Shown piece after piece: positions 1 to 64,000 of a DNA stretch of 64,000 bases. The stretch is from positions 1 to 64,000 of the forward strand of contig JANQQW010000194.1 in assembly GCA_028284885.1 (NCBI GenBank). The letters are read 5' to 3'. Both the position numbers and the translations under genes were made by a program. The stretch comes from Planctomycetaceae bacterium. Lineage in GTDB: Bacteria; Planctomycetota; Planctomycetia; Planctomycetales; Planctomycetaceae. The notes under the pieces were generated by a model that had not been told where the DNA came from, made no database searches, and saw only the letters and a list, made by a program, of their open reading frames with translations. Each line of letters begins with the position of its first letter. Positions within the stretch are counted from its first letter, which is position 1.

Positions 1-209
1 GGTGGCCTCCGCGGGGGTGCTTGAAGACGTCGAGCATGGCGTCGAGGGCCGGCTCGGTGCCGATCCAACTCGCCGCGATGGCGGCCTCCATCCGAACGAC
101 TCGAGCCCCGTCGTCCGGATGGAGGCCGCCATCGCGGCGAGTTGGATCGGCACCGAGCCGGCCCTCGACGCCATGCTCGACGTCTTCAAGCACCCCCGCG
201 GAGGCCACC
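1..209. repeat. near-perfect 100-bp inverted repeat at window edge
   Basis: Bases 1-100 are the reverse complement of bases 110-209 with one visible mismatch (95 against 115), separated by a 9-nt spacer. The right arm reads as sensible protein (a HEAT-like helix pair); the left arm in the same frame reads as nonsense. A fold-back beginning exactly at base 1 is typical of a contig-end chimera, though a real hairpin cannot be excluded. Confidence 0.9.
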
Positions 210-1357
210 TCGCCTACGCGATCACGTGCGCCCTCGGCTCCAAGTCGCTCCGCGAGCACTGGCAGGACCGGCCGGAGCTCGGCATCGCCAAGCTCCTCAA
301 GTCAGCCAGCCGGGACAACGCACTCAAGGAGCCGCCACCGGGAGCGGGGGAGGCCCAGTTCGACTCGCAGAAGAACCTGAAGGTCGTCCGCATCGGCTGC
401 GTGCCGGAGCGGATGCGGTACACGGTCGAGCAGTTCGCCGTGCGGACCGGGCAGCCGGTGAAGGTCGTCTTCGTCAACCCGGACGCCACCGACCACAACC
501 TGTTGTTCGTCCAGCCGGGCGCGCTCGAAGAGGTCGGCATGGCCGCCAACGCGATGGCCAGGGACCCGAAGAACGCCAGCGGGAACTTCATCCCGGAGGA
601 CAAACGGCCCCTCATCCTCCAGGCCGCTCCGATGATCGGCCCCACCCGCAAGTCCCGGGTGCACGTGCTTCGCTTCAAAGCCCCCAAGAAGCCCGGCCTG
701 TACCCGTACGTCTGCACGTTCCCCGGTCACTGGGTCATCATGAAGGGCGTGATGGTCGTGGCCGACGACCTGGCGGACGTCGACGCCATGCTGGCCGCCG
801 CGAAGCCGAAGGTCGTCAAGGAGTGGAAGCTCGGCGACTTCGAGACGTTGAACCTCCGCACCGACGAGCAGTCGTTGATGCGGGGCATGCAGGCGTTCGC
901 GAAGGCCCGCTGCACCCAGTGCCATCTCCACTCCGGCCACGGCGTCAACCTCGGCCCGGATCTCACCAGGATCGGCACCCGCCTCAAGGACGAGAAGCTC
1001 CTGCGGACGATCCTCGAGCCGTCGCACGAGATCAACGAGAAGTACCGCACGTGGCAGTTCATCACGACGGAGGGGAAGGTCGTCACCGGATTCGTCGCCG
1101 GCGAGAGCCGGAAGGGCATCGACGTGATCCCCAACCTCCTCACCCCCGACGTGAAGATCACCCTCTCCCGACGCGAGATCGAACTCCGGAAGCCCTCAAC
1201 CGTCTCGTCCATGCCCGAAGGCCTCGTCGACGTCCTCACCCGCGAGGAAATCGAGAACCTCGTCAGCTTCCTGCAGAACGAACTCCCCGAACACCTCCGA
1301 CACGGCCACGGGAAGCACGACCACGGGAAGCACGAGCGCCGAGGGACGTCGGAATAG
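2..1357 (+). CDS. PVC-type protein, cupredoxin plus cytochrome c domains (5' partial)
   Basis: C-terminal part of a secreted planctomycete-type electron-transfer protein. Residues 1-33 are read through the inverted repeat and are probably not real; credible protein starts near base 101 with a HEAT-like helical stretch (34-105). A cupredoxin domain follows (about 125-255) with a complete type 1 copper set: H165, C238, H243 and M247, in the azurin-like C-x4-H-x3-M spacing. A c-type cytochrome domain (about 285-430) carries CTQCH at 304-308 and a candidate distal Met in SSMPEG. The extreme C-terminus (434-444) is His-rich. The family is known as PVC-type haem-binding proteins of Planctomycetes and Verrucomicrobia; large members often also carry beta-propeller or HEAT regions, which here would lie upstream of the window. 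The substrate is unknown. Confidence 0.88.
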   Translation: MASAGVLEDVEHGVEGRLGADPTRRDGGLHPNDSSPVVRMEAAIAASWIGTEPALDAMLDVFKHPRGGHLAYAITCALGSKSLREHWQDRPELGIAKLLKSASRDNALKEPPPGAGEAQFDSQKNLKVVRIGCVPERMRYTVEQFAVRTGQPVKVVFVNPDATDHNLLFVQPGALEEVGMAANAMARDPKNASGNFIPEDKRPLILQAAPMIGPTRKSRVHVLRFKAPKKPGLYPYVCTFPGHWVIMKGVMVVADDLADVDAMLAAAKPKVVKEWKLGDFETLNLRTDEQSLMRGMQAFAKARCTQCHLHSGHGVNLGPDLTRIGTRLKDEKLLRTILEPSHEINEKYRTWQFITTEGKVVTGFVAGESRKGIDVIPNLLTPDVKITLSRREIELRKPSTVSSMPEGLVDVLTREEIENLVSFLQNELPEHLRHGHGKHDHGKHERRGTSE

Positions 1358-1538
1358 AATCGGTGCGATCGAGCAGCCTACCCGCCAGTGCCACCCACCG
1401 CCGAGCTTCGCTCGAGTCAACGCGAAGTCATCGATTTCATTGGATCCGCGAGCACGGATGGTGTTCAATGGCCACCAGCCATGCGTGCACCATGAGCCGG
1501 CCATGCTGGCAACTGGTCCAGTTCTTGGCGGGCCGGCT

Positions 1539-1664
1539 CACACGTTCCGCACTTAGTCGAGGCTGGCTACGACATACTGACCGTGCAGGAACGACTTCGT
1601 TACAGTGCGTACAGTCGATCATGTCTACACGCACGTCCTCAACCGCGGCGCCCGTGGCCTGGAT
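1539..1664 (+). pseudogene. decayed tyrosine recombinase / integron-integrase C-terminus
   Basis: Three short stretches in different frames together resemble the C-terminal catalytic region of IntI-type tyrosine recombinases: HTFR (1539-1550), HLVEAGYDILTVQERLRYS (1550-1606) and VRTVDHVYTHVLNRGARG (1605-1658). In the family these correspond to the HTFRHSFATHLLEAGYDI, TVQELLGH and YTHVLNRGGRG segments, the last holding the nucleophilic Tyr. Part of the HSFAT segment is missing and at least one further frameshift separates the blocks, so the gene is dead. The call rests on recognising short motifs; no upstream half of the enzyme was found between 1358 and 1538. Confidence 0.55.
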
Positions 1665-1757
1665 AACCTTGGAGACCCTTGTGCCGGAGGTGGGAGACGG
1701 CATTCGGAACGGTTCCGAACAGACACCGGTCATGTGCTGCGAGGAGGGTACACACTA

Positions 1758-2936
1758 GTGTGGACTGCGATTAGTTACGTCAGCTCCGGCGTCACGCTTG
1801 TGGCATTTCTCGCCGCCGTCGCCGCATGGCTCTATCGGCGTAAGATGGTTCAGATGGAGCGGATGATCGGTTCTGCAGCCGAGGCCGATCGCGCACAACT
1901 TGTTGCAAACGCACTCGAGGTCTTTCACGTTGACGCCAGTGGGCTGACCAAGGCACAGCAGTACCAACTTGCATTGGAGCAGGTCCGCGGCCGTCAGGAA
2001 CGGTATCGGCTTTTTGTGTACTTGATAATCGTCGTCGCGATTCTTGCGGCTGGCGTCGCCGTCTTCGCGATTGTCGGCGAGTCCGGCTCGCAGGACGGGC
2101 GAGGTTCATCTAGTGATATGCAGGACATTCAGGAGTTGATCAGGAGGCTCGATGAGCTTCAGGATGACGGGAATAAGGAGGATGCCGAGCACCTCAAGCA
2201 GACACTTCGGCCATTTGCGAAGCTCGAGAAGCTCTTTGCAGTCTATTCGCTAATTGCGTGGGTGTCTCCGCAGCAGAAGCGACCATATGTCATTGAGAAC
2301 GATGCCTTCGGTGACGGGGACGCGTTCCTCTTGGACTGTGTCGGCGTGGGGGATGGCGATGAAGGTGTTGAGATGGGTCAACTCATCAGGTGTTTTTCGG
2401 AGCCCGTAACCAGATTCGTGCCCAGGGCCGGTGAAGAAGTCGAGACTACTGCATTGGTCCGAAGCGATGAGTTTTGGTACCGCTTCAAGTGGCATTCGAT
2501 ATTCGGTTACGAAATGGACGTGTTCGTCAATCAAGGCGATACATCTCTCGCTGACCGGCTTGCGTCGGATGGACTGGAGGGCGCGGGGCCGCTTCCTGCA
2601 TATGCTCTATCTATAAGCAATTACGGTCACTCTGACGAGTCCATCGAGCTTGTGGTGAGAGCCGGCAGCGTCGATTCGCTGGACAACGGTGCGATTGTCG
2701 TCGACGACGACGACGTCGAAATTTACTTCGGTGACGAATACATGATGACTGGTAAGGAGCTTCTGAGAACCATTCGGTTGTTGTGTAGAGAGCTTGGTGT
2801 TGATAGACCCGATCTGGCATCTGCCGCCGCTGAGGTTCAAACTAGGCTGTTGAGGCAGACGCCACAGAGCATCGGACGTTTGACAAACGCTATCGAGAGC
2901 GATTCCGGCATTGGTCGCGTTCTCGACGCACTATAG
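1758..2936 (+). CDS. hypothetical protein with two N-terminal membrane segments
   Basis: A 392-aa protein that I do not recognise. The GTG start is chosen because a GAGGAGG ribosome site (1741-1747) sits ten bases upstream; the open frame extends further back only into recombinase debris. Membrane segments lie at about residues 4-24 and 85-107, separated by a charged helical linker containing LTKAQQYQLALEQ, so the long C-terminal part (about 110-392, acidic, mixed alpha/beta character) probably sits on one side of the membrane. Base composition is clearly less GC-rich than the neighbours and codons ending in A or T are common, which suggests recent transfer. Next to an integrase remnant it may be acquired cargo; whether it is a defence or signalling protein cannot be told. 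Confidence 0.72.
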   Translation: MWTAISYVSSGVTLVAFLAAVAAWLYRRKMVQMERMIGSAAEADRAQLVANALEVFHVDASGLTKAQQYQLALEQVRGRQERYRLFVYLIIVVAILAAGVAVFAIVGESGSQDGRGSSSDMQDIQELIRRLDELQDDGNKEDAEHLKQTLRPFAKLEKLFAVYSLIAWVSPQQKRPYVIENDAFGDGDAFLLDCVGVGDGDEGVEMGQLIRCFSEPVTRFVPRAGEEVETTALVRSDEFWYRFKWHSIFGYEMDVFVNQGDTSLADRLASDGLEGAGPLPAYALSISNYGHSDESIELVVRAGSVDSLDNGAIVVDDDDVEIYFGDEYMMTGKELLRTIRLLCRELGVDRPDLASAAAEVQTRLLRQTPQSIGRLTNAIESDSGIGRVLDAL

Positions 2937-3172
2937 TCGTGTGCTTCACGTTTGGGGTGCAACACGGCGTTGCGCCGGAGTACGCTCGAACGTCGGTTGT
3001 TGGGCTCCGCCTCCTCAAGGGTTCCGAGTGCCTGACGCAGCGGCGGCGGGGTGGCCGGGTCTGGACCGTAGGGAAGACCCGGTGGGATGATTCACAGACG
3101 GCCGCGGACCGGGTCTTCTATCTACTCGCCCACACGCTGCCACTCGGTCCAACGCCATCGAGGAGACACGTG

Positions 3173-3532
3173 ATGGGAACCTGGGGACCTGGCAACTTCG
3201 ACAACGACGCGGCGCTCGACTTCGTCGAGAGGGTGGCGGACGTGGTGCGGGAGGAGTTGGTGCCGCCGACGGAGTTCGAGGAGATCGCCCTCGTGATGGC
3301 GGCCGTGGCGGTCTACCGGGTGTTGGTCGAACAGTGCTGTGCGCACCCGGCGGAGCCGGCGGAGGTGCGGGCCCTTCGTGACGAGACGCTACGGGTGTTC
3401 GACGAGGAGAAGGACGAGTTCACGGTCGAGTCGAACGAGGAGCACATGGTCGAGAGCCGACGTCGGATCGAGGCCACGTTCGAGGCGTTCCTCCGCCTGT
3501 GTGAGGAGGACGTGTCCGGGGCGGGAGGTTGA
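3173..3532 (+). CDS. DUF4259 domain protein
   Basis: A 119-aa cytosolic protein starting with the characteristic MGTWGPGNFDNDAALDFV segment of the DUF4259 family, which has no assigned biochemical role. The start at 3173 is preferred over a longer reading from 2939 because the family begins with MGTWG and a GAGGAGA ribosome site precedes it. The rest is helical and acidic, with a Glu-rich C-terminal half. The stop lies two bases before the next ATG, so the two genes are very likely cotranscribed. In other genomes such genes often accompany SMI1/KNR4-type proteins, and one is found two genes downstream here. Confidence 0.8.
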   Translation: MGTWGPGNFDNDAALDFVERVADVVREELVPPTEFEEIALVMAAVAVYRVLVEQCCAHPAEPAEVRALRDETLRVFDEEKDEFTVESNEEHMVESRRRIEATFEAFLRLCEEDVSGAGG

Positions 3533-3534
3533 CG

Positions 3535-3900
3535 ATGGAACTGGCCGCGAGGGTTCCGTTCCGCGGGGAAGGCGTCGGCTGCTTCTGTCACGAGGCGGTC
3601 GGCCGGGCGCTCGAAGAGGCCTTCGGAGGCGTGGTGCTCGGTGAGACGGACCTCGCTCGTGACAAGTACGAGCGCGTGGCCGGGCAGCCGGAACTGGAAC
3701 GGGCGGCTCGGTGGGAGTCCCTCCGCAACGGACCGGTGTTCGACTTCGAACTGCCGAACGGCGTCACCGGGAGGATGTCACGGTACCGTGTTGCCTTCGA
3801 CGTTCCGGACGCGACGCCACACGCCGAGGCCGAGCGGGTTCGAGCGTTCCTCGAACGACTGACGCTCGGCAGCGTGCTGGTCGAGGAGGAAGACCGTTGA
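3535..3900 (+). CDS. conserved hypothetical small protein
   Basis: A 121-aa protein without a recognised domain. The ATG at 3535 follows GGGAGG by six bases; the alternative TTG at 3529 would overlap the upstream stop. It contains an early CFCHE motif (about residues 17-21) and an acidic C-terminus ending EEEDR. Soluble, with no signal peptide or membrane segment. Its tight spacing to the DUF4259 gene indicates a shared operon. The reading frame has the strong third-position GC bias of the neighbourhood, which supports it being real. Confidence 0.6.
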   Translation: MELAARVPFRGEGVGCFCHEAVGRALEEAFGGVVLGETDLARDKYERVAGQPELERAARWESLRNGPVFDFELPNGVTGRMSRYRVAFDVPDATPHAEAERVRAFLERLTLGSVLVEEEDR

Positions 3901-3990
3901 GTTCGCCGCGTTGCTCGCGTAGACCACTCTTTGATCGTTGCCGGTGCTGTCCGTCGCCGTGTCGCTCAGAACGCCCACTTGGAGACCAAC

Positions 3991-4788
3991 ATGCGGAGGT
4001 ACACGATTCTCGCGGGCCTGGTCGTGTTCGCGGTCGGCTGTGGTGGCGAACGTGGTGGGACGGGTTGGTCCGGGGTCACGCCGTTCGAGGTGGCGCCCGA
4101 GGTGACGAGCAACGCGATCGAGACCTTGGAGAAGTCGGTCGGCGACCCGTTGCCGGCCGACTACCGGCGGTTTCTGTCGGAACGGAACGGCGGCTTCCCG
4201 AAAGCCGACTGTGTCCGGTTCGAGGAGGACGGGCGGCCGACGGCCACGGACGTCTTCTGCCTCTTCAGTCTCGGTGACACCGGGGCATCGACCAGCCTTG
4301 GTTGGCACCGCGAGACCTATGCGGGGCGGCTTCCCGACGGGACTCTGCCGATCGGCCGGGACTCCAGTGGCAACCTGTGGCTGCTGAACCTACGGGGGCC
4401 GGACGCCGGGTCGGTCCACTTCTGGGACCACGGCACGTTCGACACGTTCGACGAGACCGACCTCTCCCAGTGGCCCCGCGTCGCAGGCAGCTTCACGGAC
4501 TTCCTCGACGGCCTGACCGAGTACGAGCCGCCCACGGAGCCGGCCGACGTCCCCAGCCGGTACGAACTCGTCCGTCAGGCGACCGAGGGCATGCTGGAAC
4601 GCGATGCCGGGTTCGACGCCCGTGCGAACGCGGAGTACGTGTGGCACTGCGACTGCGACGACGCGGGGAAGACGACGATGCAGTTCGTGCGGTACGAAAT
4701 CCACGCCGTCACCCACACGGACGGCTACTCGTTCCTGCGTGCCATCAAGGGGCGAGTCGAGAAGGGGCCGCCGCGGCTGCCGTCCTGA
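3991..4788 (+). CDS. SMI1/KNR4-type lipoprotein
   Basis: A 265-aa putative lipoprotein. The start at 3991 has a GGAGA site six bases upstream and gives a clean lipoprotein signal (MRRYTILAGLVVFAVGC, lipobox ending at the Cys). Residues about 35-190 look like a SMI1/KNR4 (SUKH) fold: the segment LPADYRRFLSERNGGFP and the later GNLWLLNLRGPDAGSVHFWDH are typical. SUKH proteins are best known as immunity proteins to polymorphic toxins, but many are plain scaffold domains. No toxin gene is visible nearby. The C-terminal 75 residues are unassigned and include a CDCDD cluster. Confidence 0.75.
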   Translation: MRRYTILAGLVVFAVGCGGERGGTGWSGVTPFEVAPEVTSNAIETLEKSVGDPLPADYRRFLSERNGGFPKADCVRFEEDGRPTATDVFCLFSLGDTGASTSLGWHRETYAGRLPDGTLPIGRDSSGNLWLLNLRGPDAGSVHFWDHGTFDTFDETDLSQWPRVAGSFTDFLDGLTEYEPPTEPADVPSRYELVRQATEGMLERDAGFDARANAEYVWHCDCDDAGKTTMQFVRYEIHAVTHTDGYSFLRAIKGRVEKGPPRLPS

Positions 4789-4828
4789 TCCGCGTCAGCG
4801 ACCCCTTCGGAGGACTCCGCGGACGCTT

Positions 4829-5509
4829 CTAGTTCCGTGAGCCGCCGGCGAAGCGGAAGAGGTAGTAGGCGAGCGTGAGCAGCGTCTGCAGGGTCGCGGC
4901 GACGTACGTCATGGCGGCGGCGTTCAGCACGCTGTTGACGGCCGAGGCGGCCTGGGCGTCGACGATGCCGTGCTCGGTCAGCAGCCGCTTCGCGCGGGCG
5001 CTGGCGTCGAACTCGACCGGCAGGTTGACCACCTGGAACACGGCCACCATGGCGAAGCAGGCGATGCCGATCAGGATCAGCTGCGGCATGCCGAGGAACA
5101 GGCCGGCGAGCAACAGGACGAAGAAGGCGGTCGGCCCGAACTGGGCAGCCGGGACGGCCATGTTCCGGACGACGAGCGGGAGGTAGTTCTTGGCGTCCTG
5201 CAGGGCGTGCCCGGCCTCGTGGGCGGCGATGCCGACGGCCGCGGCCGACCGTTCGTAGTAGACCTCCTGGCTGAGGCGGAGGACCTTCTGCCGCGGGTCG
5301 TAGTGGTCGCTGAGCTGGCCGCCCACGACCTCGATGCCGACGTGCTGCAGGCCGGCCGTGTCGAGAATGTGACGGGCCGCCGCGGCACCGCTGAGGTGGG
5401 CGGGAATCTGCATGCCCTTCTTGTAGGCCGAGCGGATCCACCACTGGGCCCACATGGCCATCAGGAAGGCCGGGGCGATGAAGACGAAGTAGAGCGGATC
5501 GAAGAACAC
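4829..5509 (-). CDS. putative neutral zinc metallopeptidase (YugP-like)
   Basis: A 226-aa integral membrane metallopeptidase of the YugP / Zn_peptidase_2 family. The HEAGH zinc motif is at residues 97-101 and a candidate third ligand E166 lies in the conserved NLPVEFDASARA stretch. Hydrophobic segments are at about 5-25, 118-140, 142-165 and 200-222. Length and architecture match the family. Substrates are unknown; membrane-protein quality control is usually proposed. The gene is transcribed toward the SMI1-type gene, so the two converge, with only about 40 bases between their stops. Confidence 0.85.
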   Translation of the reverse strand: MFFDPLYFVFIAPAFLMAMWAQWWIRSAYKKGMQIPAHLSGAAAARHILDTAGLQHVGIEVVGGQLSDHYDPRQKVLRLSQEVYYERSAAAVGIAAHEAGHALQDAKNYLPLVVRNMAVPAAQFGPTAFFVLLLAGLFLGMPQLILIGIACFAMVAVFQVVNLPVEFDASARAKRLLTEHGIVDAQAASAVNSVLNAAAMTYVAATLQTLLTLAYYLFRFAGGSRN

Positions 5510-5666
5510 GGTTGCGTTCCTGTTGTCGTCGGGGGTCTTTGGTGGCCGAACGAACTCTTCGTTCGACCAACCCTATTCTACGCACAACGGACGGATGTCG
5601 TTGGAGATCTCGGCAATCCCGGAACGGATTGGCGAATGGTGCTTCGGGGGGCGGTCGTGGTGGGGT

Positions 5667-6752
5667 TCAGAAGAGCTTGGGGCCGGTGCCGCCCTTGGCA
5701 GGCGGGTCGAGGCCGAGGTGGGTGAGGGCGGAGGCGGTGATGACGCGGCCGCGGGGGGTGCGTTGGATGAAGCCGAGGCGGAGGAGGAACGGTTCGACCT
5801 CGTCCTCGAGGGTGTCGGGCGGGACGTTCATGGTGTGGGCGATGGCCTGGATGCCGGCGGGGCCGCCGGTGAAGACGCCGGCGACGGTCTCCAGGTAGCG
5901 GCGGTCCTGGCGTTCGAGGCCGAGGGCGTCGACCTCGAGCATGGCGAGGGCGTCCGCGGCGACCGGCGTGGTGATTCGTTCGTCCTTGGCGTGGACGGTG
6001 GCGAAGTCGCGGGTCCAGCGGAGCAGGTTGTTGGCCTTCCGCGGGGTCCCCCGGCTGCGGCGGGCGATCTCGACGGCCGCCTCGGAACTGATCTCGGTGC
6101 GGAGCTTCTTCGCGTTGCGGGTGACGATCGTGGTGAGTTCGTCGTCGGTGTAGAACTCGAGGTGCTCGCGGTTGACGAAGCGGTCGCGGAGCGGAGCGGT
6201 GAGCATGCCGCTGCGAGTGGTCGCCCCGATGACGGTGAACCGCTGCAGGTCGATGTTGATGGTGCGGGCGTTGACCCCCTCGCCGAGGGTGATGTCGATC
6301 CGGTAGTCCTCCATGGCCGGGTACAGGAACTCCTCGACGGCCGCGGGGAGGCGGTGGATTTCGTCGATGAAGAGGACCGACTTCTCGGAGGCGTTGGTGA
6401 GGTAGGGGATCAGGTCCTTCGGCGCGGCGAGAGAGGGGCCGGAGGTGATCTGCAGTTCGACGCCCAGCTCCTTCGGGAGGACGGTGGCGAGCGTCGTCTT
6501 GCCGAGCCCGGGGGGGCCGTCGAGGAGCAGGTGGTCGAGGGCGTCGCCGCGTTTGCGGGTGGCGTCGAGGACGATGCGGAGCCGGTCGACGACCTTCCGC
6601 TGGCCGACGACGTCCTCCAGCCGCTGGGGGCGGAGTTCGTCGTCCCGTTCGGGGCTGTCGGGGTCGAAGGCGGGGGTGGACAGCGGACTCGGCTCCGGTT
6701 CGGACTCCGGCCGGCGTTCCGCTCCTCCCTGCACGATCGTCTGCCGCACCAT
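5667..6752 (-). CDS. ruvB: Holliday junction branch migration helicase RuvB
   Basis: A 361-aa RuvB, the hexameric AAA+ motor that drives RuvA-bound Holliday junctions in recombinational repair. Walker A GPPGLGKT is at residues 79-86 and Walker B IDEIHR at about 129-134; the beta-hairpin region and the sensor segment [17 protein letters not shown] follow, then the winged-helix domain (about 275-345) with the [10 protein letters not shown] motif. The N-terminus is about 25 residues longer than usual and acidic. No ruvA or ruvC lies in the window. It is divergent from the nitrilase-family gene, sharing a 168-bp intergenic region. Confidence 0.97.
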
Positions 6753-6920
6753 CGGCCCAGCTCCCTCGGGGCGTCGTTGACGGGGAGACGATAGCAGAGT
6801 GTCCCCCGTGCGAGAACGGTTGTGCCGTGCGGGGGGACGAACGTCGAGTCGCCCTCACGTCTCGCGGCGGACACGGTCGATAACCGACGGGGGCCTCCGA
6901 AGAACCCGGGAGGGGGCGAC

Positions 6921-7787
6921 ATGAAGGTCGCGTGCATCCAGTCGGACACGGTCCCGTTCGAGCGGCAGTGGAACCTCGACCGGGCGTCGCTTTCGGTGTG
7001 GGAGGCCGTTCGCCACGGGGCGGAGCTGATCGTGCTGCCGGAGTACTTCTCCAGCGGCTGCCGCTACGACTCCGGTTTCGTCGAGTCGGCCGAGCCGTTG
7101 GACGGTCCCACGGTGTCGTGGATGCGGACCCGGTCTCGGGAGACGGGGGCCTGGCTCGCGGGCGGGATCGTCGAGGAGGACGCCGGCGGGGTCTACAACA
7201 CGCTGGTCCTCGTGGGGCCGTCGGGCGTGTCGTGGACCTATCGCAAGCGGTGCCTGCCGTTGTTCGAGCGGCTCTACTTCCGCTCCGGGAGCGAGGTCGG
7301 CGTCTTCGACACGCCGCTGGGGCGGCTGGGCGTGATGCTCTGCTGGGACATGATCCACGACCGCCCGCTCGCGGAACTGAAGAACCGGATCGACCTGCTG
7401 CTGGTGTGCGCCGCGTGGCCGGACGTCGCCGCGGGTCGGACGTGGCACCCGGCCGTCGTCGCCTCGCCGCGGGAGACGCGGAGCTGGCTGCACGTCTCGA
7501 CGAAGTGGACGCTGCCGGGGCTCGCCCAGTGGCTGAGCCGGCCGCCGGTCGAGCGTCCGCGGTCGCTGGCGAGGACGTTGGGCGTGCCGGTCGTGTTCTG
7601 CAACATGGCGGGGCGTTTCGAGACGCCCGTGCCGTGGCTCGCCGGGCTGCAGTTCTCGTGTCCGTTCGCGGGGGCGTCCGCGATTCTCGAGGCCGACGGG
7701 TCCGGGACGGTGGGGCCGTGTCGCGTTCCGGCCGTGGTGCACGGCGACGTCCGCCTCGGCATGCGTGCCGTCCGACGCGCGGCCTGA
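6921..7787 (+). CDS. carbon-nitrogen hydrolase (nitrilase superfamily)
   Basis: A 288-aa enzyme of the nitrilase superfamily, which hydrolyses amides or nitriles through a Glu-Lys-Cys triad. All three are visible: E41 in LPEYFSSG, K109 in YRKRCLP and C141 in MLCWDMIH. The start at 6921 follows the GGGAGGGGG ribosome site; the upstream extension lacks family similarity. No signal peptide. The specific substrate cannot be deduced; omega-amidase/N-carbamoyl amidohydrolase-like branches share this size. Its 3' end faces the 3' end of asnB, so the two are convergent. Confidence 0.88.
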   Translation: MKVACIQSDTVPFERQWNLDRASLSVWEAVRHGAELIVLPEYFSSGCRYDSGFVESAEPLDGPTVSWMRTRSRETGAWLAGGIVEEDAGGVYNTLVLVGPSGVSWTYRKRCLPLFERLYFRSGSEVGVFDTPLGRLGVMLCWDMIHDRPLAELKNRIDLLLVCAAWPDVAAGRTWHPAVVASPRETRSWLHVSTKWTLPGLAQWLSRPPVERPRSLARTLGVPVVFCNMAGRFETPVPWLAGLQFSCPFAGASAILEADGSGTVGPCRVPAVVHGDVRLGMRAVRRAA

Positions 7788-7801
7788 CGGCCGCTTCGGC
7801 C

Positions 7802-9805
7802 TCAGACCTCGACCCGGACCCTCTCGCGTGCCCGGTCCGTCACGACCGTCGTGGGCTGGGGGGGACGGCTGGATTCGGACTTGCCGCCGTCCCAGGTGGG
7901 CAGGTCGGCGAGGCCGCCGCCGAAGAAGGTGTGGTGCCACAACTGCGTGGCGACCGCCCCCGTCAGCCCCATGTCCAGCACGAACCGCTTGAACGACCGC
8001 CGCGAGGCCCGCTGCTGGTCGCGTGCCTGCCGCACGCCTTCGGGGTCGAAGTAGCCGGTCGCCCGCAGCGACTCGTCGCTGAGGAGTTGGTCGACCCACT
8101 CCGGGCGGTTCGGGTCGAGAAAGGTCCCGGAGAAGTTGGCCCGGAACATCGTCTTCGGCCGGCGGGCGATCTGCTTCGGGAGGACGCGGGCCGCCAGGCG
8201 ACGGAGCAGGTACTTGTCCGTGAAGCCGCGAAGCTTGAGTCGGGGGTCGATCGTGGCGCAGAAGTCGACGACCGACTCGTCGAGGAACGGGAAGCGGCCC
8301 TCGGTCGAGGCGTTCTTCTGGGCCCGGTCCCCCTTCGCGGCGAGCAACATGCCGGGCAGCATCACCTCCGAGGCGACGGCGAGCGAGCGGTTGAGCGGAT
8401 GCCACTTCCGCATGCGGTCCCCGTCGAGCAGGAGCTCGTCGAGCGGCCGGTAGTCTCCGACGGACTCCCACATCCCCGGCGAGTACAGGAACCGGCGGGA
8501 GTGGGCCATCAGCTCGTAGGTGAACTGCTGGGCCGGCCGCGTTCCGTGGACGGCCTTCCACGGGAGGTGGGTGTTGCCGCGGCCGGCCAGCTGCGAGAAC
8601 AGGAACCAGCGGGTGGCGGCGTTGAGGGGGCGGCCGGTCGCGCGGACGATCCGGTCGGCCTTGAACCAGACGTAGCCGGCGAGGGCCTCGTCCGCTCCCT
8701 CGCCGGTGAGCGAGACGACGTGCCCCCCGCGGCGCACCGCCTGGGCGAGCCGGAGCGTGCAACCGGCCGACGTGTCGAGCACCGGTCCTTCCGCGGCCCG
8801 GACGAGTTCCGGGTAGGCGAGCGCGATGTCCCGCGACTGCATCGTCACGGTCTCGAGCGGAGCCCCGACGAGCCCGGCCGACTCGGCCGCCTGCCCCCGT
8901 TCGTCGTTCGGGCCGGAGTTGTCGAGGCCGATGGTGTAGGCCGTGAGCGGAGTCCCGTTCTCCTGCGAGCTGAGTCCGAGGAGCACGGTCGAGTCGAGGC
9001 CGCCGCTGATGTAGCAGCAGACCGGGACGTCGGCGAGCAGCCTCCGCTTCACCGCTCCGCGAAGCAGCCCCTCGTACTCGTCGACCGCCTGTTCGACGTC
9101 GGCGAACCGACGTTCGTCCCCCGCGTCCGGGAAGTCGAGTTGCCAGTAGCGGCGGCGGGTGACGCGGCCGTCCTTCACCTCCAGGAAGTGGCCGGGCGGC
9201 AGCGAGTGGACGCCTTCGAAGCACGTCCGTGAGTTGCCGAGCACGAAGGTGTGGAAGAAGTAGTCCAGCCCGAGTCGGTCCGGCTTGGGCTCGACGAGTC
9301 CCGAGGCGAGGAGCCCCTTGACCTCGGAGCACCACAGCAACCAGCCGTCCACCTCCGTGTAGAACAGCGGCACGATGCCCGCCCGGTCGCGGCCGAGTGA
9401 CAACGTCCGCGACCGGCGGTCCCAGATCGAGACGCCGAACTGCCCGCGGGCCCACTCGAACACGCCGGAGCCGCGGTCCTCGTACGCGTGGGGCCACAGT
9501 TCCGTGTCGCAGCGGGTCTTCAGCACGTGCCCCCGCGACTCGAGTTCGCTGCGGCGGAGTTGGGGGTCGTAGAGCTCGCCCTCGTACGCGACCCACACGT
9601 CGTGCGTCTCGTTGCACATCGGCTGCTGGCCGTGCTCGAGATCGACGATGGCGAGACGTCGGTTGCCGAGCGCGACGCCGGGCTCGACGTGGAGTCCCTC
9701 CTCGTCCGGTCCCCGGTGGACGATGGCGTTCGTCATCGACCGAAGTCGTCCGACCGGGAACTCGCGTCGGCCAACGAGATCGACGGCACCGGCGATTCCG
9801 CACAT
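7802..9805 (-). CDS. asnB: asparagine synthetase (glutamine-hydrolysing) family
   Basis: A 667-aa class II amidotransferase. The start at 9805 is fixed by the required N-terminal Cys (MCGIAG); reading on upstream would bury it. The glutaminase domain spans about 2-210 (HRGPDEEG, GNRRLAIVD) and the ATP-pyrophosphatase domain about 240-600, with SGGLDS at 267-272. It would transfer ammonia from glutamine to aspartate or to another carboxylate. Odd point: the segment normally reading FNGEIYN is YEGELYD (74-80), so the oxyanion-hole Asn is replaced by Glu75. The protein is longer than E. coli AsnB (554 aa). AsnB-like proteins with other acceptors exist in exopolysaccharide and natural-product pathways, but nothing nearby points to one. 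Confidence 0.88.
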   Translation of the reverse strand: MCGIAGAVDLVGRREFPVGRLRSMTNAIVHRGPDEEGLHVEPGVALGNRRLAIVDLEHGQQPMCNETHDVWVAYEGELYDPQLRRSELESRGHVLKTRCDTELWPHAYEDRGSGVFEWARGQFGVSIWDRRSRTLSLGRDRAGIVPLFYTEVDGWLLWCSEVKGLLASGLVEPKPDRLGLDYFFHTFVLGNSRTCFEGVHSLPPGHFLEVKDGRVTRRRYWQLDFPDAGDERRFADVEQAVDEYEGLLRGAVKRRLLADVPVCCYISGGLDSTVLLGLSSQENGTPLTAYTIGLDNSGPNDERGQAAESAGLVGAPLETVTMQSRDIALAYPELVRAAEGPVLDTSAGCTLRLAQAVRRGGHVVSLTGEGADEALAGYVWFKADRIVRATGRPLNAATRWFLFSQLAGRGNTHLPWKAVHGTRPAQQFTYELMAHSRRFLYSPGMWESVGDYRPLDELLLDGDRMRKWHPLNRSLAVASEVMLPGMLLAAKGDRAQKNASTEGRFPFLDESVVDFCATIDPRLKLRGFTDKYLLRRLAARVLPKQIARRPKTMFRANFSGTFLDPNRPEWVDQLLSDESLRATGYFDPEGVRQARDQQRASRRSFKRFVLDMGLTGAVATQLWHHTFFGGGLADLPTWDGGKSESSRPPQPTTVVTDRARERVRVEV

Positions 9806-10111
9806 GGGAGGGCTTCTCTCGGGGAGGGGACGCTCGACCGACGGGGCGTCGGCGTGTCGGGGGCATTGACACGTTCCCTTGATCGGCCTCCCGAGCGGCG
9901 GCGATTCGCAGGCGGACGGTTCGGTCGGGCGGAATCGCCGTCGTGGAGGGCGGCTGTCGGCAGAACCCGTAAGGGCGCTCGACCGGCACGTGGATGCGTG
10001 CTCACGTCGAGAGGCGGGAACGGGAGAAGCCCGGCCACCTCGCGGCAACCGGGCTTCTCTATCGTTTCCGCGGGGTCCGGGGGACCGGGCGGCTGGGCTG
10101 CGTGGGCCGCG
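9806..10111. other. intergenic region between asnB and TPR gene
   Basis: About 300 bases without a supported gene. It holds the upstream region of asnB (minus strand) and the 3' flank of the TPR gene, including the hairpin at 10024-10059. I saw no convincing -35/-10 pair for asnB. Confidence 0.6.
10024..10059. terminator. 11-bp perfect stem, terminator-like hairpin
   Basis: GAGAAGCCCGG (10024-10034) pairs perfectly with CCGGGCTTCTC (10049-10059) over a 14-nt loop. It lies about 50 bases beyond the stop of the minus-strand TPR gene, so it probably ends that transcript. There is no uridine run on the minus strand, so release may need Rho or the hairpin may act in RNA stability. Confidence 0.5.
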
Positions 10112-11662
10112 TCAGTTGATCACGGCGTCCGTCGGCTTCTCGGCCACGTCGAACTTGCCGGTGAGGAACTGGGCAGCGCGGTACGCGGAGAGGTGCGTCG
10201 CCTTGCAGCCGAGGACCTTGGCGAGCTCCTCCTGCGCCTTGTCGGTCTCGCCCAGCTTGGCGAGCTTGCGGGAGACGACGAAGTGGGCCTCGCACTTCTG
10301 CTGGTCGGCCCGCTTCTCGTCCTTCGTGTCGATGACGGCGAGCAGTTCCTCGGCGGTCAGCTCGTTCCCGAGGTACAGGACGAGGTTGTCGACCCAGTCC
10401 CGCTTGTCGGCCGGCTTGGCGAAGGTGTCCGGGAACTGCTTGTCGAGGTCCTGCATCTCGTCGAGCTCGATGCGGCAGAGCAGCCGCCAGGTCTCGAGGT
10501 GCTTCATGCTGGGGTCGAGGTCGACGGCGGTGTCGAAGGCCTTCTTGGCGGCCTCGAAGTCGCCGGCGAAGTACTGGGCGAAGCCGAGGTTGGCGTGCCC
10601 CTTGGCATACTTGGGGAAGGCGGCGGTCACCTTCTGGATGTCCTCGATGCCGGCCTGCAGCTTGCCCTGGGCGATGCGGGCCTGGCTGCGGAACTCGTTG
10701 ATGTTCCGCCGCTCGGGAGCGAGCTCGGCGACCTTGTCGAAGTCCTTCTCGGCCTCGGCGGGGCGGCCGAGCTGCATCAGCGTGTAGCCCCGGTTGATGT
10801 AGCCGACCACGAACTGCGAGTCGATCTCGACGGCCCGGCCGAAGTCCGCGACGGCCTCGTCCATCTTCCCCTGCGTCCGCAGGTAGGTGCCGCGGTTGTT
10901 GAAGAGAAGCGCGCTGTTCTCGAAGGCCTCGCAGGCGGTGTTGAACGCCTCGAGCGCCTTGTCGTGCTTCTCGGCCTTGGCGTAGGCGTTGGCGAGGGCG
11001 ACGTAGGCGTTGACGTGCGAGTCGTCGATCTCGATCGCCTTCTCGTACTCGCCGGCGGCCTTCTCGAACTCCCCGAGGAAGGTGTAGGCACGGGCCCGTT
11101 GGAAGCGGAGGTTGGCCTTCTCGGTGAACTTGAGGTCGTCGAGCTCGAGCACCTGCTGGGCGATGTCGATCGCGACGGTCGCGTGCTCCTTGCGTCCCTC
11201 CAGTTTGGCGAGGGCGATCATGCCGTGCAGGTAGGGGATGTAGTACGCGGCCCCGCCGCCGTTCTTGGCCCCCTCGGTGACCGACTCGCGGGCGTCCGCG
11301 ATTCCCTGCCGGACCGTCTCCACGTTCCCCTCACGCAGGCCGAGCTCGATCTTCGCGCTGCCGCGGATGTGCAGGCCGACGGCGTCCTTCGGCTTCTGCT
11401 TCAGGATCGGCTCGACGAGTTCGATGGCCCGCTTGAAGTCGTGCTTGCGGTACGCCTCCTGGGCGGCCCGCTTGATCTTCTCGTGCTCCGGGTTGACGGC
11501 GTTCGGCCCTCGCATGGCCGGGCCGGGCACGAAGTCCTTGTACCGGTTGCCCCGGTTGAACGCGCCGGGCGAGCGGCCGTACTGGGCGTAGGCCGCGGTC
11601 GGCACGAGTTGGGAGGCGGCCAGCACGGTGAGCAGCCCCCAGACGGTCGATCGAACTGGCAT
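10112..11662 (-). CDS. secreted TPR-repeat protein
   Basis: A 516-aa exported protein built of tetratricopeptide repeats. The start at 11662 has a GAGGGGG ribosome site about eight bases upstream and yields a signal peptide ending AAYA at residue 26. From about residue 50 onward TPR-like helix pairs follow one another, with the clearest units at KAAGEYEKAIEID, KALEAFNTACE, EAVADFGRAVEID and AAKKAFDTAVDLD. The middle linker includes a Gly-rich segment. TPRs mediate protein contacts in the periplasm or on the surface; the partner is unknown. The gene is divergent from nusA across about 750 bases. Confidence 0.85.
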   Translation of the reverse strand: MPVRSTVWGLLTVLAASQLVPTAAYAQYGRSPGAFNRGNRYKDFVPGPAMRGPNAVNPEHEKIKRAAQEAYRKHDFKRAIELVEPILKQKPKDAVGLHIRGSAKIELGLREGNVETVRQGIADARESVTEGAKNGGGAAYYIPYLHGMIALAKLEGRKEHATVAIDIAQQVLELDDLKFTEKANLRFQRARAYTFLGEFEKAAGEYEKAIEIDDSHVNAYVALANAYAKAEKHDKALEAFNTACEAFENSALLFNNRGTYLRTQGKMDEAVADFGRAVEIDSQFVVGYINRGYTLMQLGRPAEAEKDFDKVAELAPERRNINEFRSQARIAQGKLQAGIEDIQKVTAAFPKYAKGHANLGFAQYFAGDFEAAKKAFDTAVDLDPSMKHLETWRLLCRIELDEMQDLDKQFPDTFAKPADKRDWVDNLVLYLGNELTAEELLAVIDTKDEKRADQQKCEAHFVVSRKLAKLGETDKAQEELAKVLGCKATHLSAYRAAQFLTGKFDVAEKPTDAVIN

Positions 11663-12083
11663 CGAGTTCCCCCTCGTCATTCCATGGACGGACGCGAGCG
11701 CGCCGGATTTCCTTCTCCGACCGTTCCGCGGCCGACGAGCGGGTCGTCGACTGCCTGGCCGGACGACGCTGTCGGGCGGAACGATCCCAACATTCGGATC
11801 GACAGGGAGTGACCGGGAATCGACGAAGAACCGGCCCGCCCGGCCCGCTCCCGTCGATGCCGGGCAGGCGGGGTCGGGTTGGGACGGTCGCCCGGCCTGC
11901 ACGGCTGGGAACGGTCGAGCCGGGGCAGGCCGCGTGCCGACTCGGGGCTCGGAGCGGAGACCAGCGCTCTTGCCCGGTCGCTCCCGCCCGCCAACGGGCG
12001 ATTCGTTCCGAGTCGTGGCAGGTTTTCGGGCGGAAACGGGGATCGCGGATCGACGTAATGCCGTTCCGCCCGCGGTGTAATGC
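11663..12083. other. intergenic region upstream of nusA promoter
   Basis: About 420 bases between the divergent TPR gene and the nusA promoter. It must hold the TPR-gene promoter, but I found no convincing hexamer pair. It is rich in short GC palindromes (for example around 11850-11890) and shows no coding signal I trust on either strand. Confidence 0.5.
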
Positions 12084-12112
12084 TTGACACCAGGATCCCG
12101 CGCCGATACGGT
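12084..12112 (+). promoter_or_regulatory. sigma70-type promoter for the nusA operon
   Basis: A perfect -35 TTGACA (12084-12089) and a weaker -10 TACGGT (12107-12112) separated by 17 bases. Transcription would begin near 12119, giving a leader of about 300 nt before the nusA ATG at 12415. Confidence 0.65.
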
Positions 12113-12218
12113 TCCGGGTCTGTTGAAAGTGATGCGCGCCCGAATCGTGCGCTCGGAGCGAACCGTTCGCCCCGGGCCGCTTCGTGAGGACGTAGGTCAT
12201 GTAAGCGTGAAAGTCTCA

Positions 12219-12329
12219 ACGTCGTCGCGGCTCCTTCGGGAGCGGTCTCGACGTCGGAATACCCCGCTCGCGGGGTGGTTCTCGCCCTCGCGCGGGAACC
12301 GGAAAGTGGGACTCGAGCCCACTTTTTTT
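12219..12329 (+). ncRNA. structured nusA leader with intrinsic terminator
   Basis: Four hairpins lie in a row. First, an ACGTCG/CGACGT outer stem around GCTCC-TTCG-GGAGC (12219-12256). Second, CCCCGC-TC-GCGGGG. Third, GGTTC...GAACC. Last, AAAGTGGG (12303-12310) pairs with CCCACTTT (12318-12325) and runs directly into a T tract (12323-12329), a textbook intrinsic terminator. It sits between the TTGACA promoter and the nusA start, so it is either an attenuator for nusA-infB or the end of a separate RNA of about 210 nt. No match to 6S, SRP or tmRNA landmarks was seen. Confidence 0.6.
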
Positions 12330-12414
12330 AATAGCCCGGCACGGTCGCCGCCTCGACGAGGTGGCCGGCTCCGCCGGGGCGAGCGTTTGTTCGTTCGGTG
12401 GCGAAGGGATAGCG

Positions 12415-14052
12415 ATGAACGGAACCGAGGTCCTCCGGATCGTCGATGCAATTCACCGCGACAAGAGCATCGACAAAGAAGTCGTCTTCGACGGCATCGA
12501 GCAGTCGATCGTCTCCGCCGCGCGGAAGTTCTTCGGAGAGGAGGCCGAGGTCGAGGTTCACATCGACCGGGACTCCGGCGAGCCGAGCGTCGCCATCGAC
12601 GGGGACTCGCTGGACGCCAACGAGATCGGCGAACTGCTCGGCCGGATCGCCGCCCAGACCGCCAAGCAGGTGATGATCCAGAAGATCCGCGAGGCGGAAC
12701 GGGACTCCCTGCACGACGAGTACTCCGCCCTCAAGAGTCAGATCGTCACCGGCACCGTCACCCGCATGGACGGCGGCACCGGGACCGTGAACCTCGGCAA
12801 GGTCGAGGGGATCCTCCCGCGTGGCGAGCAGATCCCGGGCGAGGCCCACCGCGTCGGCGAGCGTGTCCGGGCGGTCGTTATGGAGGTGCGGAAGGCCGGC
12901 AGCCGGGTCCGCATCATCCTCTCGCGAACGCATCCCGACCTCGTCCGCCGCCTGTTCGAACTGGAGATTCCAGAGGTCGCCGAGCACGTCATCGAGGTCC
13001 GCTCGATCGCCCGCGAGGCCGGGTACCGGTCGAAGGTCGCCGTCTCCTGCTACGACAACAAGGTGGACGCCGTCGGTGCCTGCGTCGGCGTCCGCGGCAG
13101 CCGCATCAAGACGATCGTCGACGAACTCGCCGGCGAACGGATCGACATCGTCCGCTGGAACGACTCGCTGCAGGTGCTCGTCCCCAACGCCCTGCAGCCG
13201 GCCGAGGTCGAGGACGTCATTCTCTGTCCCATGCTGGGCAAGGTGATCGTGCTCGTCCGCGAGGACCAGCTGTCGCTCGCGATCGGCAAGAAGGGGCAGA
13301 ACGTCCGACTGGCGTCCAAACTGGTCGGCTGGGACATCAACATGATGACCCAGGAACGGCTCGACGAGCAAATCGACCTCTCCGTCGAGACCTTCTCGAA
13401 CGTCCCTCACATGACCGACGAGTTGGCCGAGGACCTGATCGCCCAGGGGTTCTTCACCTTGGAGGACCTTTCGATCATCGAGCCGGACCAGTTGTCGGAG
13501 CTGGGCGGCCTGAACGCCGAGCAGATCGAGGAGATGGTCGCCTTCGCCGACGAGGAGAGCGACCGGATTTACGAGGTCGAACAGCGCGAACGTGAGGCCC
13601 AGCGGCTGCGTCGGAAGATGGGGCTCGACGAACCGAGCCAGCCGGCCGCCGAGGAGGAGTCGAAGGAAACGACCGCGGACGACGCGGAGTCCGAGTCGAG
13701 CGAGCCCTCCGCCGAGGGCGAGGAGTCGGCCGAGCCCGCCGAGGAGACGGCGGAGTCGAGCGAGTCCGTCGCCGAGGAGGCAGCGGAGACGGAGGAAGCC
13801 GGGGCAGAACAGGCTGACGCGGAGGAGCCCGCGGCCGTGGCGGAAGAGCCGGCCGAGGAGGAGACCGCAGCGGAGCCCGCGGCCGAAGAAGCGACGGTTG
13901 CCGAGGAGGCGACGACCGACAGCGGTGCCGAGGACGAGGAGCCGAAGCCGGTCGAGGAGCCCGCAGCATCGGAGGCGGCCGAGGGGAACGGAGCCGTGGC
14001 CAACGAGGAGGAGTCGGCCGAGAAGACGACCGCCCCGGCGGCCGAGGAGTAG
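12415..14052 (+). CDS. nusA: transcription termination/antitermination factor NusA
   Basis: A 545-aa NusA, which binds RNA polymerase and nascent RNA to modulate pausing, termination and antitermination. The N-terminal polymerase-binding domain (1-100) is followed by S1 (about 108-175), KH1 with GVRGSRI at 225-231 and KH2 with [12 protein letters not shown] at 289-300, then a helical repeat (about 330-380). The last 135 residues are a low-complexity Ala/Glu/Ser tail with few positive charges, longer than in most NusA. The start at 12415 matches the family; a GTG at 12361 would add 18 non-conserved residues. It heads the nusA-infB-rbfA run. No rimP precedes it, unlike in many bacteria. Confidence 0.96.
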
Positions 14053-14112
14053 GGTCGGGACCTGCGTCGCGGACGTGGGCCCGGAGATCGCGTGGGAGTT
14101 CGGGGGAACGTT

Positions 14113-16923
14113 TTGAAGATTCGGATCTTCGCCCTGGCCAAGGAGCTGGGGTTCGACAGCAAAGAGCTCATCGAGCGTTGCAACGAGGCCGGGATTCAGG
14201 TGAAGAGTTCCGCGCTCGCGAGCATCTCGCCCGAGGAGCGCGACACGCTGCTCGAGTACCTCGATTCGCTGAAGGGCTCGCCCGGCGGTGGGGCCGCGTC
14301 GGCGACGACGGAACCCGCTGCGCCGCAGCCGGCCGCCGAGTCGCAGCCGAAGAAGATACGCAACATCCAGGTGATGCGGCCGCGACCGCAGCACGCGAAG
14401 CCGACGGACGAGGCCGAGGAGGTCGAGGACGTGGCGGCCACGGCCGTCGCCGAGGCGCCCGCCGAGGAGGCCCCTGCGGTCGAGGAACCGGCCGAACCGG
14501 AGGCGACGGAAGAGGCCCCGACCGCGGACGACTCCGGGGCAGACGAAGCCGCTGAGGTCGCTGCCGAGGCCGAGGCCGAAGTGGAAGAGGCGTCCGACGC
14601 CGCGGAGGAGCAGGTCGAAGAGGCGGACGACGAGAAGGCGGACGCCACCGAGGACGACAAGCTGGCACCGGTGCGGCCGACCGGCTCCGGGTCGCAGCGC
14701 CGGATGCCTCGCGAGATGAAGCCGGTCGGCACGCAGGACCGGGACCGCGACCGCCAGCGTCGGGCGGCCAAGAAGCAGCCGGCCGCTCCGAACGTGCCGA
14801 ACCTCGCCGTCCCGGACTACACCCCGCCGAAGATTCAGAAGGCGAAGGCGAAGGAGAAGGAGCAGCGGGCCCACAAGCCGGACGTCGCGCTCACGCCCGA
14901 GGCGCTGCTCGGCGACGCGTCGAACCCGCTCAAGGACCGCGTTCGCAAGAACAAGGAGGACCGCGCCGTCGGCAAGCCCCGCGGTCGCGGTCTCCGCGAG
15001 GAGGCGAACCGCGAGGAGGAACGGCAGCGGCGACGCGAACGCGAGCAGAAGCGGGCCCGCCGCGGCGGCGACGACGGATCCTCGCGGCCGCGACGTGGTC
15101 CGCGACCGCGACGCAATCGAAACCGCGGGCCGATCGACTACGACGACTCGGCCGTCGTCGAGCTGCCGATCACCGTGCGGACGTTGTCCGAGGCGATGGG
15201 CCGTCCGGCGAAGCAGATCATGACGGCCGCCTTCCAGCTCGGCACGCCGGTCCGCATCACGGACGCGCTCACCGAGGAGGCCGCCATCGAGATCGCGATG
15301 GAGATCGGCGTCGATCTCGAGATCGACCGCGGCCGGGACCTCGAGGAGGAACTCGCCGAACTGGTCGACACGCCGGACGACGAGTCGTCGCTGCAGCCGC
15401 GGCCGCCGGTCGTCACCATTCTCGGCCACGTCGACCACGGCAAGACGTCGCTGCTGGACAAGATCCGTTCGGCAAACGTCACCGCCGGCGAGGCGGGGGG
15501 CATCACCCAGCACATCGCCGCCTACCAGGTGGAGAAGCAGGGCAAGAAGATCACCTTCGTCGACACGCCTGGCCACGCGGCCTTCGGCGAGATGCGGGCC
15601 CGCGGGGCGAACGTGACCGACATCATCGTGCTCGTCATCGCCGCCGACGACGGCGTGATGCCGCAGACGATCGAGTGCATCGCGCATGCGAAGGCGGCCG
15701 GGGTGCCCATCATGGTCGCCCTCAACAAGATGGACCTGCCCGGCGTCGACGAGCAGAAGGCCTTCCAGGGCCTCGCGCAGCACGAACTGCTGCCGACGGC
15801 CTGGGGTGGCGACACCGAGGTCGTGCACACCTCCGCGATGACGGGCGACGGCATCGACGACCTGCTGGAGACGATCCTGCTGACGGCCGAGCTGCACGAA
15901 GACGAGTTCCGCGCGAACCCGGACCGGAACGCCGTCGGCGTCTGCCTGGAGGCGTTCCGCGACGAGGGCCGCGGGGCGCTGGCGTGGTTCCTGGTGCAGA
16001 AGGGAACGCTGCGAATCGGCGACGTGGTCCTCTGCGGCAACACGTTCGGCCGCATCCGGGCGATGTACAACGACCGGGACGAGGAGATCGAGGAGTCCCT
16101 CCCGTCGATGCCGATCAAGGTGGCCGGCCTCAACGAGGTCCCGGGCGCCGGCGACCACTTCTACGTGATGGAGGACGTGGAGGAGGCACGGGAGGCGGCC
16201 GAGGAGCGGTCGCACGTCGACCGGACGGAGTCGCTGTCCACTCGCAGCGGCGGCCGGCCGAGGTCGCTGGAGGACATCCTCGCCGCGGCCCAGGCGGGCG
16301 AGACGCAGGAACTGCCGCTGATCGTCAAGGCGGACACGCCCGGGTCGATCGAGGCGATCAAGAGCGAGCTGGGCAAGCTGGACCACCCGGAGGTCCAGGT
16401 CAAGGTGCTGCACGCGGCGGTCGGCGGCGTGAACGAGTCCGACGTGACGCTCGCGAGCGCCGCCGGGGCGGTCATCGTCGCGTTCCACGTCATCCCGGAG
16501 GACCGGGCCGAGCAGCTCGCAGACCGCGAGGGGATCGACATCCAGCGGTTCGACATCATCTACGAGCTGACGGACGTGATCAAACAGCGGCTCGAGGGGC
16601 TGCTGCCGACCGAGAAGATCAAGGTCACGACCGGCCGGGCGCTCGTCCTGCGGGTGTTCGAGATCAGCCGTCTCGGCAAGGTGGCCGGCTGCCGCATCCT
16701 GAACGGCACGATCGAGCGGACGAACATGATCCAGGTCAGTCGCGACCGCACGGTCCTCAACGACTACGCGATCGACTCGCTGCGGCGGGAGAAGGACGAC
16801 GTGAAGGAGGTTCGCGAGGGCATGGAGTGCGGCATCCTGCTGAAGAACTTCCGCGACGTGAAGGAGGGAGACCTCTTCGACGCCTACAAGATCGAGGAAC
16901 GGCAACGGTCGCTCGACGAGTAG
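14113..16923 (+). CDS. infB: translation initiation factor IF-2
   Basis: A 936-aa IF-2, the GTPase that delivers initiator tRNA and joins the ribosomal subunits. It starts with TTG at 14113, chosen because a CGGGGGA site lies six bases upstream and the product then begins [13 protein letters not shown] as in the family; the GTG at 14092 would add seven residues. Residues 1-50 form the IF2-N subdomain, about 60-340 are a charged low-complexity linker, and a second IF2-N is at about 350-400. The G domain starts near residue 437 (GHVDHGKTS) with DTPGHAAF and NKMD, followed by domains II, III and the fMet-tRNA-binding C2 domain. It lies 60 bases after nusA. Confidence 0.96.
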
Positions 16924-16975
16924 TACCGCGAGACGGTCTCGCCGTGCGGACAACGGACAGGATGCTCGACCGCGC

Positions 16976-17464
16976 ATGTCACGACGCATCGAGAAGCTCA
17001 ATCAGGCGATCCTCGAGTCGGTGAGCTCGACGATCCTGTTCGCGCTCCGCGACCCGCGAGTGAAGAACGTGACGGTGACGCGCGTCGAGACCGCACCGGA
17101 CACCCGGACGGCGAAGGTCTACGTCTCCGTCATGGGGGACGAGTCCGAGCAGCGGCTCTGCCTGCACGGGCTGGAGTCGGCCCGCGGCTTCGTCCAGAAG
17201 AAGGTGGCCGACCGCATCGAGACGCGGTTCACGCCGGTTCTCGAGTTCGTCCTCGACGACAGCGTCAAGAAGAGCATCGAGGCCTCCCGGTTGATCCGGG
17301 AGTCGCTGGCGGACGGCATCGCACTGCCGGGCGACCAGCTCACCCCCGAGGAACTGGCGACGCGCTGGAGCGGCGACGCCCCGGGCGCCGCGAACGAACC
17401 GACCGGCGACGAGGGCGAACGCGACGAGGTCGTCGAGCCCTCGGCCGACGTCGAGGACGACTGA
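16976..17464 (+). CDS. rbfA: ribosome-binding factor A
   Basis: A 162-aa RbfA, a KH-fold factor for 30S maturation and cold adaptation. The N-terminal [17 protein letters not shown] and the [19 protein letters not shown] segments are typical. The family core ends near residue 110; the remaining 50 residues form an acidic tail rich in Glu and Asp, echoing the acidic tail of NusA in the same operon. It lies 52 bases after infB and 48 bases before the HhH/H1-like gene, consistent with one transcript. Confidence 0.93.
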
Positions 17465-17512
17465 ACTCACGGGCGGCCCGAGCCGCCGAGAACACGAGAG
17501 CGACGGGAATCC

Positions 17513-18448
17513 ATGGGCACGGCACGCGACACTAAGGCGTCCGACAAGCAGGCCGTCTGCAAGAAGCTGCTCACGCTGATGAAGAAGCGGTACGACGGCA
17601 GCGTTCCCGCCAACTCGCGGAACGTGATGGAGACGCTGCTGTACGCCGTCTGCCTCGAGAACCGGACCGAGGAGGTTGCCGACTCGCGGTACGAGGGGCT
17701 CCACGCCCGCTTCCACGACTGGAACGAGATCCGCGTCAGCAGCATCACGGAGCTCGAGGAGGTGTTCGCCGAGGACGACGACGGGTCGTTCCGGGCGCTG
17801 CGGGTGAAGGCGGCGCTCCAGGACACGTTCGACCAGCACGTCGTCACGGGCGAGCCGCGCGACGACCCGTTCGACCTGGAGCCGGTGAAGAAGAAGACGC
17901 AGGACCAGGCGGCGCGGCGGCTGGCGAAGATTCGCGAGACCACGCCGTTCACGCGGGCGTACGTCCTGCAGGCGGCGCTCGGCAGCCACGTCGTGCCGTT
18001 GGACGAGAAGGCGCTCAACGCGGCGGTCTGGCTCGGTTTCGTCGAACCGGACGCCGCTCCGGACGCGGCGATGGACACGATGAAGTCGGTCGTCCGCAAG
18101 ACCGACGGCCCGCTGTTCGCCCATCTGCTTCGTCAACTCGCCAACGACGCCAAGCCGGCCGCCGTCTTCGAGACGGTCTCCGTCGAGGACGAGGAGGAGT
18201 ACGACCCGCTGACCGCCGTTCAGCGGTTGGAGGACGTCTACAAGGGCCGCGTGAAGCGGAAGAAGGCGAAGGCGGCCAAGAAGAAGGCGCCTGCGACGAA
18301 GAAGTCGGCCGCCAAGGCGACCAAGACGAAGGGGGCGGCCAAGAAGAAGCCGGCTGCCAAGAAGAAGGCTCCCGCGAAGAAGAAGACGGCGACCAAGAAG
18401 AAGGTGGCCAAGAAGACGACCCGCAAGAAGTCTTCGAGCCGGTCGTAG
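17513..18448 (+). CDS. HhH endonuclease III-like domain fused to histone H1-like tail
   Basis: A 311-aa two-part protein. Residues about 20-220 resemble the helical HhH-GPD (endonuclease III) fold: NVMETLLYAVCLENRTEEVAD, FHDWNEIRVSS and the later helical bundle are typical of a planctomycete branch. I could not find the Lys/Asp catalytic pair or the FeS cysteines of true glycosylases, so it may bind DNA without base excision. Residues 246-311 are a run of KKA, KKP and TKK repeats, as in bacterial histone H1-like proteins, giving a strongly basic DNA-condensing tail. Placement directly after nusA-infB-rbfA is notable. Either a DNA-repair or a nucleoid role is possible. Confidence 0.7.
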   Translation: MGTARDTKASDKQAVCKKLLTLMKKRYDGSVPANSRNVMETLLYAVCLENRTEEVADSRYEGLHARFHDWNEIRVSSITELEEVFAEDDDGSFRALRVKAALQDTFDQHVVTGEPRDDPFDLEPVKKKTQDQAARRLAKIRETTPFTRAYVLQAALGSHVVPLDEKALNAAVWLGFVEPDAAPDAAMDTMKSVVRKTDGPLFAHLLRQLANDAKPAAVFETVSVEDEEEYDPLTAVQRLEDVYKGRVKRKKAKAAKKKAPATKKSAAKATKTKGAAKKKPAAKKKAPAKKKTATKKKVAKKTTRKKSSSRS

Positions 18449-18466
18449 CCGCACCCCCGTTCGATC

Positions 18467-18496
18467 TTGGTGCCGCGCCGACGGCGGGGGTAGAAT
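18467..18496 (+). promoter_or_regulatory. candidate promoter for TPR gene
   Basis: TTGGTG (18467-18472) and TAGAAT (18491-18496) with an 18-base spacer, about 60 bases ahead of the TPR gene start at 18554. Confidence 0.45.
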
Positions 18497-18553
18497 GACC
18501 GGGCGACGCGTTCCCGCGTCCGCTGCGAGTCTCGGACCACGACGGAGATTGTG

Positions 18554-20752
18554 ATGCGTTCGCCGAACCAACGGTTGTCCCTGCTCCTCGCCGTCCTGCT
18601 CGTCCCGAACGCCTTCGTCCACGCGGACGACGAGCCGCCCGCGGAACGGGCCCTGCCCGGCCAGATCGGCGACGACCCGACGCTCCCGTTGAAGCCGGTC
18701 GCGCCGCGGGACGAGGCGGAGGCCAAGCGGGTCGAGGCGATGGCCTGGTTCATGAAGGGCCGGTTCCAGCAGGGCCGTCGGCAGTTCGCCGAGGCGCTCG
18801 CCAGTTACGAGAAGGCCCTCGAACTCGACCCGAAGGCGATCGAGGTCTACCGGGCGTACGTCCCGCTCGCGTTCACGCTCCGGAAGACGCAGGAAGCCGT
18901 GCAGCGGGCGCTCGTGCTCGTCGAACTCGACCCGGACAACCCCGTGTTGATGCAACAGCTCGGGCGGGATCTGGCTCGCCGCGGCCGGCTGTCGGAGGCG
19001 ATCGACCTGCTGGAGAAGGCGACCGAGGCCCCCTCGCTCGACAAGCGGTCGAACTCGTTCGTCTCGCTGAACCGGGACCTCAGCGTGTTGTACGCGGCGG
19101 CCGACGACGACGAGAAGCTCGCCGACGCCTACGAGGTCGTCTTCGAGGCGTTACTCAACCCCGACCGGTTCGGGCTCGACATGGCCCAGCACGGCGCGCT
19201 CGAACGGGACCGGGCCATAGACTACGAGCGGATGGGCGAGGCGTTCCTCGACGCGAAACGAATCGAGAAGGCGGCGACCGCGTTCACCATCGCCTCCGAC
19301 CGACGCGGCGACAAGACGACGGCCCTCGACTACAACCTCGCCCGGCTGCACCTGCAGACCGGCAACCCGCGCCGGGCCCAGGCGACGCTCGAGAAGTACT
19401 TCCGGGCCAAGCTCAAGGACAAGGGCCGCGACGCCTACGAGCTGTACGCCGAGATCCTCGACAAGCAGGAGAAGTCCGACCAACTCGTCGGCAAGCTCGA
19501 AGGTCTCGTCGAGCAGGATCCCGAGAACGGCCCTCTCCTCATCTTCCTCGGTGACCAGTACGTCGAGGCGGAGAAGTTCGCCGAGGCGAAGTCGGCGTTC
19601 GAGCGGGCAATCGACGACGGGGGCACGCCGGCCGGGCACGCTGGGCTCGCCAAGTTGTACCGGCTGAAGGGGGAGTACGGGCCGCTGCTCGACGAGATCG
19701 TCGCCAGTTTCGAGGCGGCGCTCGCAGGGGAGATCCAACCCGAGCTCGAGGCGATCACCGGGGACGAGAAGGTGCTCGACGCGCTCGTCGCCGAGGGGCG
19801 TCGTCGGCTGAACGCGGAGGACGAGGAGCTCGTGTTCCTCGGCGGTCTCGTGCTCGCCGGCCTGGCGGGGGACGCCGATCGGAACGACGACGCGATCGTG
19901 TTCCTGGAGGACGCGCTCGGAAAGGCCGAGCCGCGGCAGAAGTCGGCCGTGTACGACGACCTCGCCGACCGCCTGATCGACGCCGAGAAGTACGACCGGG
20001 CGATCGAACTGCTGAACGAGGCCGTGAAGTCGGTCACGGACAACGCCGCGAAGGCCCAGTTCCTGTACAAGCTCTCGCAGGCCCAGGAGCTGGACGACAA
20101 CACGGAGGCCGCGCTCGAGACGATCGGCGACGCCCGCCGACTGCTGCCCGACAGCGGCCTGCTGCACTACCAGCAGGGCTGGATACACTACCACGCACGA
20201 CAGTGGAAGGAGGCCGAGCGGGTCTTCCTCGAGGTGCTGGAGCAGCAGGGGGACGAGCCGCGGATCCAGCGAGCCGTGCGGTTCAGCCTGTCGAACGTCT
20301 ACGTTCAGACCGGCGAGATGCGGAAGGCCGAAGAGGTGCTGGAGGTGGTCCTGGAGGCGGAGCCGGACGACCCCTCGGTCAACAACGACCTCGGCTACCT
20401 GTACGCGGACCAGGGGAAGAACCTGGAGAAGGCCGAGCAGATGCTCCGGAAGGCGGTCGCCGCGGAGCCCGAGAACGCCGCCTACCAGGACAGCATGGGC
20501 TGGGTGCTGTACCGCCTCGGCAAGTTCGAGGAGGCCCTGGAGTGGTTGGAGAAGGCGGTCGAGGACCCGGACGGGGCCGACCCGGTGCTGTGGGACCACC
20601 TCGCCGACACCTACTCCAAGCTGGGCCGCAAGGACGACGCGGTCGCGACGTGGAAGAAGGCGCTCGCCGCCTTCGAGGGGCAGGACCACCCGGACGAGAA
20701 GAAGCGGTCGGAGATCGAGGCGAAGCTGAAGAAGGCGACCGGCGCCGAGTAG
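18554..20752 (+). CDS. secreted TPR-repeat protein (large)
   Basis: A 732-aa exported TPR protein. A signal peptide ends at about residue 24 (NAFVHA). TPR units begin near residue 65 (AEALASYEKALELDP) and recur to the C-terminus, the clearest late copies being KAEEVLEVVLEAEPDDPSVNNDLG, KAEQMLRKAVAAEPENAAYQD and EALEWLEKAVEDPDGADPVLW. The last three match those of bacterial tetratricopeptide outer-membrane or periplasmic scaffold proteins. The ATG at 18554 is preferred over the adjacent GTG at 18551. The gene is followed after 65 bases by the YebC-family gene. Confidence 0.87.
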   Translation: MRSPNQRLSLLLAVLLVPNAFVHADDEPPAERALPGQIGDDPTLPLKPVAPRDEAEAKRVEAMAWFMKGRFQQGRRQFAEALASYEKALELDPKAIEVYRAYVPLAFTLRKTQEAVQRALVLVELDPDNPVLMQQLGRDLARRGRLSEAIDLLEKATEAPSLDKRSNSFVSLNRDLSVLYAAADDDEKLADAYEVVFEALLNPDRFGLDMAQHGALERDRAIDYERMGEAFLDAKRIEKAATAFTIASDRRGDKTTALDYNLARLHLQTGNPRRAQATLEKYFRAKLKDKGRDAYELYAEILDKQEKSDQLVGKLEGLVEQDPENGPLLIFLGDQYVEAEKFAEAKSAFERAIDDGGTPAGHAGLAKLYRLKGEYGPLLDEIVASFEAALAGEIQPELEAITGDEKVLDALVAEGRRRLNAEDEELVFLGGLVLAGLAGDADRNDDAIVFLEDALGKAEPRQKSAVYDDLADRLIDAEKYDRAIELLNEAVKSVTDNAAKAQFLYKLSQAQELDDNTEAALETIGDARRLLPDSGLLHYQQGWIHYHARQWKEAERVFLEVLEQQGDEPRIQRAVRFSLSNVYVQTGEMRKAEEVLEVVLEAEPDDPSVNNDLGYLYADQGKNLEKAEQMLRKAVAAEPENAAYQDSMGWVLYRLGKFEEALEWLEKAVEDPDGADPVLWDHLADTYSKLGRKDDAVATWKKALAAFEGQDHPDEKKRSEIEAKLKKATGAE

Positions 20753-20817
20753 CCCCGCCGGATCACCGGACGCCCCTGCGACGAAATCGACACCGAAGAC
20801 GGACGACGAACAGCGAC

Positions 20818-21573
20818 ATGGCCGGACACTCCCACTGGGCCAACATCCAGCACAAGAAGGGGGCCGTCGACAAGAAACGCGGCAAGCTCTTCGGCAAGTT
20901 GTCCCGGGCGATCATCGTCGCCGCGCGGAACGGCGGGGCCGACACCGACACGAACCTCGCCCTCCGGTACGCGATCGACAAGGCCAAGCAGGCCAGCATG
21001 CCGAAGGACACGATCGAGCGGGCCGTCAAGAAGGGCTGCGGGGAGCTCGACGGCGAGAACTACGAGGAGATCGTCTACGAGGGGTACGGGCCGGAGGGGG
21101 TCGCCGTCCTCTGCGACATCCTCACGGACAACCGCAACCGGACCGCAGGCGAGCTCCGCAAGATCTTCGAGGTGCACGGCGGCAACATGGGGAACACCGG
21201 CTGCGTGTCGTGGATGTTCGAGCGGAAGGGGCTGTTCGTCGTTCCGAGCGCGGCGACCGACGAGGAGTCGCTGTTCGAGTTGGCCCTGGAGGCGGGGGCG
21301 GAGGACGTGAAGGACGAGGGAGAGGCCTTCGTCGTCACCTGCCCGGTGGAGGCGTACGAGGACGTGAAGTCGGCCCTCGAGTCCGCGGGAGTGGAGAGGG
21401 AGTCGGCCGAGCTGGCCCGGGTCGCCTCGAACACGGTCGAACTCGACGTGGACGCCGGTCGCAAGGTGCTGAAGCTCGTCGATGCCCTCGAGGAGAACGA
21501 GGACGTGCAGAGCACGACGACGAACTTCGAGATCTCGGACGAGGTGATGGAAGCGCTCGCCGCGGAACTGTAG
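20818..21573 (+). CDS. YebC/PmpR-family regulator
   Basis: A 251-aa protein of the YebC/PmpR family. The N-terminal MAGHSHWANIQHKKGAVD signature and the three-domain length are diagnostic. Members have been described as DNA-binding transcriptional regulators and, more recently, as factors that relieve ribosome stalling; which role applies here is not visible. The motif VYEGYGPEGVAVLCDILTDN is typical. The start at 20818 gives the family N-terminus exactly. The gene sits between a TPR gene and the zinc-ribbon pair on the same strand. Confidence 0.94.
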   Translation: MAGHSHWANIQHKKGAVDKKRGKLFGKLSRAIIVAARNGGADTDTNLALRYAIDKAKQASMPKDTIERAVKKGCGELDGENYEEIVYEGYGPEGVAVLCDILTDNRNRTAGELRKIFEVHGGNMGNTGCVSWMFERKGLFVVPSAATDEESLFELALEAGAEDVKDEGEAFVVTCPVEAYEDVKSALESAGVERESAELARVASNTVELDVDAGRKVLKLVDALEENEDVQSTTTNFEISDEVMEALAAEL

Positions 21574-21624
21574 GCTGTCTCGTCGGCGTGCTGCTCTCTG
21601 TCATCGTGGTTCCGGGACCCTGTC

Positions 21625-22728
21625 GTGGCGATCGAGTTCAACTGCCCTGCCTGTGACGCCGTGCTGCGTGCGAAGGAGGAGTTCGCCGGTCGGAAGACCC
21701 GGTGCCCGCACTGCGGCGAGCCGGCCCGCGTCCCCGAGTTCGCCGACGCCGCGGACGCGTTCGCCCTCGAACCGGATCCGGAACCGGAGCTCGAGCCGGC
21801 GTCACGTTTCGAGTCCGCACCAGCGCCGACGCCCGCCTCGGGTTCGCGGTCGGCGATCGACGACTTCCTGGACGGCGGCGACTCGTACGCCCCCGCGCCC
21901 CCGGTCGCTCGAAATGCCCCGCGGCGACCACCAAGACCGGCAGAGCCTCCCGAGGAGGTGGTCTGCTCGCTGTGTGGGACAAGGAACGACGGGGACGCCA
22001 CACACTGCCGCGGATGCGGCGAGCCGCTGACGAACGACTACGACGGGGCGATCGTTCCCACGCCGGTCGGGTTCCAGGACTCCTTCCAGGCCGGGTGGGA
22101 CGCGTTCGCCGAGAACATGGGCCCGTGCATCGGCGGCTACCTGCTCTCCGGCCTCCTCTACGTGGTCGCGTTCGGCCTGGGCATCACCGTGATGGTCGTC
22201 TCGTTCAGCATCGTCGACGCACAGGTCGACCAGCGGGCGGTCGCGCTCGCCGTCCTGGGGCTGTTCGCGCTGTTCAACACGTACCTGTACTGCTTCCTGT
22301 ACGCGGGGCAGCTGCGGTTCTTCTGCGGGATCGCCGCGGGCGAGCAGCCGGACTTCTCGCTGCTGCTGAAGGGGTTCCCGTACACGGGGCGGGTCATGCT
22401 GATCCTGCTCGCGTACGCGTTCATGGTGACGTTGGGAACGCTCTTCTTCGTCGTGCCGGGCGTCTACCTCGCGCTCGTCTACTTCCCGGCGCCGTTCGTG
22501 GCGGTCGACCGGGACGTCTCGACGTTCGAGGCGTTCGGCATCGCCGGGCGGATCACGAGCCAGAACCGCGGCATGCTGTTCGGGCAGTGCATGGCGATGA
22601 TGGCGATGTTCACCGCAGCCGGCGCTCTGCAGGGTTTGGGCATGATCATCGTCGGTCCGTTCACGATCATGCTCTGCGTGGTGGTGTACCGCATGATGGC
22701 GGGACTCCCCGTCGCCGACGGCAAGTGA
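21625..22728 (+). CDS. zinc-ribbon membrane protein (copy 1)
   Basis: A 367-aa membrane protein starting with GTG. Two cysteine clusters precede the membrane part: CPAC/CPHC at 7-10 and 27-30, and C114-x2-C117 with C128-x2-C131. The region between them is Pro/Glu-rich and probably flexible. From about residue 165 to the end several hydrophobic helices follow in a glycerophosphodiester-type or DUF975-like arrangement (long runs such as LLSGLLYVVAFGLGITVMVV). No enzyme motif is seen. It is followed nine bases later by a paralogue of the same design, so the two probably arose by tandem duplication and may form a heteromer. Confidence 0.75.
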   Translation: MAIEFNCPACDAVLRAKEEFAGRKTRCPHCGEPARVPEFADAADAFALEPDPEPELEPASRFESAPAPTPASGSRSAIDDFLDGGDSYAPAPPVARNAPRRPPRPAEPPEEVVCSLCGTRNDGDATHCRGCGEPLTNDYDGAIVPTPVGFQDSFQAGWDAFAENMGPCIGGYLLSGLLYVVAFGLGITVMVVSFSIVDAQVDQRAVALAVLGLFALFNTYLYCFLYAGQLRFFCGIAAGEQPDFSLLLKGFPYTGRVMLILLAYAFMVTLGTLFFVVPGVYLALVYFPAPFVAVDRDVSTFEAFGIAGRITSQNRGMLFGQCMAMMAMFTAAGALQGLGMIIVGPFTIMLCVVVYRMMAGLPVADGK

Positions 22729-22740
22729 CCGGTCCGGGTG

Positions 22741-23760
22741 ATGCTGATCGAATTCGAGTGTCCAGTCTGTTTCGCCGTGCTGCGTGTCGACGAGCGTCAC
22801 GCCAGCCGGGCGATCGACTGCCCTTCGTGTCGCGAGCCTGTCCGGGTGCCGGACGGCGGTGACGACGCGGAGGCGATCGTCGAGTGGGACTCCGTCGTCG
22901 ACCAGTCGACCACGCCCCGAATCTGCCACGTCTGCGGCACGCGGAACCTGCCGGAGGCGACGGAGTGTCGGAACTGCGGCGAGTCGTTCGTGGACGACAC
23001 CGACGAGACGCCCCCGTGGGCAACGGACGAGGAGACCGACCCGTTCGTGCCGCGATTCGGCGTGGACGACGTGTTCGGCGACAGCTGGCGGGTCTTCCGC
23101 GCCGACTTCGGGCCGTGCGTGCTGGGCTACGTCGTCAGTTCGATGGTCTGGCTGGGCGGGGTCGTGGTCGGGATGATCCCCGTGGGGATGGTCGCGCTCG
23201 CCCTCGGGGCCGGGCCGGTCCCGGAGATGGCGGCGTTCGTGGGGGTGCCGCTCGCCGGGCTGGTCCTGTTGTTCGTCACGACCTACTCGCTCGTCGGCCT
23301 GATGAACTTCTACGAGCACGTCGTGCGGAACGGGAAGAGTGACGTCACGCTCCTCTTCAGCGGGAGTCGGTTCGTCGTCCGGCTGACGCTCCTGTACCTG
23401 CTGCTCACGTTGATCGTCGGCGTCGGCCTCGCGGCGTTCGTGATCCCCGGGCTGGTCGCCTACACGGTCTACTGGCCGGCGCCGCTCGTGCTGGTGGAGA
23501 AGGACTGCGGTGTGTTCGAGTCGCTCGAGCGGGGACGGAAGCTGTCCCGCGGGCACCGCGGGACGCTGTTCGCCATCTCGCTCGCCAGCTTCGTCCTCTG
23601 GTTCGCCGGGGCGTTCGTGGCCGGGATCTTCGTGATCGTGACGGCACCGATCACGGTGCTGCTGACGACGCTCACGTACCTGCGACTCGCCGGCCACGCG
23701 CGGGTCGAACGGGGCGAGCTCGTGATCGACTCGAGCGACCCGGTTCTGGCCCCGAGCTGA
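22741..23760 (+). CDS. zinc-ribbon membrane protein (copy 2)
   Basis: A 339-aa paralogue of the preceding gene: CPVC at 7-10, CPSC at 27-30, then a second ribbon ICHVCGTRN...CRNCGES, and a polytopic C-terminal part beginning DVFGDSWRVFRADFGPCVLGY. The linker between the ribbons is shorter than in copy 1. The ATG at 22741 is used; a GTG directly before it is also possible. The C-terminus is soluble and ends in a charged segment. The gene ends four bases before the stop of the convergent ketosynthase-like gene. Confidence 0.75.
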   Translation: MLIEFECPVCFAVLRVDERHASRAIDCPSCREPVRVPDGGDDAEAIVEWDSVVDQSTTPRICHVCGTRNLPEATECRNCGESFVDDTDETPPWATDEETDPFVPRFGVDDVFGDSWRVFRADFGPCVLGYVVSSMVWLGGVVVGMIPVGMVALALGAGPVPEMAAFVGVPLAGLVLLFVTTYSLVGLMNFYEHVVRNGKSDVTLLFSGSRFVVRLTLLYLLLTLIVGVGLAAFVIPGLVAYTVYWPAPLVLVEKDCGVFESLERGRKLSRGHRGTLFAISLASFVLWFAGAFVAGIFVIVTAPITVLLTTLTYLRLAGHARVERGELVIDSSDPVLAPS

Positions 23761-23763
23761 CCG

Positions 23764-25062
23764 TCAGGCGATCTCGAGGACCGCGGCGCTCGCCTGGCCG
23801 ACCCGGGTGACGTCGACGTTGACGACGATCCGGTTGTCGAGCGGCAGCGGCTCGCCGTGCACCACGTTCAGCGGGCAGTCGGGGTCGGCGTTCGCGTAGT
23901 TCAGCGTCCGCGGGACGGTCGCGTTCGTCCGCATCGAGACGACCGAAGCGGCGAGTTCGAGCAGTCCGCAGCCGGAGCCGGCGTTGCCAAGGAAGCTCTT
24001 CGGCGCGGTGACCGGAATCTCGGAGGCCCGGCTGCCGAAGACGTCGTGCAGGGCCGCGGCCTCGGCGGCGTCGACGGCCGGGTCGGAGAGGCCGTGCGCG
24101 TTGACGTGCCCGACGTCCTCGGGGGAGAGGTCCGCGACGCGAAGGGCGGCGCGGACCGCGTGGGCGATCGCCAGTCGGTCGTCCGGCTTGCCGGAGGTGT
24201 CGGCGACGCAGGAGGCCCCGGTTCCGAGGACGCGGGCGAGGATCGTCGCTCCGCGGGCCTTGGCGTGTTCCTCCGTCTCCAGCAGGAACGTGCAGGCTCC
24301 CTCGGCAACGACCTGCCCGTTGCGGTCACGGTCGAACGGCCGGCACCAGGTCTCGGGCGCGCCGTCCCCCTTGGCGAGGCTGTCCCACAGCCGGGCGTGC
24401 ATCGACTTGACGGGGTGGACGCGGGTGCCTGTCGTACCGGCGATCATCATGTCGGCCGCGCCGCGTCGGAGGATGCGGTTGGCCTCGCCGAGCACGAGGT
24501 TGCCGCTCGCCTCGTCCTGGGTGAGCGAGTTGCTGGGCCCTCGGGCGTCCACCATGATGCCGATGTGGCAGGCGGGCATGTTGGGGAGGTACTTGAGCAG
24601 CCAGAGCGGTTCCATCGCCGGCAGGCCGGTCTCGCCCCAGTCGTCGAACTGGAAGTGGGCCTCGCCGTTCTCGCCGGGCACGCACTTCCAGCAGGCGTCG
24701 CTGAGCACCTCGGGGGGGCTGAGCATGAGGTTGGCGGCGAAGTCGATGCCGAGCCGCGTGTGGTCGATCGCCTCCATGTCGAGGCCCGCCTCCTCGAGCG
24801 CGAGGGCCGCGGAGGCGACGCCCAGCTGAATCTCGCGGCACATCACCCGCAGTTGCTTGCGGATCGGCTTGAGATACTTCTTGGCGTTGAAGTCGGCGAC
24901 CTCGGCGGCAGCGAGGTTCTCGATCGTCGTGACGGCCGGGTCGACGAAGGCGACGCCCGACTTGCCGGCGGCGACGGACTCGGCGAACGGCCCGACGCCG
25001 ATGCCGACGGGGCTGACGATCCCCAGACCGGTGACGACGACCGGAGGTTGGGAAGCGCTCAT
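23764..25062 (-). CDS. ketosynthase-like protein lacking the catalytic cysteine
   Basis: A 432-aa protein with the full thiolase fold of beta-ketoacyl-ACP synthases but a dismantled active site. Aligned with the FabF next door, the nucleophile position (TACAS in FabF) reads TQDEASG, placing E184 where Cys should be. The first His is kept (H323 in VNAHGLSD), and the second is Asn (N360 in KSFLGNAG). This pattern recalls chain-length factors of type II polyketide systems, which replace Cys by Gln and pair with an active ketosynthase. The gene is third in an ACP-fabF-this order on the minus strand, 136 bases after fabF. It may form a heterodimer with FabF or act as a decarboxylase/priming subunit. 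Confidence 0.85.
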   Translation of the reverse strand: MSASQPPVVVTGLGIVSPVGIGVGPFAESVAAGKSGVAFVDPAVTTIENLAAAEVADFNAKKYLKPIRKQLRVMCREIQLGVASAALALEEAGLDMEAIDHTRLGIDFAANLMLSPPEVLSDACWKCVPGENGEAHFQFDDWGETGLPAMEPLWLLKYLPNMPACHIGIMVDARGPSNSLTQDEASGNLVLGEANRILRRGAADMMIAGTTGTRVHPVKSMHARLWDSLAKGDGAPETWCRPFDRDRNGQVVAEGACTFLLETEEHAKARGATILARVLGTGASCVADTSGKPDDRLAIAHAVRAALRVADLSPEDVGHVNAHGLSDPAVDAAEAAALHDVFGSRASEIPVTAPKSFLGNAGSGCGLLELAASVVSMRTNATVPRTLNYANADPDCPLNVVHGEPLPLDNRIVVNVDVTRVGQASAAVLEIA

Positions 25063-25198
25063 GGGACTCTCCTCGAAGGGCAGCCGGTCGCGAGGCCGGA
25101 CGCGTGCCCGGTGCCTCGAGTCGGAACGTGCCGCCCGCGGTGCGAAACCCCCATTCTAGCGCAGGGCGGCAGGCGTACGCAGCCCCGCGAGCCGGCGA

Positions 25199-26443
25199 TC
25201 ATGCCGCTCGGCCCAGAACGAGGCAGGCGTTGTGACCGCCGAAGCCGAAGCTGTTCTTCAGCACGTAGTCGATCTGGGCGGACCGGGCCTCGTGGGGCAC
25301 GTAGTCCAGGTCGCAGTCGGGGTCGGGGTCGTCGAGGTTGATCGTCGGCGGGATCACCTGGTTCTGCAGGGCAAGCACGCAGGCGACCGTCTCGACCCCG
25401 CCCGACGCGCCGAGCAGGTGGCCGAGTTGGCTCTTGGTGCTGGAGACGGCGATCGACTTGGCGTGGTCGCCGAAGACCGTCTTGATCGCGACGGTCTCCG
25501 CCTTGTCGCCGAGCGGCGTGCTCGTGCCGTGGGCGTTCACGTAGCCGATCTTCTCGACGTCGATACCGGCGTCCTTGATCGTGTACAGCATCGCCCGTCC
25601 GGCACCGCGGCCCTCGGGGTCCGGGGCGGTGATGTGCGTCGCGTCGGCGGACATTCCGTAGCCGAGGATCTCGGCGAGGATCGTCGCCCCGCGGGCCTTG
25701 GCGTGCTCGTACTCCTCGACGACCATCGCCCCGGCCCCTTCCGCGAGGACGAACCCGTCGCGGCCGGCGTCGAACGGACGGCTCGCCTTCTCCGGTTCGG
25801 TGTTGCGGGTCGAGAGGGCACTCATACGGGCGAAGCCGGAGAGTCCCATCGGGGTGACCGCGGCCTCGCTGCCGCCGGTGATCATCACGTCGGCGTTGCC
25901 GTGCTGGACGAGGCGGAAGGCGTCGCCGATGGCGTTGGTCGCGGAGGCGCAGGCGGTGGCGACGGCCGTGTTCGGCCCCTTCAGCCCGAAGTGGACCGAG
26001 AGGTTCCCGCTGGCCGCGTTCACCATCAGCTTGGGGATCATGAAGGGCGAGACACGGCTGGGCCCGCGGTCGAACAGCTTGATGTGCTGCTGTTCGATCT
26101 CGGTCAGCCCGCCGATCCCGCTGCCGATGAGCACGCCCAGCCGGTGGGGGTCCTCGTTGGGCAGGTCCAGCCCGGACTGGGTGAAGGCCTTGCTGGCGGC
26201 GGCGAGGGCGAACTGGCAGAACCGGTCGAGGCGACGGAGATCCTTCGAGTCCACCTCGGCGTGCTCGGTGCAGTCGAAGTGCTTGATCTCACCGCCGAAG
26301 TGGACCTTGAACTCGCTGGCGTCGAATCGTTCGAGCCGCGAGACGCCGCTCTTGCCGGCGCAGATCCCGTCCCAGAACTCACCGACCTCGCAGCCGAGAG
26401 CCGTGACCACGCCACATCCCGTGACGACGACACGTCGAGTCAT
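25199..26443 (-). CDS. fabF: beta-ketoacyl-ACP synthase II
   Basis: A 414-aa FabF, which condenses malonyl-ACP with acyl-ACP in fatty-acid elongation. The catalytic triad is complete: C165 in TACAS, H305 in VNAHGTSTP and H342 in KSQLGHLLGASG. Length and motifs match the family. Its ATG overlaps the stop codon of the upstream ACP gene by one base (TGATG), which indicates translational coupling. Downstream lies the Cys-less paralogue. Confidence 0.95.
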   Translation of the reverse strand: MTRRVVVTGCGVVTALGCEVGEFWDGICAGKSGVSRLERFDASEFKVHFGGEIKHFDCTEHAEVDSKDLRRLDRFCQFALAAASKAFTQSGLDLPNEDPHRLGVLIGSGIGGLTEIEQQHIKLFDRGPSRVSPFMIPKLMVNAASGNLSVHFGLKGPNTAVATACASATNAIGDAFRLVQHGNADVMITGGSEAAVTPMGLSGFARMSALSTRNTEPEKASRPFDAGRDGFVLAEGAGAMVVEEYEHAKARGATILAEILGYGMSADATHITAPDPEGRGAGRAMLYTIKDAGIDVEKIGYVNAHGTSTPLGDKAETVAIKTVFGDHAKSIAVSSTKSQLGHLLGASGGVETVACVLALQNQVIPPTINLDDPDPDCDLDYVPHEARSAQIDYVLKNSFGFGGHNACLVLGRAA

Positions 26444-26682
26444 CAGCCGTTCTTCTCATTGATGTAGTCGATGGCGTTCCCGACGGTCTGGATCTTCTCG
26501 TAGTCGTCGTCGGGGATGGTCACTCCGAAGGCGTCCTCGAACTCCATCACGAGCTCGACCACGTCCAGGGAGTCCGCCTTGAGGTCGTCGACGAAGCGGC
26601 TCTCGCGCGAGACCTCTTCCTTGGGCACGCTGAGCTGCTCGCTGACGATGCCGATGACCTTCTCTTCGATTTCTGCCGACAC
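26443..26682 (-). CDS. acpP: acyl carrier protein
   Basis: A 79-aa acidic acyl carrier protein. The phosphopantetheine site is S38 in the motif [15 protein letters not shown]. It begins with GTG at 26682, preceded by GGAGGA at a suitable distance. It is the first gene of the ACP-fabF-ketosynthase-like run, and a strong promoter lies about 120 bases upstream. The rest of the canonical fab cluster (fabD, fabG, fabH) is not in the window. Confidence 0.95.
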
Positions 26683-26801
26683 TCTGCATCCTCCGGTTGC
26701 GAATTCCACACCCTGCGGTCGTACCGCTGCCGCTCGACGTCGCACGGTCGAGACGGAGGCTGGACACGACGGATCCGTCGTGAAGACGTCGTATCGGGGA
26801 A

Positions 26802-26830
26802 GGTATAGCGGAGTCTCGGAATCGTGTAAA
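26802..26830 (-). promoter_or_regulatory. promoter of the ACP-fabF run
   Basis: On the minus strand, TTTACA (26830-26825) and TATACC (26807-26802) are separated by exactly 17 bases. Transcription would begin near 26795, about 110 bases before the ACP start. Confidence 0.65.
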
Positions 26831-27317
26831 CGGCAACGTGGCCCGGCGGTTTCGGCGGGAAACGGAATCGGCACGCGACGTGCAACGGCGCCCCCCGTCG
26901 GGCTCTCCCGTCTCCTCGGCACTCGCCGGTGACTCCTCCCATGCCGCTGCAAACACCGTGGACTCGCGTCGCTCGCACGACGCGTCCCTGCCGGCTTGCG
27001 CACGCGTCCTCCGATGCGAGCGCGGCCCTTTGTACGAACGACCGCGCGACACTGTCGTATGTGCAAACGCGTCCGAATCGGACCCACCGGAGCATCCGGG
27101 AGCCGAACCGACCCGACGACTGACTCCGGGCGACTCCGGTGAAGGCCCCGGCCGGGGCGGGACGATAGTCCTCGCGGAACGTCGGCCGTTCGCGGGTCCT
27201 CCGCCGAGTCGTTCAGCTGAGCCGAGTCCGGCTCGTCCGGTCTCTCAACCTCTCGAACACCTCACTCACCGCGATATCGCTCGGGCCGACGGTATCCCAC
27301 GGAAACCGCCAGAACCC
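26831..27317. other. intergenic region upstream of pgsB
   Basis: About 490 bases between the ACP promoter and pgsB without a gene I can support. The frame of pgsB stays open upstream, but codon content before 27318 lacks family similarity. It should hold the pgs promoter; I saw no clear hexamer pair. Confidence 0.5.
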
Positions 27318-28628
27318 ATGGACGGGATCTCGCTGCTCGCGGCAGCTGTCGGTCTGCTCACTCTGCTCGGTGTCTGGGAGGCGACGGCCCACCGGCGGCG
27401 CCTCGCCCGCATTCCCGTTCGCGTCCACGTGAACGGCACCCGCGGCAAGTCGAGCGTCACCCGGCTCGTCGCCGCCGGCCTCCGCGCCGGCGGGCACCGC
27501 GTCGTCGCCAAGACGACCGGCACGCTCCCCCGCCTGATCCTCCCCGACGGCCGCGAGGAGCCGATCCACCGACGGGGCAGGGCGAACGTCATCGAGCAGG
27601 TCGGGATCGTCCGACGTGCCGTCGCCGAACGGGCCGAAGTCCTCGTGCTCGAGTGCATGGCCCTACAGCCCACGCTGCAGTCGCTGTGCGAACTCGACCT
27701 CGTCCGCTCGACGCACGGCGTCGTCACGAACGCCCGGCCGGACCACCTCGACGTGATGGGCCCCACCCCCCGCGACGTCGCGAAGGCCCTCGCCGGCACC
27801 ACGCCCAGGAACGCCCGACTCTACACGGCCGAGCGGAAGTTGATCGACGTCTTCGTCGACGCGTGCCGCGACCGGAAGTCGATCCTCGCCCCCACGACCG
27901 CCTTCGACGTGGCGTGCGTGACCGACGACGACCTCCGCGGCTTCTCGTACCTGGAACACGCCGACAACGTCGCCCTCGCCCTGCGCGTCTGCGACGACGT
28001 CGGCGTCGACCGCCGGACGGCCCTCGCCGGCATGTGGGCCGCCACGCCCGACCCTGGGGCCCTCACCGTCGATCACCTCGTGCACGGCCTCGGCCGCAGC
28101 GTCTTCGTCAACGGCTTCGCGGCGAACGACCCGGAGTCCACGGCCGGCAACTGGAACGTCGTCCGCGACCGTTTCCCGGAGACGACTCGCGGCGTCGCCG
28201 TCGTCAACTGCCGCGAGGACCGTAGCGACCGCACCGAACAACTCGCCGAGATGTGCGCGACCCTCGAAGGCCTCGACTCGATCGTCCTCGTCGGCACCGG
28301 CACGGCCCTCTTCACGCGGCGCTACGAACAACTGCGCAGCGAGCGGACAAGAAGTCCGCGAGCGGAGCACGTGAGCCGAGCCGAGTTCGGCAGTCAGGAA
28401 GACTGCGGAACACGAGCGCGGGGAACCAAGAACACCGAACACGTCGTGATCCACGACATGAGCAACCGATCCGTCGCCGACGTCGCCGAGGCCGCCGTGC
28501 GGTTCGGCGGGTCGGCCGGCAGGATCGTCGGCATGGGAAACGTCGCGGGCCCTGGTCTGGAGTTGGTGCGCTGGTTCGAGGAGCGAGCCGGGCACCCCGA
28601 AACATCCCCTTGGCAGGAGGCCGCATGA
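27318..28628 (+). CDS. pgsB: poly-gamma-glutamate synthase subunit PgsB/CapB
   Basis: A 436-aa ligase of the Mur-ligase-like PgsB family, which activates glutamate carboxyls with ATP to build the gamma-linked polymer. A short N-terminal hydrophobic helix (about 4-20) precedes the P-loop GTRGKSS at 40-46; TNARPDHLDVMG is the second conserved block. Odd point: residues about 338-371 (RSERTRSPRAEHVSRAEF and on) have no counterpart in the family and are encoded by a two-hairpin dispersed repeat (28331-28430) that has inserted without breaking the frame. The stop overlaps the pgsC start (ATGA). The start at 27318 matches the family N-terminus. Confidence 0.88.
   Translation: MDGISLLAAAVGLLTLLGVWEATAHRRRLARIPVRVHVNGTRGKSSVTRLVAAGLRAGGHRVVAKTTGTLPRLILPDGREEPIHRRGRANVIEQVGIVRRAVAERAEVLVLECMALQPTLQSLCELDLVRSTHGVVTNARPDHLDVMGPTPRDVAKALAGTTPRNARLYTAERKLIDVFVDACRDRKSILAPTTAFDVACVTDDDLRGFSYLEHADNVALALRVCDDVGVDRRTALAGMWAATPDPGALTVDHLVHGLGRSVFVNGFAANDPESTAGNWNVVRDRFPETTRGVAVVNCREDRSDRTEQLAEMCATLEGLDSIVLVGTGTALFTRRYEQLRSERTRSPRAEHVSRAEFGSQEDCGTRARGTKNTEHVVIHDMSNRSVADVAEAAVRFGGSAGRIVGMGNVAGPGLELVRWFEERAGHPETSPWQEAA
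28331..28430 (+). repeat. two-hairpin dispersed repeat, copy A (inside pgsB)
   Basis: A 100-nt element matching the reverse strand of 34881-34980 at 87 of 100 positions with no gap. Hairpin 1 is GCGGAC-AAGAA-GTCCGC (28342-28358). Hairpin 2 is CAGTC-AGGAA-GACTG (28390-28404), extendable to 11 pairs with one mismatch. It is read in frame as part of PgsB. Confidence 0.8.
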
Positions 28629-29095
28629 TGGAGTCGATTCCCCTCGTGATCGGGATCGGGCTGCTCGTCAGCCTGATGGTGACGGAACTGTACGGCCTGT
28701 CGGCCGGCGGCATGGTCGTGCCGGGCTACCTCGCCCTGTACCTGCACCGTCCGGAGTGCATCGTCGCGACGCTCGTCGCGGCCCTCCTCACCTGCGTCGC
28801 CGTCCGCGGCATCTCGTCCGTGGCGATCGTCTACGGCCGCCGGCGGACGGTGATCACGCTCGTCGTCGGCTTCCTGTTCGGGGCGTTGGCGAGATCGGTC
28901 GCCGACTGTGCCGGCTGCAGCACGCTCGCCGTCGTCGGGCTCGAAGGACTCACCGTCATCGGCTTCGTCATCCCCGGGCTGCTCGCCATCTGGATCGAAC
29001 GGCAGGGCCTCGTCGAAACGGTCGGCGTCTCGCTCACCTCGAGTGCCCTCGTCCGGCTCGTCCTGCTCGTCGTCGGAACGGGAGTGCTGGCATGA
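28625..29095 (+). CDS. pgsC: poly-gamma-glutamate biosynthesis protein PgsC
   Basis: A 156-aa integral membrane protein of the PgsC/CapC family with about five hydrophobic helices. The motif ELYGLSAGGMVVPGYLALYL (about 15-34) is the family hallmark. PgsC forms the membrane part of the polymer synthase with PgsB. It overlaps the pgsB stop (ATGA at 28625-28628) and its own stop overlaps the pgsW start in the same way, which indicates coupled translation of a three-subunit complex. Confidence 0.9.
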   Translation: MMESIPLVIGIGLLVSLMVTELYGLSAGGMVVPGYLALYLHRPECIVATLVAALLTCVAVRGISSVAIVYGRRRTVITLVVGFLFGALARSVADCAGCSTLAVVGLEGLTVIGFVIPGLLAIWIERQGLVETVGVSLTSSALVRLVLLVVGTGVLA

Positions 29096-30246
29096 AACGC
29101 GTCTACTGGTCGGCCCGCAAGGTCTCGCGGCCGCTGATCCTGCTGCTCACGGTCGTCGCCCTCGGGGCGGTCGCCGTCGTCGAGACGTGGCCTCGCCGCG
29201 AGACGGGCGACCTCGCCGAGACGAAGCTCGCCGCCGCCCAGCTCGCCGAGCGGGCGATGGACGAACTCAAGGCGGAACGCCTCCGCCGCGGCATCCCCAT
29301 CGACCCCGAACTCGACCCGGCCGAGACCGGCATGATCGGGGCCGTCGAAACACCGACGACGAGCGTCATGGGACATCTTGGGGCGAAGCAGTCGACCGTG
29401 AACCCGAACTGGGCGGCCGTCCTCGTCGAGATGTTCCACGAGGCCGGCGTTCAGCCGGGCGACCGGATCGCCATCGGCTGGTCCGGCTCGTTCCCGGCCC
29501 TCAACCTCTGCACGCTGGCCGCCGTCGAGGCGATCGGGGCGGAGCCGGTCGCCATCGCGAGCGTCGGCTCGTCGCAGTACGGGGCGAACTACCCGGAGTG
29601 GCCGTGGATCGAGATGGAACGGCACCTGTTCGAGCAGGGCGTCACTCAGCACCGCTCCGTCGCCGTCTCCCGCGGCGGGTTCGAGGACCGGGCCCTCCAC
29701 ATGAGCGACGAGGGCCGTGCACTCATCGACGAGGCGATCGCCCGCAGCGGCCTGCCGAAGGTCGAGTCGACGAACTTCGACGACTCGCTCGGCGAGCGGA
29801 TGGCGATCTACGACCAGCACTCCGAAGGCGAGCCGTTCGCGGCCTACGTGAACGTCGGCGGTGGAACGGTCTCGGTCGGCCACGGCGTCGGCAAACGCCT
29901 CTACGCCCCCGGCCTCAACCTCCAGCCCCCGCCCGCCGCCACCAACATTGACTCCATCCTTACGCGCTTCGCCACCCGCGGCGTTCCGCTCGTCCACCTC
30001 AGCAGCGTCCGCGACCTCGCCATCTCCTACGGCCTCCCCACGGAACCGAACCCCCGCCCGATCGCCGGCACCGGCTCGGCCTTCGAAGCGGCCCCCAACC
30101 GAGCCGTCTCCATCGTCGCCCTGGCGATCGTCGTCGGCCTGATGCTGCTGATCACCCTGCGACGCAATCGACAGGAACCCCCCCAGGAATCGGAACCCCC
30201 GAAGACCTTCCCGGTCCACCCGGAGCCGACCTCACGAGCGGCGTGA
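29092..30246 (+). CDS. pgsW: poly-gamma-glutamate system protein PgsW
   Basis: A 384-aa membrane-anchored protein of the poly-gamma-glutamate system family, found beside pgsB-pgsC mainly in non-Firmicutes. An N-terminal membrane helix (about 13-31) is followed by a large extracytoplasmic part containing MGHLGAKQSTVNPNWAAV and IGWSGSFPALNLCTLAAVE, and a C-terminal helix (about 342-362). Function is unknown; it may replace PgsA in export or chain release. No pgsA/capA-type gene is present in the window. The gene overlaps pgsC by four bases. Confidence 0.82.
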   Translation: MKRVYWSARKVSRPLILLLTVVALGAVAVVETWPRRETGDLAETKLAAAQLAERAMDELKAERLRRGIPIDPELDPAETGMIGAVETPTTSVMGHLGAKQSTVNPNWAAVLVEMFHEAGVQPGDRIAIGWSGSFPALNLCTLAAVEAIGAEPVAIASVGSSQYGANYPEWPWIEMERHLFEQGVTQHRSVAVSRGGFEDRALHMSDEGRALIDEAIARSGLPKVESTNFDDSLGERMAIYDQHSEGEPFAAYVNVGGGTVSVGHGVGKRLYAPGLNLQPPPAATNIDSILTRFATRGVPLVHLSSVRDLAISYGLPTEPNPRPIAGTGSAFEAAPNRAVSIVALAIVVGLMLLITLRRNRQEPPQESEPPKTFPVHPEPTSRAA

Positions 30247-30277
30247 CGGCACAGGTAGGTTAGGCTACGCAACGTGT

Positions 30278-30364
30278 GCCATGCCTTGACGCCGAAGGCG
30301 GACAGGCATGCCTGGGGCGACGTCCACCCTCCATGCTTGTCCCGCTACGCGGTCAAAGCATGCC
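30278..30364. repeat. pair of opposed palindromic repeats
   Basis: Two related hairpins face each other. 30278-30312 folds as CATGCC...GGCATG around GCC-GAA-GGC. 30331-30364 folds as CATGCTT...AAGCATG. Each contains TTGAC or its complement and GGACA/TGTCC, and the second reads like the first when reverse-complemented. They lie just after the pgs operon and may also act as a bidirectional transcription stop. Confidence 0.65.
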
Positions 30365-30658
30365 ACCCAGCCGATCACGAACTGGGGGCGTCCTTCGTCG
30401 GACCCCAGCCACCCGCCCGAGTCGTACGTCGCGAGTCCACCACGCGTACCAACGCAGACGTCTCGCGGCATCTGGGTTGGGGACTGACTTCGTACCCATG
30501 CAATCGTCGCAACCCGACGTGTCGCAATGTGGGGATGTGCACTTCACCAGTGCCTTCGTCGTGTCGAGCAACTGTCGTAGTGCGGTCTCCTGGGAGACTT
30601 GCCCAGTTCCGTTGCAGTAGATGCAGAAGACGCAATCGTGTTCGCACCCGCTATCCAT
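30353..30658 (-). CDS. possible small Cys-rich protein
   Basis: A 101-aa open frame whose ATG lies inside the last codons of the upstream gene (eight-base overlap), which suggests coupling. The first half has many cysteines: CEHDCVFCIYCNGTGQV near residues 5-21 and CTSPHCDTSGCDDC near 40-53, a spacing reminiscent of zinc-binding DnaJ-like or zinc-ribbon modules. The second half is Arg-rich and runs into the palindromic repeat, so the true C-terminus may be shorter or ancestral sequence may be lost. No family was recognised. Confidence 0.4.
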   Translation of the reverse strand: MDSGCEHDCVFCIYCNGTGQVSQETALRQLLDTTKALVKCTSPHCDTSGCDDCMGTKSVPNPDAARRLRWYAWWTRDVRLGRVAGVRRRTPPVRDRLGGML

Positions 30659-31544
30659 TCAGCCTTGGCTCCTCGGATCGCGTGTCGCCGTCAGGAGTGT
30701 CGTCGTCGGGACGAGTGACGAGTCTCTCCAGCTCAGAGAGCACTGTTTGTGGAGAATTCAGCAGATTTGGACTCTTCTCAAGCTGGATCATCTCCTGCAC
30801 GGATAGGCGGCGTACTGCGACTAGCTGGTCGCCAGCGCGGTCGAGCGTCTTCACGAGCAAGATTGATCCGCACTGCATCGCTGCGTGTGCGACGTCCGAA
30901 AGTGCATTGAGCAGCGTTGCTATGCCATCTGCGGCTACCCTGTCCACCTCGGCCTGTGGCTTCTGTAGGGCGTGCAACTCCGCACCGTGTTGCAACTTGT
31001 CAAAGCACTCTTGCACCTGCGGTCGGCTCAACGCTTGCTTGCTTCTCCAGGTCCAGCGCTTCCACCACGAACCTCGTTCGGCAGGGAATTCGTCCGCAGG
31101 TGTGTAGCCGATCGCGTCCGCGACCTTCCCCAGTGCGTCATTGACTGACGCGAGCACAGTCTCGCTCCCACTCGACAGATAGAAGCGTACCGGCGCCAGT
31201 CTCGGCAGCGGAACAGCATCGCTATCGATGCCGAAACTTGTAGAAACCGCGTACGCGTAGAAGTCGCGTTGGATCGAGCGCAGCTGCGAGTAGAGCATGC
31301 CAGTCCATCTCGACAGCGCCGCCTCCGATGGCATTCGATTCTCTGGCTTTAGCATCTCCGTGAGAAAGCCTGCGAAATAGTCGGGGCTATTCGTGCCATA
31401 CATCAGCCGGAGGTAGTTTGCCGACTCGTCAGTCAGTACGCCTCCAGTAGCAATTAGCGTCGCGACCATCGCTTCACAGCGCGACATCCTCCGACTGAGT
31501 TCGTCGATCTGCCCAACGACGGCACCAAACTCCTCATCGGTCAT
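30651..31544 (-). CDS. hypothetical protein in AT-richer insert
   Basis: A 297-aa soluble protein that I do not recognise. The ATG at 31544 (MTDEEFGAVVGQIDELSRR) follows GGGGATG and a good promoter at 31579-31607; the frame stays open upstream only by chance. It begins with a coiled-coil-like helix (about 5-30) and is mostly helical, with a basic WWKRWTWRSKQ segment in the middle. Base composition is lower in GC than the flanks, with mixed third positions, so it was probably acquired. It is followed by the small Cys-rich open frame with overlap. Confidence 0.68.
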   Translation of the reverse strand: MTDEEFGAVVGQIDELSRRMSRCEAMVATLIATGGVLTDESANYLRLMYGTNSPDYFAGFLTEMLKPENRMPSEAALSRWTGMLYSQLRSIQRDFYAYAVSTSFGIDSDAVPLPRLAPVRFYLSSGSETVLASVNDALGKVADAIGYTPADEFPAERGSWWKRWTWRSKQALSRPQVQECFDKLQHGAELHALQKPQAEVDRVAADGIATLLNALSDVAHAAMQCGSILLVKTLDRAGDQLVAVRRLSVQEMIQLEKSPNLLNSPQTVLSELERLVTRPDDDTPDGDTRSEEPRLNG

Positions 31545-31578
31545 CACACATCCCCATGAGATTGCACATGCTGAGTGC

Positions 31579-31607
31579 TGTGTATGAATGTGTAGGGATG
31601 ATTGCAA
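31579..31607 (-). promoter_or_regulatory. promoter of the hypothetical gene at 30651-31544
   Basis: On the minus strand TTGCAA (31607-31602) and TACACA (31584-31579) are separated by 17 bases and end about 35 bases before the start codon. Confidence 0.5.
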
Positions 31608-31686
31608 GAGTGGCAGCGGCGTGGCCGGGGCGGGTTCGTTTCGGTGGCCTCCCGCTTGGCGTCCTCCTGTTCTCTCGACGTCGGCC

Positions 31687-34600
31687 TTACTTCTCTTCAT
31701 CCGGTGGCGGAGCAAACCCCCTCCTCAGCGTGTTCTCTGTCACGTTCACCGGCACGAGGAACTCGTGGAGGTAGTCGGGGCCGCCGGCTTTGGTGCCGAT
31801 GCCGGACATCTTGAAGCCGCCGAACGGGTGGCGGTTGACGAGGGCGCCGGTGCAGCCGCGGTTGAGGTACAGGTTCCCGACCTGGAACTCGCGGCGGGCG
31901 CGGTCGAGGTTCTTCGGGCTGCGGCTGAATATCCCGCCGGTGAGGGCGTAGTCGGTGCCGTTCGCCACCTCGAACGCTTCGTCGAGGTCCTTCACCTTGA
32001 TGACGGCGAGGACCGGGCCGAAGAGTTCGTTCTGGGCGAGCGGGTGGTCGGGGCGGACGTTGGCGAAGACGTGCGGGCCGACGTAGGTGCCGTCGTCGTC
32101 GACCTCGGTCGCGTGCACGAGTTCCGGGGCGTCCTCGTCCTCCGGGTCGGCGGACTTCACGGCCTCGATGGCGGCAAGGATGCGGTCGCGGGCCTCCTCG
32201 TCGATGACCGGGCCGACCTGCGTGGCCGGGTCCTCGGCCGCGCCGACCTTGAGTGAGGCGACGGCCGGGACGAGGCGTTCGAGGAAGGCGTCGTAGGCGT
32301 CGGCGAGGACGACGGCCCGGCTGCAGGCGGAACACTTCTGGCCGGCGTAGCCGAAGGCGGCGTGGACGACGCCGGCGACCGCCTCGTCCAGGTCGGCGTC
32401 CTCGTCGACGATGATGGCGTTCTTGCCCCCCATCTCGGCGAGCACCTTCTTGACGTTCGTCTGCCGCGGGTCGGTGTTGGCGGCCGCCTCGTAGATGGCG
32501 AGGCCGACCTGCCGGCTGCCGGTGAAGGCGATCAGGTCGACGTCGGGCGAGTTGACGAGTTCGGGGCCGATCTCCTCGCCGACGCCGGGCAGATAGTTGA
32601 CGACGCCGGCCGGGAGGTGGACGTCCTGGAAGATCTCCATCAGCTTGGCGGCGACGACGGAGGACTGCTCGGCCGGCTTCATGACGACGGTGTTGCCGGC
32701 GACGACGGCGGCGGCCGTCATTCCGGTGAGGATGGCGAGCGGGAAGTTCCACGGGGCGATGACGACCGCCACGCCGCGGGGCCGGTACCAGTAGGCGTTC
32801 TCCTCGCCCGGCACGTCGCACTGCCGAGGCTCGGCGAGACGTCTCATCTCGCGGGCGTAGTAGACGCAGAAGTCGATCGCCTCGGCGACGTCGGCGTCCG
32901 CCTCGTCCCACGGCTTGCCGCACTCGAAGACCTGCCACGCCGCCAACTCGAAGCGACGTTCCCGCATCTCGCCGGCGACGAGTTCCAGGTACTCGGCCCG
33001 GTGGTCGGCGGAGACGGCGCCCCACTCGGGCTGGGCGCGGCGGGCCGTGTCGATCGCCTCGACGACGTCGTCCGGCCCCGCGGCGGCGATGCGGCCGACG
33101 ATGCGGCCCGCGACCGACGGGTCGTACGAGGCGATCTCCGACTTGGTCTCGATCGGCCGTCCGCCGATCACCAGCTGGTACTCGCGGCCGAGCAGCTGGG
33201 AGACCTCCGAGAGCGCCTCCTGCATCGCGTTCCGGGCGTCCGACTCCGCGAAGTCGCTGTGGGGTTCGTTGGCGAAGTCGGGCATGGCGAGTTGCGGATG
33301 GAGCGTGGTGATCTGGGCGTCGGAGAGGGTGCGCGGATCGAGGACGTGGGGCACACCTCCGGTGTGCCGTGACGCGTTGGAATCGGGAGCATCCTGCACA
33401 CCGGAGGTGTGCTCCACGTCGAAGAAGCCGGCGGCTTCGAGCTCGGCGACGTGGGCGGAGCCGGTCTCGATCGGCGATTCGAGGAGCTTGTCGATCGGCG
33501 TGTCGGTCGAGACGCTCTGCTGCAGGAAGGAGTCGTTCGACGTGTTCTCGAGCAGTCGGCGGACGAGGTAGGCCATGCCGGGGATGAGCTCGCCGAACGG
33601 CGTGTAGACGCGGACGCGGTGGCCCATCTCCGTGAAGAGCTGGGCGAACTCCTCGCCCATGCCGTAGAGGAGCTGGATCTCCCACGCGGCGGGATCGACG
33701 TCGAGCGACTCGGCCCGGGCACACGCGTGGGCCAGGCTGCGAAGGTTGTGGCTGGCGATCGCCGGCCGCAGCCACGCGTGGTTCTGGAAGAGATAGTCGG
33801 TGCAGCGTTCGAAGCAGGCGTCCGACTGCCACTTGGCGAGGTAGACGGGAATGGGCCAGCCGTACGCGCGGGCGTGGACGGTCTCGAAGTCCCAGTACGC
33901 GCCTTTCACGAGGCGAATCCAGACCGGTGTGCCGCGCTCCTCGACCCACTCGCGGAGCATGCGTAGGTCTTCCTCGGCGTCGGCGAGGTAGGCCTGCACG
34001 ACGATGCCGGCGTCCGGGAAGTCGCGGAACTCGTCCTCCATCAACACCTGCTTGAAGATCTCGAAGGTGAGGTCCTTGTAGGCGTAGTGCTCCATGTCGA
34101 CGTGGACGTAGGCGTCGTGCTCGCGGGCGGCCCGGAGGATGGGCCGCAGACGCTGCTTCACTCCCTCGGCCGTGCCGACGGGATCGACCGGGCGGAAACG
34201 GCTGAAGAGGGCCGAGAGCTTGACCGAGACGTTGACGCGGGGAATCGGCCCCTGCTCGTCGCGGTCGAGCTGCACGTTCTCCGGCCACTGGGCGACGGAC
34301 GGGGCGAGCCCGTTGACCAGGTCGAGGTACTGCTGCTGGTAGCGTTCGGCCTCAGGCTCGCTGACGACGGCCTCGCCGAGGAGGTCCAGCGTGAAGGCGT
34401 AGCCCGACTTGCGGAGCTTGGCGACCGACTGCAGCACTTCTTCGACGTTGCTGCCGGCGATGAACCGTTGGGCCATGCGGCGGGCGTTGGAGCGGGCGTT
34501 GACGGCGAGAGCCTTGCCGAGGATGGCGTTGTCCGTGACGTCGAGTCCCAGCCGGGCGGCCCAAGGGAGGTGGCTGCGGACCTCCTCGAAGTACTCGTGC

Positions 34601-34941
34601 AGGTGCCGGTTGACCGACTCGTGCGTGCGGAGCGTGGGGAGCACGTCCACGAAGCGGAACATCTGCACCTTGACCGACTCGTCCTGCATCGCCCAGTCGA
34701 GCAGTTGGTCGTCCCACCAGCGTCGTTCGAAGATCGACGGGCTGCGGCGGCCGATGCGGCGGAACAGCTCCCGGCCGAGCGACTGCGTGGCGAGTTCGAC
34801 CGGATCGTCGGCGGGGCTGAGCGTGTCCGCCGACTTCTTCTGGGGCTTCTTCCTTGCCAACGTCGTCGTCCGTGTCCGGTTCTTGGTTCGCCTCGCTCGT
34901 GTTTCGCCGTCTTCCTGACGGCCGAACACGGCTTGGCTCAC
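31687..34941 (-). CDS. putA: bifunctional proline dehydrogenase / P5C dehydrogenase
   Basis: A 1084-aa PutA-type enzyme oxidising proline to glutamate in two steps. The proline dehydrogenase barrel occupies about 60-480 (VKLSALFSRF, HVDMEHYAYKD, VRLVKGAYWDFE) and the aldehyde dehydrogenase about 590-1060, with the catalytic C870 in GQKCSACSR and the general base in AEMGGKNAI. No N-terminal DNA-binding domain is present, so it is not a trifunctional regulator. Odd points: the first 25 residues (GTG start) are encoded by copy B of the two-hairpin repeat, and residues about 508-533 in the domain linker come from a 23-nt inverted repeat pair. An internal start nearer residue 30 is possible. Confidence 0.93.
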   Translation of the reverse strand: MSQAVFGRQEDGETRARRTKNRTRTTTLARKKPQKKSADTLSPADDPVELATQSLGRELFRRIGRRSPSIFERRWWDDQLLDWAMQDESVKVQMFRFVDVLPTLRTHESVNRHLHEYFEEVRSHLPWAARLGLDVTDNAILGKALAVNARSNARRMAQRFIAGSNVEEVLQSVAKLRKSGYAFTLDLLGEAVVSEPEAERYQQQYLDLVNGLAPSVAQWPENVQLDRDEQGPIPRVNVSVKLSALFSRFRPVDPVGTAEGVKQRLRPILRAAREHDAYVHVDMEHYAYKDLTFEIFKQVLMEDEFRDFPDAGIVVQAYLADAEEDLRMLREWVEERGTPVWIRLVKGAYWDFETVHARAYGWPIPVYLAKWQSDACFERCTDYLFQNHAWLRPAIASHNLRSLAHACARAESLDVDPAAWEIQLLYGMGEEFAQLFTEMGHRVRVYTPFGELIPGMAYLVRRLLENTSNDSFLQQSVSTDTPIDKLLESPIETGSAHVAELEAAGFFDVEHTSGVQDAPDSNASRHTGGVPHVLDPRTLSDAQITTLHPQLAMPDFANEPHSDFAESDARNAMQEALSEVSQLLGREYQLVIGGRPIETKSEIASYDPSVAGRIVGRIAAAGPDDVVEAIDTARRAQPEWGAVSADHRAEYLELVAGEMRERRFELAAWQVFECGKPWDEADADVAEAIDFCVYYAREMRRLAEPRQCDVPGEENAYWYRPRGVAVVIAPWNFPLAILTGMTAAAVVAGNTVVMKPAEQSSVVAAKLMEIFQDVHLPAGVVNYLPGVGEEIGPELVNSPDVDLIAFTGSRQVGLAIYEAAANTDPRQTNVKKVLAEMGGKNAIIVDEDADLDEAVAGVVHAAFGYAGQKCSACSRAVVLADAYDAFLERLVPAVASLKVGAAEDPATQVGPVIDEEARDRILAAIEAVKSADPEDEDAPELVHATEVDDDGTYVGPHVFANVRPDHPLAQNELFGPVLAVIKVKDLDEAFEVANGTDYALTGGIFSRSPKNLDRARREFQVGNLYLNRGCTGALVNRHPFGGFKMSGIGTKAGGPDYLHEFLVPVNVTENTLRRGFAPPPDEEK
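33345..33418. repeat. inverted repeat pair inside putA linker
   Basis: 33345-33367 and 33396-33418 are reverse complements with one mismatch in 23, separated by 28 bases. Each arm is itself near-palindromic around GCACACC...GGTGTGC. The insert is read in frame between the two catalytic domains of PutA (encoding HTSGV and TGGVPH). Confidence 0.75.
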
Positions 34942-34980
34942 GTGCTCCGCTGGCGGACGTGCGGTCCGCTCACTGCGCAG
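34881..34980 (-). repeat. two-hairpin dispersed repeat, copy B (5' end of putA)
   Basis: Second copy of the 100-nt element. Hairpin 1 keeps the GCGGAC/GTCCGC stem but has loop CGCAC instead of AAGAA. Hairpin 2 is CCGTC-AGGAA-GACGG, so the A:T pair of copy A has become C:G on both sides. It supplies the first codons of putA and the DNA just upstream. Confidence 0.8.
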
Positions 34981-35058
34981 GGATTCTTTCGGACGGCAGG
35001 CGGGGCATCAAGCGGCGGCGGTGCGATCGGCGCGGATTCTCGCAGAACGGACGCTGGC

Positions 35059-35072
35059 TTGCTCCCCTTGGG
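35059..35072. terminator. short palindromic hairpin between putA and next gene
   Basis: The run CTCCCC-TT-GGGGAG lies in the roughly 180-base gap between the putA start and the stop of the upstream minus-strand gene. It may end the 35124-35840 transcript. No uridine run follows. Confidence 0.3.
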
Positions 35073-35123
35073 GAGAGAGTCTCCCGGTTTGGTTGGCTCC
35101 GAACGGACCAGCGGGCTTCGATG

Positions 35124-35840
35124 TCAACCGCGGTCGTTCCTCTTCCGCTGGGCCTCGTACTCGGCGATCACGCCGGCGGGGTCGTCCTCGAAGGCCTGCT
35201 TGCAGCCTTCGCAGCAGACGTAGTACTGCTGGCCCTCGTGGGAGACGAGTGTGGTGCCGTGGCCGCCGGTCACGACGCAGACCGGTCCGACCTCGCCGAC
35301 GCGGGCGAGCCGCGTGCCCTCGCGGGTGTAGCCCACCTCCCCGAGTCGAGACGCGAACGCCTGCCCGCTCCGGCCGCGCTCGAAGCGAACAAGCGTCCGT
35401 TTCTCGTTCAGCCGTGTGATCACAATGCGGTCGACCCGTCCGTCCTCGCCCGGCTTCGACTCGGCCGTGAAGACCTTCTTCGAGATCTTGCCCGTGAGTT
35501 CGACCGCCTCGGCCTCCGGACGCTTCGCAGCGACCTGGAACAGTCGTCCGTCGACGTCGTAGGTGATTCGCAGTGAGACGAGGTGCTTGCCCTCCTCGAC
35601 GGCGTAGAGGATGGCGGGTGTCTTGCCGCTGAAGTCCCAGCGGAAGTCGCCCGTCTCCCGCCACGCCCCGCGGTTCGAGCCCCGCCGAACCTGTCCGACG
35701 CCGCGCCACTCGCCGACGAGGTCGTTGAACCACGCGAGGGCCTGTTTCGGATCCTTCGGCACTGGCGGCTCGTCGCCGGGGAGTTGTAGGACGAGGCCGA
35801 GGAGCAGCAGGGCGAGGGCAGGGCGGGCGGCGATCGACAT
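35124..35840 (-). CDS. secreted protein with C-terminal YHS-like metal-binding segment
   Basis: A 238-aa exported protein. The signal peptide is about 1-22. Residues about 30-150 form a beta-rich domain resembling planctomycete lipocalin/heme-degrading-like secreted modules (DLVGEWRGVGQV, FRWDFSGKTPAILYAVEEGKHLVSL), not assigned to a known family. The last 60 residues have the YHS look: VCVVTGGHGTTLVSHEGQQYYVCCEGC followed by FEDDP. Such segments bind metal ions through Cys/His. It is upstream of putA on the same strand but separated by 183 bases. A copper or heavy-metal role is only inferred. Confidence 0.7.
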   Translation of the reverse strand: MSIAARPALALLLLGLVLQLPGDEPPVPKDPKQALAWFNDLVGEWRGVGQVRRGSNRGAWRETGDFRWDFSGKTPAILYAVEEGKHLVSLRITYDVDGRLFQVAAKRPEAEAVELTGKISKKVFTAESKPGEDGRVDRIVITRLNEKRTLVRFERGRSGQAFASRLGEVGYTREGTRLARVGEVGPVCVVTGGHGTTLVSHEGQQYYVCCEGCKQAFEDDPAGVIAEYEAQRKRNDRG

Positions 35841-35914
35841 GCGGTCCTCGCTGGGCGGGGAAGGGGCCGGACGACTCTACAACACCGCGGCGGTCGGTTG
35901 GTGTCGGTCGATTT

Positions 35915-36046
35915 CAACGCAGAGGGCGCAGAGACGCAGAGTTTCGCAGAGGAAGTGTTCGCTTGGTTCGGCAGACGAGAACTGGCGGGTGTCCCGTCCG
36001 GACGAACTCTGCGGCCCTCGGCGCCTCCCCGATCTCTGCGTTTTCG
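35915..36046. repeat. CGCAGAG-type palindromic repeat element
   Basis: The left arm 35915-35952 holds four CGCAGAG units (AACGCAGAG, CGCAGAG, ACGCAGAG, TCGCAGAG). The right arm 36007-36046 holds the inverse CTCTGCG units, ending CTCTGCGTTTTCG. The arms are about 55 bases apart. This style of repeat is widespread in unrelated bacteria and behaves like a MITE; no transposase is encoded. It lies between argJ and the YHS-like gene. Confidence 0.7.
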
Positions 36047-36069
36047 AAGGAACGCCCCACGCAGATCAC

Positions 36070-37287
36070 TCAGGTCGTGTACTCGGAGTTCAAACGAACG
36101 TACTCGGCCGTCAGGTCACAGGTCCAGAAGCGACAGGCGGCGGTTCCGTGGGCGAGGGTCACGGTCAGTTCGACGGTCCCGGTCGCCATCGCGGCGGAGA
36201 CGGCCGCCTCGTCGAACTCGGTCGGCACGCCTCGTTCGTAGACCGTCGTTCCGTTGACGGCGAGCGTGACGTCCTCCTCGGCGACGGCGATGCCGGCCCG
36301 GCCGAGGCAGGCGAGGACGCGGCCCCAGTTCGGGTCGTTTCCCGTGATGCCGGTCTTCACCAGCGGGCTCTCGCCGATCGTCTTGGCGAACCGGTGGGCC
36401 TCGGCGAACGACCGGCCGCCGATCACGTCGATCGTCACGAAGTGCTTGGCCCCCTCCGCGTCGCGGACGATCATCCGGGCGAGTTCCTCGCAGACCTCGC
36501 GGATGGCCGTGCCGACCGCGACCAGACCGTCCTCGTCCAGCGGCCCGGTCTCGGCGGCCCCGTTCGCCAGCAGCAGCACGGTGTCGCTGGTGCTGGTGTC
36601 CCCCTCGACACTGATGCAGTTGAAGCTGTGGTCGACGGCGTTGTGGAGCAGGGCGTCGGCCCGTTCGGGCGTCAGTTCGGCGTCGGTCGTCACGACGGCG
36701 AGCATGGTCCCCATGTTGGGGGCGATCATCGCGGCCCCCTTCGCGATGCCGGTCACCCGGACCAACCGACCGGCCACGTCGACGGTCCGCGTGGCGAGCT
36801 TGGGGAACGTGTCGGTGGTCATCATGCCCCGGGCGGCCGCCTCCACGGCGGCCGGCGTCGAGGCGAGTCCGGCGGCGACCTTCGGAACACCGGCGGCGAG
36901 TGCCTCGCGGGGGAGGTGGTGACCGATGATGCCGGTCGAGCAGACGAGCACGTCCTCGGCCGGGCAGTCGAGTTCGCCGGCGACGAGGTCGGTCGTCCAG
37001 CGGGCGTCGTCGAGGCCGCGGGCTCCCGTGCAGGCGTTCGCGTTGCCGGAGTTGACCACGACCGCGCGAGCCGTCGCCCGCGGCACTCGCTCCCGCGAGA
37101 CCTGCACCGGGGCCCCCTGCACGAGGTTCCGCGTGAACGTGCCCGCCGCGGCGGCCAGCCGGTCCGAGACGAACAGCGACAGGTCCGGCTTCGACGCGTC
37201 CGACTTGATGCCGCAGTGCAGACCGGCGACGCGGAATCCGTTGGGAAGTTCGACAGCCGTGATCGGCTCGTTCACGTTGTTGCTCAC
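36070..37287 (-). CDS. argJ: glutamate N-acetyltransferase / amino-acid acetyltransferase
   Basis: A 405-aa ArgJ that recycles acetyl groups from N-acetylornithine to glutamate in arginine synthesis and may also use acetyl-CoA. It is made as a precursor that cleaves itself before the nucleophile Thr: the site is in [15 protein letters not shown], with T194 as the predicted N-terminal nucleophile. Most homologues have Ala before Thr; here it is Gly193. The [10 protein letters not shown] segment (about 79-88) and DPNWGR in the C-terminal chain are typical. It is divergent from the PHP-family gene, with 126 bases between them. No other arg gene is in the window. Confidence 0.95.
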
Positions 37288-37413
37288 TTCGGTTGTCGTC
37301 GATTGCCGGACGGGCGGGGTGGTCGTAGAGTCGGGCAGTCTGGGAGCGCCCGGGTCACGGGATGAAATCGCGGCCGGGGCCGACTGTCAACGCCGTCACC
37401 GGGAGAGGATCTC

Positions 37414-40011
37414 GTGTTTCGACGAACCACACTGCCGATTGCCGCTCTCGCGGTCCTGTCGATCTGGGCGGGCACGGCACGAGCGGAGGGTCCGGTCACC
37501 GTGGCCGTCCTCACGCCGGAGAACTACGACGAGCTTGCTCCGCGGGGCAAGGAGGTCGACGCGATCTACGGGGACGTCGTGATCCGCAACGACCACGTGA
37601 TCGCCGTCGTCGCCCAGCCGAAGGGGACCCGGCACGCCAACATGACCGTCCGTGACGTCGGCGGGCAGTTGATCGACCTGACGACCCCCGACTCCCAGAG
37701 CGACCAGCTGAGTGCCTACTTCGTTGGTCGGCGGCGTTACCCGTTCCGCAAGTGGCACCTCCTCGATGCGGACAACGGCCGCGTCGAGGTCGGCGAGAAG
37801 ACGCGAGTCTCCGGCCGCACGGCGAAGCTCGTCGTCGAGGCCGAGGCCGTCGAAGGGCGGCCGTCCGTCGGCGTGCTCTACCGCCTGCGGAGCGACGACA
37901 AGGCCCTCACGATCTCCGTCGACTTCGAGAACGAGGGGGAGAAGGCCGTCACCGTCCTGTTGGAAGACGACACGAGGATCGACTCCCGGAACGAGCGGAT
38001 CCGGTTCGAGCGGAACGGCCTCCACGACCTCTTCTGGGCGCACGACCGGCACTGGGGGCAGGCCTACGTGTTCGAGCACAACCGCGGGACGATCAAGTCG
38101 ACCACCACCCGCGGCGTCGTGTTGGAGTTCAGCGGCAAGGACCTCACCGGATCGCCGTTCGGGCCGAAGGTCGTCCTGCCGAAGGGGGCGTTCGACGGCT
38201 ACGCGCTTTACGTCTACCCTGGTCGTGACCTCCTCGAGGCGAAGGCCCGGGCGTACGAGTACGACGACGAGTTCGATCTGCAACCCGTGACGATTCGAGT
38301 GCTCGACGGAGCAGGGCGAGCACTGCCCGAGGCCCTCGTGACCGTCGAACACGAGGGCAAGCCCTACGGTGCGGCGACGACCGACGCACGTGGTCGCATC
38401 GACACGAAACTCCCGCAGGGCGACTGCGAGTTGTCCGTCACGACGCTCGGCGTCCGCGTCGGCACGTACGAGGTGAGCGTCGGCGAGGGCGAGAACGACC
38501 TGACGGTCGAGACGGCGTTCACGCCGGGCGTGGTGGCCGGGAAGGTCGTCGACGGCGACGGACGCCCGGTCCCGGCGAAGATCGAGTTCCAGGCGAAAGG
38601 GGACGCGGCGGACCCGGACTTCGGGCCACACTCGGCCACGCGGTACGTCGGGAACCTCGTCTACACGGTCGACGGGACGTTCGAGCGAACGGTGCCGCCG
38701 GGCGACTACCGGGTGGTCGTCAGCCACGGGCCGGAGTACGACGCCCACTTCGGGGAGATCAGCGTGGAGCCGGGCGGGACCGTCGACGTGCGGGCGACGC
38801 TCGAGCGAGTCGTCGACACCGCCGGCTGGGTGAGTGCGGACTACCACTCGCACAGTTCGCCCTCCGGCGACAACACCAGCGACCAGCGCGGGCGGATCTA
38901 CAACCTCGTCTGCGAGCACGTCGAGTTCGCCCCGTGCACCGAGCACAACCGCATCAGCACGTACGACGGCCACATCGCGGCACTCGGTGTCGTCGACCGC
39001 ATCCGCACGGTCTCCGGCATGGAACTGACGGGCCGGCCGCTGCCGCTCAACCACCAGAACGTCTTCCCGCTGGTCCACAGACCACGGACGCAGGACGGCG
39101 GGGCGCCGGTCACGGACGTCGACGTCGAACGACAGGTCGAGCGACTCGTCTTGTGGGACGACCGCAGCGAGAAACTGATCCAGCAGAACCACCCGGACGT
39201 CGGCTGGCTGTTCTACGACCGGAACGGCGACGGCGAGCCGGACGAGGGGCACGCTCGCATCCGGCCGCACGTGGACGTGATGGAGATTCACCCGATCGAC
39301 GCGGTCATCGGGCTCGACCCGGTCGACCGTCGCGACGGCAAGCCGTTCGGCAACAACCGCATGGTCAACTGGCTGCAGATGCTGAACCAAGGCTCCCGGA
39401 TTCGCGGCGTGGTGAACACCGACGCCCACTACAACTTCCACGGCAGCGGCGGGCTGCGGAACTGGATTCGCTCCTCGACCGACGACCCGGCGAAGATCGA
39501 CCTCGTGGAGATGCGGGAGAACTCCGAGGCGGGGCGGATCGTCATGTCGAACGGGCCGTTCCTCGAGTTGACGGCGAAGCCCGTCGGCTCTGAGAAGCTC
39601 GCCGAGATCGGCGACCGAATCAACGCCCCGACGGGGGAGGTCGAGGTCCGCGTTCGGGTGCAGTGCCCGAACTGGCTCGACGTCGACCACGTCTACCTGC
39701 TGGTCAACGGCCGGATCTCCGAGCAGTTCGACTTCCGGCCGGGGGACTCCACCGACGTGTTCGGCAACGGGGGGGAGGCGCTCCGGTTCGACGAGACCCG
39801 CACGGTGAAGCTGCCGGAGGACGCCCACTTGATCGCCGTGGCGGTCGGCGAGAAGCAGACCGTCGGCAAGGTGATGGGCCCGGCGTGGGGCAAGCAGCGG
39901 CCGGCGGCCGTCACGAACCCGATCTTCGTCGACGTGGACGGCGACGGCTTCCGGCCGAACGGGGACACGCTCGGCAGTCCGCTGCCGGTCAAGTTCGGGA
40001 CGAGGGGGTAG
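37414..40011 (+). CDS. secreted PHP/CehA-family metallohydrolase
   Basis: An 865-aa exported protein starting with GTG. The signal peptide ends near residue 24 (GTARA). Residues about 290-460 hold two beta-sandwich modules of the carboxypeptidase-regulatory or CNA-B type (VTIRVLDGAGRALPEALVTVEHEG and VAGKVVDGDGRPVPAKIEF). The catalytic part (about 470-720) shows PHP-like metal ligands: YHSHSSPSGDN near 478, CTEHN near 510 and NTDAHYNFHGSG near 670. Such CehA/McbA-family enzymes hydrolyse phosphoesters or amides with bound metals. The C-terminal region (about 740-850) is a further beta domain. Confidence 0.82.
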   Translation: MFRRTTLPIAALAVLSIWAGTARAEGPVTVAVLTPENYDELAPRGKEVDAIYGDVVIRNDHVIAVVAQPKGTRHANMTVRDVGGQLIDLTTPDSQSDQLSAYFVGRRRYPFRKWHLLDADNGRVEVGEKTRVSGRTAKLVVEAEAVEGRPSVGVLYRLRSDDKALTISVDFENEGEKAVTVLLEDDTRIDSRNERIRFERNGLHDLFWAHDRHWGQAYVFEHNRGTIKSTTTRGVVLEFSGKDLTGSPFGPKVVLPKGAFDGYALYVYPGRDLLEAKARAYEYDDEFDLQPVTIRVLDGAGRALPEALVTVEHEGKPYGAATTDARGRIDTKLPQGDCELSVTTLGVRVGTYEVSVGEGENDLTVETAFTPGVVAGKVVDGDGRPVPAKIEFQAKGDAADPDFGPHSATRYVGNLVYTVDGTFERTVPPGDYRVVVSHGPEYDAHFGEISVEPGGTVDVRATLERVVDTAGWVSADYHSHSSPSGDNTSDQRGRIYNLVCEHVEFAPCTEHNRISTYDGHIAALGVVDRIRTVSGMELTGRPLPLNHQNVFPLVHRPRTQDGGAPVTDVDVERQVERLVLWDDRSEKLIQQNHPDVGWLFYDRNGDGEPDEGHARIRPHVDVMEIHPIDAVIGLDPVDRRDGKPFGNNRMVNWLQMLNQGSRIRGVVNTDAHYNFHGSGGLRNWIRSSTDDPAKIDLVEMRENSEAGRIVMSNGPFLELTAKPVGSEKLAEIGDRINAPTGEVEVRVRVQCPNWLDVDHVYLLVNGRISEQFDFRPGDSTDVFGNGGEALRFDETRTVKLPEDAHLIAVAVGEKQTVGKVMGPAWGKQRPAAVTNPIFVDVDGDGFRPNGDTLGSPLPVKFGTRG

Positions 40012-40016
40012 GCCGC

Positions 40017-40712
40017 GTGCCGACTCGCGACGAACGTTCGCTCGGGGAGTTGATGCGGATCGTCCGCGCACGGACGACGCGGGCGTCCGACCTGATCGCC
40101 GAGACCGACGACCCGGAGATCGTCGAACGCGAGTTCCGCTACGTGCGACCGTTCTGGGAGTTCTACGTCCACCGCACCAAGGTGAACGCCGGGCGGTTCT
40201 GGAACCGCGTGGGGCAGGAGGCGTTTCCGGACGCACCGCTGCCGTGGGTTCACAAGAACCCGCTCGCATGGCTGCCGCGTCGCTCGTCGCTCGCGGCCGT
40301 CACCGCGGATCCCGCTCCGCGGGTCCGCCGCCTGCTGGTTCGGATGCTGAACGGCCTCGACGGCGCCGTCTTCAACTTCGTCGGGCTGACGGGGCGGATG
40401 CGGCACACGCTGGGCCTCGGCGACGACGAGTCGTTCCACCTCGTGACCACCGAGCCGGGCGGCGACGGCTTCCAGTTGCAGTACCGGCTGCTGTCGCGGA
40501 GCTCGCCAGGCGGGCGGAGCTACCGGATCATCACCTGCCAGTTCGAACTGCCGACCGGCGAACGGCTGAAGATCGAGCGGGACTACTCCGAGCCGGGCGA
40601 CGTCGGGGTCTCGGTTCGCCTGTCGGCCGGAGCGACCGGTTCCGGCATCGGCTTCGACGGACGGGCGGCCGAGCTCAAGGCGGGGCGCGGCGGCGAAGTC
40701 CGAGCGGGCTGA
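40017..40712 (+). CDS. hypothetical protein
   Basis: A 231-aa protein, probably starting with GTG at 40017 after a GAGGGGG site, five bases after the PHP gene stop, so cotranscribed. ATG at 40053 is an alternative. It is rich in Arg and aromatic residues (VRPFWEFYVHRTKVNAGRFWNRVG) and ends in a Gly/Arg-rich tail. I recognise no family. The last base of its stop codon coincides with the first base of a MITE-like element, so the original 3' end may have been altered by insertion. Confidence 0.6.
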   Translation: MPTRDERSLGELMRIVRARTTRASDLIAETDDPEIVEREFRYVRPFWEFYVHRTKVNAGRFWNRVGQEAFPDAPLPWVHKNPLAWLPRRSSLAAVTADPAPRVRRLLVRMLNGLDGAVFNFVGLTGRMRHTLGLGDDESFHLVTTEPGGDGFQLQYRLLSRSSPGGRSYRIITCQFELPTGERLKIERDYSEPGDVGVSVRLSAGATGSGIGFDGRAAELKAGRGGEVRAG

Positions 40713-40842
40713 GAGTCTGTCCGAGAAGTCCGTACGACGGGCACTCCTGCCGGTCGCCGAGGCGTTTCGGCCCCGAATCGGACTGCACGGACGGGCAAGA
40801 GTGCCCGTCCTACGACTTCCCGATTGTTTCCGGACAGACTCT
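40712..40842. repeat. MITE-like element with 12-bp terminal inverted repeats
   Basis: Perfect termini AGAGTCTGTCCG (40712-40723) and CGGACAGACTCT (40831-40842). Subterminal arms 40732-40751 and 40793-40813 pair again with few mismatches, and a hairpin GGACGGGCA-AGAG-TGCCCGTCC lies at 40789-40810. No ORF of note lies inside. No clear target duplication was seen. Confidence 0.8.
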
Positions 40843-40849
40843 GAGTCGG

Positions 40850-41221
40850 TCAGCCGGCGAGGAGCAGTTCGACCTTGCTGACGAGCGAGTCGACGTCGAA
40901 CGGCTTCGACACGAAGTCGCGGGCCCCGCGGGCCTGGGCGAACTCGCGGTGTCGGTGGTCGTCGCTGCCAGACATCATGATCACGGGCAGCGAGTTACCG
41001 GCCCGGAACAGCAGGTTCAGCAGCGAGAAGCCGCTGCGGCGGGGCATGACGACGTCGAGCAGGATCAGGTCGGGGCGGTCCCGTTCGGCTCGGGCGAGAC
41101 CCTCGACCCCGTCGCGGGCCACGATGACGGCGTACCCCCGCGACTCCAGCGCCGCCCCGACCGTCTCGACGAGATCGGGGTCGTCGTCCACCAACAGAAC
41201 GCGTTTGGGGTTCTCGACCAT
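40850..41221 (-). CDS. single-domain response regulator
   Basis: A 123-aa receiver domain starting MVENPKRVLLVDDDPDLVE. The acidic pocket (DDD near 10-12), the phosphoacceptor Asp in LILLDVVMPRRSG (about residue 55) and the conserved Lys in FVSKPFDVD (about residue 104) are all present. It has no output domain, so it is a CheY/Spo0F-type relay. No kinase gene is adjacent. The ATG at 41221 is preferred; a TTG at 41263 would add 14 residues. Confidence 0.88.
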   Translation of the reverse strand: MVENPKRVLLVDDDPDLVETVGAALESRGYAVIVARDGVEGLARAERDRPDLILLDVVMPRRSGFSLLNLLFRAGNSLPVIMMSGSDDHRHREFAQARGARDFVSKPFDVDSLVSKVELLLAG

Positions 41222-41390
41222 CGGTCGCAGATCCTCGGAGGCATGCGAGCCGCTAGTAGCCAATTAATACGTCGGTCGGCAGAATCGGAAGCCGGCATTT
41301 CGATTTCCCGGACTGTTTCTCCGATTTTCCGCGAACGCCCCCAGTGGGCCAGCTCTCCCTTCGACCACTCCCGTCGACGAGTCCTCCTCC

Positions 41391-42476
41391 ATGACGAGTT
41401 TGTCCGGATTCGAGCACCTCGGCGCCGTCCGGACGGACGACGACGGGCCGCCGTCGGGTCGCCTCCGTACGACGTCGGCGGCGCAGTACGGGACCCTGCT
41501 GTTGTGCCTCGCCAGCCTGCTGCTGGCCTGCCGCGTCTTCGTGCCGCCGTATCCGGAGGACGAGATCCTGCGGGCGAAACTCGAACACCTCGACCGGCAC
41601 GCGGGGGAGTACGACGGAGTCTTCCTCGGTTCGAGCCGCATTCATCGGGGCTTCGTACCGGAATTTTTTCGGAAGAAGACCGGTCTGAGGGTTTTCAACC
41701 TCGGTCTGCTCTACGGCCGGCCGCACGAGCTCGACGTGATCTTGGAGGACCTGCTCGCGAAGCACCGGTTCCGCGTCGTGTTCGTCGAGGTGATGGACTG
41801 GGCTCCGTCGGTCAACGCCGATCTCGCCGACCAGGAACGGACGATCCGCTGGCACACGCCGCGGCAGACCGTGTCGGCCGTCCGGACGACTTGGCGGGCC
41901 GAGGGATCGACGGTCGAGAAGCTGGGGCGGACCGGCGAGCATGCCGGACATCTGCTGAAGCGGTCGGTCAACTTCGGCGGCGGCGTGCCGTGGCTGAGGT
42001 CGTGGTTCGACGACGGCCGACGTCACGCCGCGTGGTCGCGGACGATCGCCCGCGGCGACGGGTTCGTCGCGTACGAGTGGGAGACCGACCCGCTCTACGC
42101 CCGTGAGCGCGAGGCGTTCCCGACGAAGTACGTCGACGAGTACCGGCGGCAGGTGGCGACCGTCGAAGACGACAACGCGTCGCCCGGCTCGCTCGCCCAC
42201 TTCAACGTGGACGCCCAGTCCGAGCAGCAGGAGCGGATCGAGGCGAGCGGAGCCGAGGCCGTCTTCGTCGTCCCCGGTCTCCGTCGCGGCACGCCGGGTT
42301 GGCATCGGCTCGACGACGACGGCATCGTGCGGACGCTGCTGACGTTCAACCACCCCGGTCGATACCCCGAGCTCTACGCGGTCGAGAACCGCTTCGACCG
42401 CCGGCACTTGAACACGCGCGGTGCGCTGGTTTTTACGCGCGAGCTGGCTGTGCGTCTGGGGATGAACCCGAGGTGA
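41391..42476 (+). CDS. membrane-anchored SGNH-like / DltD-like protein
   Basis: A 361-aa protein with one N-terminal membrane helix (about 33-52) and an extracytoplasmic part. The segment VFLGSSRIHRGFVPEFF places a candidate Ser in a GSS motif as in SGNH hydrolases and DltD/AlgX-type proteins, and LNTRGALVFTRELA near the end fits the His-containing third block. Such proteins work with MBOAT acyltransferases to acylate surface polymers, and an MBOAT gene lies 1.2 kb downstream on the same strand. A DUF1559 gene separates them. Confidence 0.72.
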   Translation: MTSLSGFEHLGAVRTDDDGPPSGRLRTTSAAQYGTLLLCLASLLLACRVFVPPYPEDEILRAKLEHLDRHAGEYDGVFLGSSRIHRGFVPEFFRKKTGLRVFNLGLLYGRPHELDVILEDLLAKHRFRVVFVEVMDWAPSVNADLADQERTIRWHTPRQTVSAVRTTWRAEGSTVEKLGRTGEHAGHLLKRSVNFGGGVPWLRSWFDDGRRHAAWSRTIARGDGFVAYEWETDPLYAREREAFPTKYVDEYRRQVATVEDDNASPGSLAHFNVDAQSEQQERIEASGAEAVFVVPGLRRGTPGWHRLDDDGIVRTLLTFNHPGRYPELYAVENRFDRRHLNTRGALVFTRELAVRLGMNPR

Positions 42477-42640
42477 CTGCGCGGCGTCGAACGTCGGTTC
42501 CGGAAGACGTCTGAAACGTTCTGGCACCGACGTGCATCCAACGGCGTACTGCTCCACGTGCAGACACCGCGGGCGGCCGCCAGCCTCGAACGAGGACTCG
42601 GGTTGCCCGACCTTCCTTCCCCTTGTCCCAAGGAGACGTC

Positions 42641-43594
42641 ATGCCTCGAGTCTCTCCCCGTCCGCGCGGATTCACGTTGATCGAACTGTTGGTCGTGATC
42701 GCGATCATCGCGATCCTGATCGCCCTGCTCCTGCCCGCGGTGCAGCAGGCCCGGGAGGCCGCGCGTCGGTCGCAGTGCAAGAGCAACCTGAAGCAGATCG
42801 GCGTCGCGCTCGCGAACTACCACTCCACGCATCAGGTCTTTCCGCCGGGCCACGTCCACCCCGGCGGTGCGGAGTCGACGCCGGCCTGGGGGTGGGCCGC
42901 CTTCATCCTCCCGCAACTCGAGCAGTCGAACCTCTACGAACAAGCGCGGATCAGCGAGAATCGCCGACTCCGCCAGGAGCTCAACGGCGCCGCGGACGTC
43001 TCGCTGACGGTCTACCGCTGCCCGTCCGACACCGCCCCCGACCTGAACGACGACTCCCACTTCAACGACGGCGACACCGACACGGACATCGACGGCGACG
43101 GATCTGCCGGCGGAGCGGGCGACACGAAGGACAACCCGATCGCCTCGGCGAACTACGTCGCCGTCAACCACCACGGGCGCTTTCAGAACACCGGGTGGTC
43201 CGGTGCGTTCGGCCGCGACAGCGACACTCGGATCCGTGACATCACCGACGGGACGTCGAACACGATCGCCGTCGGCGAGCGTGCCTATCGGTCGGGGAAC
43301 CTCGCCATGAACGCGGCGGTCTGGGCGGGCTGTGCCGAGAGCCTGACCGACGACTGCGGGGACGACAACTACGGCACCGGCCGCGACAGCATCAACTCGT
43401 CGAACAGCAGCCAGAACGAGCGCCGCGAGTCGTTGAGCAGCCAGCACACCGGTGGCGTGCAGGTGCTCGCCTTCGACGGTTCGGTGCACTTCCTGTCGGA
43501 GAACATCGAGTTCGACGACAACGTCGACGGTCCGGATACGCTCTACGAGTTCCTGCTCGCCATCGGGGACGGGAACGTGGGCCAGATCCCGTAG
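42641..43594 (+). CDS. DUF1559 protein with pilin-type N-terminus
   Basis: A 317-aa member of the planctomycete DUF1559 family, paralogues of which are very numerous in these genomes. It starts with a prepilin leader ([18 protein letters not shown]), where cleavage after Gly and N-methylation of Phe would be done by a prepilin peptidase, followed by the long hydrophobic helix and the [14 protein letters not shown] segment. The C-terminal domain carries the family H-x-G-G region ([18 protein letters not shown]). An AAGGAGA site precedes the ATG. The function is unknown; a surface or pseudopilus role is presumed. Its position between SGNH-like and MBOAT genes may be accidental. Confidence 0.93.
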
Positions 43595-43688
43595 CCTCCG
43601 TCGGCGGTCCTTCGCGGGTTCCGTGGTATGATCCTCGCCCTCGGCGGTCGCTCGCCGGGGGCGTCTCCACGTCCGCCCTGGCCGACCC

Positions 43689-45125
43689 GTGCTGCAGGCC
43701 GTCACGTCACCTTCGCTGCTCGTCTTCACGAGTCTCGCCTTCGCGGTCTTCTTCCCGCTCGTCCTCGCCGTGCACTGGTCGCTGCGGGACGACGGCTGGC
43801 GGAAGGCGTGGCTGCTGCTGGCGAGCTACGTGTTCTACGCCGCGTGGGACTGGCGGTTTCTCGGGCTGATCCTGCTCTCGACGGCGGTCGACTTCGTCTG
43901 CGGGTTGCGGATCGAACGGGCCGAGGATCCCGGCCGTCGGCGGGGTTGGCTGCTCGTCAGTCTCGCCGTGAACCTCGGGCTGCTGGCGTTCTTCAAGTAC
44001 GCGAACTGGTTCGTCGACTCGGCCGTCCAGTTCGCGGGTCTGGTCGGCTGGTCGGTCTCGGAGCGGTCGTTCGCCGTCGTCCTGCCAGTCGGGATCAGCT
44101 TCTACACGTTCCAGACGTTGAGCTACACGATCGACGTGTACCGCGGGCGGCTCGAGGCGACGCGACGGCCGCTCGACTTCGCGCTCTTCGTCGCCTTCTT
44201 CCCGCAACTCGTCGCCGGGCCGATCGTGCGGGCGGCCGAGTTCCTGCCGCAGCTCGGCACCCCGCGACGTTGGGCCCGCGTGGACGTCCGCGGCTGTCTC
44301 GTCCTGTTCCTGGTGGGGTACGTCCAGAAGCGTTGCCTCGCCGACAACGTCGCCTTCCACGCGGACGCCGTTTTCGAGGCCCCGGGGGACTACTCGGCCG
44401 CGGCCCTCGTGCTCGCCGTGCTCCTGTTCTCGATCCAGATCTACGGGGACTTCGCCGGCTACAGCAACATGGCGATCGCCTGCGGCGGACTGCTCGGCTA
44501 CCAGCTGCCGTTGAACTTCGACTTCCCGTACCTGTCGTCGAGCGTGATCGACTTCTGGCGTCGCTGGCACGTCACGTTGTCGTCGTGGCTGCGGGACTAC
44601 TTGTACGTCCCGCTCGGGGGGAACCGGCGTGGCAGTGTGCGGACGGCCGCCAACCTGGGGTTGGTGATGCTCCTCGGCGGCGCGTGGCACGGCGCGGGGG
44701 CGAACTTCGTGCTGTGGGGCCTGCTGCACGGGGTCGGCTTGGCCGTCTGTTTCGTGTGGCAGCGACGGCGCGGCACCGAAGACGGGGGTCGCGGGCCGTT
44801 CCGTCGATTCGCGGGCACGCTGCTGACGTTCGCGTGGGTGACGCTGCTGTGGATCCCGTTCCGGGCGTACACGCTCGACGAGGCGTGGTTGGTGCTTCGG
44901 GGGTTCCTCGGGGTCTCGCCTGGTTCACGGGCGCTCGACGGCCCTCTGTGGCTGGTGCCGCCGGCGTTGGCGGTCGGGTACGTCTCGTGGTTCCGGCTGC
45001 CGGTGAGGAGAGTCGTTCAGGACGCTCCGGGTTGGGCGTTCGCCGTCGCGTTCGGAGCGGCGTGCGGGGCGGCCCTCGCCTTCTCGCACCGCGGGGTCGA
45101 TCCGTTCGTCTACTTCCAGTTCTGA
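43689..45125 (+). CDS. MBOAT family O-acyltransferase
   Basis: A 478-aa polytopic membrane protein starting with GTG. It has the AlgI/DltB-type layout: LPVGISFYTFQTLSYTID near 135-152, WRRWHVTLSSWLRDY near 290 and the catalytic His region GGAWHGAGANFVLWGLLHG near 330-350. It would move acyl groups across the membrane onto a polysaccharide or teichoic-like polymer. The likely partner is the SGNH-like protein encoded upstream. No alginate genes accompany it, so the acceptor is unknown. No cytosolic acyl carrier gene lies next to it. Confidence 0.88.
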   Translation: MLQAVTSPSLLVFTSLAFAVFFPLVLAVHWSLRDDGWRKAWLLLASYVFYAAWDWRFLGLILLSTAVDFVCGLRIERAEDPGRRRGWLLVSLAVNLGLLAFFKYANWFVDSAVQFAGLVGWSVSERSFAVVLPVGISFYTFQTLSYTIDVYRGRLEATRRPLDFALFVAFFPQLVAGPIVRAAEFLPQLGTPRRWARVDVRGCLVLFLVGYVQKRCLADNVAFHADAVFEAPGDYSAAALVLAVLLFSIQIYGDFAGYSNMAIACGGLLGYQLPLNFDFPYLSSSVIDFWRRWHVTLSSWLRDYLYVPLGGNRRGSVRTAANLGLVMLLGGAWHGAGANFVLWGLLHGVGLAVCFVWQRRRGTEDGGRGPFRRFAGTLLTFAWVTLLWIPFRAYTLDEAWLVLRGFLGVSPGSRALDGPLWLVPPALAVGYVSWFRLPVRRVVQDAPGWAFAVAFGAACGAALAFSHRGVDPFVYFQF

Positions 45126-45220
45126 CGAGACGTTCGCCGGTCCTTGACACCTTCGGACCGTGACAAACGTCCGCACTCGGACTACCCTCTCGGTTTCTGC
45201 GCGATCATTGCGGGTTCGTC

Positions 45221-45607
45221 ATGACGTCTTGGCTCGACATCCTCCCCGGGGAGGACATCAACGGGGTGCTGCTGATCACACCACACGTCCAGCGGGGCGG
45301 CGTGGACCTCGAGGAACTGCACCACCAGACGAACCACTGGCGAACGTACCTCGCCCGGACCGACACCCGCCAGGTCGTCTTCGACCTGAAGCACAGCGAC
45401 TACCTCGGGTCCGAGTTCATCGGGGCGTTGATCGCCATCCTCAACGAGTGCGAGCGGCTCGGCGGACGAGCGGCCATCTGCCGGCTCTCCGACCACATGA
45501 CGGGCGTGCTCAACACGGTCCGCCCCGTCACGTCGCTCGGCCTGTTCGACTCGCTCGAGGCGGGCTTCGACTACGTGCTGGGCAAGTCGCCCGAGCCCGC
45601 CGAGTGA
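45221..45607 (+). CDS. STAS domain protein (anti-anti-sigma-like)
   Basis: A 128-aa protein with a STAS fold. The segment QVVFDLKHSDYLGSEFIGALIAI corresponds to the central strand-helix of anti-sigma-factor antagonists, with a candidate phosphorylatable Ser in GSEFIG. It has no membrane segment, so it is a soluble regulator and not a sulphate-transporter tail. No RsbW-like kinase or sigma factor lies adjacent. The stop lies 12 bases from the end of the convergent LOG-family gene. Confidence 0.75.
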   Translation: MTSWLDILPGEDINGVLLITPHVQRGGVDLEELHHQTNHWRTYLARTDTRQVVFDLKHSDYLGSEFIGALIAILNECERLGGRAAICRLSDHMTGVLNTVRPVTSLGLFDSLEAGFDYVLGKSPEPAE

Positions 45608-45619
45608 CGTCGGCGACGA

Positions 45620-47596
45620 TCACCCCAGGCTGAGCGTGCGGCGGTAGAACGCGACGACCTCGTGCGGGTCGCTGGTCAGCAGGACACGGGAACGAAGCCA
45701 CTCCGGGCCGCGCTTCTCGTCGGCGAACACGCGGAGCTGTTCGACGAGGTTCCGCCAGTACAGGTCGCCCGCGTCAGAGCCGCCGAAGAAGACGAGCGGG
45801 ACGCCCTCGACGACGCCGAGCTTGATGTCGGTCAGCGTCATGCCGATCTCCTCGAGCGTGCCGACGCCGCCGATGCAGAAGATCGGAAAGCTGGCGATCT
45901 CGAACCACCGTTGCCGGCTGTGGCGGCAGTTCTCCTGGAAGACCTGGTAGAAGTCGGCGAGCTTGTTGGTCTTCTGGTCCTCGATCTCGAGATAGTTCGC
46001 ACCGACGAGCAGGCCGAGGTCGCGGGCGTGCGTCGAGGCCTGCAGCATCGACCCGGGGCCGCCGCCGGTGAGCACCGAGAGGTCCTCGCCGAAGAAGTCC
46101 CGGAGCGCGATCAGCAGCGACTGCAGCCGGCCGGCGTCGGACTCGCCGAGCGGCCGGGACGAGCCGTACACCGACGCGATGAGGGCGATGCGGAACGACT
46201 CGACGCCGTCGAGGTCGCACCAGTACCCGCGGCGCCCGCGGAACACGTGCTTCACGAGGTGCTCGCGGTCGTGGTTCTGCCAGAACAGCTCGATGCCGAG
46301 GTCGTGGTAGTCCGCCAGGCGGCCGTGGTCTCGGGCGGAGAGGAACGACCCGTGTTCGAAGGAGGCTCGCTCGAAGACGATTCGGCCGACCTTGCCCTGC
46401 AGCCCCGCGTGCAGGATGTCGCCGTGCTCGCCGAGGTTCGGGAAGTACCGCAGCAGCAACGTGACCCCGGCGTCCGTGGGCACGTCGTCGAGCACACGGG
46501 TCCCGAACCGCTCGACACGCGACGACGGGGCAGAGATTCGCGAACTGGCGGCGACGTCGTCGGTCGGCAGCGGCGACCGGGTGACCGGGAGGTGCCAGTC
46601 CAGCTGCGGGTCCTCCGCCTCGAGGTCGGCCGCGTTCACGGCGACGGCGGCGTGGCGGTGGAAGTAGGCGGGGCCCTCCTCCGGTTCGACGATCGTGTCG
46701 AACAGCCGTCCGACGTCGAGGAACCCGCGCTTCGACGGCGGGAGTTCGTCGCCGCCGGCGGTCCCGTTGCCCAGCCAGGACCGGGGTGTCGCGACGATTC
46801 GCTCTGCCGCGTAGACCGTGCCGGTGGCGGACGGGTTGACGATCTTCTCGGAGGTGTCGTTGAAGAACTCGAGGAACACGCGGGGGCCGCGGGTGGAGAT
46901 CGGGTCGAGGACGGTCGCCTGCATGTGGCGGCCGAGCGAACTGGCGTCGCTCTCGAGGACGACGTAGTGCCGGTGCAGGAACATGCTGCACGAGGTGATC
47001 ACCCCTTCGCCGGGGTCGAGGATGACGTTCTCGACGACGCGTGGGACCTGCAGTCGGTTCAGCAGGGCCTTGCCGGCGTCGCGGGCGAGGATCGTCAGCA
47101 GGTCGTCGCGGGTCAGCGGCCGCTGGAGGTCGTAGACGAGTTGGTGGGGGCGGATCGTGAAGCCGCCGGTCGACCCGATCGAGAAGCCGGCCGGGAGCTG
47201 GAACTCGTGCCGGACGTACGCTTCGTAGACGTCGTCGGAGGAGAGCTTCTTCTCGCGGTTGCAGAAGACGAGCCGGCCGACGGCGACGCCGGGGAGCAGC
47301 ACGTCGGCGAGGAACCGTTCGACGTCGTAGTTCCGGACGACGGCCCGGGCCGAGGCCGTCATCCGTGCCGTCTCGCCGTCCACGCGGAGGGGGCCGGTCG
47401 GGACGATGTCGATGCCGAGCCGGGCGATGCGGCTCCGCGATGCGAACTCGATCTCCTCCTCGCGGCCCTCGGCGTGCTCGCGGAACTCGTCACCGAGGAC
47501 GAACTCGGCCTCGAACAGCAGCCGGTCGTCCCCGTCGGGGGAGACGTCGACGATCTGACCGTCCAGCGTGTGTGGTGCTCGAAAGACGAACGTCAT
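45620..47596 (-). CDS. LOG-family protein with long N-terminal region
   Basis: A 658-aa protein. The last 230 residues carry a LOG-type nucleotide-binding fold (TGGGPGSMLQA, about 495-505, and CIGGVGTLEEIGMTL near 573-587), known from nucleotide 5'-monophosphate phosphoribohydrolases that cleave the N-glycosidic bond. The Gly-rich GGVGTLEE motif needed for phosphate binding and catalysis is intact. The first 430 residues are beta-rich and unlike any domain I know; they are not the N-terminus of E. coli PpnN, which is shorter. The gene follows glnD on the same strand after 92 bases. A role in nucleotide salvage or signalling is inferred. Confidence 0.75.
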   Translation of the reverse strand: MTFVFRAPHTLDGQIVDVSPDGDDRLLFEAEFVLGDEFREHAEGREEEIEFASRSRIARLGIDIVPTGPLRVDGETARMTASARAVVRNYDVERFLADVLLPGVAVGRLVFCNREKKLSSDDVYEAYVRHEFQLPAGFSIGSTGGFTIRPHQLVYDLQRPLTRDDLLTILARDAGKALLNRLQVPRVVENVILDPGEGVITSCSMFLHRHYVVLESDASSLGRHMQATVLDPISTRGPRVFLEFFNDTSEKIVNPSATGTVYAAERIVATPRSWLGNGTAGGDELPPSKRGFLDVGRLFDTIVEPEEGPAYFHRHAAVAVNAADLEAEDPQLDWHLPVTRSPLPTDDVAASSRISAPSSRVERFGTRVLDDVPTDAGVTLLLRYFPNLGEHGDILHAGLQGKVGRIVFERASFEHGSFLSARDHGRLADYHDLGIELFWQNHDREHLVKHVFRGRRGYWCDLDGVESFRIALIASVYGSSRPLGESDAGRLQSLLIALRDFFGEDLSVLTGGGPGSMLQASTHARDLGLLVGANYLEIEDQKTNKLADFYQVFQENCRHSRQRWFEIASFPIFCIGGVGTLEEIGMTLTDIKLGVVEGVPLVFFGGSDAGDLYWRNLVEQLRVFADEKRGPEWLRSRVLLTSDPHEVVAFYRRTLSLG

Positions 47597-47688
47597 CTGC
47601 TTGCTCCGTGGTGCGCTGCCGCGATCGCGTCTTGCTGTTATCGGCAGGACCGTCGGTCCGTCAACAGCGGTCGTCGCCCGAGCGTAGG

Positions 47689-50370
47689 TCAGCGTGCGAA
47701 GTGGGCCAGCCCGTGCCGTTCGAGCGCCTCGATGGCCTCCTTGAGGGCCGAGCGGATGGCGACGAGCCGCGCGCCGTCGCGGACCTTCTCGCCGCTGCGG
47801 TCGGTGACGTAGAAGACGTCGACGACCTGGTCGAGGTGGGTGGAGATCTTCGCGAGGTCGATCGAGAGGTCGTGTTCGTACAGGGTGCGTGCGATGACGT
47901 ACAGCAGGCCGGGCCGGTCATGGGCGAAGACGTCCACGACGGTGCACCGTTCGGAGGTCTCGTTGTCGACCGAGACCTTCGTGGCCTGGTTCGACCGGGG
48001 TCCGCGGGGCCCGGTCGTCAGGAACCGCTCGCTCCGCGTGTGCATGGCACGCACGCTGACCGACTCGTGGCTGAGGACCTGCTTGATCTCGTCGCAGATC
48101 TCGGTCGTCCGCCACTCGGGCACGCGGCCGTCGTGGTGTCGGTCGGAGACGTCGAAGCGGTCGATCACGACGCCGTCCCGAGTGGTGGCGATCCACGCGG
48201 CGAGGACGTTGCACCCGTTCGCCGCGAGCGTGCCGGTGATCCGTTGGAAGAACCCGGTGACGGAGATTCGCCGCGCGACGATGCGGTACTCGACCGTGTC
48301 GGACTCCGGCTCGTACACGCCGTGCGCCGCGATCTCGTCCTCGCCGAGGGAGCCGACGACCCGCAGGTCGTTCGCGATGACCTTCGTGCTCAGCGACAGC
48401 AGGTAGTGCGGGGGGATGCCGTCGAGGACGTGGCGGAGCGTGTCGTCGGCCTCGTCGCCGAGGTCGGCGAGCACCCGGTCCCGGACGGCGGCGAGCCGGT
48501 GTTCCTCGTCGGCCGGCGTCCGCATTCCGCTGAGGTGCAGCGAGGTCTGCTCGTGCAGCTCGCGGAGCAGGTCCCCCTTCCACTCGGTCCAGGTGCCCGG
48601 CCCCACGCCGTGCAGGTCGGCGACGGACAGGCAGTACAACATCCGCAGCGTCTCCGGCGACGCGACGAGCTGGGCGAACTCGACGACGACGGCCGGGTCG
48701 GTGATGTCGCGACGGAACGCGAGGTGCGTCATCGCGAGGTGCTTCCACACCAGGAACACGACGACCTCGCGTTGGTGGTCGGGCAGGTGCAGCCGGCGTC
48801 CGATCCGTTCGGCGATCGCCCGGCCGACGTCGCTGTGGTCCTCCGGGAAGCCCTTCCCGAGGTCGTGCAGCAGCAGGGCGAGGTGCAGCAGCTGCTTGTG
48901 GCGGATGCCGTCGTAGCAGTTGCCGAGCGGCCCGAAGTCGTCCTCGAAAGAGGTCGCCGCCTCGACGCAGCGGAGGGTGTGCTCGTCCACCGTGAAGTGG
49001 TGGTACTGGTTGAACTGCAGCAGGCCGCGGGTGCGGGTGAAGTCCGGCACGATGCAGTCGAGCACCCCCGTCGCGTACATGCTGCGGAGGATCGGCCCGA
49101 GTTGCGACGTGCAGCGGAGGATCTCCAGGAACGCCCGCGCGGCCCGGTCGGTGAGGGCCGGAGGCGGCTCGAGCTTCGCTCGGGTGATCGTCTCCTCGAC
49201 GAGGGGCGAGGGGAGCACGCCGGAGAGCGCCGCGAGACGGTACAGCTCCATCACCGAGTCGAGGTCCGAGCAGACACGCTCCCGGTGTCGCGAGACGACG
49301 GTGACGTACGTGGGACCGACCCCGAAGACGCCGTCGACCCGGTGGCGGAACAGCCACTCGACGAACCCGGTGACCGGGCTGCGCGGACGCTGCAACGCGA
49401 CGAAGCGGCGGACGACGTCGTCGATGCGGCCGGTGTGGAGGAAGTACTCCTGCATGAACCGTTCGACCCCCCGCTGTCCCTCGACGTCCTCGATGCCCCG
49501 TTCCCGCGTGATGCGGAGCTGGTCGTCGCGCGACAGCAGGTCCTCGGCGCGTCCGGCGTGGAAGTGCAGGTCGTGCCGGACGCGGAGCAGGAAGTCGTAG
49601 GCGTTCAGCAGGTCGCGGGCGTCGGGGCGGAGCAGCCCTCCGGCGAGGCGGATCGAGTCGATCTGCGGGGAGCCGAACCGCGCGAAGCCGATCCACCGCA
49701 GCAGGTGGACGTCGCGGAGGCCGCCGGGCGAACCCTTCACGTCGGGGGCGAGTTGCCGGACGGTCCCGCCGAACTTGCGACGTTCCTCCTCGCGGGCGGC
49801 GATGCAGCGGTCGACGAAGGTGCGGAGACGCGCGGTGACCCGGTTCCGAAAGCGGTGCTTCAAGGACTGGAACAGCCGTTCGGAGCCCCACAGCAGCCGG
49901 GCCTCGACGAGCGCGGTCGCGACCGAGACGTCCTCTTGGGCGAGAGCCAAGGTCTCCGGGAGCGTGCGGACGCTGTGCCCGAGTTTCATGCCGGCGTCCC
50001 AGCACTCCCGGACGACCATGGCGGCGAAGCCGTGGAAGTCCTCGCGACTCCGCTCGTCGTGGAGGAACAGGAGATCGACGTCGGAGTAGGGTGAGAGCTC
50101 GCCCCGGCCGGTTCCGCCGACCGCGACGATCGCCCCTCGTTCCGGGAGGCGGTTGCGGACCTCGGGCTCGCACGACTCGAGAGACTTCTCGGTCAGCTCG
50201 AGGAGCAGGGCGTCGGTGATGTCGGAGACGGCCGAGGCGACCTGGGCTCCGGTCGCGCCGTTCAGAAACAGCCGCCGTGCTCGTTCGCGGAACCGCTTCA
50301 GTTCGACCTTGCCCGAGAACGCCTCGGCGTCGGCGTGCGTGGCGGTCGTCTCGGGAGCCGGGTCGGGCAT
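47689..50370 (-). CDS. glnD: PII uridylyltransferase / uridylyl-removing enzyme
   Basis: An 893-aa GlnD, the nitrogen sensor that uridylylates PII when glutamine is low and removes the group when it is high. The nucleotidyltransferase motif GGTGRGELSPYSDVD is at 85-99 with the catalytic Asp pair. The HD domain for removal (LLHDLGKG...HSDVG) is near 501-515, and two ACT domains for glutamine sensing are near 700-780 and 815-890. Length and order match the family. It lies 51 bases after a PII gene and shares the strand with both PII genes and the ammonium transporter, so sensor, target and transporter are encoded together. Confidence 0.95.
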   Translation of the reverse strand: MPDPAPETTATHADAEAFSGKVELKRFRERARRLFLNGATGAQVASAVSDITDALLLELTEKSLESCEPEVRNRLPERGAIVAVGGTGRGELSPYSDVDLLFLHDERSREDFHGFAAMVVRECWDAGMKLGHSVRTLPETLALAQEDVSVATALVEARLLWGSERLFQSLKHRFRNRVTARLRTFVDRCIAAREEERRKFGGTVRQLAPDVKGSPGGLRDVHLLRWIGFARFGSPQIDSIRLAGGLLRPDARDLLNAYDFLLRVRHDLHFHAGRAEDLLSRDDQLRITRERGIEDVEGQRGVERFMQEYFLHTGRIDDVVRRFVALQRPRSPVTGFVEWLFRHRVDGVFGVGPTYVTVVSRHRERVCSDLDSVMELYRLAALSGVLPSPLVEETITRAKLEPPPALTDRAARAFLEILRCTSQLGPILRSMYATGVLDCIVPDFTRTRGLLQFNQYHHFTVDEHTLRCVEAATSFEDDFGPLGNCYDGIRHKQLLHLALLLHDLGKGFPEDHSDVGRAIAERIGRRLHLPDHQREVVVFLVWKHLAMTHLAFRRDITDPAVVVEFAQLVASPETLRMLYCLSVADLHGVGPGTWTEWKGDLLRELHEQTSLHLSGMRTPADEEHRLAAVRDRVLADLGDEADDTLRHVLDGIPPHYLLSLSTKVIANDLRVVGSLGEDEIAAHGVYEPESDTVEYRIVARRISVTGFFQRITGTLAANGCNVLAAWIATTRDGVVIDRFDVSDRHHDGRVPEWRTTEICDEIKQVLSHESVSVRAMHTRSERFLTTGPRGPRSNQATKVSVDNETSERCTVVDVFAHDRPGLLYVIARTLYEHDLSIDLAKISTHLDQVVDVFYVTDRSGEKVRDGARLVAIRSALKEAIEALERHGLAHFAR

Positions 50371-50421
50371 GCGGTTCCGGGGAGCGTCGGGGCACCCGGC
50401 CGGAGCCGGGGCGGGGTCGGC

Positions 50422-50760
50422 TCAGAGGGCGTCGGGGCCGGTCTCGCCGGTGCGGATCCGGACGACGTCGGCCAGCTCGGTGATGAAGATCTTGCCGTCG
50501 CCCACCTCGCCGGTGCGGGCGGACTCGATGATCGCGTCGATCGCCTTCTGCTGCTGGTCGTCGGCGACGACGACCTGCACGCAGATCTTCGGGACGAAGT
50601 CCACGACGTACTCGGTGCCGCGGTAGACCTCCTTGTGGCCGCGTTGCCTGCCGAACCCGCGGACCTCGACGACGGTCATGCCGGTGATCCCGGCCTTCGC
50701 GAGGGCGTTCTTCACGTCCTCGAGCTTGTAGTGCCGTACGATCGCCTCGATGCGTCGCAT
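50422..50760 (-). CDS. glnB: PII nitrogen regulatory protein
   Basis: A 112-aa PII trimer subunit. The T-loop is complete, with the uridylylation site Y51 in YRGTEYVVD. The ATP/2-oxoglutarate-binding C-terminal motif GDGKIFITELADVVRIRTGE is also intact. Second of two PII copies, directly before glnD. It senses 2-oxoglutarate and ATP/ADP and is the likely target of the neighbouring GlnD. Confidence 0.94.
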   Translation of the reverse strand: MRRIEAIVRHYKLEDVKNALAKAGITGMTVVEVRGFGRQRGHKEVYRGTEYVVDFVPKICVQVVVADDQQQKAIDAIIESARTGEVGDGKIFITELADVVRIRTGETGPDAL

Positions 50761-50940
50761 GGGTTCGTGCCTGCTTGGAGGGGCCGTTGGAGCGGAAGGC
50801 GGGACGAACGAGCGCGGACCCGAGCTGCCGCCGGTGAGGATTCTAGGTCGTCGGGGTGAGGGTTGTCGCCCTCGAACCTCCACAGCCGGGGGGCTCGAGG
50901 TCGGTCCCGAACGGAGGGCGAGGAGGGCGACCCGGCGCGG

Positions 50941-51492
<552 letters not shown>

Positions 51493-52866
51493 CTACAGGA
51501 AGATGTACCCTTCCTCGCCGTGCTGGCTGAGGTCGAGGCCTTGGATCTCGTCGTCCTGGGTGACGCGAAGGCCCATCACGGCGTCGAGCACCTTCAGCAG
51601 GACGAGCGAGACCACGAGCGAGAAGACCACGCCGACCGCGATGCTGCCGAGTTGGCTGACCAGTTGGGCCGCGCTCCCCTCGATCAGCCCGACGCTCTCG
51701 CCATCGACCGACTTCGAGCAGAAGACGCCGACGAGGACGGCTCCCAGCGTGCCCCCCACACCGTGCACGCCGAACGCGTCGAGCGAGTCGTCGTAGCCGA
51801 ACTTGTTCTTGATCGTCGTGCAGGCGAAGTAGCAGACCACGCCGGCCGCCAGGCCGAGGATCATCCCCGAGTTCGGCGTGACGTGGGCGCAGGCCGGGGT
51901 GATGCAGACGAGGCCGGCCACGGCTCCGGAGCAGGCGCCGAGGATGCTGGCGTTCCCGCGTTGGAGCCACTCGCAGGCGGACCAGGCGAGCACGCCCGCG
52001 GCGGCGGCGAGGTGCGTGGCGACGAACGCGTTCACGGCCGTGTCCGAGACGCCCCCCGCGCTTCCGGCGTTGAAGCCGAACCAGCCGACCCACAGCAGCC
52101 CCGTGCCGATGCAGGTGTAGGTCAGGTTGTGCGGTGGCATCGGCTCCTGCCCGAAGCCGAGTCGCTTGCCGATCAGGATCGCCGCCAACAGTGCCGAGAC
52201 GCCGGAGCTGAGGTGTACGACCAGCCCGCCGGCGAAGTCGAGCGGTGCCGGGTCGAACCACTGGTGCATCAGCCCGCCCCCCCACACCCAGTGGGCCAGC
52301 GGGCAGTAGCACAGCAGCCCCCACAGCACCATGAAGACGCACATCGTGCTGAACTTCATCCGCTCGGCGAACGCCCCGCAGATGAGGGCCGGCGTGATGA
52401 TGAAGAACATCCCCTGGAACACCATGAACAGCATCGCCGGGATGCCGGTCCCGGGCCACAACGGCAGGGTGCCGTCGTCACCCTGCAACAGGTTGTTCAT
52501 CAGCAGGTACTTGCCGTTCCCGATGTACCCTCCGACCGAGTCCCCGAACGCGAGGCTGAAACCGACGACCGCCCAGAGGACGGACATCAGCCCCATCAGG
52601 AACACGCACTGCATCATCACGCCGAGGATGTTCTTCTTGCGAACGAGTCCTCCGTAGAAGAGGGCGAGTCCGGGGGCCGTCATCATCAGCACGAGAGCGG
52701 ACGAGACGAGCATCCAGGCGGTGTCCGCCTTGTCGAGTTCCGCGACCTCGGCCGTCTCGCCACTGGTGTCGGGTGGCTCGCCGGCGCCGTCGTCGGCCAG
52801 CACGGGGCCCGCGAACAGGAGCAGGACCGCGGTGAGTGTGAGGGCGTACAGAGTCTTGTTCCTCAT
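51493..52866 (-). CDS. amt: ammonium transporter Amt
   Basis: A 457-aa ammonium channel with a signal peptide (about 1-24) and then about 11 membrane helices. DKADTAWMLVSSALVLMMTAPGLALFYGGLVR is the family signature (about 44-75). The twin His of the conduction pore are expected at VVHLSSG and FGVHGVGG. The start at 52866 follows GAGGAA; longer readings upstream carry no homology. With the downstream PII gene it forms the classical amt-glnK pair. It is divergent from the lipase gene. Confidence 0.94.
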   Translation of the reverse strand: MRNKTLYALTLTAVLLLFAGPVLADDGAGEPPDTSGETAEVAELDKADTAWMLVSSALVLMMTAPGLALFYGGLVRKKNILGVMMQCVFLMGLMSVLWAVVGFSLAFGDSVGGYIGNGKYLLMNNLLQGDDGTLPLWPGTGIPAMLFMVFQGMFFIITPALICGAFAERMKFSTMCVFMVLWGLLCYCPLAHWVWGGGLMHQWFDPAPLDFAGGLVVHLSSGVSALLAAILIGKRLGFGQEPMPPHNLTYTCIGTGLLWVGWFGFNAGSAGGVSDTAVNAFVATHLAAAAGVLAWSACEWLQRGNASILGACSGAVAGLVCITPACAHVTPNSGMILGLAAGVVCYFACTTIKNKFGYDDSLDAFGVHGVGGTLGAVLVGVFCSKSVDGESVGLIEGSAAQLVSQLGSIAVGVVFSLVVSLVLLKVLDAVMGLRVTQDDEIQGLDLSQHGEEGYIFL

Positions 52867-53101
52867 GGATTCCTCGAGCGCGAGAGGGAGCCAGTGGGGG
52901 AAGGGTCCCGCGGAAACGGGGCGGGACGTCGGATTGTCGTGCGGGGAGTGTCCCGTTCTCGCGGTCGGAAATCCAGTCTCCCGTGTGAGTTCGGCCGAAA
53001 CGCCGTCGACCGTGCCGGCCCGGAGGCCTAGAGTTTCCCCAAGGACCGTTACGTCGACTGTCCGATGTCGTCTTGGAGAACGCACGAAACGGAGAGTTCC
53101 C

Positions 53102-54043
53102 GTGTGGCGGTGGATGGTGCCTCTGATCATGGTGACCGGTATGTCTTCGGGCTTGGCCAACCGCGTGGAGGGAGCGGACCGTCCGCTCGCGAAGCTCCGG
53201 ACCGGCCTGAAGAACGCATGGCCGCGCAAGACGCTGGGCGGCTGGTGGTTCTGGTCGGACGTGTTCCACAACCACGGCTGGCGAATCCAGCGGCACGTGA
53301 TGACCGGAAGCTGCCGCCTGCTCGACGCGAAGAACGTCCGACACGCCAGCGGGACCGAGGACGACTGCCGCCGGCGGTTCCTCGAGATCGTGCCCAAGGC
53401 GGCCCGTGAGAAGCACTCGCCGAAGACGGCGATCGTCGTGCACGGGCTGGGGAACTGGTCCGTCTGCATGCGGGACCACGCGAAGGAACTGCGGCAGGCG
53501 GGGTACACCGTCGTGCCGTTCGACTACCCCAGCAACTTCGCGAGCATCGACGACGCGGCGGCCGACCTCGCGGGGCTGATCGCCGACCTCCCGCCGACCG
53601 ACCGGATCGACTTGGTCGGCCACAGCCTCGGCGGGCTCGTCCTCCGGGCGACGCTGGCCCGCTGCAAGGACGAACGGCTCGGTCGGGTCGTCCTGTTGGG
53701 CACGCCCAACCAGGGGGCCGACCTCGCCCGCATGCTGAAGAAGTCGTTCGCCTTCCGCGCGACGACCGGGACCGCCGGGCAGCAGCTCGCGGCGGGGGGC
53801 GAGTACGTCGCCAACCTCCCGGCCCCGCACTGCGAGTTCGCCTGCATCGCGGGCGGCCGGGGCGAACGGGGCTACAACCCGCTCCTCCGCGGCAACGACG
53901 ACGGCCTCGTCAGCGTCGACTCGGTCCGCCTCGACGGTGCCAAGGCCTTCACCGTCGTCCCCGCCAACCACCACACCCTGCTGCACGACGAGAAGGTGGT
54001 GAAGATGACGGCCCGGTTCCTGGAAACGGGTTCGCTGGACTGA
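53102..54043 (+). CDS. secreted alpha/beta hydrolase (lipase-like)
   Basis: A 313-aa exported serine hydrolase starting with GTG after a GGAGAG site. The signal peptide is about 1-25. The nucleophile elbow GHSLGG has S175; the oxyanion region VVHGLGNW lies near 120, and candidate Asp and His lie in GNDDGLVSVDS and NHHTLLHDE. It resembles the triacylglycerol lipase/PGAP1-like family, acting on lipid esters outside the cytoplasm. Isolated from other lipid genes here. Confidence 0.82.
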   Translation: MWRWMVPLIMVTGMSSGLANRVEGADRPLAKLRTGLKNAWPRKTLGGWWFWSDVFHNHGWRIQRHVMTGSCRLLDAKNVRHASGTEDDCRRRFLEIVPKAAREKHSPKTAIVVHGLGNWSVCMRDHAKELRQAGYTVVPFDYPSNFASIDDAAADLAGLIADLPPTDRIDLVGHSLGGLVLRATLARCKDERLGRVVLLGTPNQGADLARMLKKSFAFRATTGTAGQQLAAGGEYVANLPAPHCEFACIAGGRGERGYNPLLRGNDDGLVSVDSVRLDGAKAFTVVPANHHTLLHDEKVVKMTARFLETGSLD

Positions 54044-54181
54044 CCGTGCGACGGATCGACATCCGTCCGCCCGGCAGGCCGATTTCCGATCCTCCACTCT
54101 CGCTTCGCAGGAACTCTTCGGCATCTGCGGCGTCTTGGACTCGTTGCGACGAACCAACGCGTCCGAACGGGACCGAGAGGC

Positions 54182-54748
54182 ATGCCGACACTCCCCCGTG
54201 ACCTGATCGCCGTCTGCGCCCTTCTACTGACGGTGCTCGCTTCTCTCGAAGTGCGGGCGTCCGGTCCCGCGTGGCGGCAGATCCCGATCCCGAAGCAGGA
54301 CTACCCCGAGTTCGACTCGGTCGTCGTCACTTCCAAGAAGGCCTACGACGAGTTTCTCTCGAAGACGTCGAAGCCGAAGGACGGTTGGTGGAACGATCGT
54401 GCTGGCTTCGAGAAGGCGCTCGCGGATGCGAAGATCGACTTCGAGAAGCAGGCCGTCGCCTTCGTCCGCCACGGGGAAGGCTCCAGTTCCGTCGGCGTGG
54501 AGTTTCGCGTCCTGGGAGTTCGGGCGGGTCGCGTCGTGTGCGAACTCTCCCGCACGGAGCCGCCGGAGAACGAGGATCTCGACGCGGACGAGGCAACGTA
54601 CTGCTTCGCGTTGGTGATCGACAAGGACCGGGTGCAGGCCGTCGAAGTGCTGCTGCGCAGCAACCGGACCGTCTACCTCCCGCAGAGTCAACAGCGACGG
54701 TTCCCACTGCTTCTGAAGGTGGACAGAGCCGAGGATCGCAGGGAGTGA
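54182..54748 (+). CDS. secreted hypothetical protein
   Basis: A 188-aa exported protein with a signal peptide ending near residue 26 (EVRA). The mature part is a small beta-rich domain; the segments FDSVVVTSKKAYDEFLSKTS and KQAVAFVRHGEGSSSVGVEFRV recall secreted planctomycete proteins of unknown role that resemble protease-inhibitor or lipocalin-like folds. No catalytic motif. It is 138 bases after the lipase gene and convergent with the ATP-grasp gene. Confidence 0.6.
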   Translation: MPTLPRDLIAVCALLLTVLASLEVRASGPAWRQIPIPKQDYPEFDSVVVTSKKAYDEFLSKTSKPKDGWWNDRAGFEKALADAKIDFEKQAVAFVRHGEGSSSVGVEFRVLGVRAGRVVCELSRTEPPENEDLDADEATYCFALVIDKDRVQAVEVLLRSNRTVYLPQSQQRRFPLLLKVDRAEDRRE

Positions 54749-54764
54749 GAAGGACTCGGCCCTC

Positions 54765-55568
54765 TCAACCCGCTCGGGGCGGCGACTCACGCTCGAGACT
54801 CCATCGACTCGCGGTCGTCGTCACGCAATCCGCCAAGTGGGGCAGGATCTCGGCGACATCGCAGCCGTAGAGGCTCGAGCACCAGAGCGGATTCACCTCC
54901 ACGACGGCCCAGCCGCCGCCCTCGATCTCGCCGACGTCGAGGACGAACACCGGAGGCAGTTGATCGGCGAGTTCGGCGACGAGTTCGCCGGCGAAGTCGA
55001 GCATCCGGTCCACGCCGTCACCGTCCGGCCACCACGATCCGTTCTCGAACCGGGCGATGCGGCCGCCGAGGTAGTACGGCGAGTGGTCGAGTACCTGGCC
55101 CCCGCCGACGATCAGCCGGTACTCGTCGCCCCAGCGGACCGGTTCGGAGACGAGAACGGGCGTCTCCTCGGGCACGGCGTGCTCGACGCGACTCTCCTCG
55201 CCCGGCTGGTAGACCTTCGGATCGAAGCACTTGTCGACGCAGTCCGCCGGCTTCACGAAGAGCGGCCGCTCGCGGTGCCGGGCTCGGTCGAGCGTCGTGT
55301 ACTCGACCTGTCGTCGGGTGAATCGCCTTGGCAGCCGGGCGAGGAAGTCGAGCGGTGGTTCGATCAGCCGTCGCCCGAGCCGCTCGCCGAGATCGACGAC
55401 GAAGCGCGTGTCGCCGTAGAAGGCCAACGCGTCAGCCGCTCTCGTTCGCGACACCGCGGACGGGTCGTCGGCACGCTCGACCTGCCAGCCCCGTTCGGAC
55501 GCGGCTCGGCCCAGTCGGCTCGCCTCCGGCTCCGCGTAGGAGGAGACGATCAACGTCTTCTTCGTCAC
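54765..55568 (-). CDS. ATP-grasp domain protein
   Basis: A 267-aa protein with ATP-grasp features: a Lys in RPLFVKPADCVDK (about 100-112), a hinge segment ETPVLVSEPVRWGDEYRLIV and the metal-binding VFVLDVGEIEGGGWAVVEVNP near the C-terminus. Proteins of this small size join a carboxylate to an amine or thiol, but the substrate cannot be deduced. It has no neighbour from a known peptide or amide pathway. Confidence 0.72.
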   Translation of the reverse strand: MTKKTLIVSSYAEPEASRLGRAASERGWQVERADDPSAVSRTRAADALAFYGDTRFVVDLGERLGRRLIEPPLDFLARLPRRFTRRQVEYTTLDRARHRERPLFVKPADCVDKCFDPKVYQPGEESRVEHAVPEETPVLVSEPVRWGDEYRLIVGGGQVLDHSPYYLGGRIARFENGSWWPDGDGVDRMLDFAGELVAELADQLPPVFVLDVGEIEGGGWAVVEVNPLWCSSLYGCDVAEILPHLADCVTTTASRWSLERESPPRAG

Positions 55569-55779
55569 GACGAACTCCAGGTACGGGAGTGATTCGCGCG
55601 GACCGTCCGCGCCGTTCAGCAGTGGTTCGGCCGAGCGTTCGGCCGCAGAGCAGCGGGTCGAGCCGCCCGGCTCAGACCAGTCGTGGTGCGACTACTGGAA
55701 GGCGTCAGGCTTCGGAATGTCGCCCTGGGCGCAAGCGATGGGACCTCGCGCTGAGTTCAAGACGCCGATCGACTGCGAC

Positions 55780-55800
55780 GGACGGACTGAAAGTCCGTCC
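55780..55800. repeat. perfect hairpin GGACGGACT-GAA-AGTCCGTCC
   Basis: A 9-bp stem with a GAA loop, preceded by GACTGCGAC and followed by TATGCAAC. The same layout (GACTGC, GGACGG stem, CCGTCCTA) is inside the MITE-like element at 40789-40813, so they belong to one repeat family. It lies just beyond the end of the Fur-family gene and may double as its terminator. Confidence 0.6.
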
Positions 55801-55807
55801 TATGCAA

Positions 55808-56329
55808 CTAGATCCGGTCGAGCATCGAGTGTCGTCGCTTCGGCGGTTCGTGGGCCTCTTTCGAGAGGCCGTAGACCTCCAGGCGGTGGCCGGTGACCTG
55901 GAAGCCGTGTTCGGCGGCGACCTTCTCGATCAGCTCGCGGATCACGTCGTTGCGGAACTCGATCATCTCGCCCGTCTTGGTGCAGATGAGATGGTCGTGT
56001 TGCGGGTAGCCGTAGTCGTGCTCGTAGACCTCGCGGTCGTTGGCGCGGGCCACCTTGCGGAGCAGCCCGGCCTCGACCATCGAGTTCAGCGCCCGGTAGA
56101 CCGTCGCCCGGCCGACGCGGCGGCCGTCCTTTCGGTGCGACAGCCGTTCCACGAGCTGGTCGGCATCGAAGTGCTCGTGGTCCGAGAAGACCTCCTCCAG
56201 CACGATTCGCCGGGTGGCAGTGAACTGCATCCCCTGCGAGCGGAGGTACTCCTCGAACTTCTCGGCCGGACTGACCGAGACCTCGACGGACGCCAGGTCG
56301 TTGCTCACCGTCTCACGCTCCACCGCCAC
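55808..56329 (-). CDS. Fur-family transcriptional regulator
   Basis: A 173-aa regulator of the Fur family. A winged helix (about 30-90) holds the recognition helix RVGRATVYRALNSM. The dimer/metal part has HDHLIC (111-116) and H51/H53. The zinc-holding CxxC pair is incomplete: C116 is kept but the partner position is Thr119, so the structural zinc site of PerR/Fur may be missing. It could sense Fe, Zn, Mn or peroxide; no target gene is visible beside it. The start has an extension of about 20 residues ahead of the helix. Confidence 0.88.
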   Translation of the reverse strand: MAVERETVSNDLASVEVSVSPAEKFEEYLRSQGMQFTATRRIVLEEVFSDHEHFDADQLVERLSHRKDGRRVGRATVYRALNSMVEAGLLRKVARANDREVYEHDYGYPQHDHLICTKTGEMIEFRNDVIRELIEKVAAEHGFQVTGHRLEVYGLSKEAHEPPKRRHSMLDRI

Positions 56330-56378
56330 GTTCGCCGTCGCGTGGGGCAGGGGAGCCGGCGGTGGGTCCCTCGCCCGG

Positions 56379-56723
56379 TCAGTCCATGTCCTCGACGACG
56401 CGGTCGATCATCCGCGAGAACGCGGCCTCGAGCCGTTCGTCCGAGTCGTCGTAGGTGCCGTCGTCGATGGCGGCCTTGATGCGAGCCAGCCGTTCCGCCC
56501 GCATCTCCGCGGAGACGGAGTCGGCCTGCCCGACGTCCCCGACCGCCTCGTTCATCATCCGGCCTGCCGAGGAGATGTCCACCTCGTCGGTCGGCGACCG
56601 CAGCGGACTGCCGTCGGACGACTCGGACTGCGAGCCGGGTTTGGAGACCGAGTCCGGCGTGGTGGGCTGGACGGGACGGATGGAGGGGGAACCGTGAACG
56701 GAACCGGGACCGGTGACGGCCAT
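56379..56723 (-). CDS. flgM: FlgM-like anti-sigma-28 factor
   Basis: A 114-aa protein, disordered in its first half (Ser/Pro-rich) as is typical for FlgM. The second half matches the sigma28-binding region: VDISSAGRMMNEA, then MRAERLARIKAAIDDGTYDDSDERLEAAFSRMIDRVV. FlgM holds the flagellar sigma factor until the hook is complete and is then exported. No flagellar gene is within the window. A good minus-strand promoter lies about 100 bases upstream. It precedes the Fur-family gene on the same strand, 49 bases away. Confidence 0.82.
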   Translation of the reverse strand: MAVTGPGSVHGSPSIRPVQPTTPDSVSKPGSQSESSDGSPLRSPTDEVDISSAGRMMNEAVGDVGQADSVSAEMRAERLARIKAAIDDGTYDDSDERLEAAFSRMIDRVVEDMD

Positions 56724-56819
56724 AGGGCCACTCCCTGCCTCGCGTGGGAAACGATCCTTCGCTTCTCCGTCGGCCACGGACGAGCCTGTCTCGACCGGGT
56801 CGGCGGCAACTTCTGCCGA

Positions 56820-56849
56820 ATCATAGCGGAGAACGCGATCTCGTTTCAA
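56820..56849 (-). promoter_or_regulatory. promoter of flgM
   Basis: On the minus strand TTGAAA (56849-56844) and TATGAT (56825-56820), 18 bases apart. Both are close to the sigma70 consensus. The start point would be near 56813, about 90 bases before the FlgM ATG. Confidence 0.6.
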
Positions 56850-57232
56850 CGGGGACTGTTCGCCGGGGTGCTTGTTCACTCGTCGTACACCTTTGTCAGC
56901 ATTCGACTTTCGGCCGATTCGCCCCTCTTGGGGTCGGGCGGCCGTGGGTGACGAGTCCCGGACGTTCCCTGGACGCGTGTGGGGTGGCCTCCTCCTCAGG
57001 CGTGCTGCGGCTGATCCTGCGGTCACCGCGAACCGGTCCGACGAACACGCCGGACAACGGGGTCATCGGCTCGACCGCCGGCCCGGGGCCACCCCACGCG
57101 TGCAGGCCGGACGAACCGCGCCCGCCGCTACGACCCGCAGGGTCATCGAATCTTCACGCTCGGCCACGCCCGACACGTCGTCGTTTCGTAGAATCGCGGC
57201 CGAGTCGCCGTCCCGAAGAACCGAGGATCCCG
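56850..57232. other. intergenic region between flgM promoter and next gene
   Basis: About 380 bases with no gene I trust. A TAGAAT hexamer at 57189-57194 lies 40 bases before the plus-strand gene and may be its -10, without a clear -35. The rest shows only chance open frames. Confidence 0.5.
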
Positions 57233-57883
57233 ATGCCGTTCCCGAAGACCCTGTCCGCCACGCTGGCTGCCCTGTTTCTGCTCGCCCCGGCTATCGTCGT
57301 CGCCAACGACGGCCCGACGCTCGTCGATCCTGCAGAGGCGGTCGCGTCGGAGGACGAACAGCCGACAGACGAAGAGGGCACGACCGACGGCAACGCCGCC
57401 GAGCCCGAGGCCGGATCGACGACCACCGACGAGGTCGTGAAGAAGGCGAACGAGAAGGCGAAGCAGGTCGCCAAGGAGGTGGACGAGAGCGAGACCGCGA
57501 AGGAGGCCTCGGCCGGGCTGCTGCAGGCGATCTACGACCTCGCCGAGGCGATGTCCTTCTCGGCCTTCCACTGGGTCGCCTTCACCATCATGGCGACCGG
57601 CGTCGTCAGCTTCGCCCTGCAGCTGGTGCTGGGGAAGCTGGTCGTGCTGGCGACCGGCGGCTTCAGCCTGACGGCCATCCTCGCCGACGCGCTCGGCCTC
57701 GTGGTCAGCCTCGTCGGCCTCGTGCTGACGACCCAGGCCGCCGCCGAGAACTCCGAGTTCACCCAGAGCCCCGCCGCCGTCCTCTCCGCCACCCTCGTCG
57801 GCGTCGTCGCCGGCTTCCTGTTCTACCTCTGGGGCCAGAGGCAGGAGATCGAGGCGGCGCGGGGGCGGAGCAAGGCGAGGTAG
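57233..57883 (+). CDS. hypothetical exported membrane protein
   Basis: A 216-aa protein. A signal-like N-terminus ends at about residue 24 (AIVVA), followed by an acidic low-complexity region (about 28-65) and a Lys/Glu helix (EVVKKANEKAKQVAKEVDESE). Three hydrophobic segments follow at about 105-128, 133-160 and 175-193, separated by short loops, with an Arg/Lys-rich cytosolic tail. Family not recognised. A GAGGAT site lies upstream. No operon partner; the next gene is the acquired AIPR gene. Confidence 0.65.
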   Translation: MPFPKTLSATLAALFLLAPAIVVANDGPTLVDPAEAVASEDEQPTDEEGTTDGNAAEPEAGSTTTDEVVKKANEKAKQVAKEVDESETAKEASAGLLQAIYDLAEAMSFSAFHWVAFTIMATGVVSFALQLVLGKLVVLATGGFSLTAILADALGLVVSLVGLVLTTQAAAENSEFTQSPAAVLSATLVGVVAGFLFYLWGQRQEIEAARGRSKAR

Positions 57884-57925
57884 GAAGCAGCCGTCACACG
57901 ACGGTACGAGTCGTCACTGCGGCAG

Positions 57926-57953
57926 TTGCCAGGACTCGGAGAGTTTGTACACT
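57926..57953 (+). promoter_or_regulatory. promoter of AIPR gene
   Basis: TTGCCA (57926-57931) and TACACT (57948-57953) with a 16-base spacer, about 50 bases ahead of the start at 58003. Confidence 0.5.
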
Positions 57954-58002
57954 GTGTCCAACGATGATGGGTCAGCATACCCGATTTACCCGAGCGAGCA
58001 GC

Positions 58003-59700
58003 ATGGATCGAATTCTTGCATCGCATCTGAAGCAGTTTTCAGCCGAGCAGGCCATCGACCTAGAGGATGAGAGCGTTCGCTTCGAGAAGTTCGTGAATTA
58101 TGCCGTGCTCCAGTCCCAGATCGCCAAACGGCTAGATGTCGATCTGGTGACGACAGGGGACGACGATGATGGAATCGACGGGGTCGCCGTCATCATCAAC
58201 GAAGAACTGGTTGTCGGCGCAGCCGATGCCGAGGCGGCGTTCTTGGGCGACCGGAAGAACAACGACGTTCAAATTGTCTTCATTCAATCCAAGACTTCAG
58301 CGTCGATCGACCTAGGGGACTTCCTCAAGTTTAAGGAGTCGTTTCTCCGTCTCATTCGCGACTCGCCATATCAAGCCGTAAGCCAAGTGCAGCAGGAGGC
58401 GCGGGCGGCTCTCGACGTTGTCATCGATAACGTGGCAAAGATTCGGAACGGCCGTCCAAGTGTGCGTGCTCTGTATGTGACTGGGGGGGGTAATCAACCG
58501 CAGGGTCCACACAATGACGCGCTTTCCAATGTCAAAGAGGAGGTTGAGGCGACAAAGTGCTTTCATGCCGTACAAATACAGTTCGAGAACGCAGACTTCA
58601 TCATTCGGGAGTGGGTTGCCTCGTATAGCAGCGTAGAGATCGACATTGAAATGCACTCCCATGCAGGGCTTCCGCAGATCGAGGGGATCGAGGAGTCCTA
58701 TCTTGCAGTGATTCGGGCTTCGGACTTTGTCGACAAGGTGCTTACTTCAGAGGATGGAAACATCCGTTCCCAGTTGTTTGAGGACAACGTCAGGCACTAT
58801 CTTGGGGACAAGAACGAAGTCAACTCGTCGATTGCGGACACGGTAGGTGATCCGAAGAGACAGTCTCGATTTCCTGTCTTGAACAATGGGATCACGATCG
58901 TAAGCCCCGACGTCGTGGTTCGCACCAACAAGTTGCATGTTCGTGACCCGCAGATCGTGAATGGATGCCAAACGTCGCATGTCTTGTTCGAGAGTCGGGC
59001 GGCGATGGCAGACGACATGATGGTTACGGTCAAGGTCGTCGAGGCCGAGGACGAGGATGTGTACTCCGATTTGGTCCGCGCCACGAATTCGCAGAGCAAG
59101 GTGGAGGGCAAGCAGTTTCTCTCCCTTAGTCCCATGGCGAGGGAGATTGAGGCGTACTTCAATACGTATGAAGGCGAGGACGGTCGGCTCTATTTTGAAA
59201 GGCGGCTGCGGCAGTACGTCGGCAAGAACGTTCCGGCACTGAGGATCATTGACCTTGACACGGTTGCGCGTGTGTGTGCTGCAATGTACCTACAGCGTCC
59301 AGACCTGGCGTTCAAGTATCCTAAGGCCATGTACGAGCAGTTGGGGGCGCAGTTGTTTGCTGAAGGGAATAAGCCGATTCTCTACTACGCGGGCGCGCTC
59401 GTGATCTATAGAATTCACTTGCTCACATCGGGTGGCCAGGTTACGAGCAATGCGAGGAAGTACAAGTGGCATGTGCTTCCTCTTGTGGCGGCGAAGCTTG
59501 CAGGTACTGACGTGCCGTCCTTGAACTCGAAGAAGGCTGAGGCTTACGCGAAAAAGATCGTCTCTGTGTTCAAGACGCAGTCACAAGACGTCAATGACAC
59601 CTTGGAGGGATGCGTTGATGCCGTAATGGCCCTGAACGACCTTAGTACCGACAAGTTGCGGAGGCAAAATACGCTGTCAGAGCTCTATGGCGCGATATAG
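58003..59700 (+). CDS. AIPR-family abortive phage-resistance protein
   Basis: A 565-aa protein of the AIPR family, named for abortive-infection phage-resistance loci. The conserved core FPVLNNGITIVSPDV...DPQIVNGCQTSHVLFES lies near 290-330, and the later block SLSPMAREIEAYFN is also typical. The N-terminal part holds a PD-(D/E)xK-like set: DDGIDGVAVIINEEL near 47-61 and VQIVFIQSKTS near 88-98 (a QxK motif), so the protein may be a nuclease. It is much less GC-rich than the flanks, a sign of transfer. It stands alone, without methylase or other defence genes. The start could also be 57964, 13 residues upstream. Confidence 0.85.
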   Translation: MDRILASHLKQFSAEQAIDLEDESVRFEKFVNYAVLQSQIAKRLDVDLVTTGDDDDGIDGVAVIINEELVVGAADAEAAFLGDRKNNDVQIVFIQSKTSASIDLGDFLKFKESFLRLIRDSPYQAVSQVQQEARAALDVVIDNVAKIRNGRPSVRALYVTGGGNQPQGPHNDALSNVKEEVEATKCFHAVQIQFENADFIIREWVASYSSVEIDIEMHSHAGLPQIEGIEESYLAVIRASDFVDKVLTSEDGNIRSQLFEDNVRHYLGDKNEVNSSIADTVGDPKRQSRFPVLNNGITIVSPDVVVRTNKLHVRDPQIVNGCQTSHVLFESRAAMADDMMVTVKVVEAEDEDVYSDLVRATNSQSKVEGKQFLSLSPMAREIEAYFNTYEGEDGRLYFERRLRQYVGKNVPALRIIDLDTVARVCAAMYLQRPDLAFKYPKAMYEQLGAQLFAEGNKPILYYAGALVIYRIHLLTSGGQVTSNARKYKWHVLPLVAAKLAGTDVPSLNSKKAEAYAKKIVSVFKTQSQDVNDTLEGCVDAVMALNDLSTDKLRRQNTLSELYGAI

Positions 59701-59795
59701 CAGTCGTCTGGGTTGTTGAGGTCGGCGGGTGTGGCTGGTGCAGTGCGACTTTGGAGTGGTGGCCCAAGTGTCGGCGGCCGGGCGGCCGGGTGACC

Positions 59796-59945
59796 ATGTC
59801 GAACGTCGAGCCCGCCTTCGCGTGTTCATCCGCTTCAAGTGAGGGCATGGCACACTGCGTGGCGGATGTTTCCGGCGAACCAATTGCCCCTGCCGAGCGT
59901 CGTCCCATCGCACGGTGGACCGAGTTCGACGAGGAGCTGGCATGA
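59796..59945 (+). CDS. possible small protein coupled to GNAT gene
   Basis: A 49-aa open frame whose stop overlaps the next ATG (ATGA), a sign of translational coupling. It starts MSNVEPAFACSSASSEG and ends WTEFDEELA. It has no recognised family. It could be the remains of an upstream gene or a short leader peptide. Confidence 0.3.
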   Translation: MSNVEPAFACSSASSEGMAHCVADVSGEPIAPAERRPIARWTEFDEELA

Positions 59946-60421
59946 GCAGTTTGGAGTTCCGTGAGGTCACACTCGAGAACCTGAAGGAACTGACGGCTCT
60001 CAAGGTGGGCGAGGCGCAGAAGGGGTTGGTGGCCGACAATCTCTGGACGGTCGCCCAGGTCGGGCTCGTGACGGACTCGTACTGCCGGGGCGTCTACCAG
60101 GACGGGACGCCGGTCGCCTTCTTCGCCGTGCAGTGGGAGCCGGGGCACGTCTACGTCTGGCGTTTCATGGTGGGGGCGGAACACCAGGGGCGGGGCGTCG
60201 GCTCGCGGACGATGGCGAAACTGCTCGCCGAACTCTTCGACGACCCGAAGGTCGGGTACGTCGATCTCGGCGTCCAGCGGAAGCCGGGCGGAGCCGAGCC
60301 GTTCTACGTGAAGTGCGGCTTCACGCCGACCGAGGAACAGAACCACGGCGACTGGCGAATGGTCGTCACGCGGGACGACTACGAACGCCGACGGGCCGAG
60401 ACCCAAGGCGTCTCCTCCTGA
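59942..60421 (+). CDS. GNAT-family N-acetyltransferase (spermidine-type)
   Basis: A 159-aa acetyltransferase. The acetyl-CoA-binding motif is VWRFMVGAEHQGRGVGSRTMAKLL (about 77-100), and the C-terminal FYVKCGFTPTEEQNHGDW segment fits the spermidine/diamine acetyltransferase-like branch. The acceptor is unknown. A small open frame ends across its start codon. It is 22 bases before a second GNAT gene on the same strand. Confidence 0.85.
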   Translation: MSSLEFREVTLENLKELTALKVGEAQKGLVADNLWTVAQVGLVTDSYCRGVYQDGTPVAFFAVQWEPGHVYVWRFMVGAEHQGRGVGSRTMAKLLAELFDDPKVGYVDLGVQRKPGGAEPFYVKCGFTPTEEQNHGDWRMVVTRDDYERRRAETQGVSS

Positions 60422-60443
60422 CATCGGAACCGAGCGGGCCCCC

Positions 60444-60977
60444 ATGCCAGACGTTCGACGTGCGACACCAAAGGACGAAGCGGGCATCCGGGCCGTGCAC
60501 CAGGCCGCGTTTCCTGCTGTGGAACGGGAGTCGGTGGCCGCACTCGCGGTCGATCTGCTGCATGTGTTGTCGAAGCCCGAGACGTTCTCGTTCGTGGCCG
60601 TGCACGAGGAGGACATCGTCGGTCACGTCGCCTTCAGCCCCGTGAAGCGGGAAGGCACGGCGGAGTGGGTGGGGGCCATCCTCGCGCCGCTCGCCGTCCA
60701 CCCGGACTTCCAGCATCGCGGTCTGGGAACCCGGTTGATCGAGACCGGCGTCGAGGCGGTCACCTCGCTCGGCGGGCGGGTGGTGTTCGTGTACGGAGAC
60801 TCGCAGTACTACGGCCGCTTCGGCTTCCTTCCCGAGGTCGCCGAGCCGTACGTCCCGCCGTGCCCGCTGCAGTACCCGTTCGGCTGGCAGGCGAAGCCGT
60901 TGGTCGCGGCCGACGACTTCCCGACCCCTGGCCGCCTCGACTGCGTTCCGCCCCTCAGTGATCCGAAGCTCTGGTGA
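60444..60977 (+). CDS. GNAT-family N-acetyltransferase (YhbS-like)
   Basis: A 177-aa acetyltransferase with APLAVHPDFQHRGLGTRLIETG (about 80-101) as the CoA-binding motif and YYGRFGFLPEVAEPY near 125-140, typical of the YhbS-like branch. It follows the first GNAT gene closely and is probably cotranscribed, though the two are not close paralogues. It converges on the VOC gene. Confidence 0.85.
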   Translation: MPDVRRATPKDEAGIRAVHQAAFPAVERESVAALAVDLLHVLSKPETFSFVAVHEEDIVGHVAFSPVKREGTAEWVGAILAPLAVHPDFQHRGLGTRLIETGVEAVTSLGGRVVFVYGDSQYYGRFGFLPEVAEPYVPPCPLQYPFGWQAKPLVAADDFPTPGRLDCVPPLSDPKLW

Positions 60978-60989
60978 CGTGGAGAGGCT

Positions 60990-61391
60990 CTACTCGCGCT
61001 GCACGTCGTTCTGGAAGCAGAGTTCGTAGCCATCCGGGTCGGTCAGGAAGAACTGGTTCATGCCGTAGAAGGCGACCTGCGGTGGGGCGAGTTCGAGGCC
61101 GAGCTTCCCGAGCCGTTGGTGCTCGACGTTGGCGTCGTCGCAGTGGAGGAACAGGGCCGTCCCGCGGCCGCGCCCCTCGGCGGGCCCGTCCTCGTCACAC
61201 GCTTCCTGCAGCATGATCGCCACCCCGTCCCGCTCGGCCCGGCACCACGCGATCCGGCCGTCCGGTTCCCACGTCCGGACGACGGCGAACCCGAGCCGGT
61301 CGCGGTAGAAGCCGAGGGACCGGTCCATGTCCTCGACGATCAGCAGTGGAACGAGTTCTTGGATCGCAAGGACGCTCATGGAAACGCTCAC
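60990..61391 (-). CDS. VOC-family (glyoxalase/bleomycin-resistance-like) protein
   Basis: A 133-aa protein with the vicinal-oxygen-chelate fold: LGFYRDRLGFAVVRTW in the first module and TDPDGYELCFQN in the last. The start is taken as GTG at 61391, because it overlaps the stop of the upstream gene (GTGA); ATG at 61379 is the alternative. Substrate unknown. It is the last gene of a minus-strand run with the membrane protein and threonine aldolase. Confidence 0.8.
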   Translation of the reverse strand: MSVSMSVLAIQELVPLLIVEDMDRSLGFYRDRLGFAVVRTWEPDGRIAWCRAERDGVAIMLQEACDEDGPAEGRGRGTALFLHCDDANVEHQRLGKLGLELAPPQVAFYGMNQFFLTDPDGYELCFQNDVQRE

Positions 61392-61843
61392 GCTGGAATC
61401 AGGACGTGAAGGTTCAGCAGAAGCAGGATGACGTCAATGCCCACGATGGCACAGGCGATGATCGGTAGTCGCAACGGTCGGACGTCGCCGATCGTCTTCT
61501 TGTCGAGCAGGAACCAGATGACCGGCAGCGACAGGATCGCGGGTACGACGCTGCGAGCGACTGCTCCGAAACCGGTCCAGAAGAGTCTAGCCGTCCATTC
61601 GAGGGGTGTGTCCGGTGGGTCGCCGATGATTGCGAACGAGTTGACGACGATCACGAGCATGTCGGCGAACACGACGAACCACGAGAGAAGAAGCCACTCG
61701 GTCCCGGTCCGGCGGTCGCGTTTGCGGATCGTGAAGTAGGCACCCACCACCAGCATGACGAGGGCCAGCAAGCCGAGCGTCGTCGTCGGGCCGAAGCTCG
61801 ACCAGAGCCGGAACAGCAGGGCCTTCCAACGTGGGCCGACCAT
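61388..61843 (-). CDS. hypothetical four-helix membrane protein
   Basis: A 151-aa protein with four hydrophobic segments (about 17-37, 48-70, 88-110 and 125-147). No recognised family. It is located four bases after the threonine aldolase stop, and its own stop overlaps the VOC start, so the three genes form an operon. Confidence 0.7.
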   Translation of the reverse strand: MVGPRWKALLFRLWSSFGPTTTLGLLALVMLVVGAYFTIRKRDRRTGTEWLLLSWFVVFADMLVIVVNSFAIIGDPPDTPLEWTARLFWTGFGAVARSVVPAILSLPVIWFLLDKKTIGDVRPLRLPIIACAIVGIDVILLLLNLHVLIPA

Positions 61844-61847
61844 CGTG

Positions 61848-62927
61848 TCACCACTCGTAGGGCCCGGACTTCGTTCCGGCCGTCACGCCGCTGCCGACGG
61901 TTTCGGCGACGATCTCCGCGGCCCGCAGGGCGTCCTCTCGGGTGATGTCGTGGTGGGTGCAGGCCCGCAGGCGTTGGGGGCCGAGGGCGTACATGCGGAG
62001 GCCGCGGTCGATCAGCGTGTCCTGCACCGCGGCAGCCGTGCCGAGGGCCGGATCGACCTCGAAGAAAACGAGGTTCGTCTCGACAGAGGCGAGGTCGACC
62101 GAGAGCCCGTCGACGGCGGCGACCTTTTCGGCGAATAGTCGTGCGTTCGCGTGGTCGTCGGCGAGTCGGTCGACGTGGTTGTCGAGCGCGTAGAGGGCCG
62201 CGGCGGCGACGAAGCCGGACTGCCGGAGGGCGCCGCCGAGCAGCTTTCGCGTTCGGCGGGCGTGACGAACGTGCTCGGCCGAGCCGACGAGGACCGAGCC
62301 CATCGGGCAGCCGAGGCCCTTCGAGAAGCAGATGGAGACGGTGTCGACGTGTTGGGCGACGTCGGCCGGGGAGTAGCCGTCGGCGACACAGGCGTTGAAC
62401 AGCCGGGCTCCGTCGAGGTGCACGGCGAGCCCGTTCTCCCGGGCCCAGCCGCCCAGTTCGGCGAGCCTCTCCAGCGGGTAGACACGACCGCCGCCGATGT
62501 TCGTGGTGTTCTCCAGGCAGAGCAGCCGCGTGCGGACGAGGTGTTGGTCGTCGGCCCGCACCTTGCCGTGCAGCGTCTCCACGTCGAGCATGCCGAACGG
62601 CCCGGGCAGCGTGCGGGTGCTGACGCCGCTGATGACGGCCGGCGCGCCCGCCTCGTAGTTGGCGATGTGGCCCGACTCGTGGATCAGCAGTTCGTCGCCC
62701 GGAACGCAGTGGCAGCGAACGCCCATCTGGTTCGACTGCGTGCCCGAGCAGGCGAGCACGGCCGCCTCGGTTCCGAACAGCTCGGCGACGGTCGCCTCCA
62801 GCCGGTTGACGGTCGGGTCCTCGCCCATCATGTCGTCACCCACGTCGGCGGCCGCCATCGCCTCCCGCATGGCCGGCGTGGGCCGGGTGACGGTGTCGCT
62901 CCGCATGTCGATGAAGGGCTTGTTCAC
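61848..62927 (-). CDS. ltaE: low-specificity L-threonine aldolase
   Basis: A 359-aa PLP enzyme of the fold-type I family that cleaves L-threonine (and allo-threonine) to glycine and acetaldehyde. The N-terminal MNKPFIDMRSDTVTRPTPAMR is diagnostic. The cofactor Lys is in ICFSKGLGCPMGS (about 200), and VHLDGARLFNA holds the cofactor-binding Asp. Length fits. It is divergent from hisD, whose promoter lies in the short spacer. Confidence 0.94.
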   Translation of the reverse strand: MNKPFIDMRSDTVTRPTPAMREAMAAADVGDDMMGEDPTVNRLEATVAELFGTEAAVLACSGTQSNQMGVRCHCVPGDELLIHESGHIANYEAGAPAVISGVSTRTLPGPFGMLDVETLHGKVRADDQHLVRTRLLCLENTTNIGGGRVYPLERLAELGGWARENGLAVHLDGARLFNACVADGYSPADVAQHVDTVSICFSKGLGCPMGSVLVGSAEHVRHARRTRKLLGGALRQSGFVAAAALYALDNHVDRLADDHANARLFAEKVAAVDGLSVDLASVETNLVFFEVDPALGTAAAVQDTLIDRGLRMYALGPQRLRACTHHDITREDALRAAEIVAETVGSGVTAGTKSGPYEW

Positions 62928-62937
62928 GTCGGCTTCC

Positions 62938-62965
62938 TTGGGTTCTGGACAGTCGCGATTAGAAT
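62938..62965 (+). promoter_or_regulatory. promoter of hisD
   Basis: TTGGGT (62938-62943) and TAGAAT (62960-62965) separated by 16 bases, 40 bases before the GTG start. Confidence 0.5.
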
Positions 62966-63005
62966 CTAGAGGCCGTCTCCTTGCATCCCGCCTGAAGCGA
63001 CACCC

Positions 63006-64000
63006 GTGACCGACCTCCCGATTCCGACGATCGACTGCCGCCGCGACGACGCGACGCCCCTGTTCGACGCCCTCCGCGAGAAGCTGAGCCCGCGGGGCGA
63101 CGTCGTCTCCGAGGCGGGCCGGCAGCGGACGATCGAACTATTCGGCGAACCGCTCTCGCCGCAGGCGGTCGTCGAGCGCATCTGCAGCGACGTCGCCGAG
63201 CGGGGGCTCGAGGCGGTCCTCGAGTACGGGGCGAAACTCGACGGGAAGGAACTGACGGCCGACACGCTGCGGGTCGCCCCCGAGGAGTTCGCCGAGGCCC
63301 ACGCGAAGGCGGACCCAGAGTACCTCGCGACGATCCGCCGCATCCGGGAAAACGTCGCCGAGTTCCAGCAGGCCGTGATGACCGACGACGTCTCGGTCGT
63401 CCGCGAGGAGGGGGACGCGCGGATCGAACTCCGGCAGCGGTACCTGCCGCTCAAGCGGATCGGCGTCTGTGTTCCCGGTGGAGCAGCCGCGTACCCGTCG
63501 ACGCTGCTGATGACGGCGGTCCCCGCCCGGACGGCCGGCGTCGAACAGATCGCCGTCGTCGTGCCGCCCACCGAGTTCGGCGGCTACAACACGGACCTGT
63601 TGGCCGCGTGTCACGAGATCGGCGTCGACGAGGTCTACCGCGTCGGCGGGGCGCAGGCCGTCGCGGCTCTCGCGTACGGCGTCGAGGGCATCGAGCGAGT
63701 CGACAAGATCGTCGGTCCCGGCAACCTGTTCGTCGCGCTCGCGAAGCGGCACGTCTTCGGCGAGGTCGACATCGACAGCATCGCCGGCCCCAGCGAGGTC
63801 GTGTTGCTCGCCGACGAGACGGCGAACCCGGCCTTCGTGGCGAGCGACCTGATCTCGCAGGCCGAGCACAGTCCGGGGTCGGGCGTGCTCATCACGTGGC
63901 ACGAACCGCTCGTCGAGGCGGTCCGCGAGGAACTCGTCAAGCAGTGTGCGTCGCTGCCGCGGGGCGATCTCGCGGCGAGTTGCCTCGTCGAGTACGGGGC
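63006..64000 (+). CDS. hisD: histidinol dehydrogenase (3' partial)
   Basis: The first 331 codons of HisD, which oxidises histidinol to histidine in two NAD-dependent steps. It starts with GTG at 63006 (VTDLPIPTIDC). The motifs RYLPLKRIGVCVPGGAAAYPS, KIVGPGNLFVALAKR, IAGPSEVVLLAD and SDLISQAEHSPGS are those of the family; the zinc ligands Gln and His of QAEH are visible. The frame runs off the right edge. It is divergent from ltaE. No other his genes are in view. Confidence 0.95.
   Translation, partial: MTDLPIPTIDCRRDDATPLFDALREKLSPRGDVVSEAGRQRTIELFGEPLSPQAVVERICSDVAERGLEAVLEYGAKLDGKELTADTLRVAPEEFAEAHAKADPEYLATIRRIRENVAEFQQAVMTDDVSVVREEGDARIELRQRYLPLKRIGVCVPGGAAAYPSTLLMTAVPARTAGVEQIAVVVPPTEFGGYNTDLLAACHEIGVDEVYRVGGAQAVAALAYGVEGIERVDKIVGPGNLFVALAKRHVFGEVDIDSIAGPSEVVLLADETANPAFVASDLISQAEHSPGSGVLITWHEPLVEAVREELVKQCASLPRGDLAASCLVEYG

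Follow-up and report, generated by a model that had tools for sequence, protein, structure and literature searches.

The 34 codons inserted in the poly-gamma-glutamate synthase gene pgsB of the 64,000-nucleotide stretch of DNA analysed here (the window) very probably represent a copy of a REP/MITE-like repeat, a lineage-specific DNA palindrome about 100 bases long which forms two hairpins. The earlier note had described a segment of pgsB as one of two copies of such a repeat, and this was borne out with slightly shifted edges. Both copies are of the A+B type. The intragenic one occupies positions 28332-28433 on the forward strand (covariance model R1, 116 bits, E 2e-21) and the second, extragenic one positions 34879-34980 on the reverse strand (112.9 bits with the same model). 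The two are mutually inverted and 87% identical, and the ends of the repeat are CAGCGCAG...CCAAGAAC. The two-hairpin shape was also confirmed, since each copy folded into two hairpins with sense-strand energies well below those of dinucleotide shuffles (z = -5.0 for the pgsB copy and -3.6 for the other). According to the fold and the consensus structure, hairpin A of the pgsB copy (28334-28368, forward strand) has the stem GCGCAGCGAGCGGAC / GTCCGCGAGCGGAGC broken by G.A mismatches, and hairpin B with its outer stem spans approximately 28372-28426 on the same strand. Read directly from the sequence, the G.A mismatches are spaced regularly along the stems of the window copies. Two other repeated structures were seen in the window. 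The arms 1-100 and 110-209, with which the contig begins, are 99% complementary and are most likely a fold-back assembly artefact, and a 300-nt stretch occurs within 50422-51240 in two direct copies which are 78% identical and start 519 nt apart.

The host gene pgsB (27318-28628, forward strand; TIGR04012, 437.5 bits) shows a coding signal before and after the insert. It is followed on the same strand by pgsC (28625-29095; TIGR04011 and PF14102) and by a gene for a poly-gamma-glutamate system protein (29092-30246; TIGR04332, 309.7 bits). The insert, LRSERTRSPRAEHVSRAEFGSQEDCGTRARGTKN, keeps the reading frame over its 34 codons and contains no stop, as had been claimed. The claim that about 34 added residues are absent from the PgsB family proved correct as well: the stretch between two conserved landmarks measures 88 residues here, compared with 54-61 in 84 PgsB relatives (exactly 56 in 72 of them), a net gain of 32 residues. 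This gain argues against the segment being an ancestral part of PgsB, a possibility which was rejected because the segment is missing from the 84 relatives and also from both pgsB genes of one genome of the same family, the empty site being judged at the protein level against distant orthologues. Among 170 genomes of the family, pgsB was found only in that genome and in the present one, which suggests, although it is unproven, that this lineage acquired the operon and that the repeat entered it later. The nearest PgsB matches are from Pirellulales MAGs, which points to a planctomycete-like bacterium.

The insert does not share the codon bias of its host. Its GC content is flat over the three codon positions (0.65/0.65/0.68), whereas the pgsB sequences flanking it show 0.73/0.50/0.92 and 0.72/0.52/0.84. 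All 48 residues that are invariant in 25 PgsB relatives are kept, so the PgsB carrying the insert is probably functional as judged from its sequence, and a pseudogene is unlikely with both the frame and the invariant residues intact. In the AlphaFold2 model the insert forms a loop that joins a helix to a strand in an otherwise confident fold (pLDDT below 50 at residues 352-378, mean of the whole model 87). Such low confidence is expected for any insert without aligned relatives and thus shows the position of the segment rather than its disorder. The approximately 34 inserted residues are probably floppy.

A genome-wide covariance-model search, proposed in the earlier note and run with a model built from 13 full A+B copies, gave 48 matches in the 6.47-Mb assembly, far beyond chance, so that the family numbers about 48 copies. 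The first hairpin is common to the family, and the second is either of type B (GTGTTCGGCCGTC..GACGGCGGAACAC) or of type C (GCGTGCGGTGGCGGAGCCACGGGCACGC), both of which combine with first hairpins of the same kinds. Copies are found singly, in tandem and in both orientations, also in convergent and divergent intergenic gaps and between the tRNA genes of two tRNA clusters. One of these clusters comprises 9 tRNA genes (locus L012 on contig C148, 2048-3445) and the other 16 (locus L026 on contig C110, 6334-9719). The latter also carries, between its tRNA genes, a second and unrelated intergenic palindromic repeat, GAGTCGAGAGTC...AGAGCCGGAGCAGGCATGG...GACTCTCGACTC, which lies at 7023-9631 of L026 and on many other contigs. 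This unrelated repeat gave 46 BLAST matches, several of them between tRNA genes, and its GGAGCAGG end is often adjoined by the two-hairpin repeat.

Outside this genome, the covariance-model searches gave no match to the family in 58 relatives, in any other of the 170 genomes searched in the family or in any other of the 392 genomes sampled across the phylum, the searches over 40 genomes being run with stricter filters. The repeat had no match in plasmids and, in a scan for one core pattern, none in viral contigs; spread by a plasmid or virus was rejected on these grounds. A description of this repeat did not turn up in our searches of the literature.

The pgsB copy is the exception within an extragenic family. 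Of 47 mapped copies, 46 lie outside genes, the sole intragenic one being that in pgsB, and among independent loci 31 of 32 are extragenic although coding sequence makes up 82% of the window. This census relied on gene calls from a simple codon-usage method that had been trained on the window genes, and three copies overlapping called gene starts by 44-62 nt were counted as cases of uncertain starts. The copy at 34879-34980 lies immediately upstream of putA, about 18 nt from the likely start codon, a TTG near 34860; residue 24, counted from this TTG, is where the PutA_N domain begins. Flank reading placed another copy directly in front of an EF-Tu-like gene on contig C206. At locus L148 (3071-3171), a copy stops just before an apparent ribosome-binding site and the start of an EF-Tu-like gene in the same sense.

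Pairing in the stems is conserved throughout the family. It is kept in 93% of cells, and 22 of the 28 pairs show two-sided changes; the covariation reached 0.421, compared with 0.122 for shuffled and at most 0.106 for slid alignments, the alignment being fitted to the structure, which inflates absolute pairing values and would, if anything, favour G-U over A-C. The two-sided change in hairpin 2 on which the earlier note had built its argument for selected structure is real: the A:T pair is private to the pgsB copy, and the other 12 of the 13 aligned A+B copies have C:G. The same copy has one uncompensated stem change, A.A where T:A is normal. Family-wide, the argument thus holds as far as conservation of pairing is concerned. 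It is not supported for selection on the structure within pgsB, or for selection of an RNA, as the family is extragenic and its stems contain G-U and A-C in a ratio of 37:29.

This ratio bears directly on the alternative that the element is a structured RNA (a leader, a small RNA or a processing site) whose fold is under selection, the copy in pgsB then having its effect on the mRNA. The strong covariation speaks for it, and so do the orientation of the element in the sense of the neighbouring genes at 13 of 17 codirectional sites and the copies in the putA leader and upstream of the EF-Tu-like gene on C206. Under selection of an RNA, however, an excess of G-U over A-C would be expected on that strand, as is seen in the tRNAs of the same genome (26:4 in the acceptor and T stems of 25 tRNAs), and the repeat stems do not show this (Fisher p = 0.005; for the 33 best copies 20:13, p = 0.025; both values approximate, the copies being related). 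Further points against a selected RNA are the tandem copies, the occurrence in either orientation and in gaps between convergent as well as divergent genes, and the absence of the family from the relatives searched. Rfam 15 at curated thresholds returned only tRNAs from five loci rich in copies, and a known Rfam element was rejected on this basis. We therefore consider a structured RNA unlikely. The pairing is best read as that of a palindrome maintained as DNA, via mobility or arm-to-arm correction, because the family is extragenic except for pgsB and its wobble pairs lack the excess over A-C mismatches that is seen in the tRNAs. Counting G-U against A-C with a genome's own tRNAs as a control is a cheap test separating DNA palindromes from selected RNA hairpins, and it is useful where covariation alone looks convincing.

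We infer that the palindromic repeat moves as a non-autonomous mobile element and that its DNA hairpins play a part in this movement; it has spread to the approximately 48 detectable sites, nearly all of them intergenic. The movement does not look recent, nor the family freshly active, since no target-site duplication was detected (the flanks matched no better than shuffled flanks, 54/200) and, among the copies that were compared with the one in pgsB, even the nearest shares only 93% identity with it. Terminal inverted repeats were not seen on inspection of the aligned ends. A Y1/RAYT partner was sought and rejected, as none is linked: the genome contains four Y1_Tnp genes, and no copy of the element lies near any of them. 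The best of these genes (contig C94) is flanked by a palindrome that differs from the two-hairpin repeat. A 148-aa Y1 transposase at locus L154 (1380-2030) lies inside its own inverted palindrome, GGGTGCGCTCCCG..GTCGCGACCC; the palindrome of this RAYT-like gene has just two more loose matches genome-wide and thus almost no repeats. A more elaborate proposal, that the repeat is a modular DNA-hairpin element in which the first hairpin is constant and the second interchangeable, that its movement depends on a type of enzyme new to such repeats, and that the pgsB copy has been kept as a working part of PgsB, appears distinctly improbable.

An in-frame copy is not surprising in itself, because about four of the six frames of any copy are free of stops (mean 3.9/6 in full copies). 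For a copy and a frame both drawn at random, the chance of finding a length divisible by three together with an open frame is about 15%; of 40 full copies, 10 have such a length, which is not above chance. The pgsB copy may have survived because it was a multiple of three, contained no stops and landed in a helix-strand loop of PgsB that would tolerate about 34 floppy residues. With most frames open and selection on pgsB removing the other outcomes, no special adaptation to genes is needed. The repeat is similar, as compared by description, to the Rickettsia palindromic elements (RPE): it is a palindrome of similar length, open in most frames, with one in-frame insertion forming a tolerated segment of a conserved enzyme. 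Nearly half of the Rickettsia elements lie within genes, in frame (PMC10969869), whereas 1 of 47 copies does so here. Together with the chance-level frequency of multiple-of-three lengths, this makes an RPE-like repeat specialised for in-frame gene insertion highly improbable, and the repeat was not filed as an RPE because its genomic habit is wrong. That the insert has been co-opted, its 34 extra residues now being useful in PgsB, agrees with the intact frame and invariant residues but has hardly any likelihood in view of the missing host codon bias and the low AlphaFold2 confidence across the insert.

Among other known systems, the palindromic DNA repeat resembles REP, BIME and REPIN sequences in being short, palindromic, extragenic, lineage-specific and present in many copies, which occur singly and in clusters and in both orientations. 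It differs from them in its length of about 100 bases, in its two dissimilar hairpins and in the lack of a linked RAYT, the four Y1_Tnp genes having no repeat nearby; it was not filed as a REPIN for this last reason. On inspection, the consensus also lacked a fixed GTAG or CGTC tag at the foot of the hairpin; these tags mark the two superfamilies described in PMC3733652. An integron attC site was dismissed, as inspection of the repeat ends showed no RYYYAAC / GTTRRRY cores. Bacterial MITEs such as ERIC are similarly non-coding, structured and mostly intergenic with rare intragenic copies; ERIC is normally intergenic, with some intragenic copies known (PMC10969869). In contrast to MITEs, neither terminal inverted repeats nor a target duplication were seen here, for which reason the repeat was not filed as a MITE, and a search for Y1_Tnp genes found no parental insertion sequence. 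The pgsB copy is a clear case, outside Rickettsiales, of a palindromic repeat joining a conserved enzyme, and the census presents it as a rare survivor of a family kept out of genes rather than as the family's way of life.
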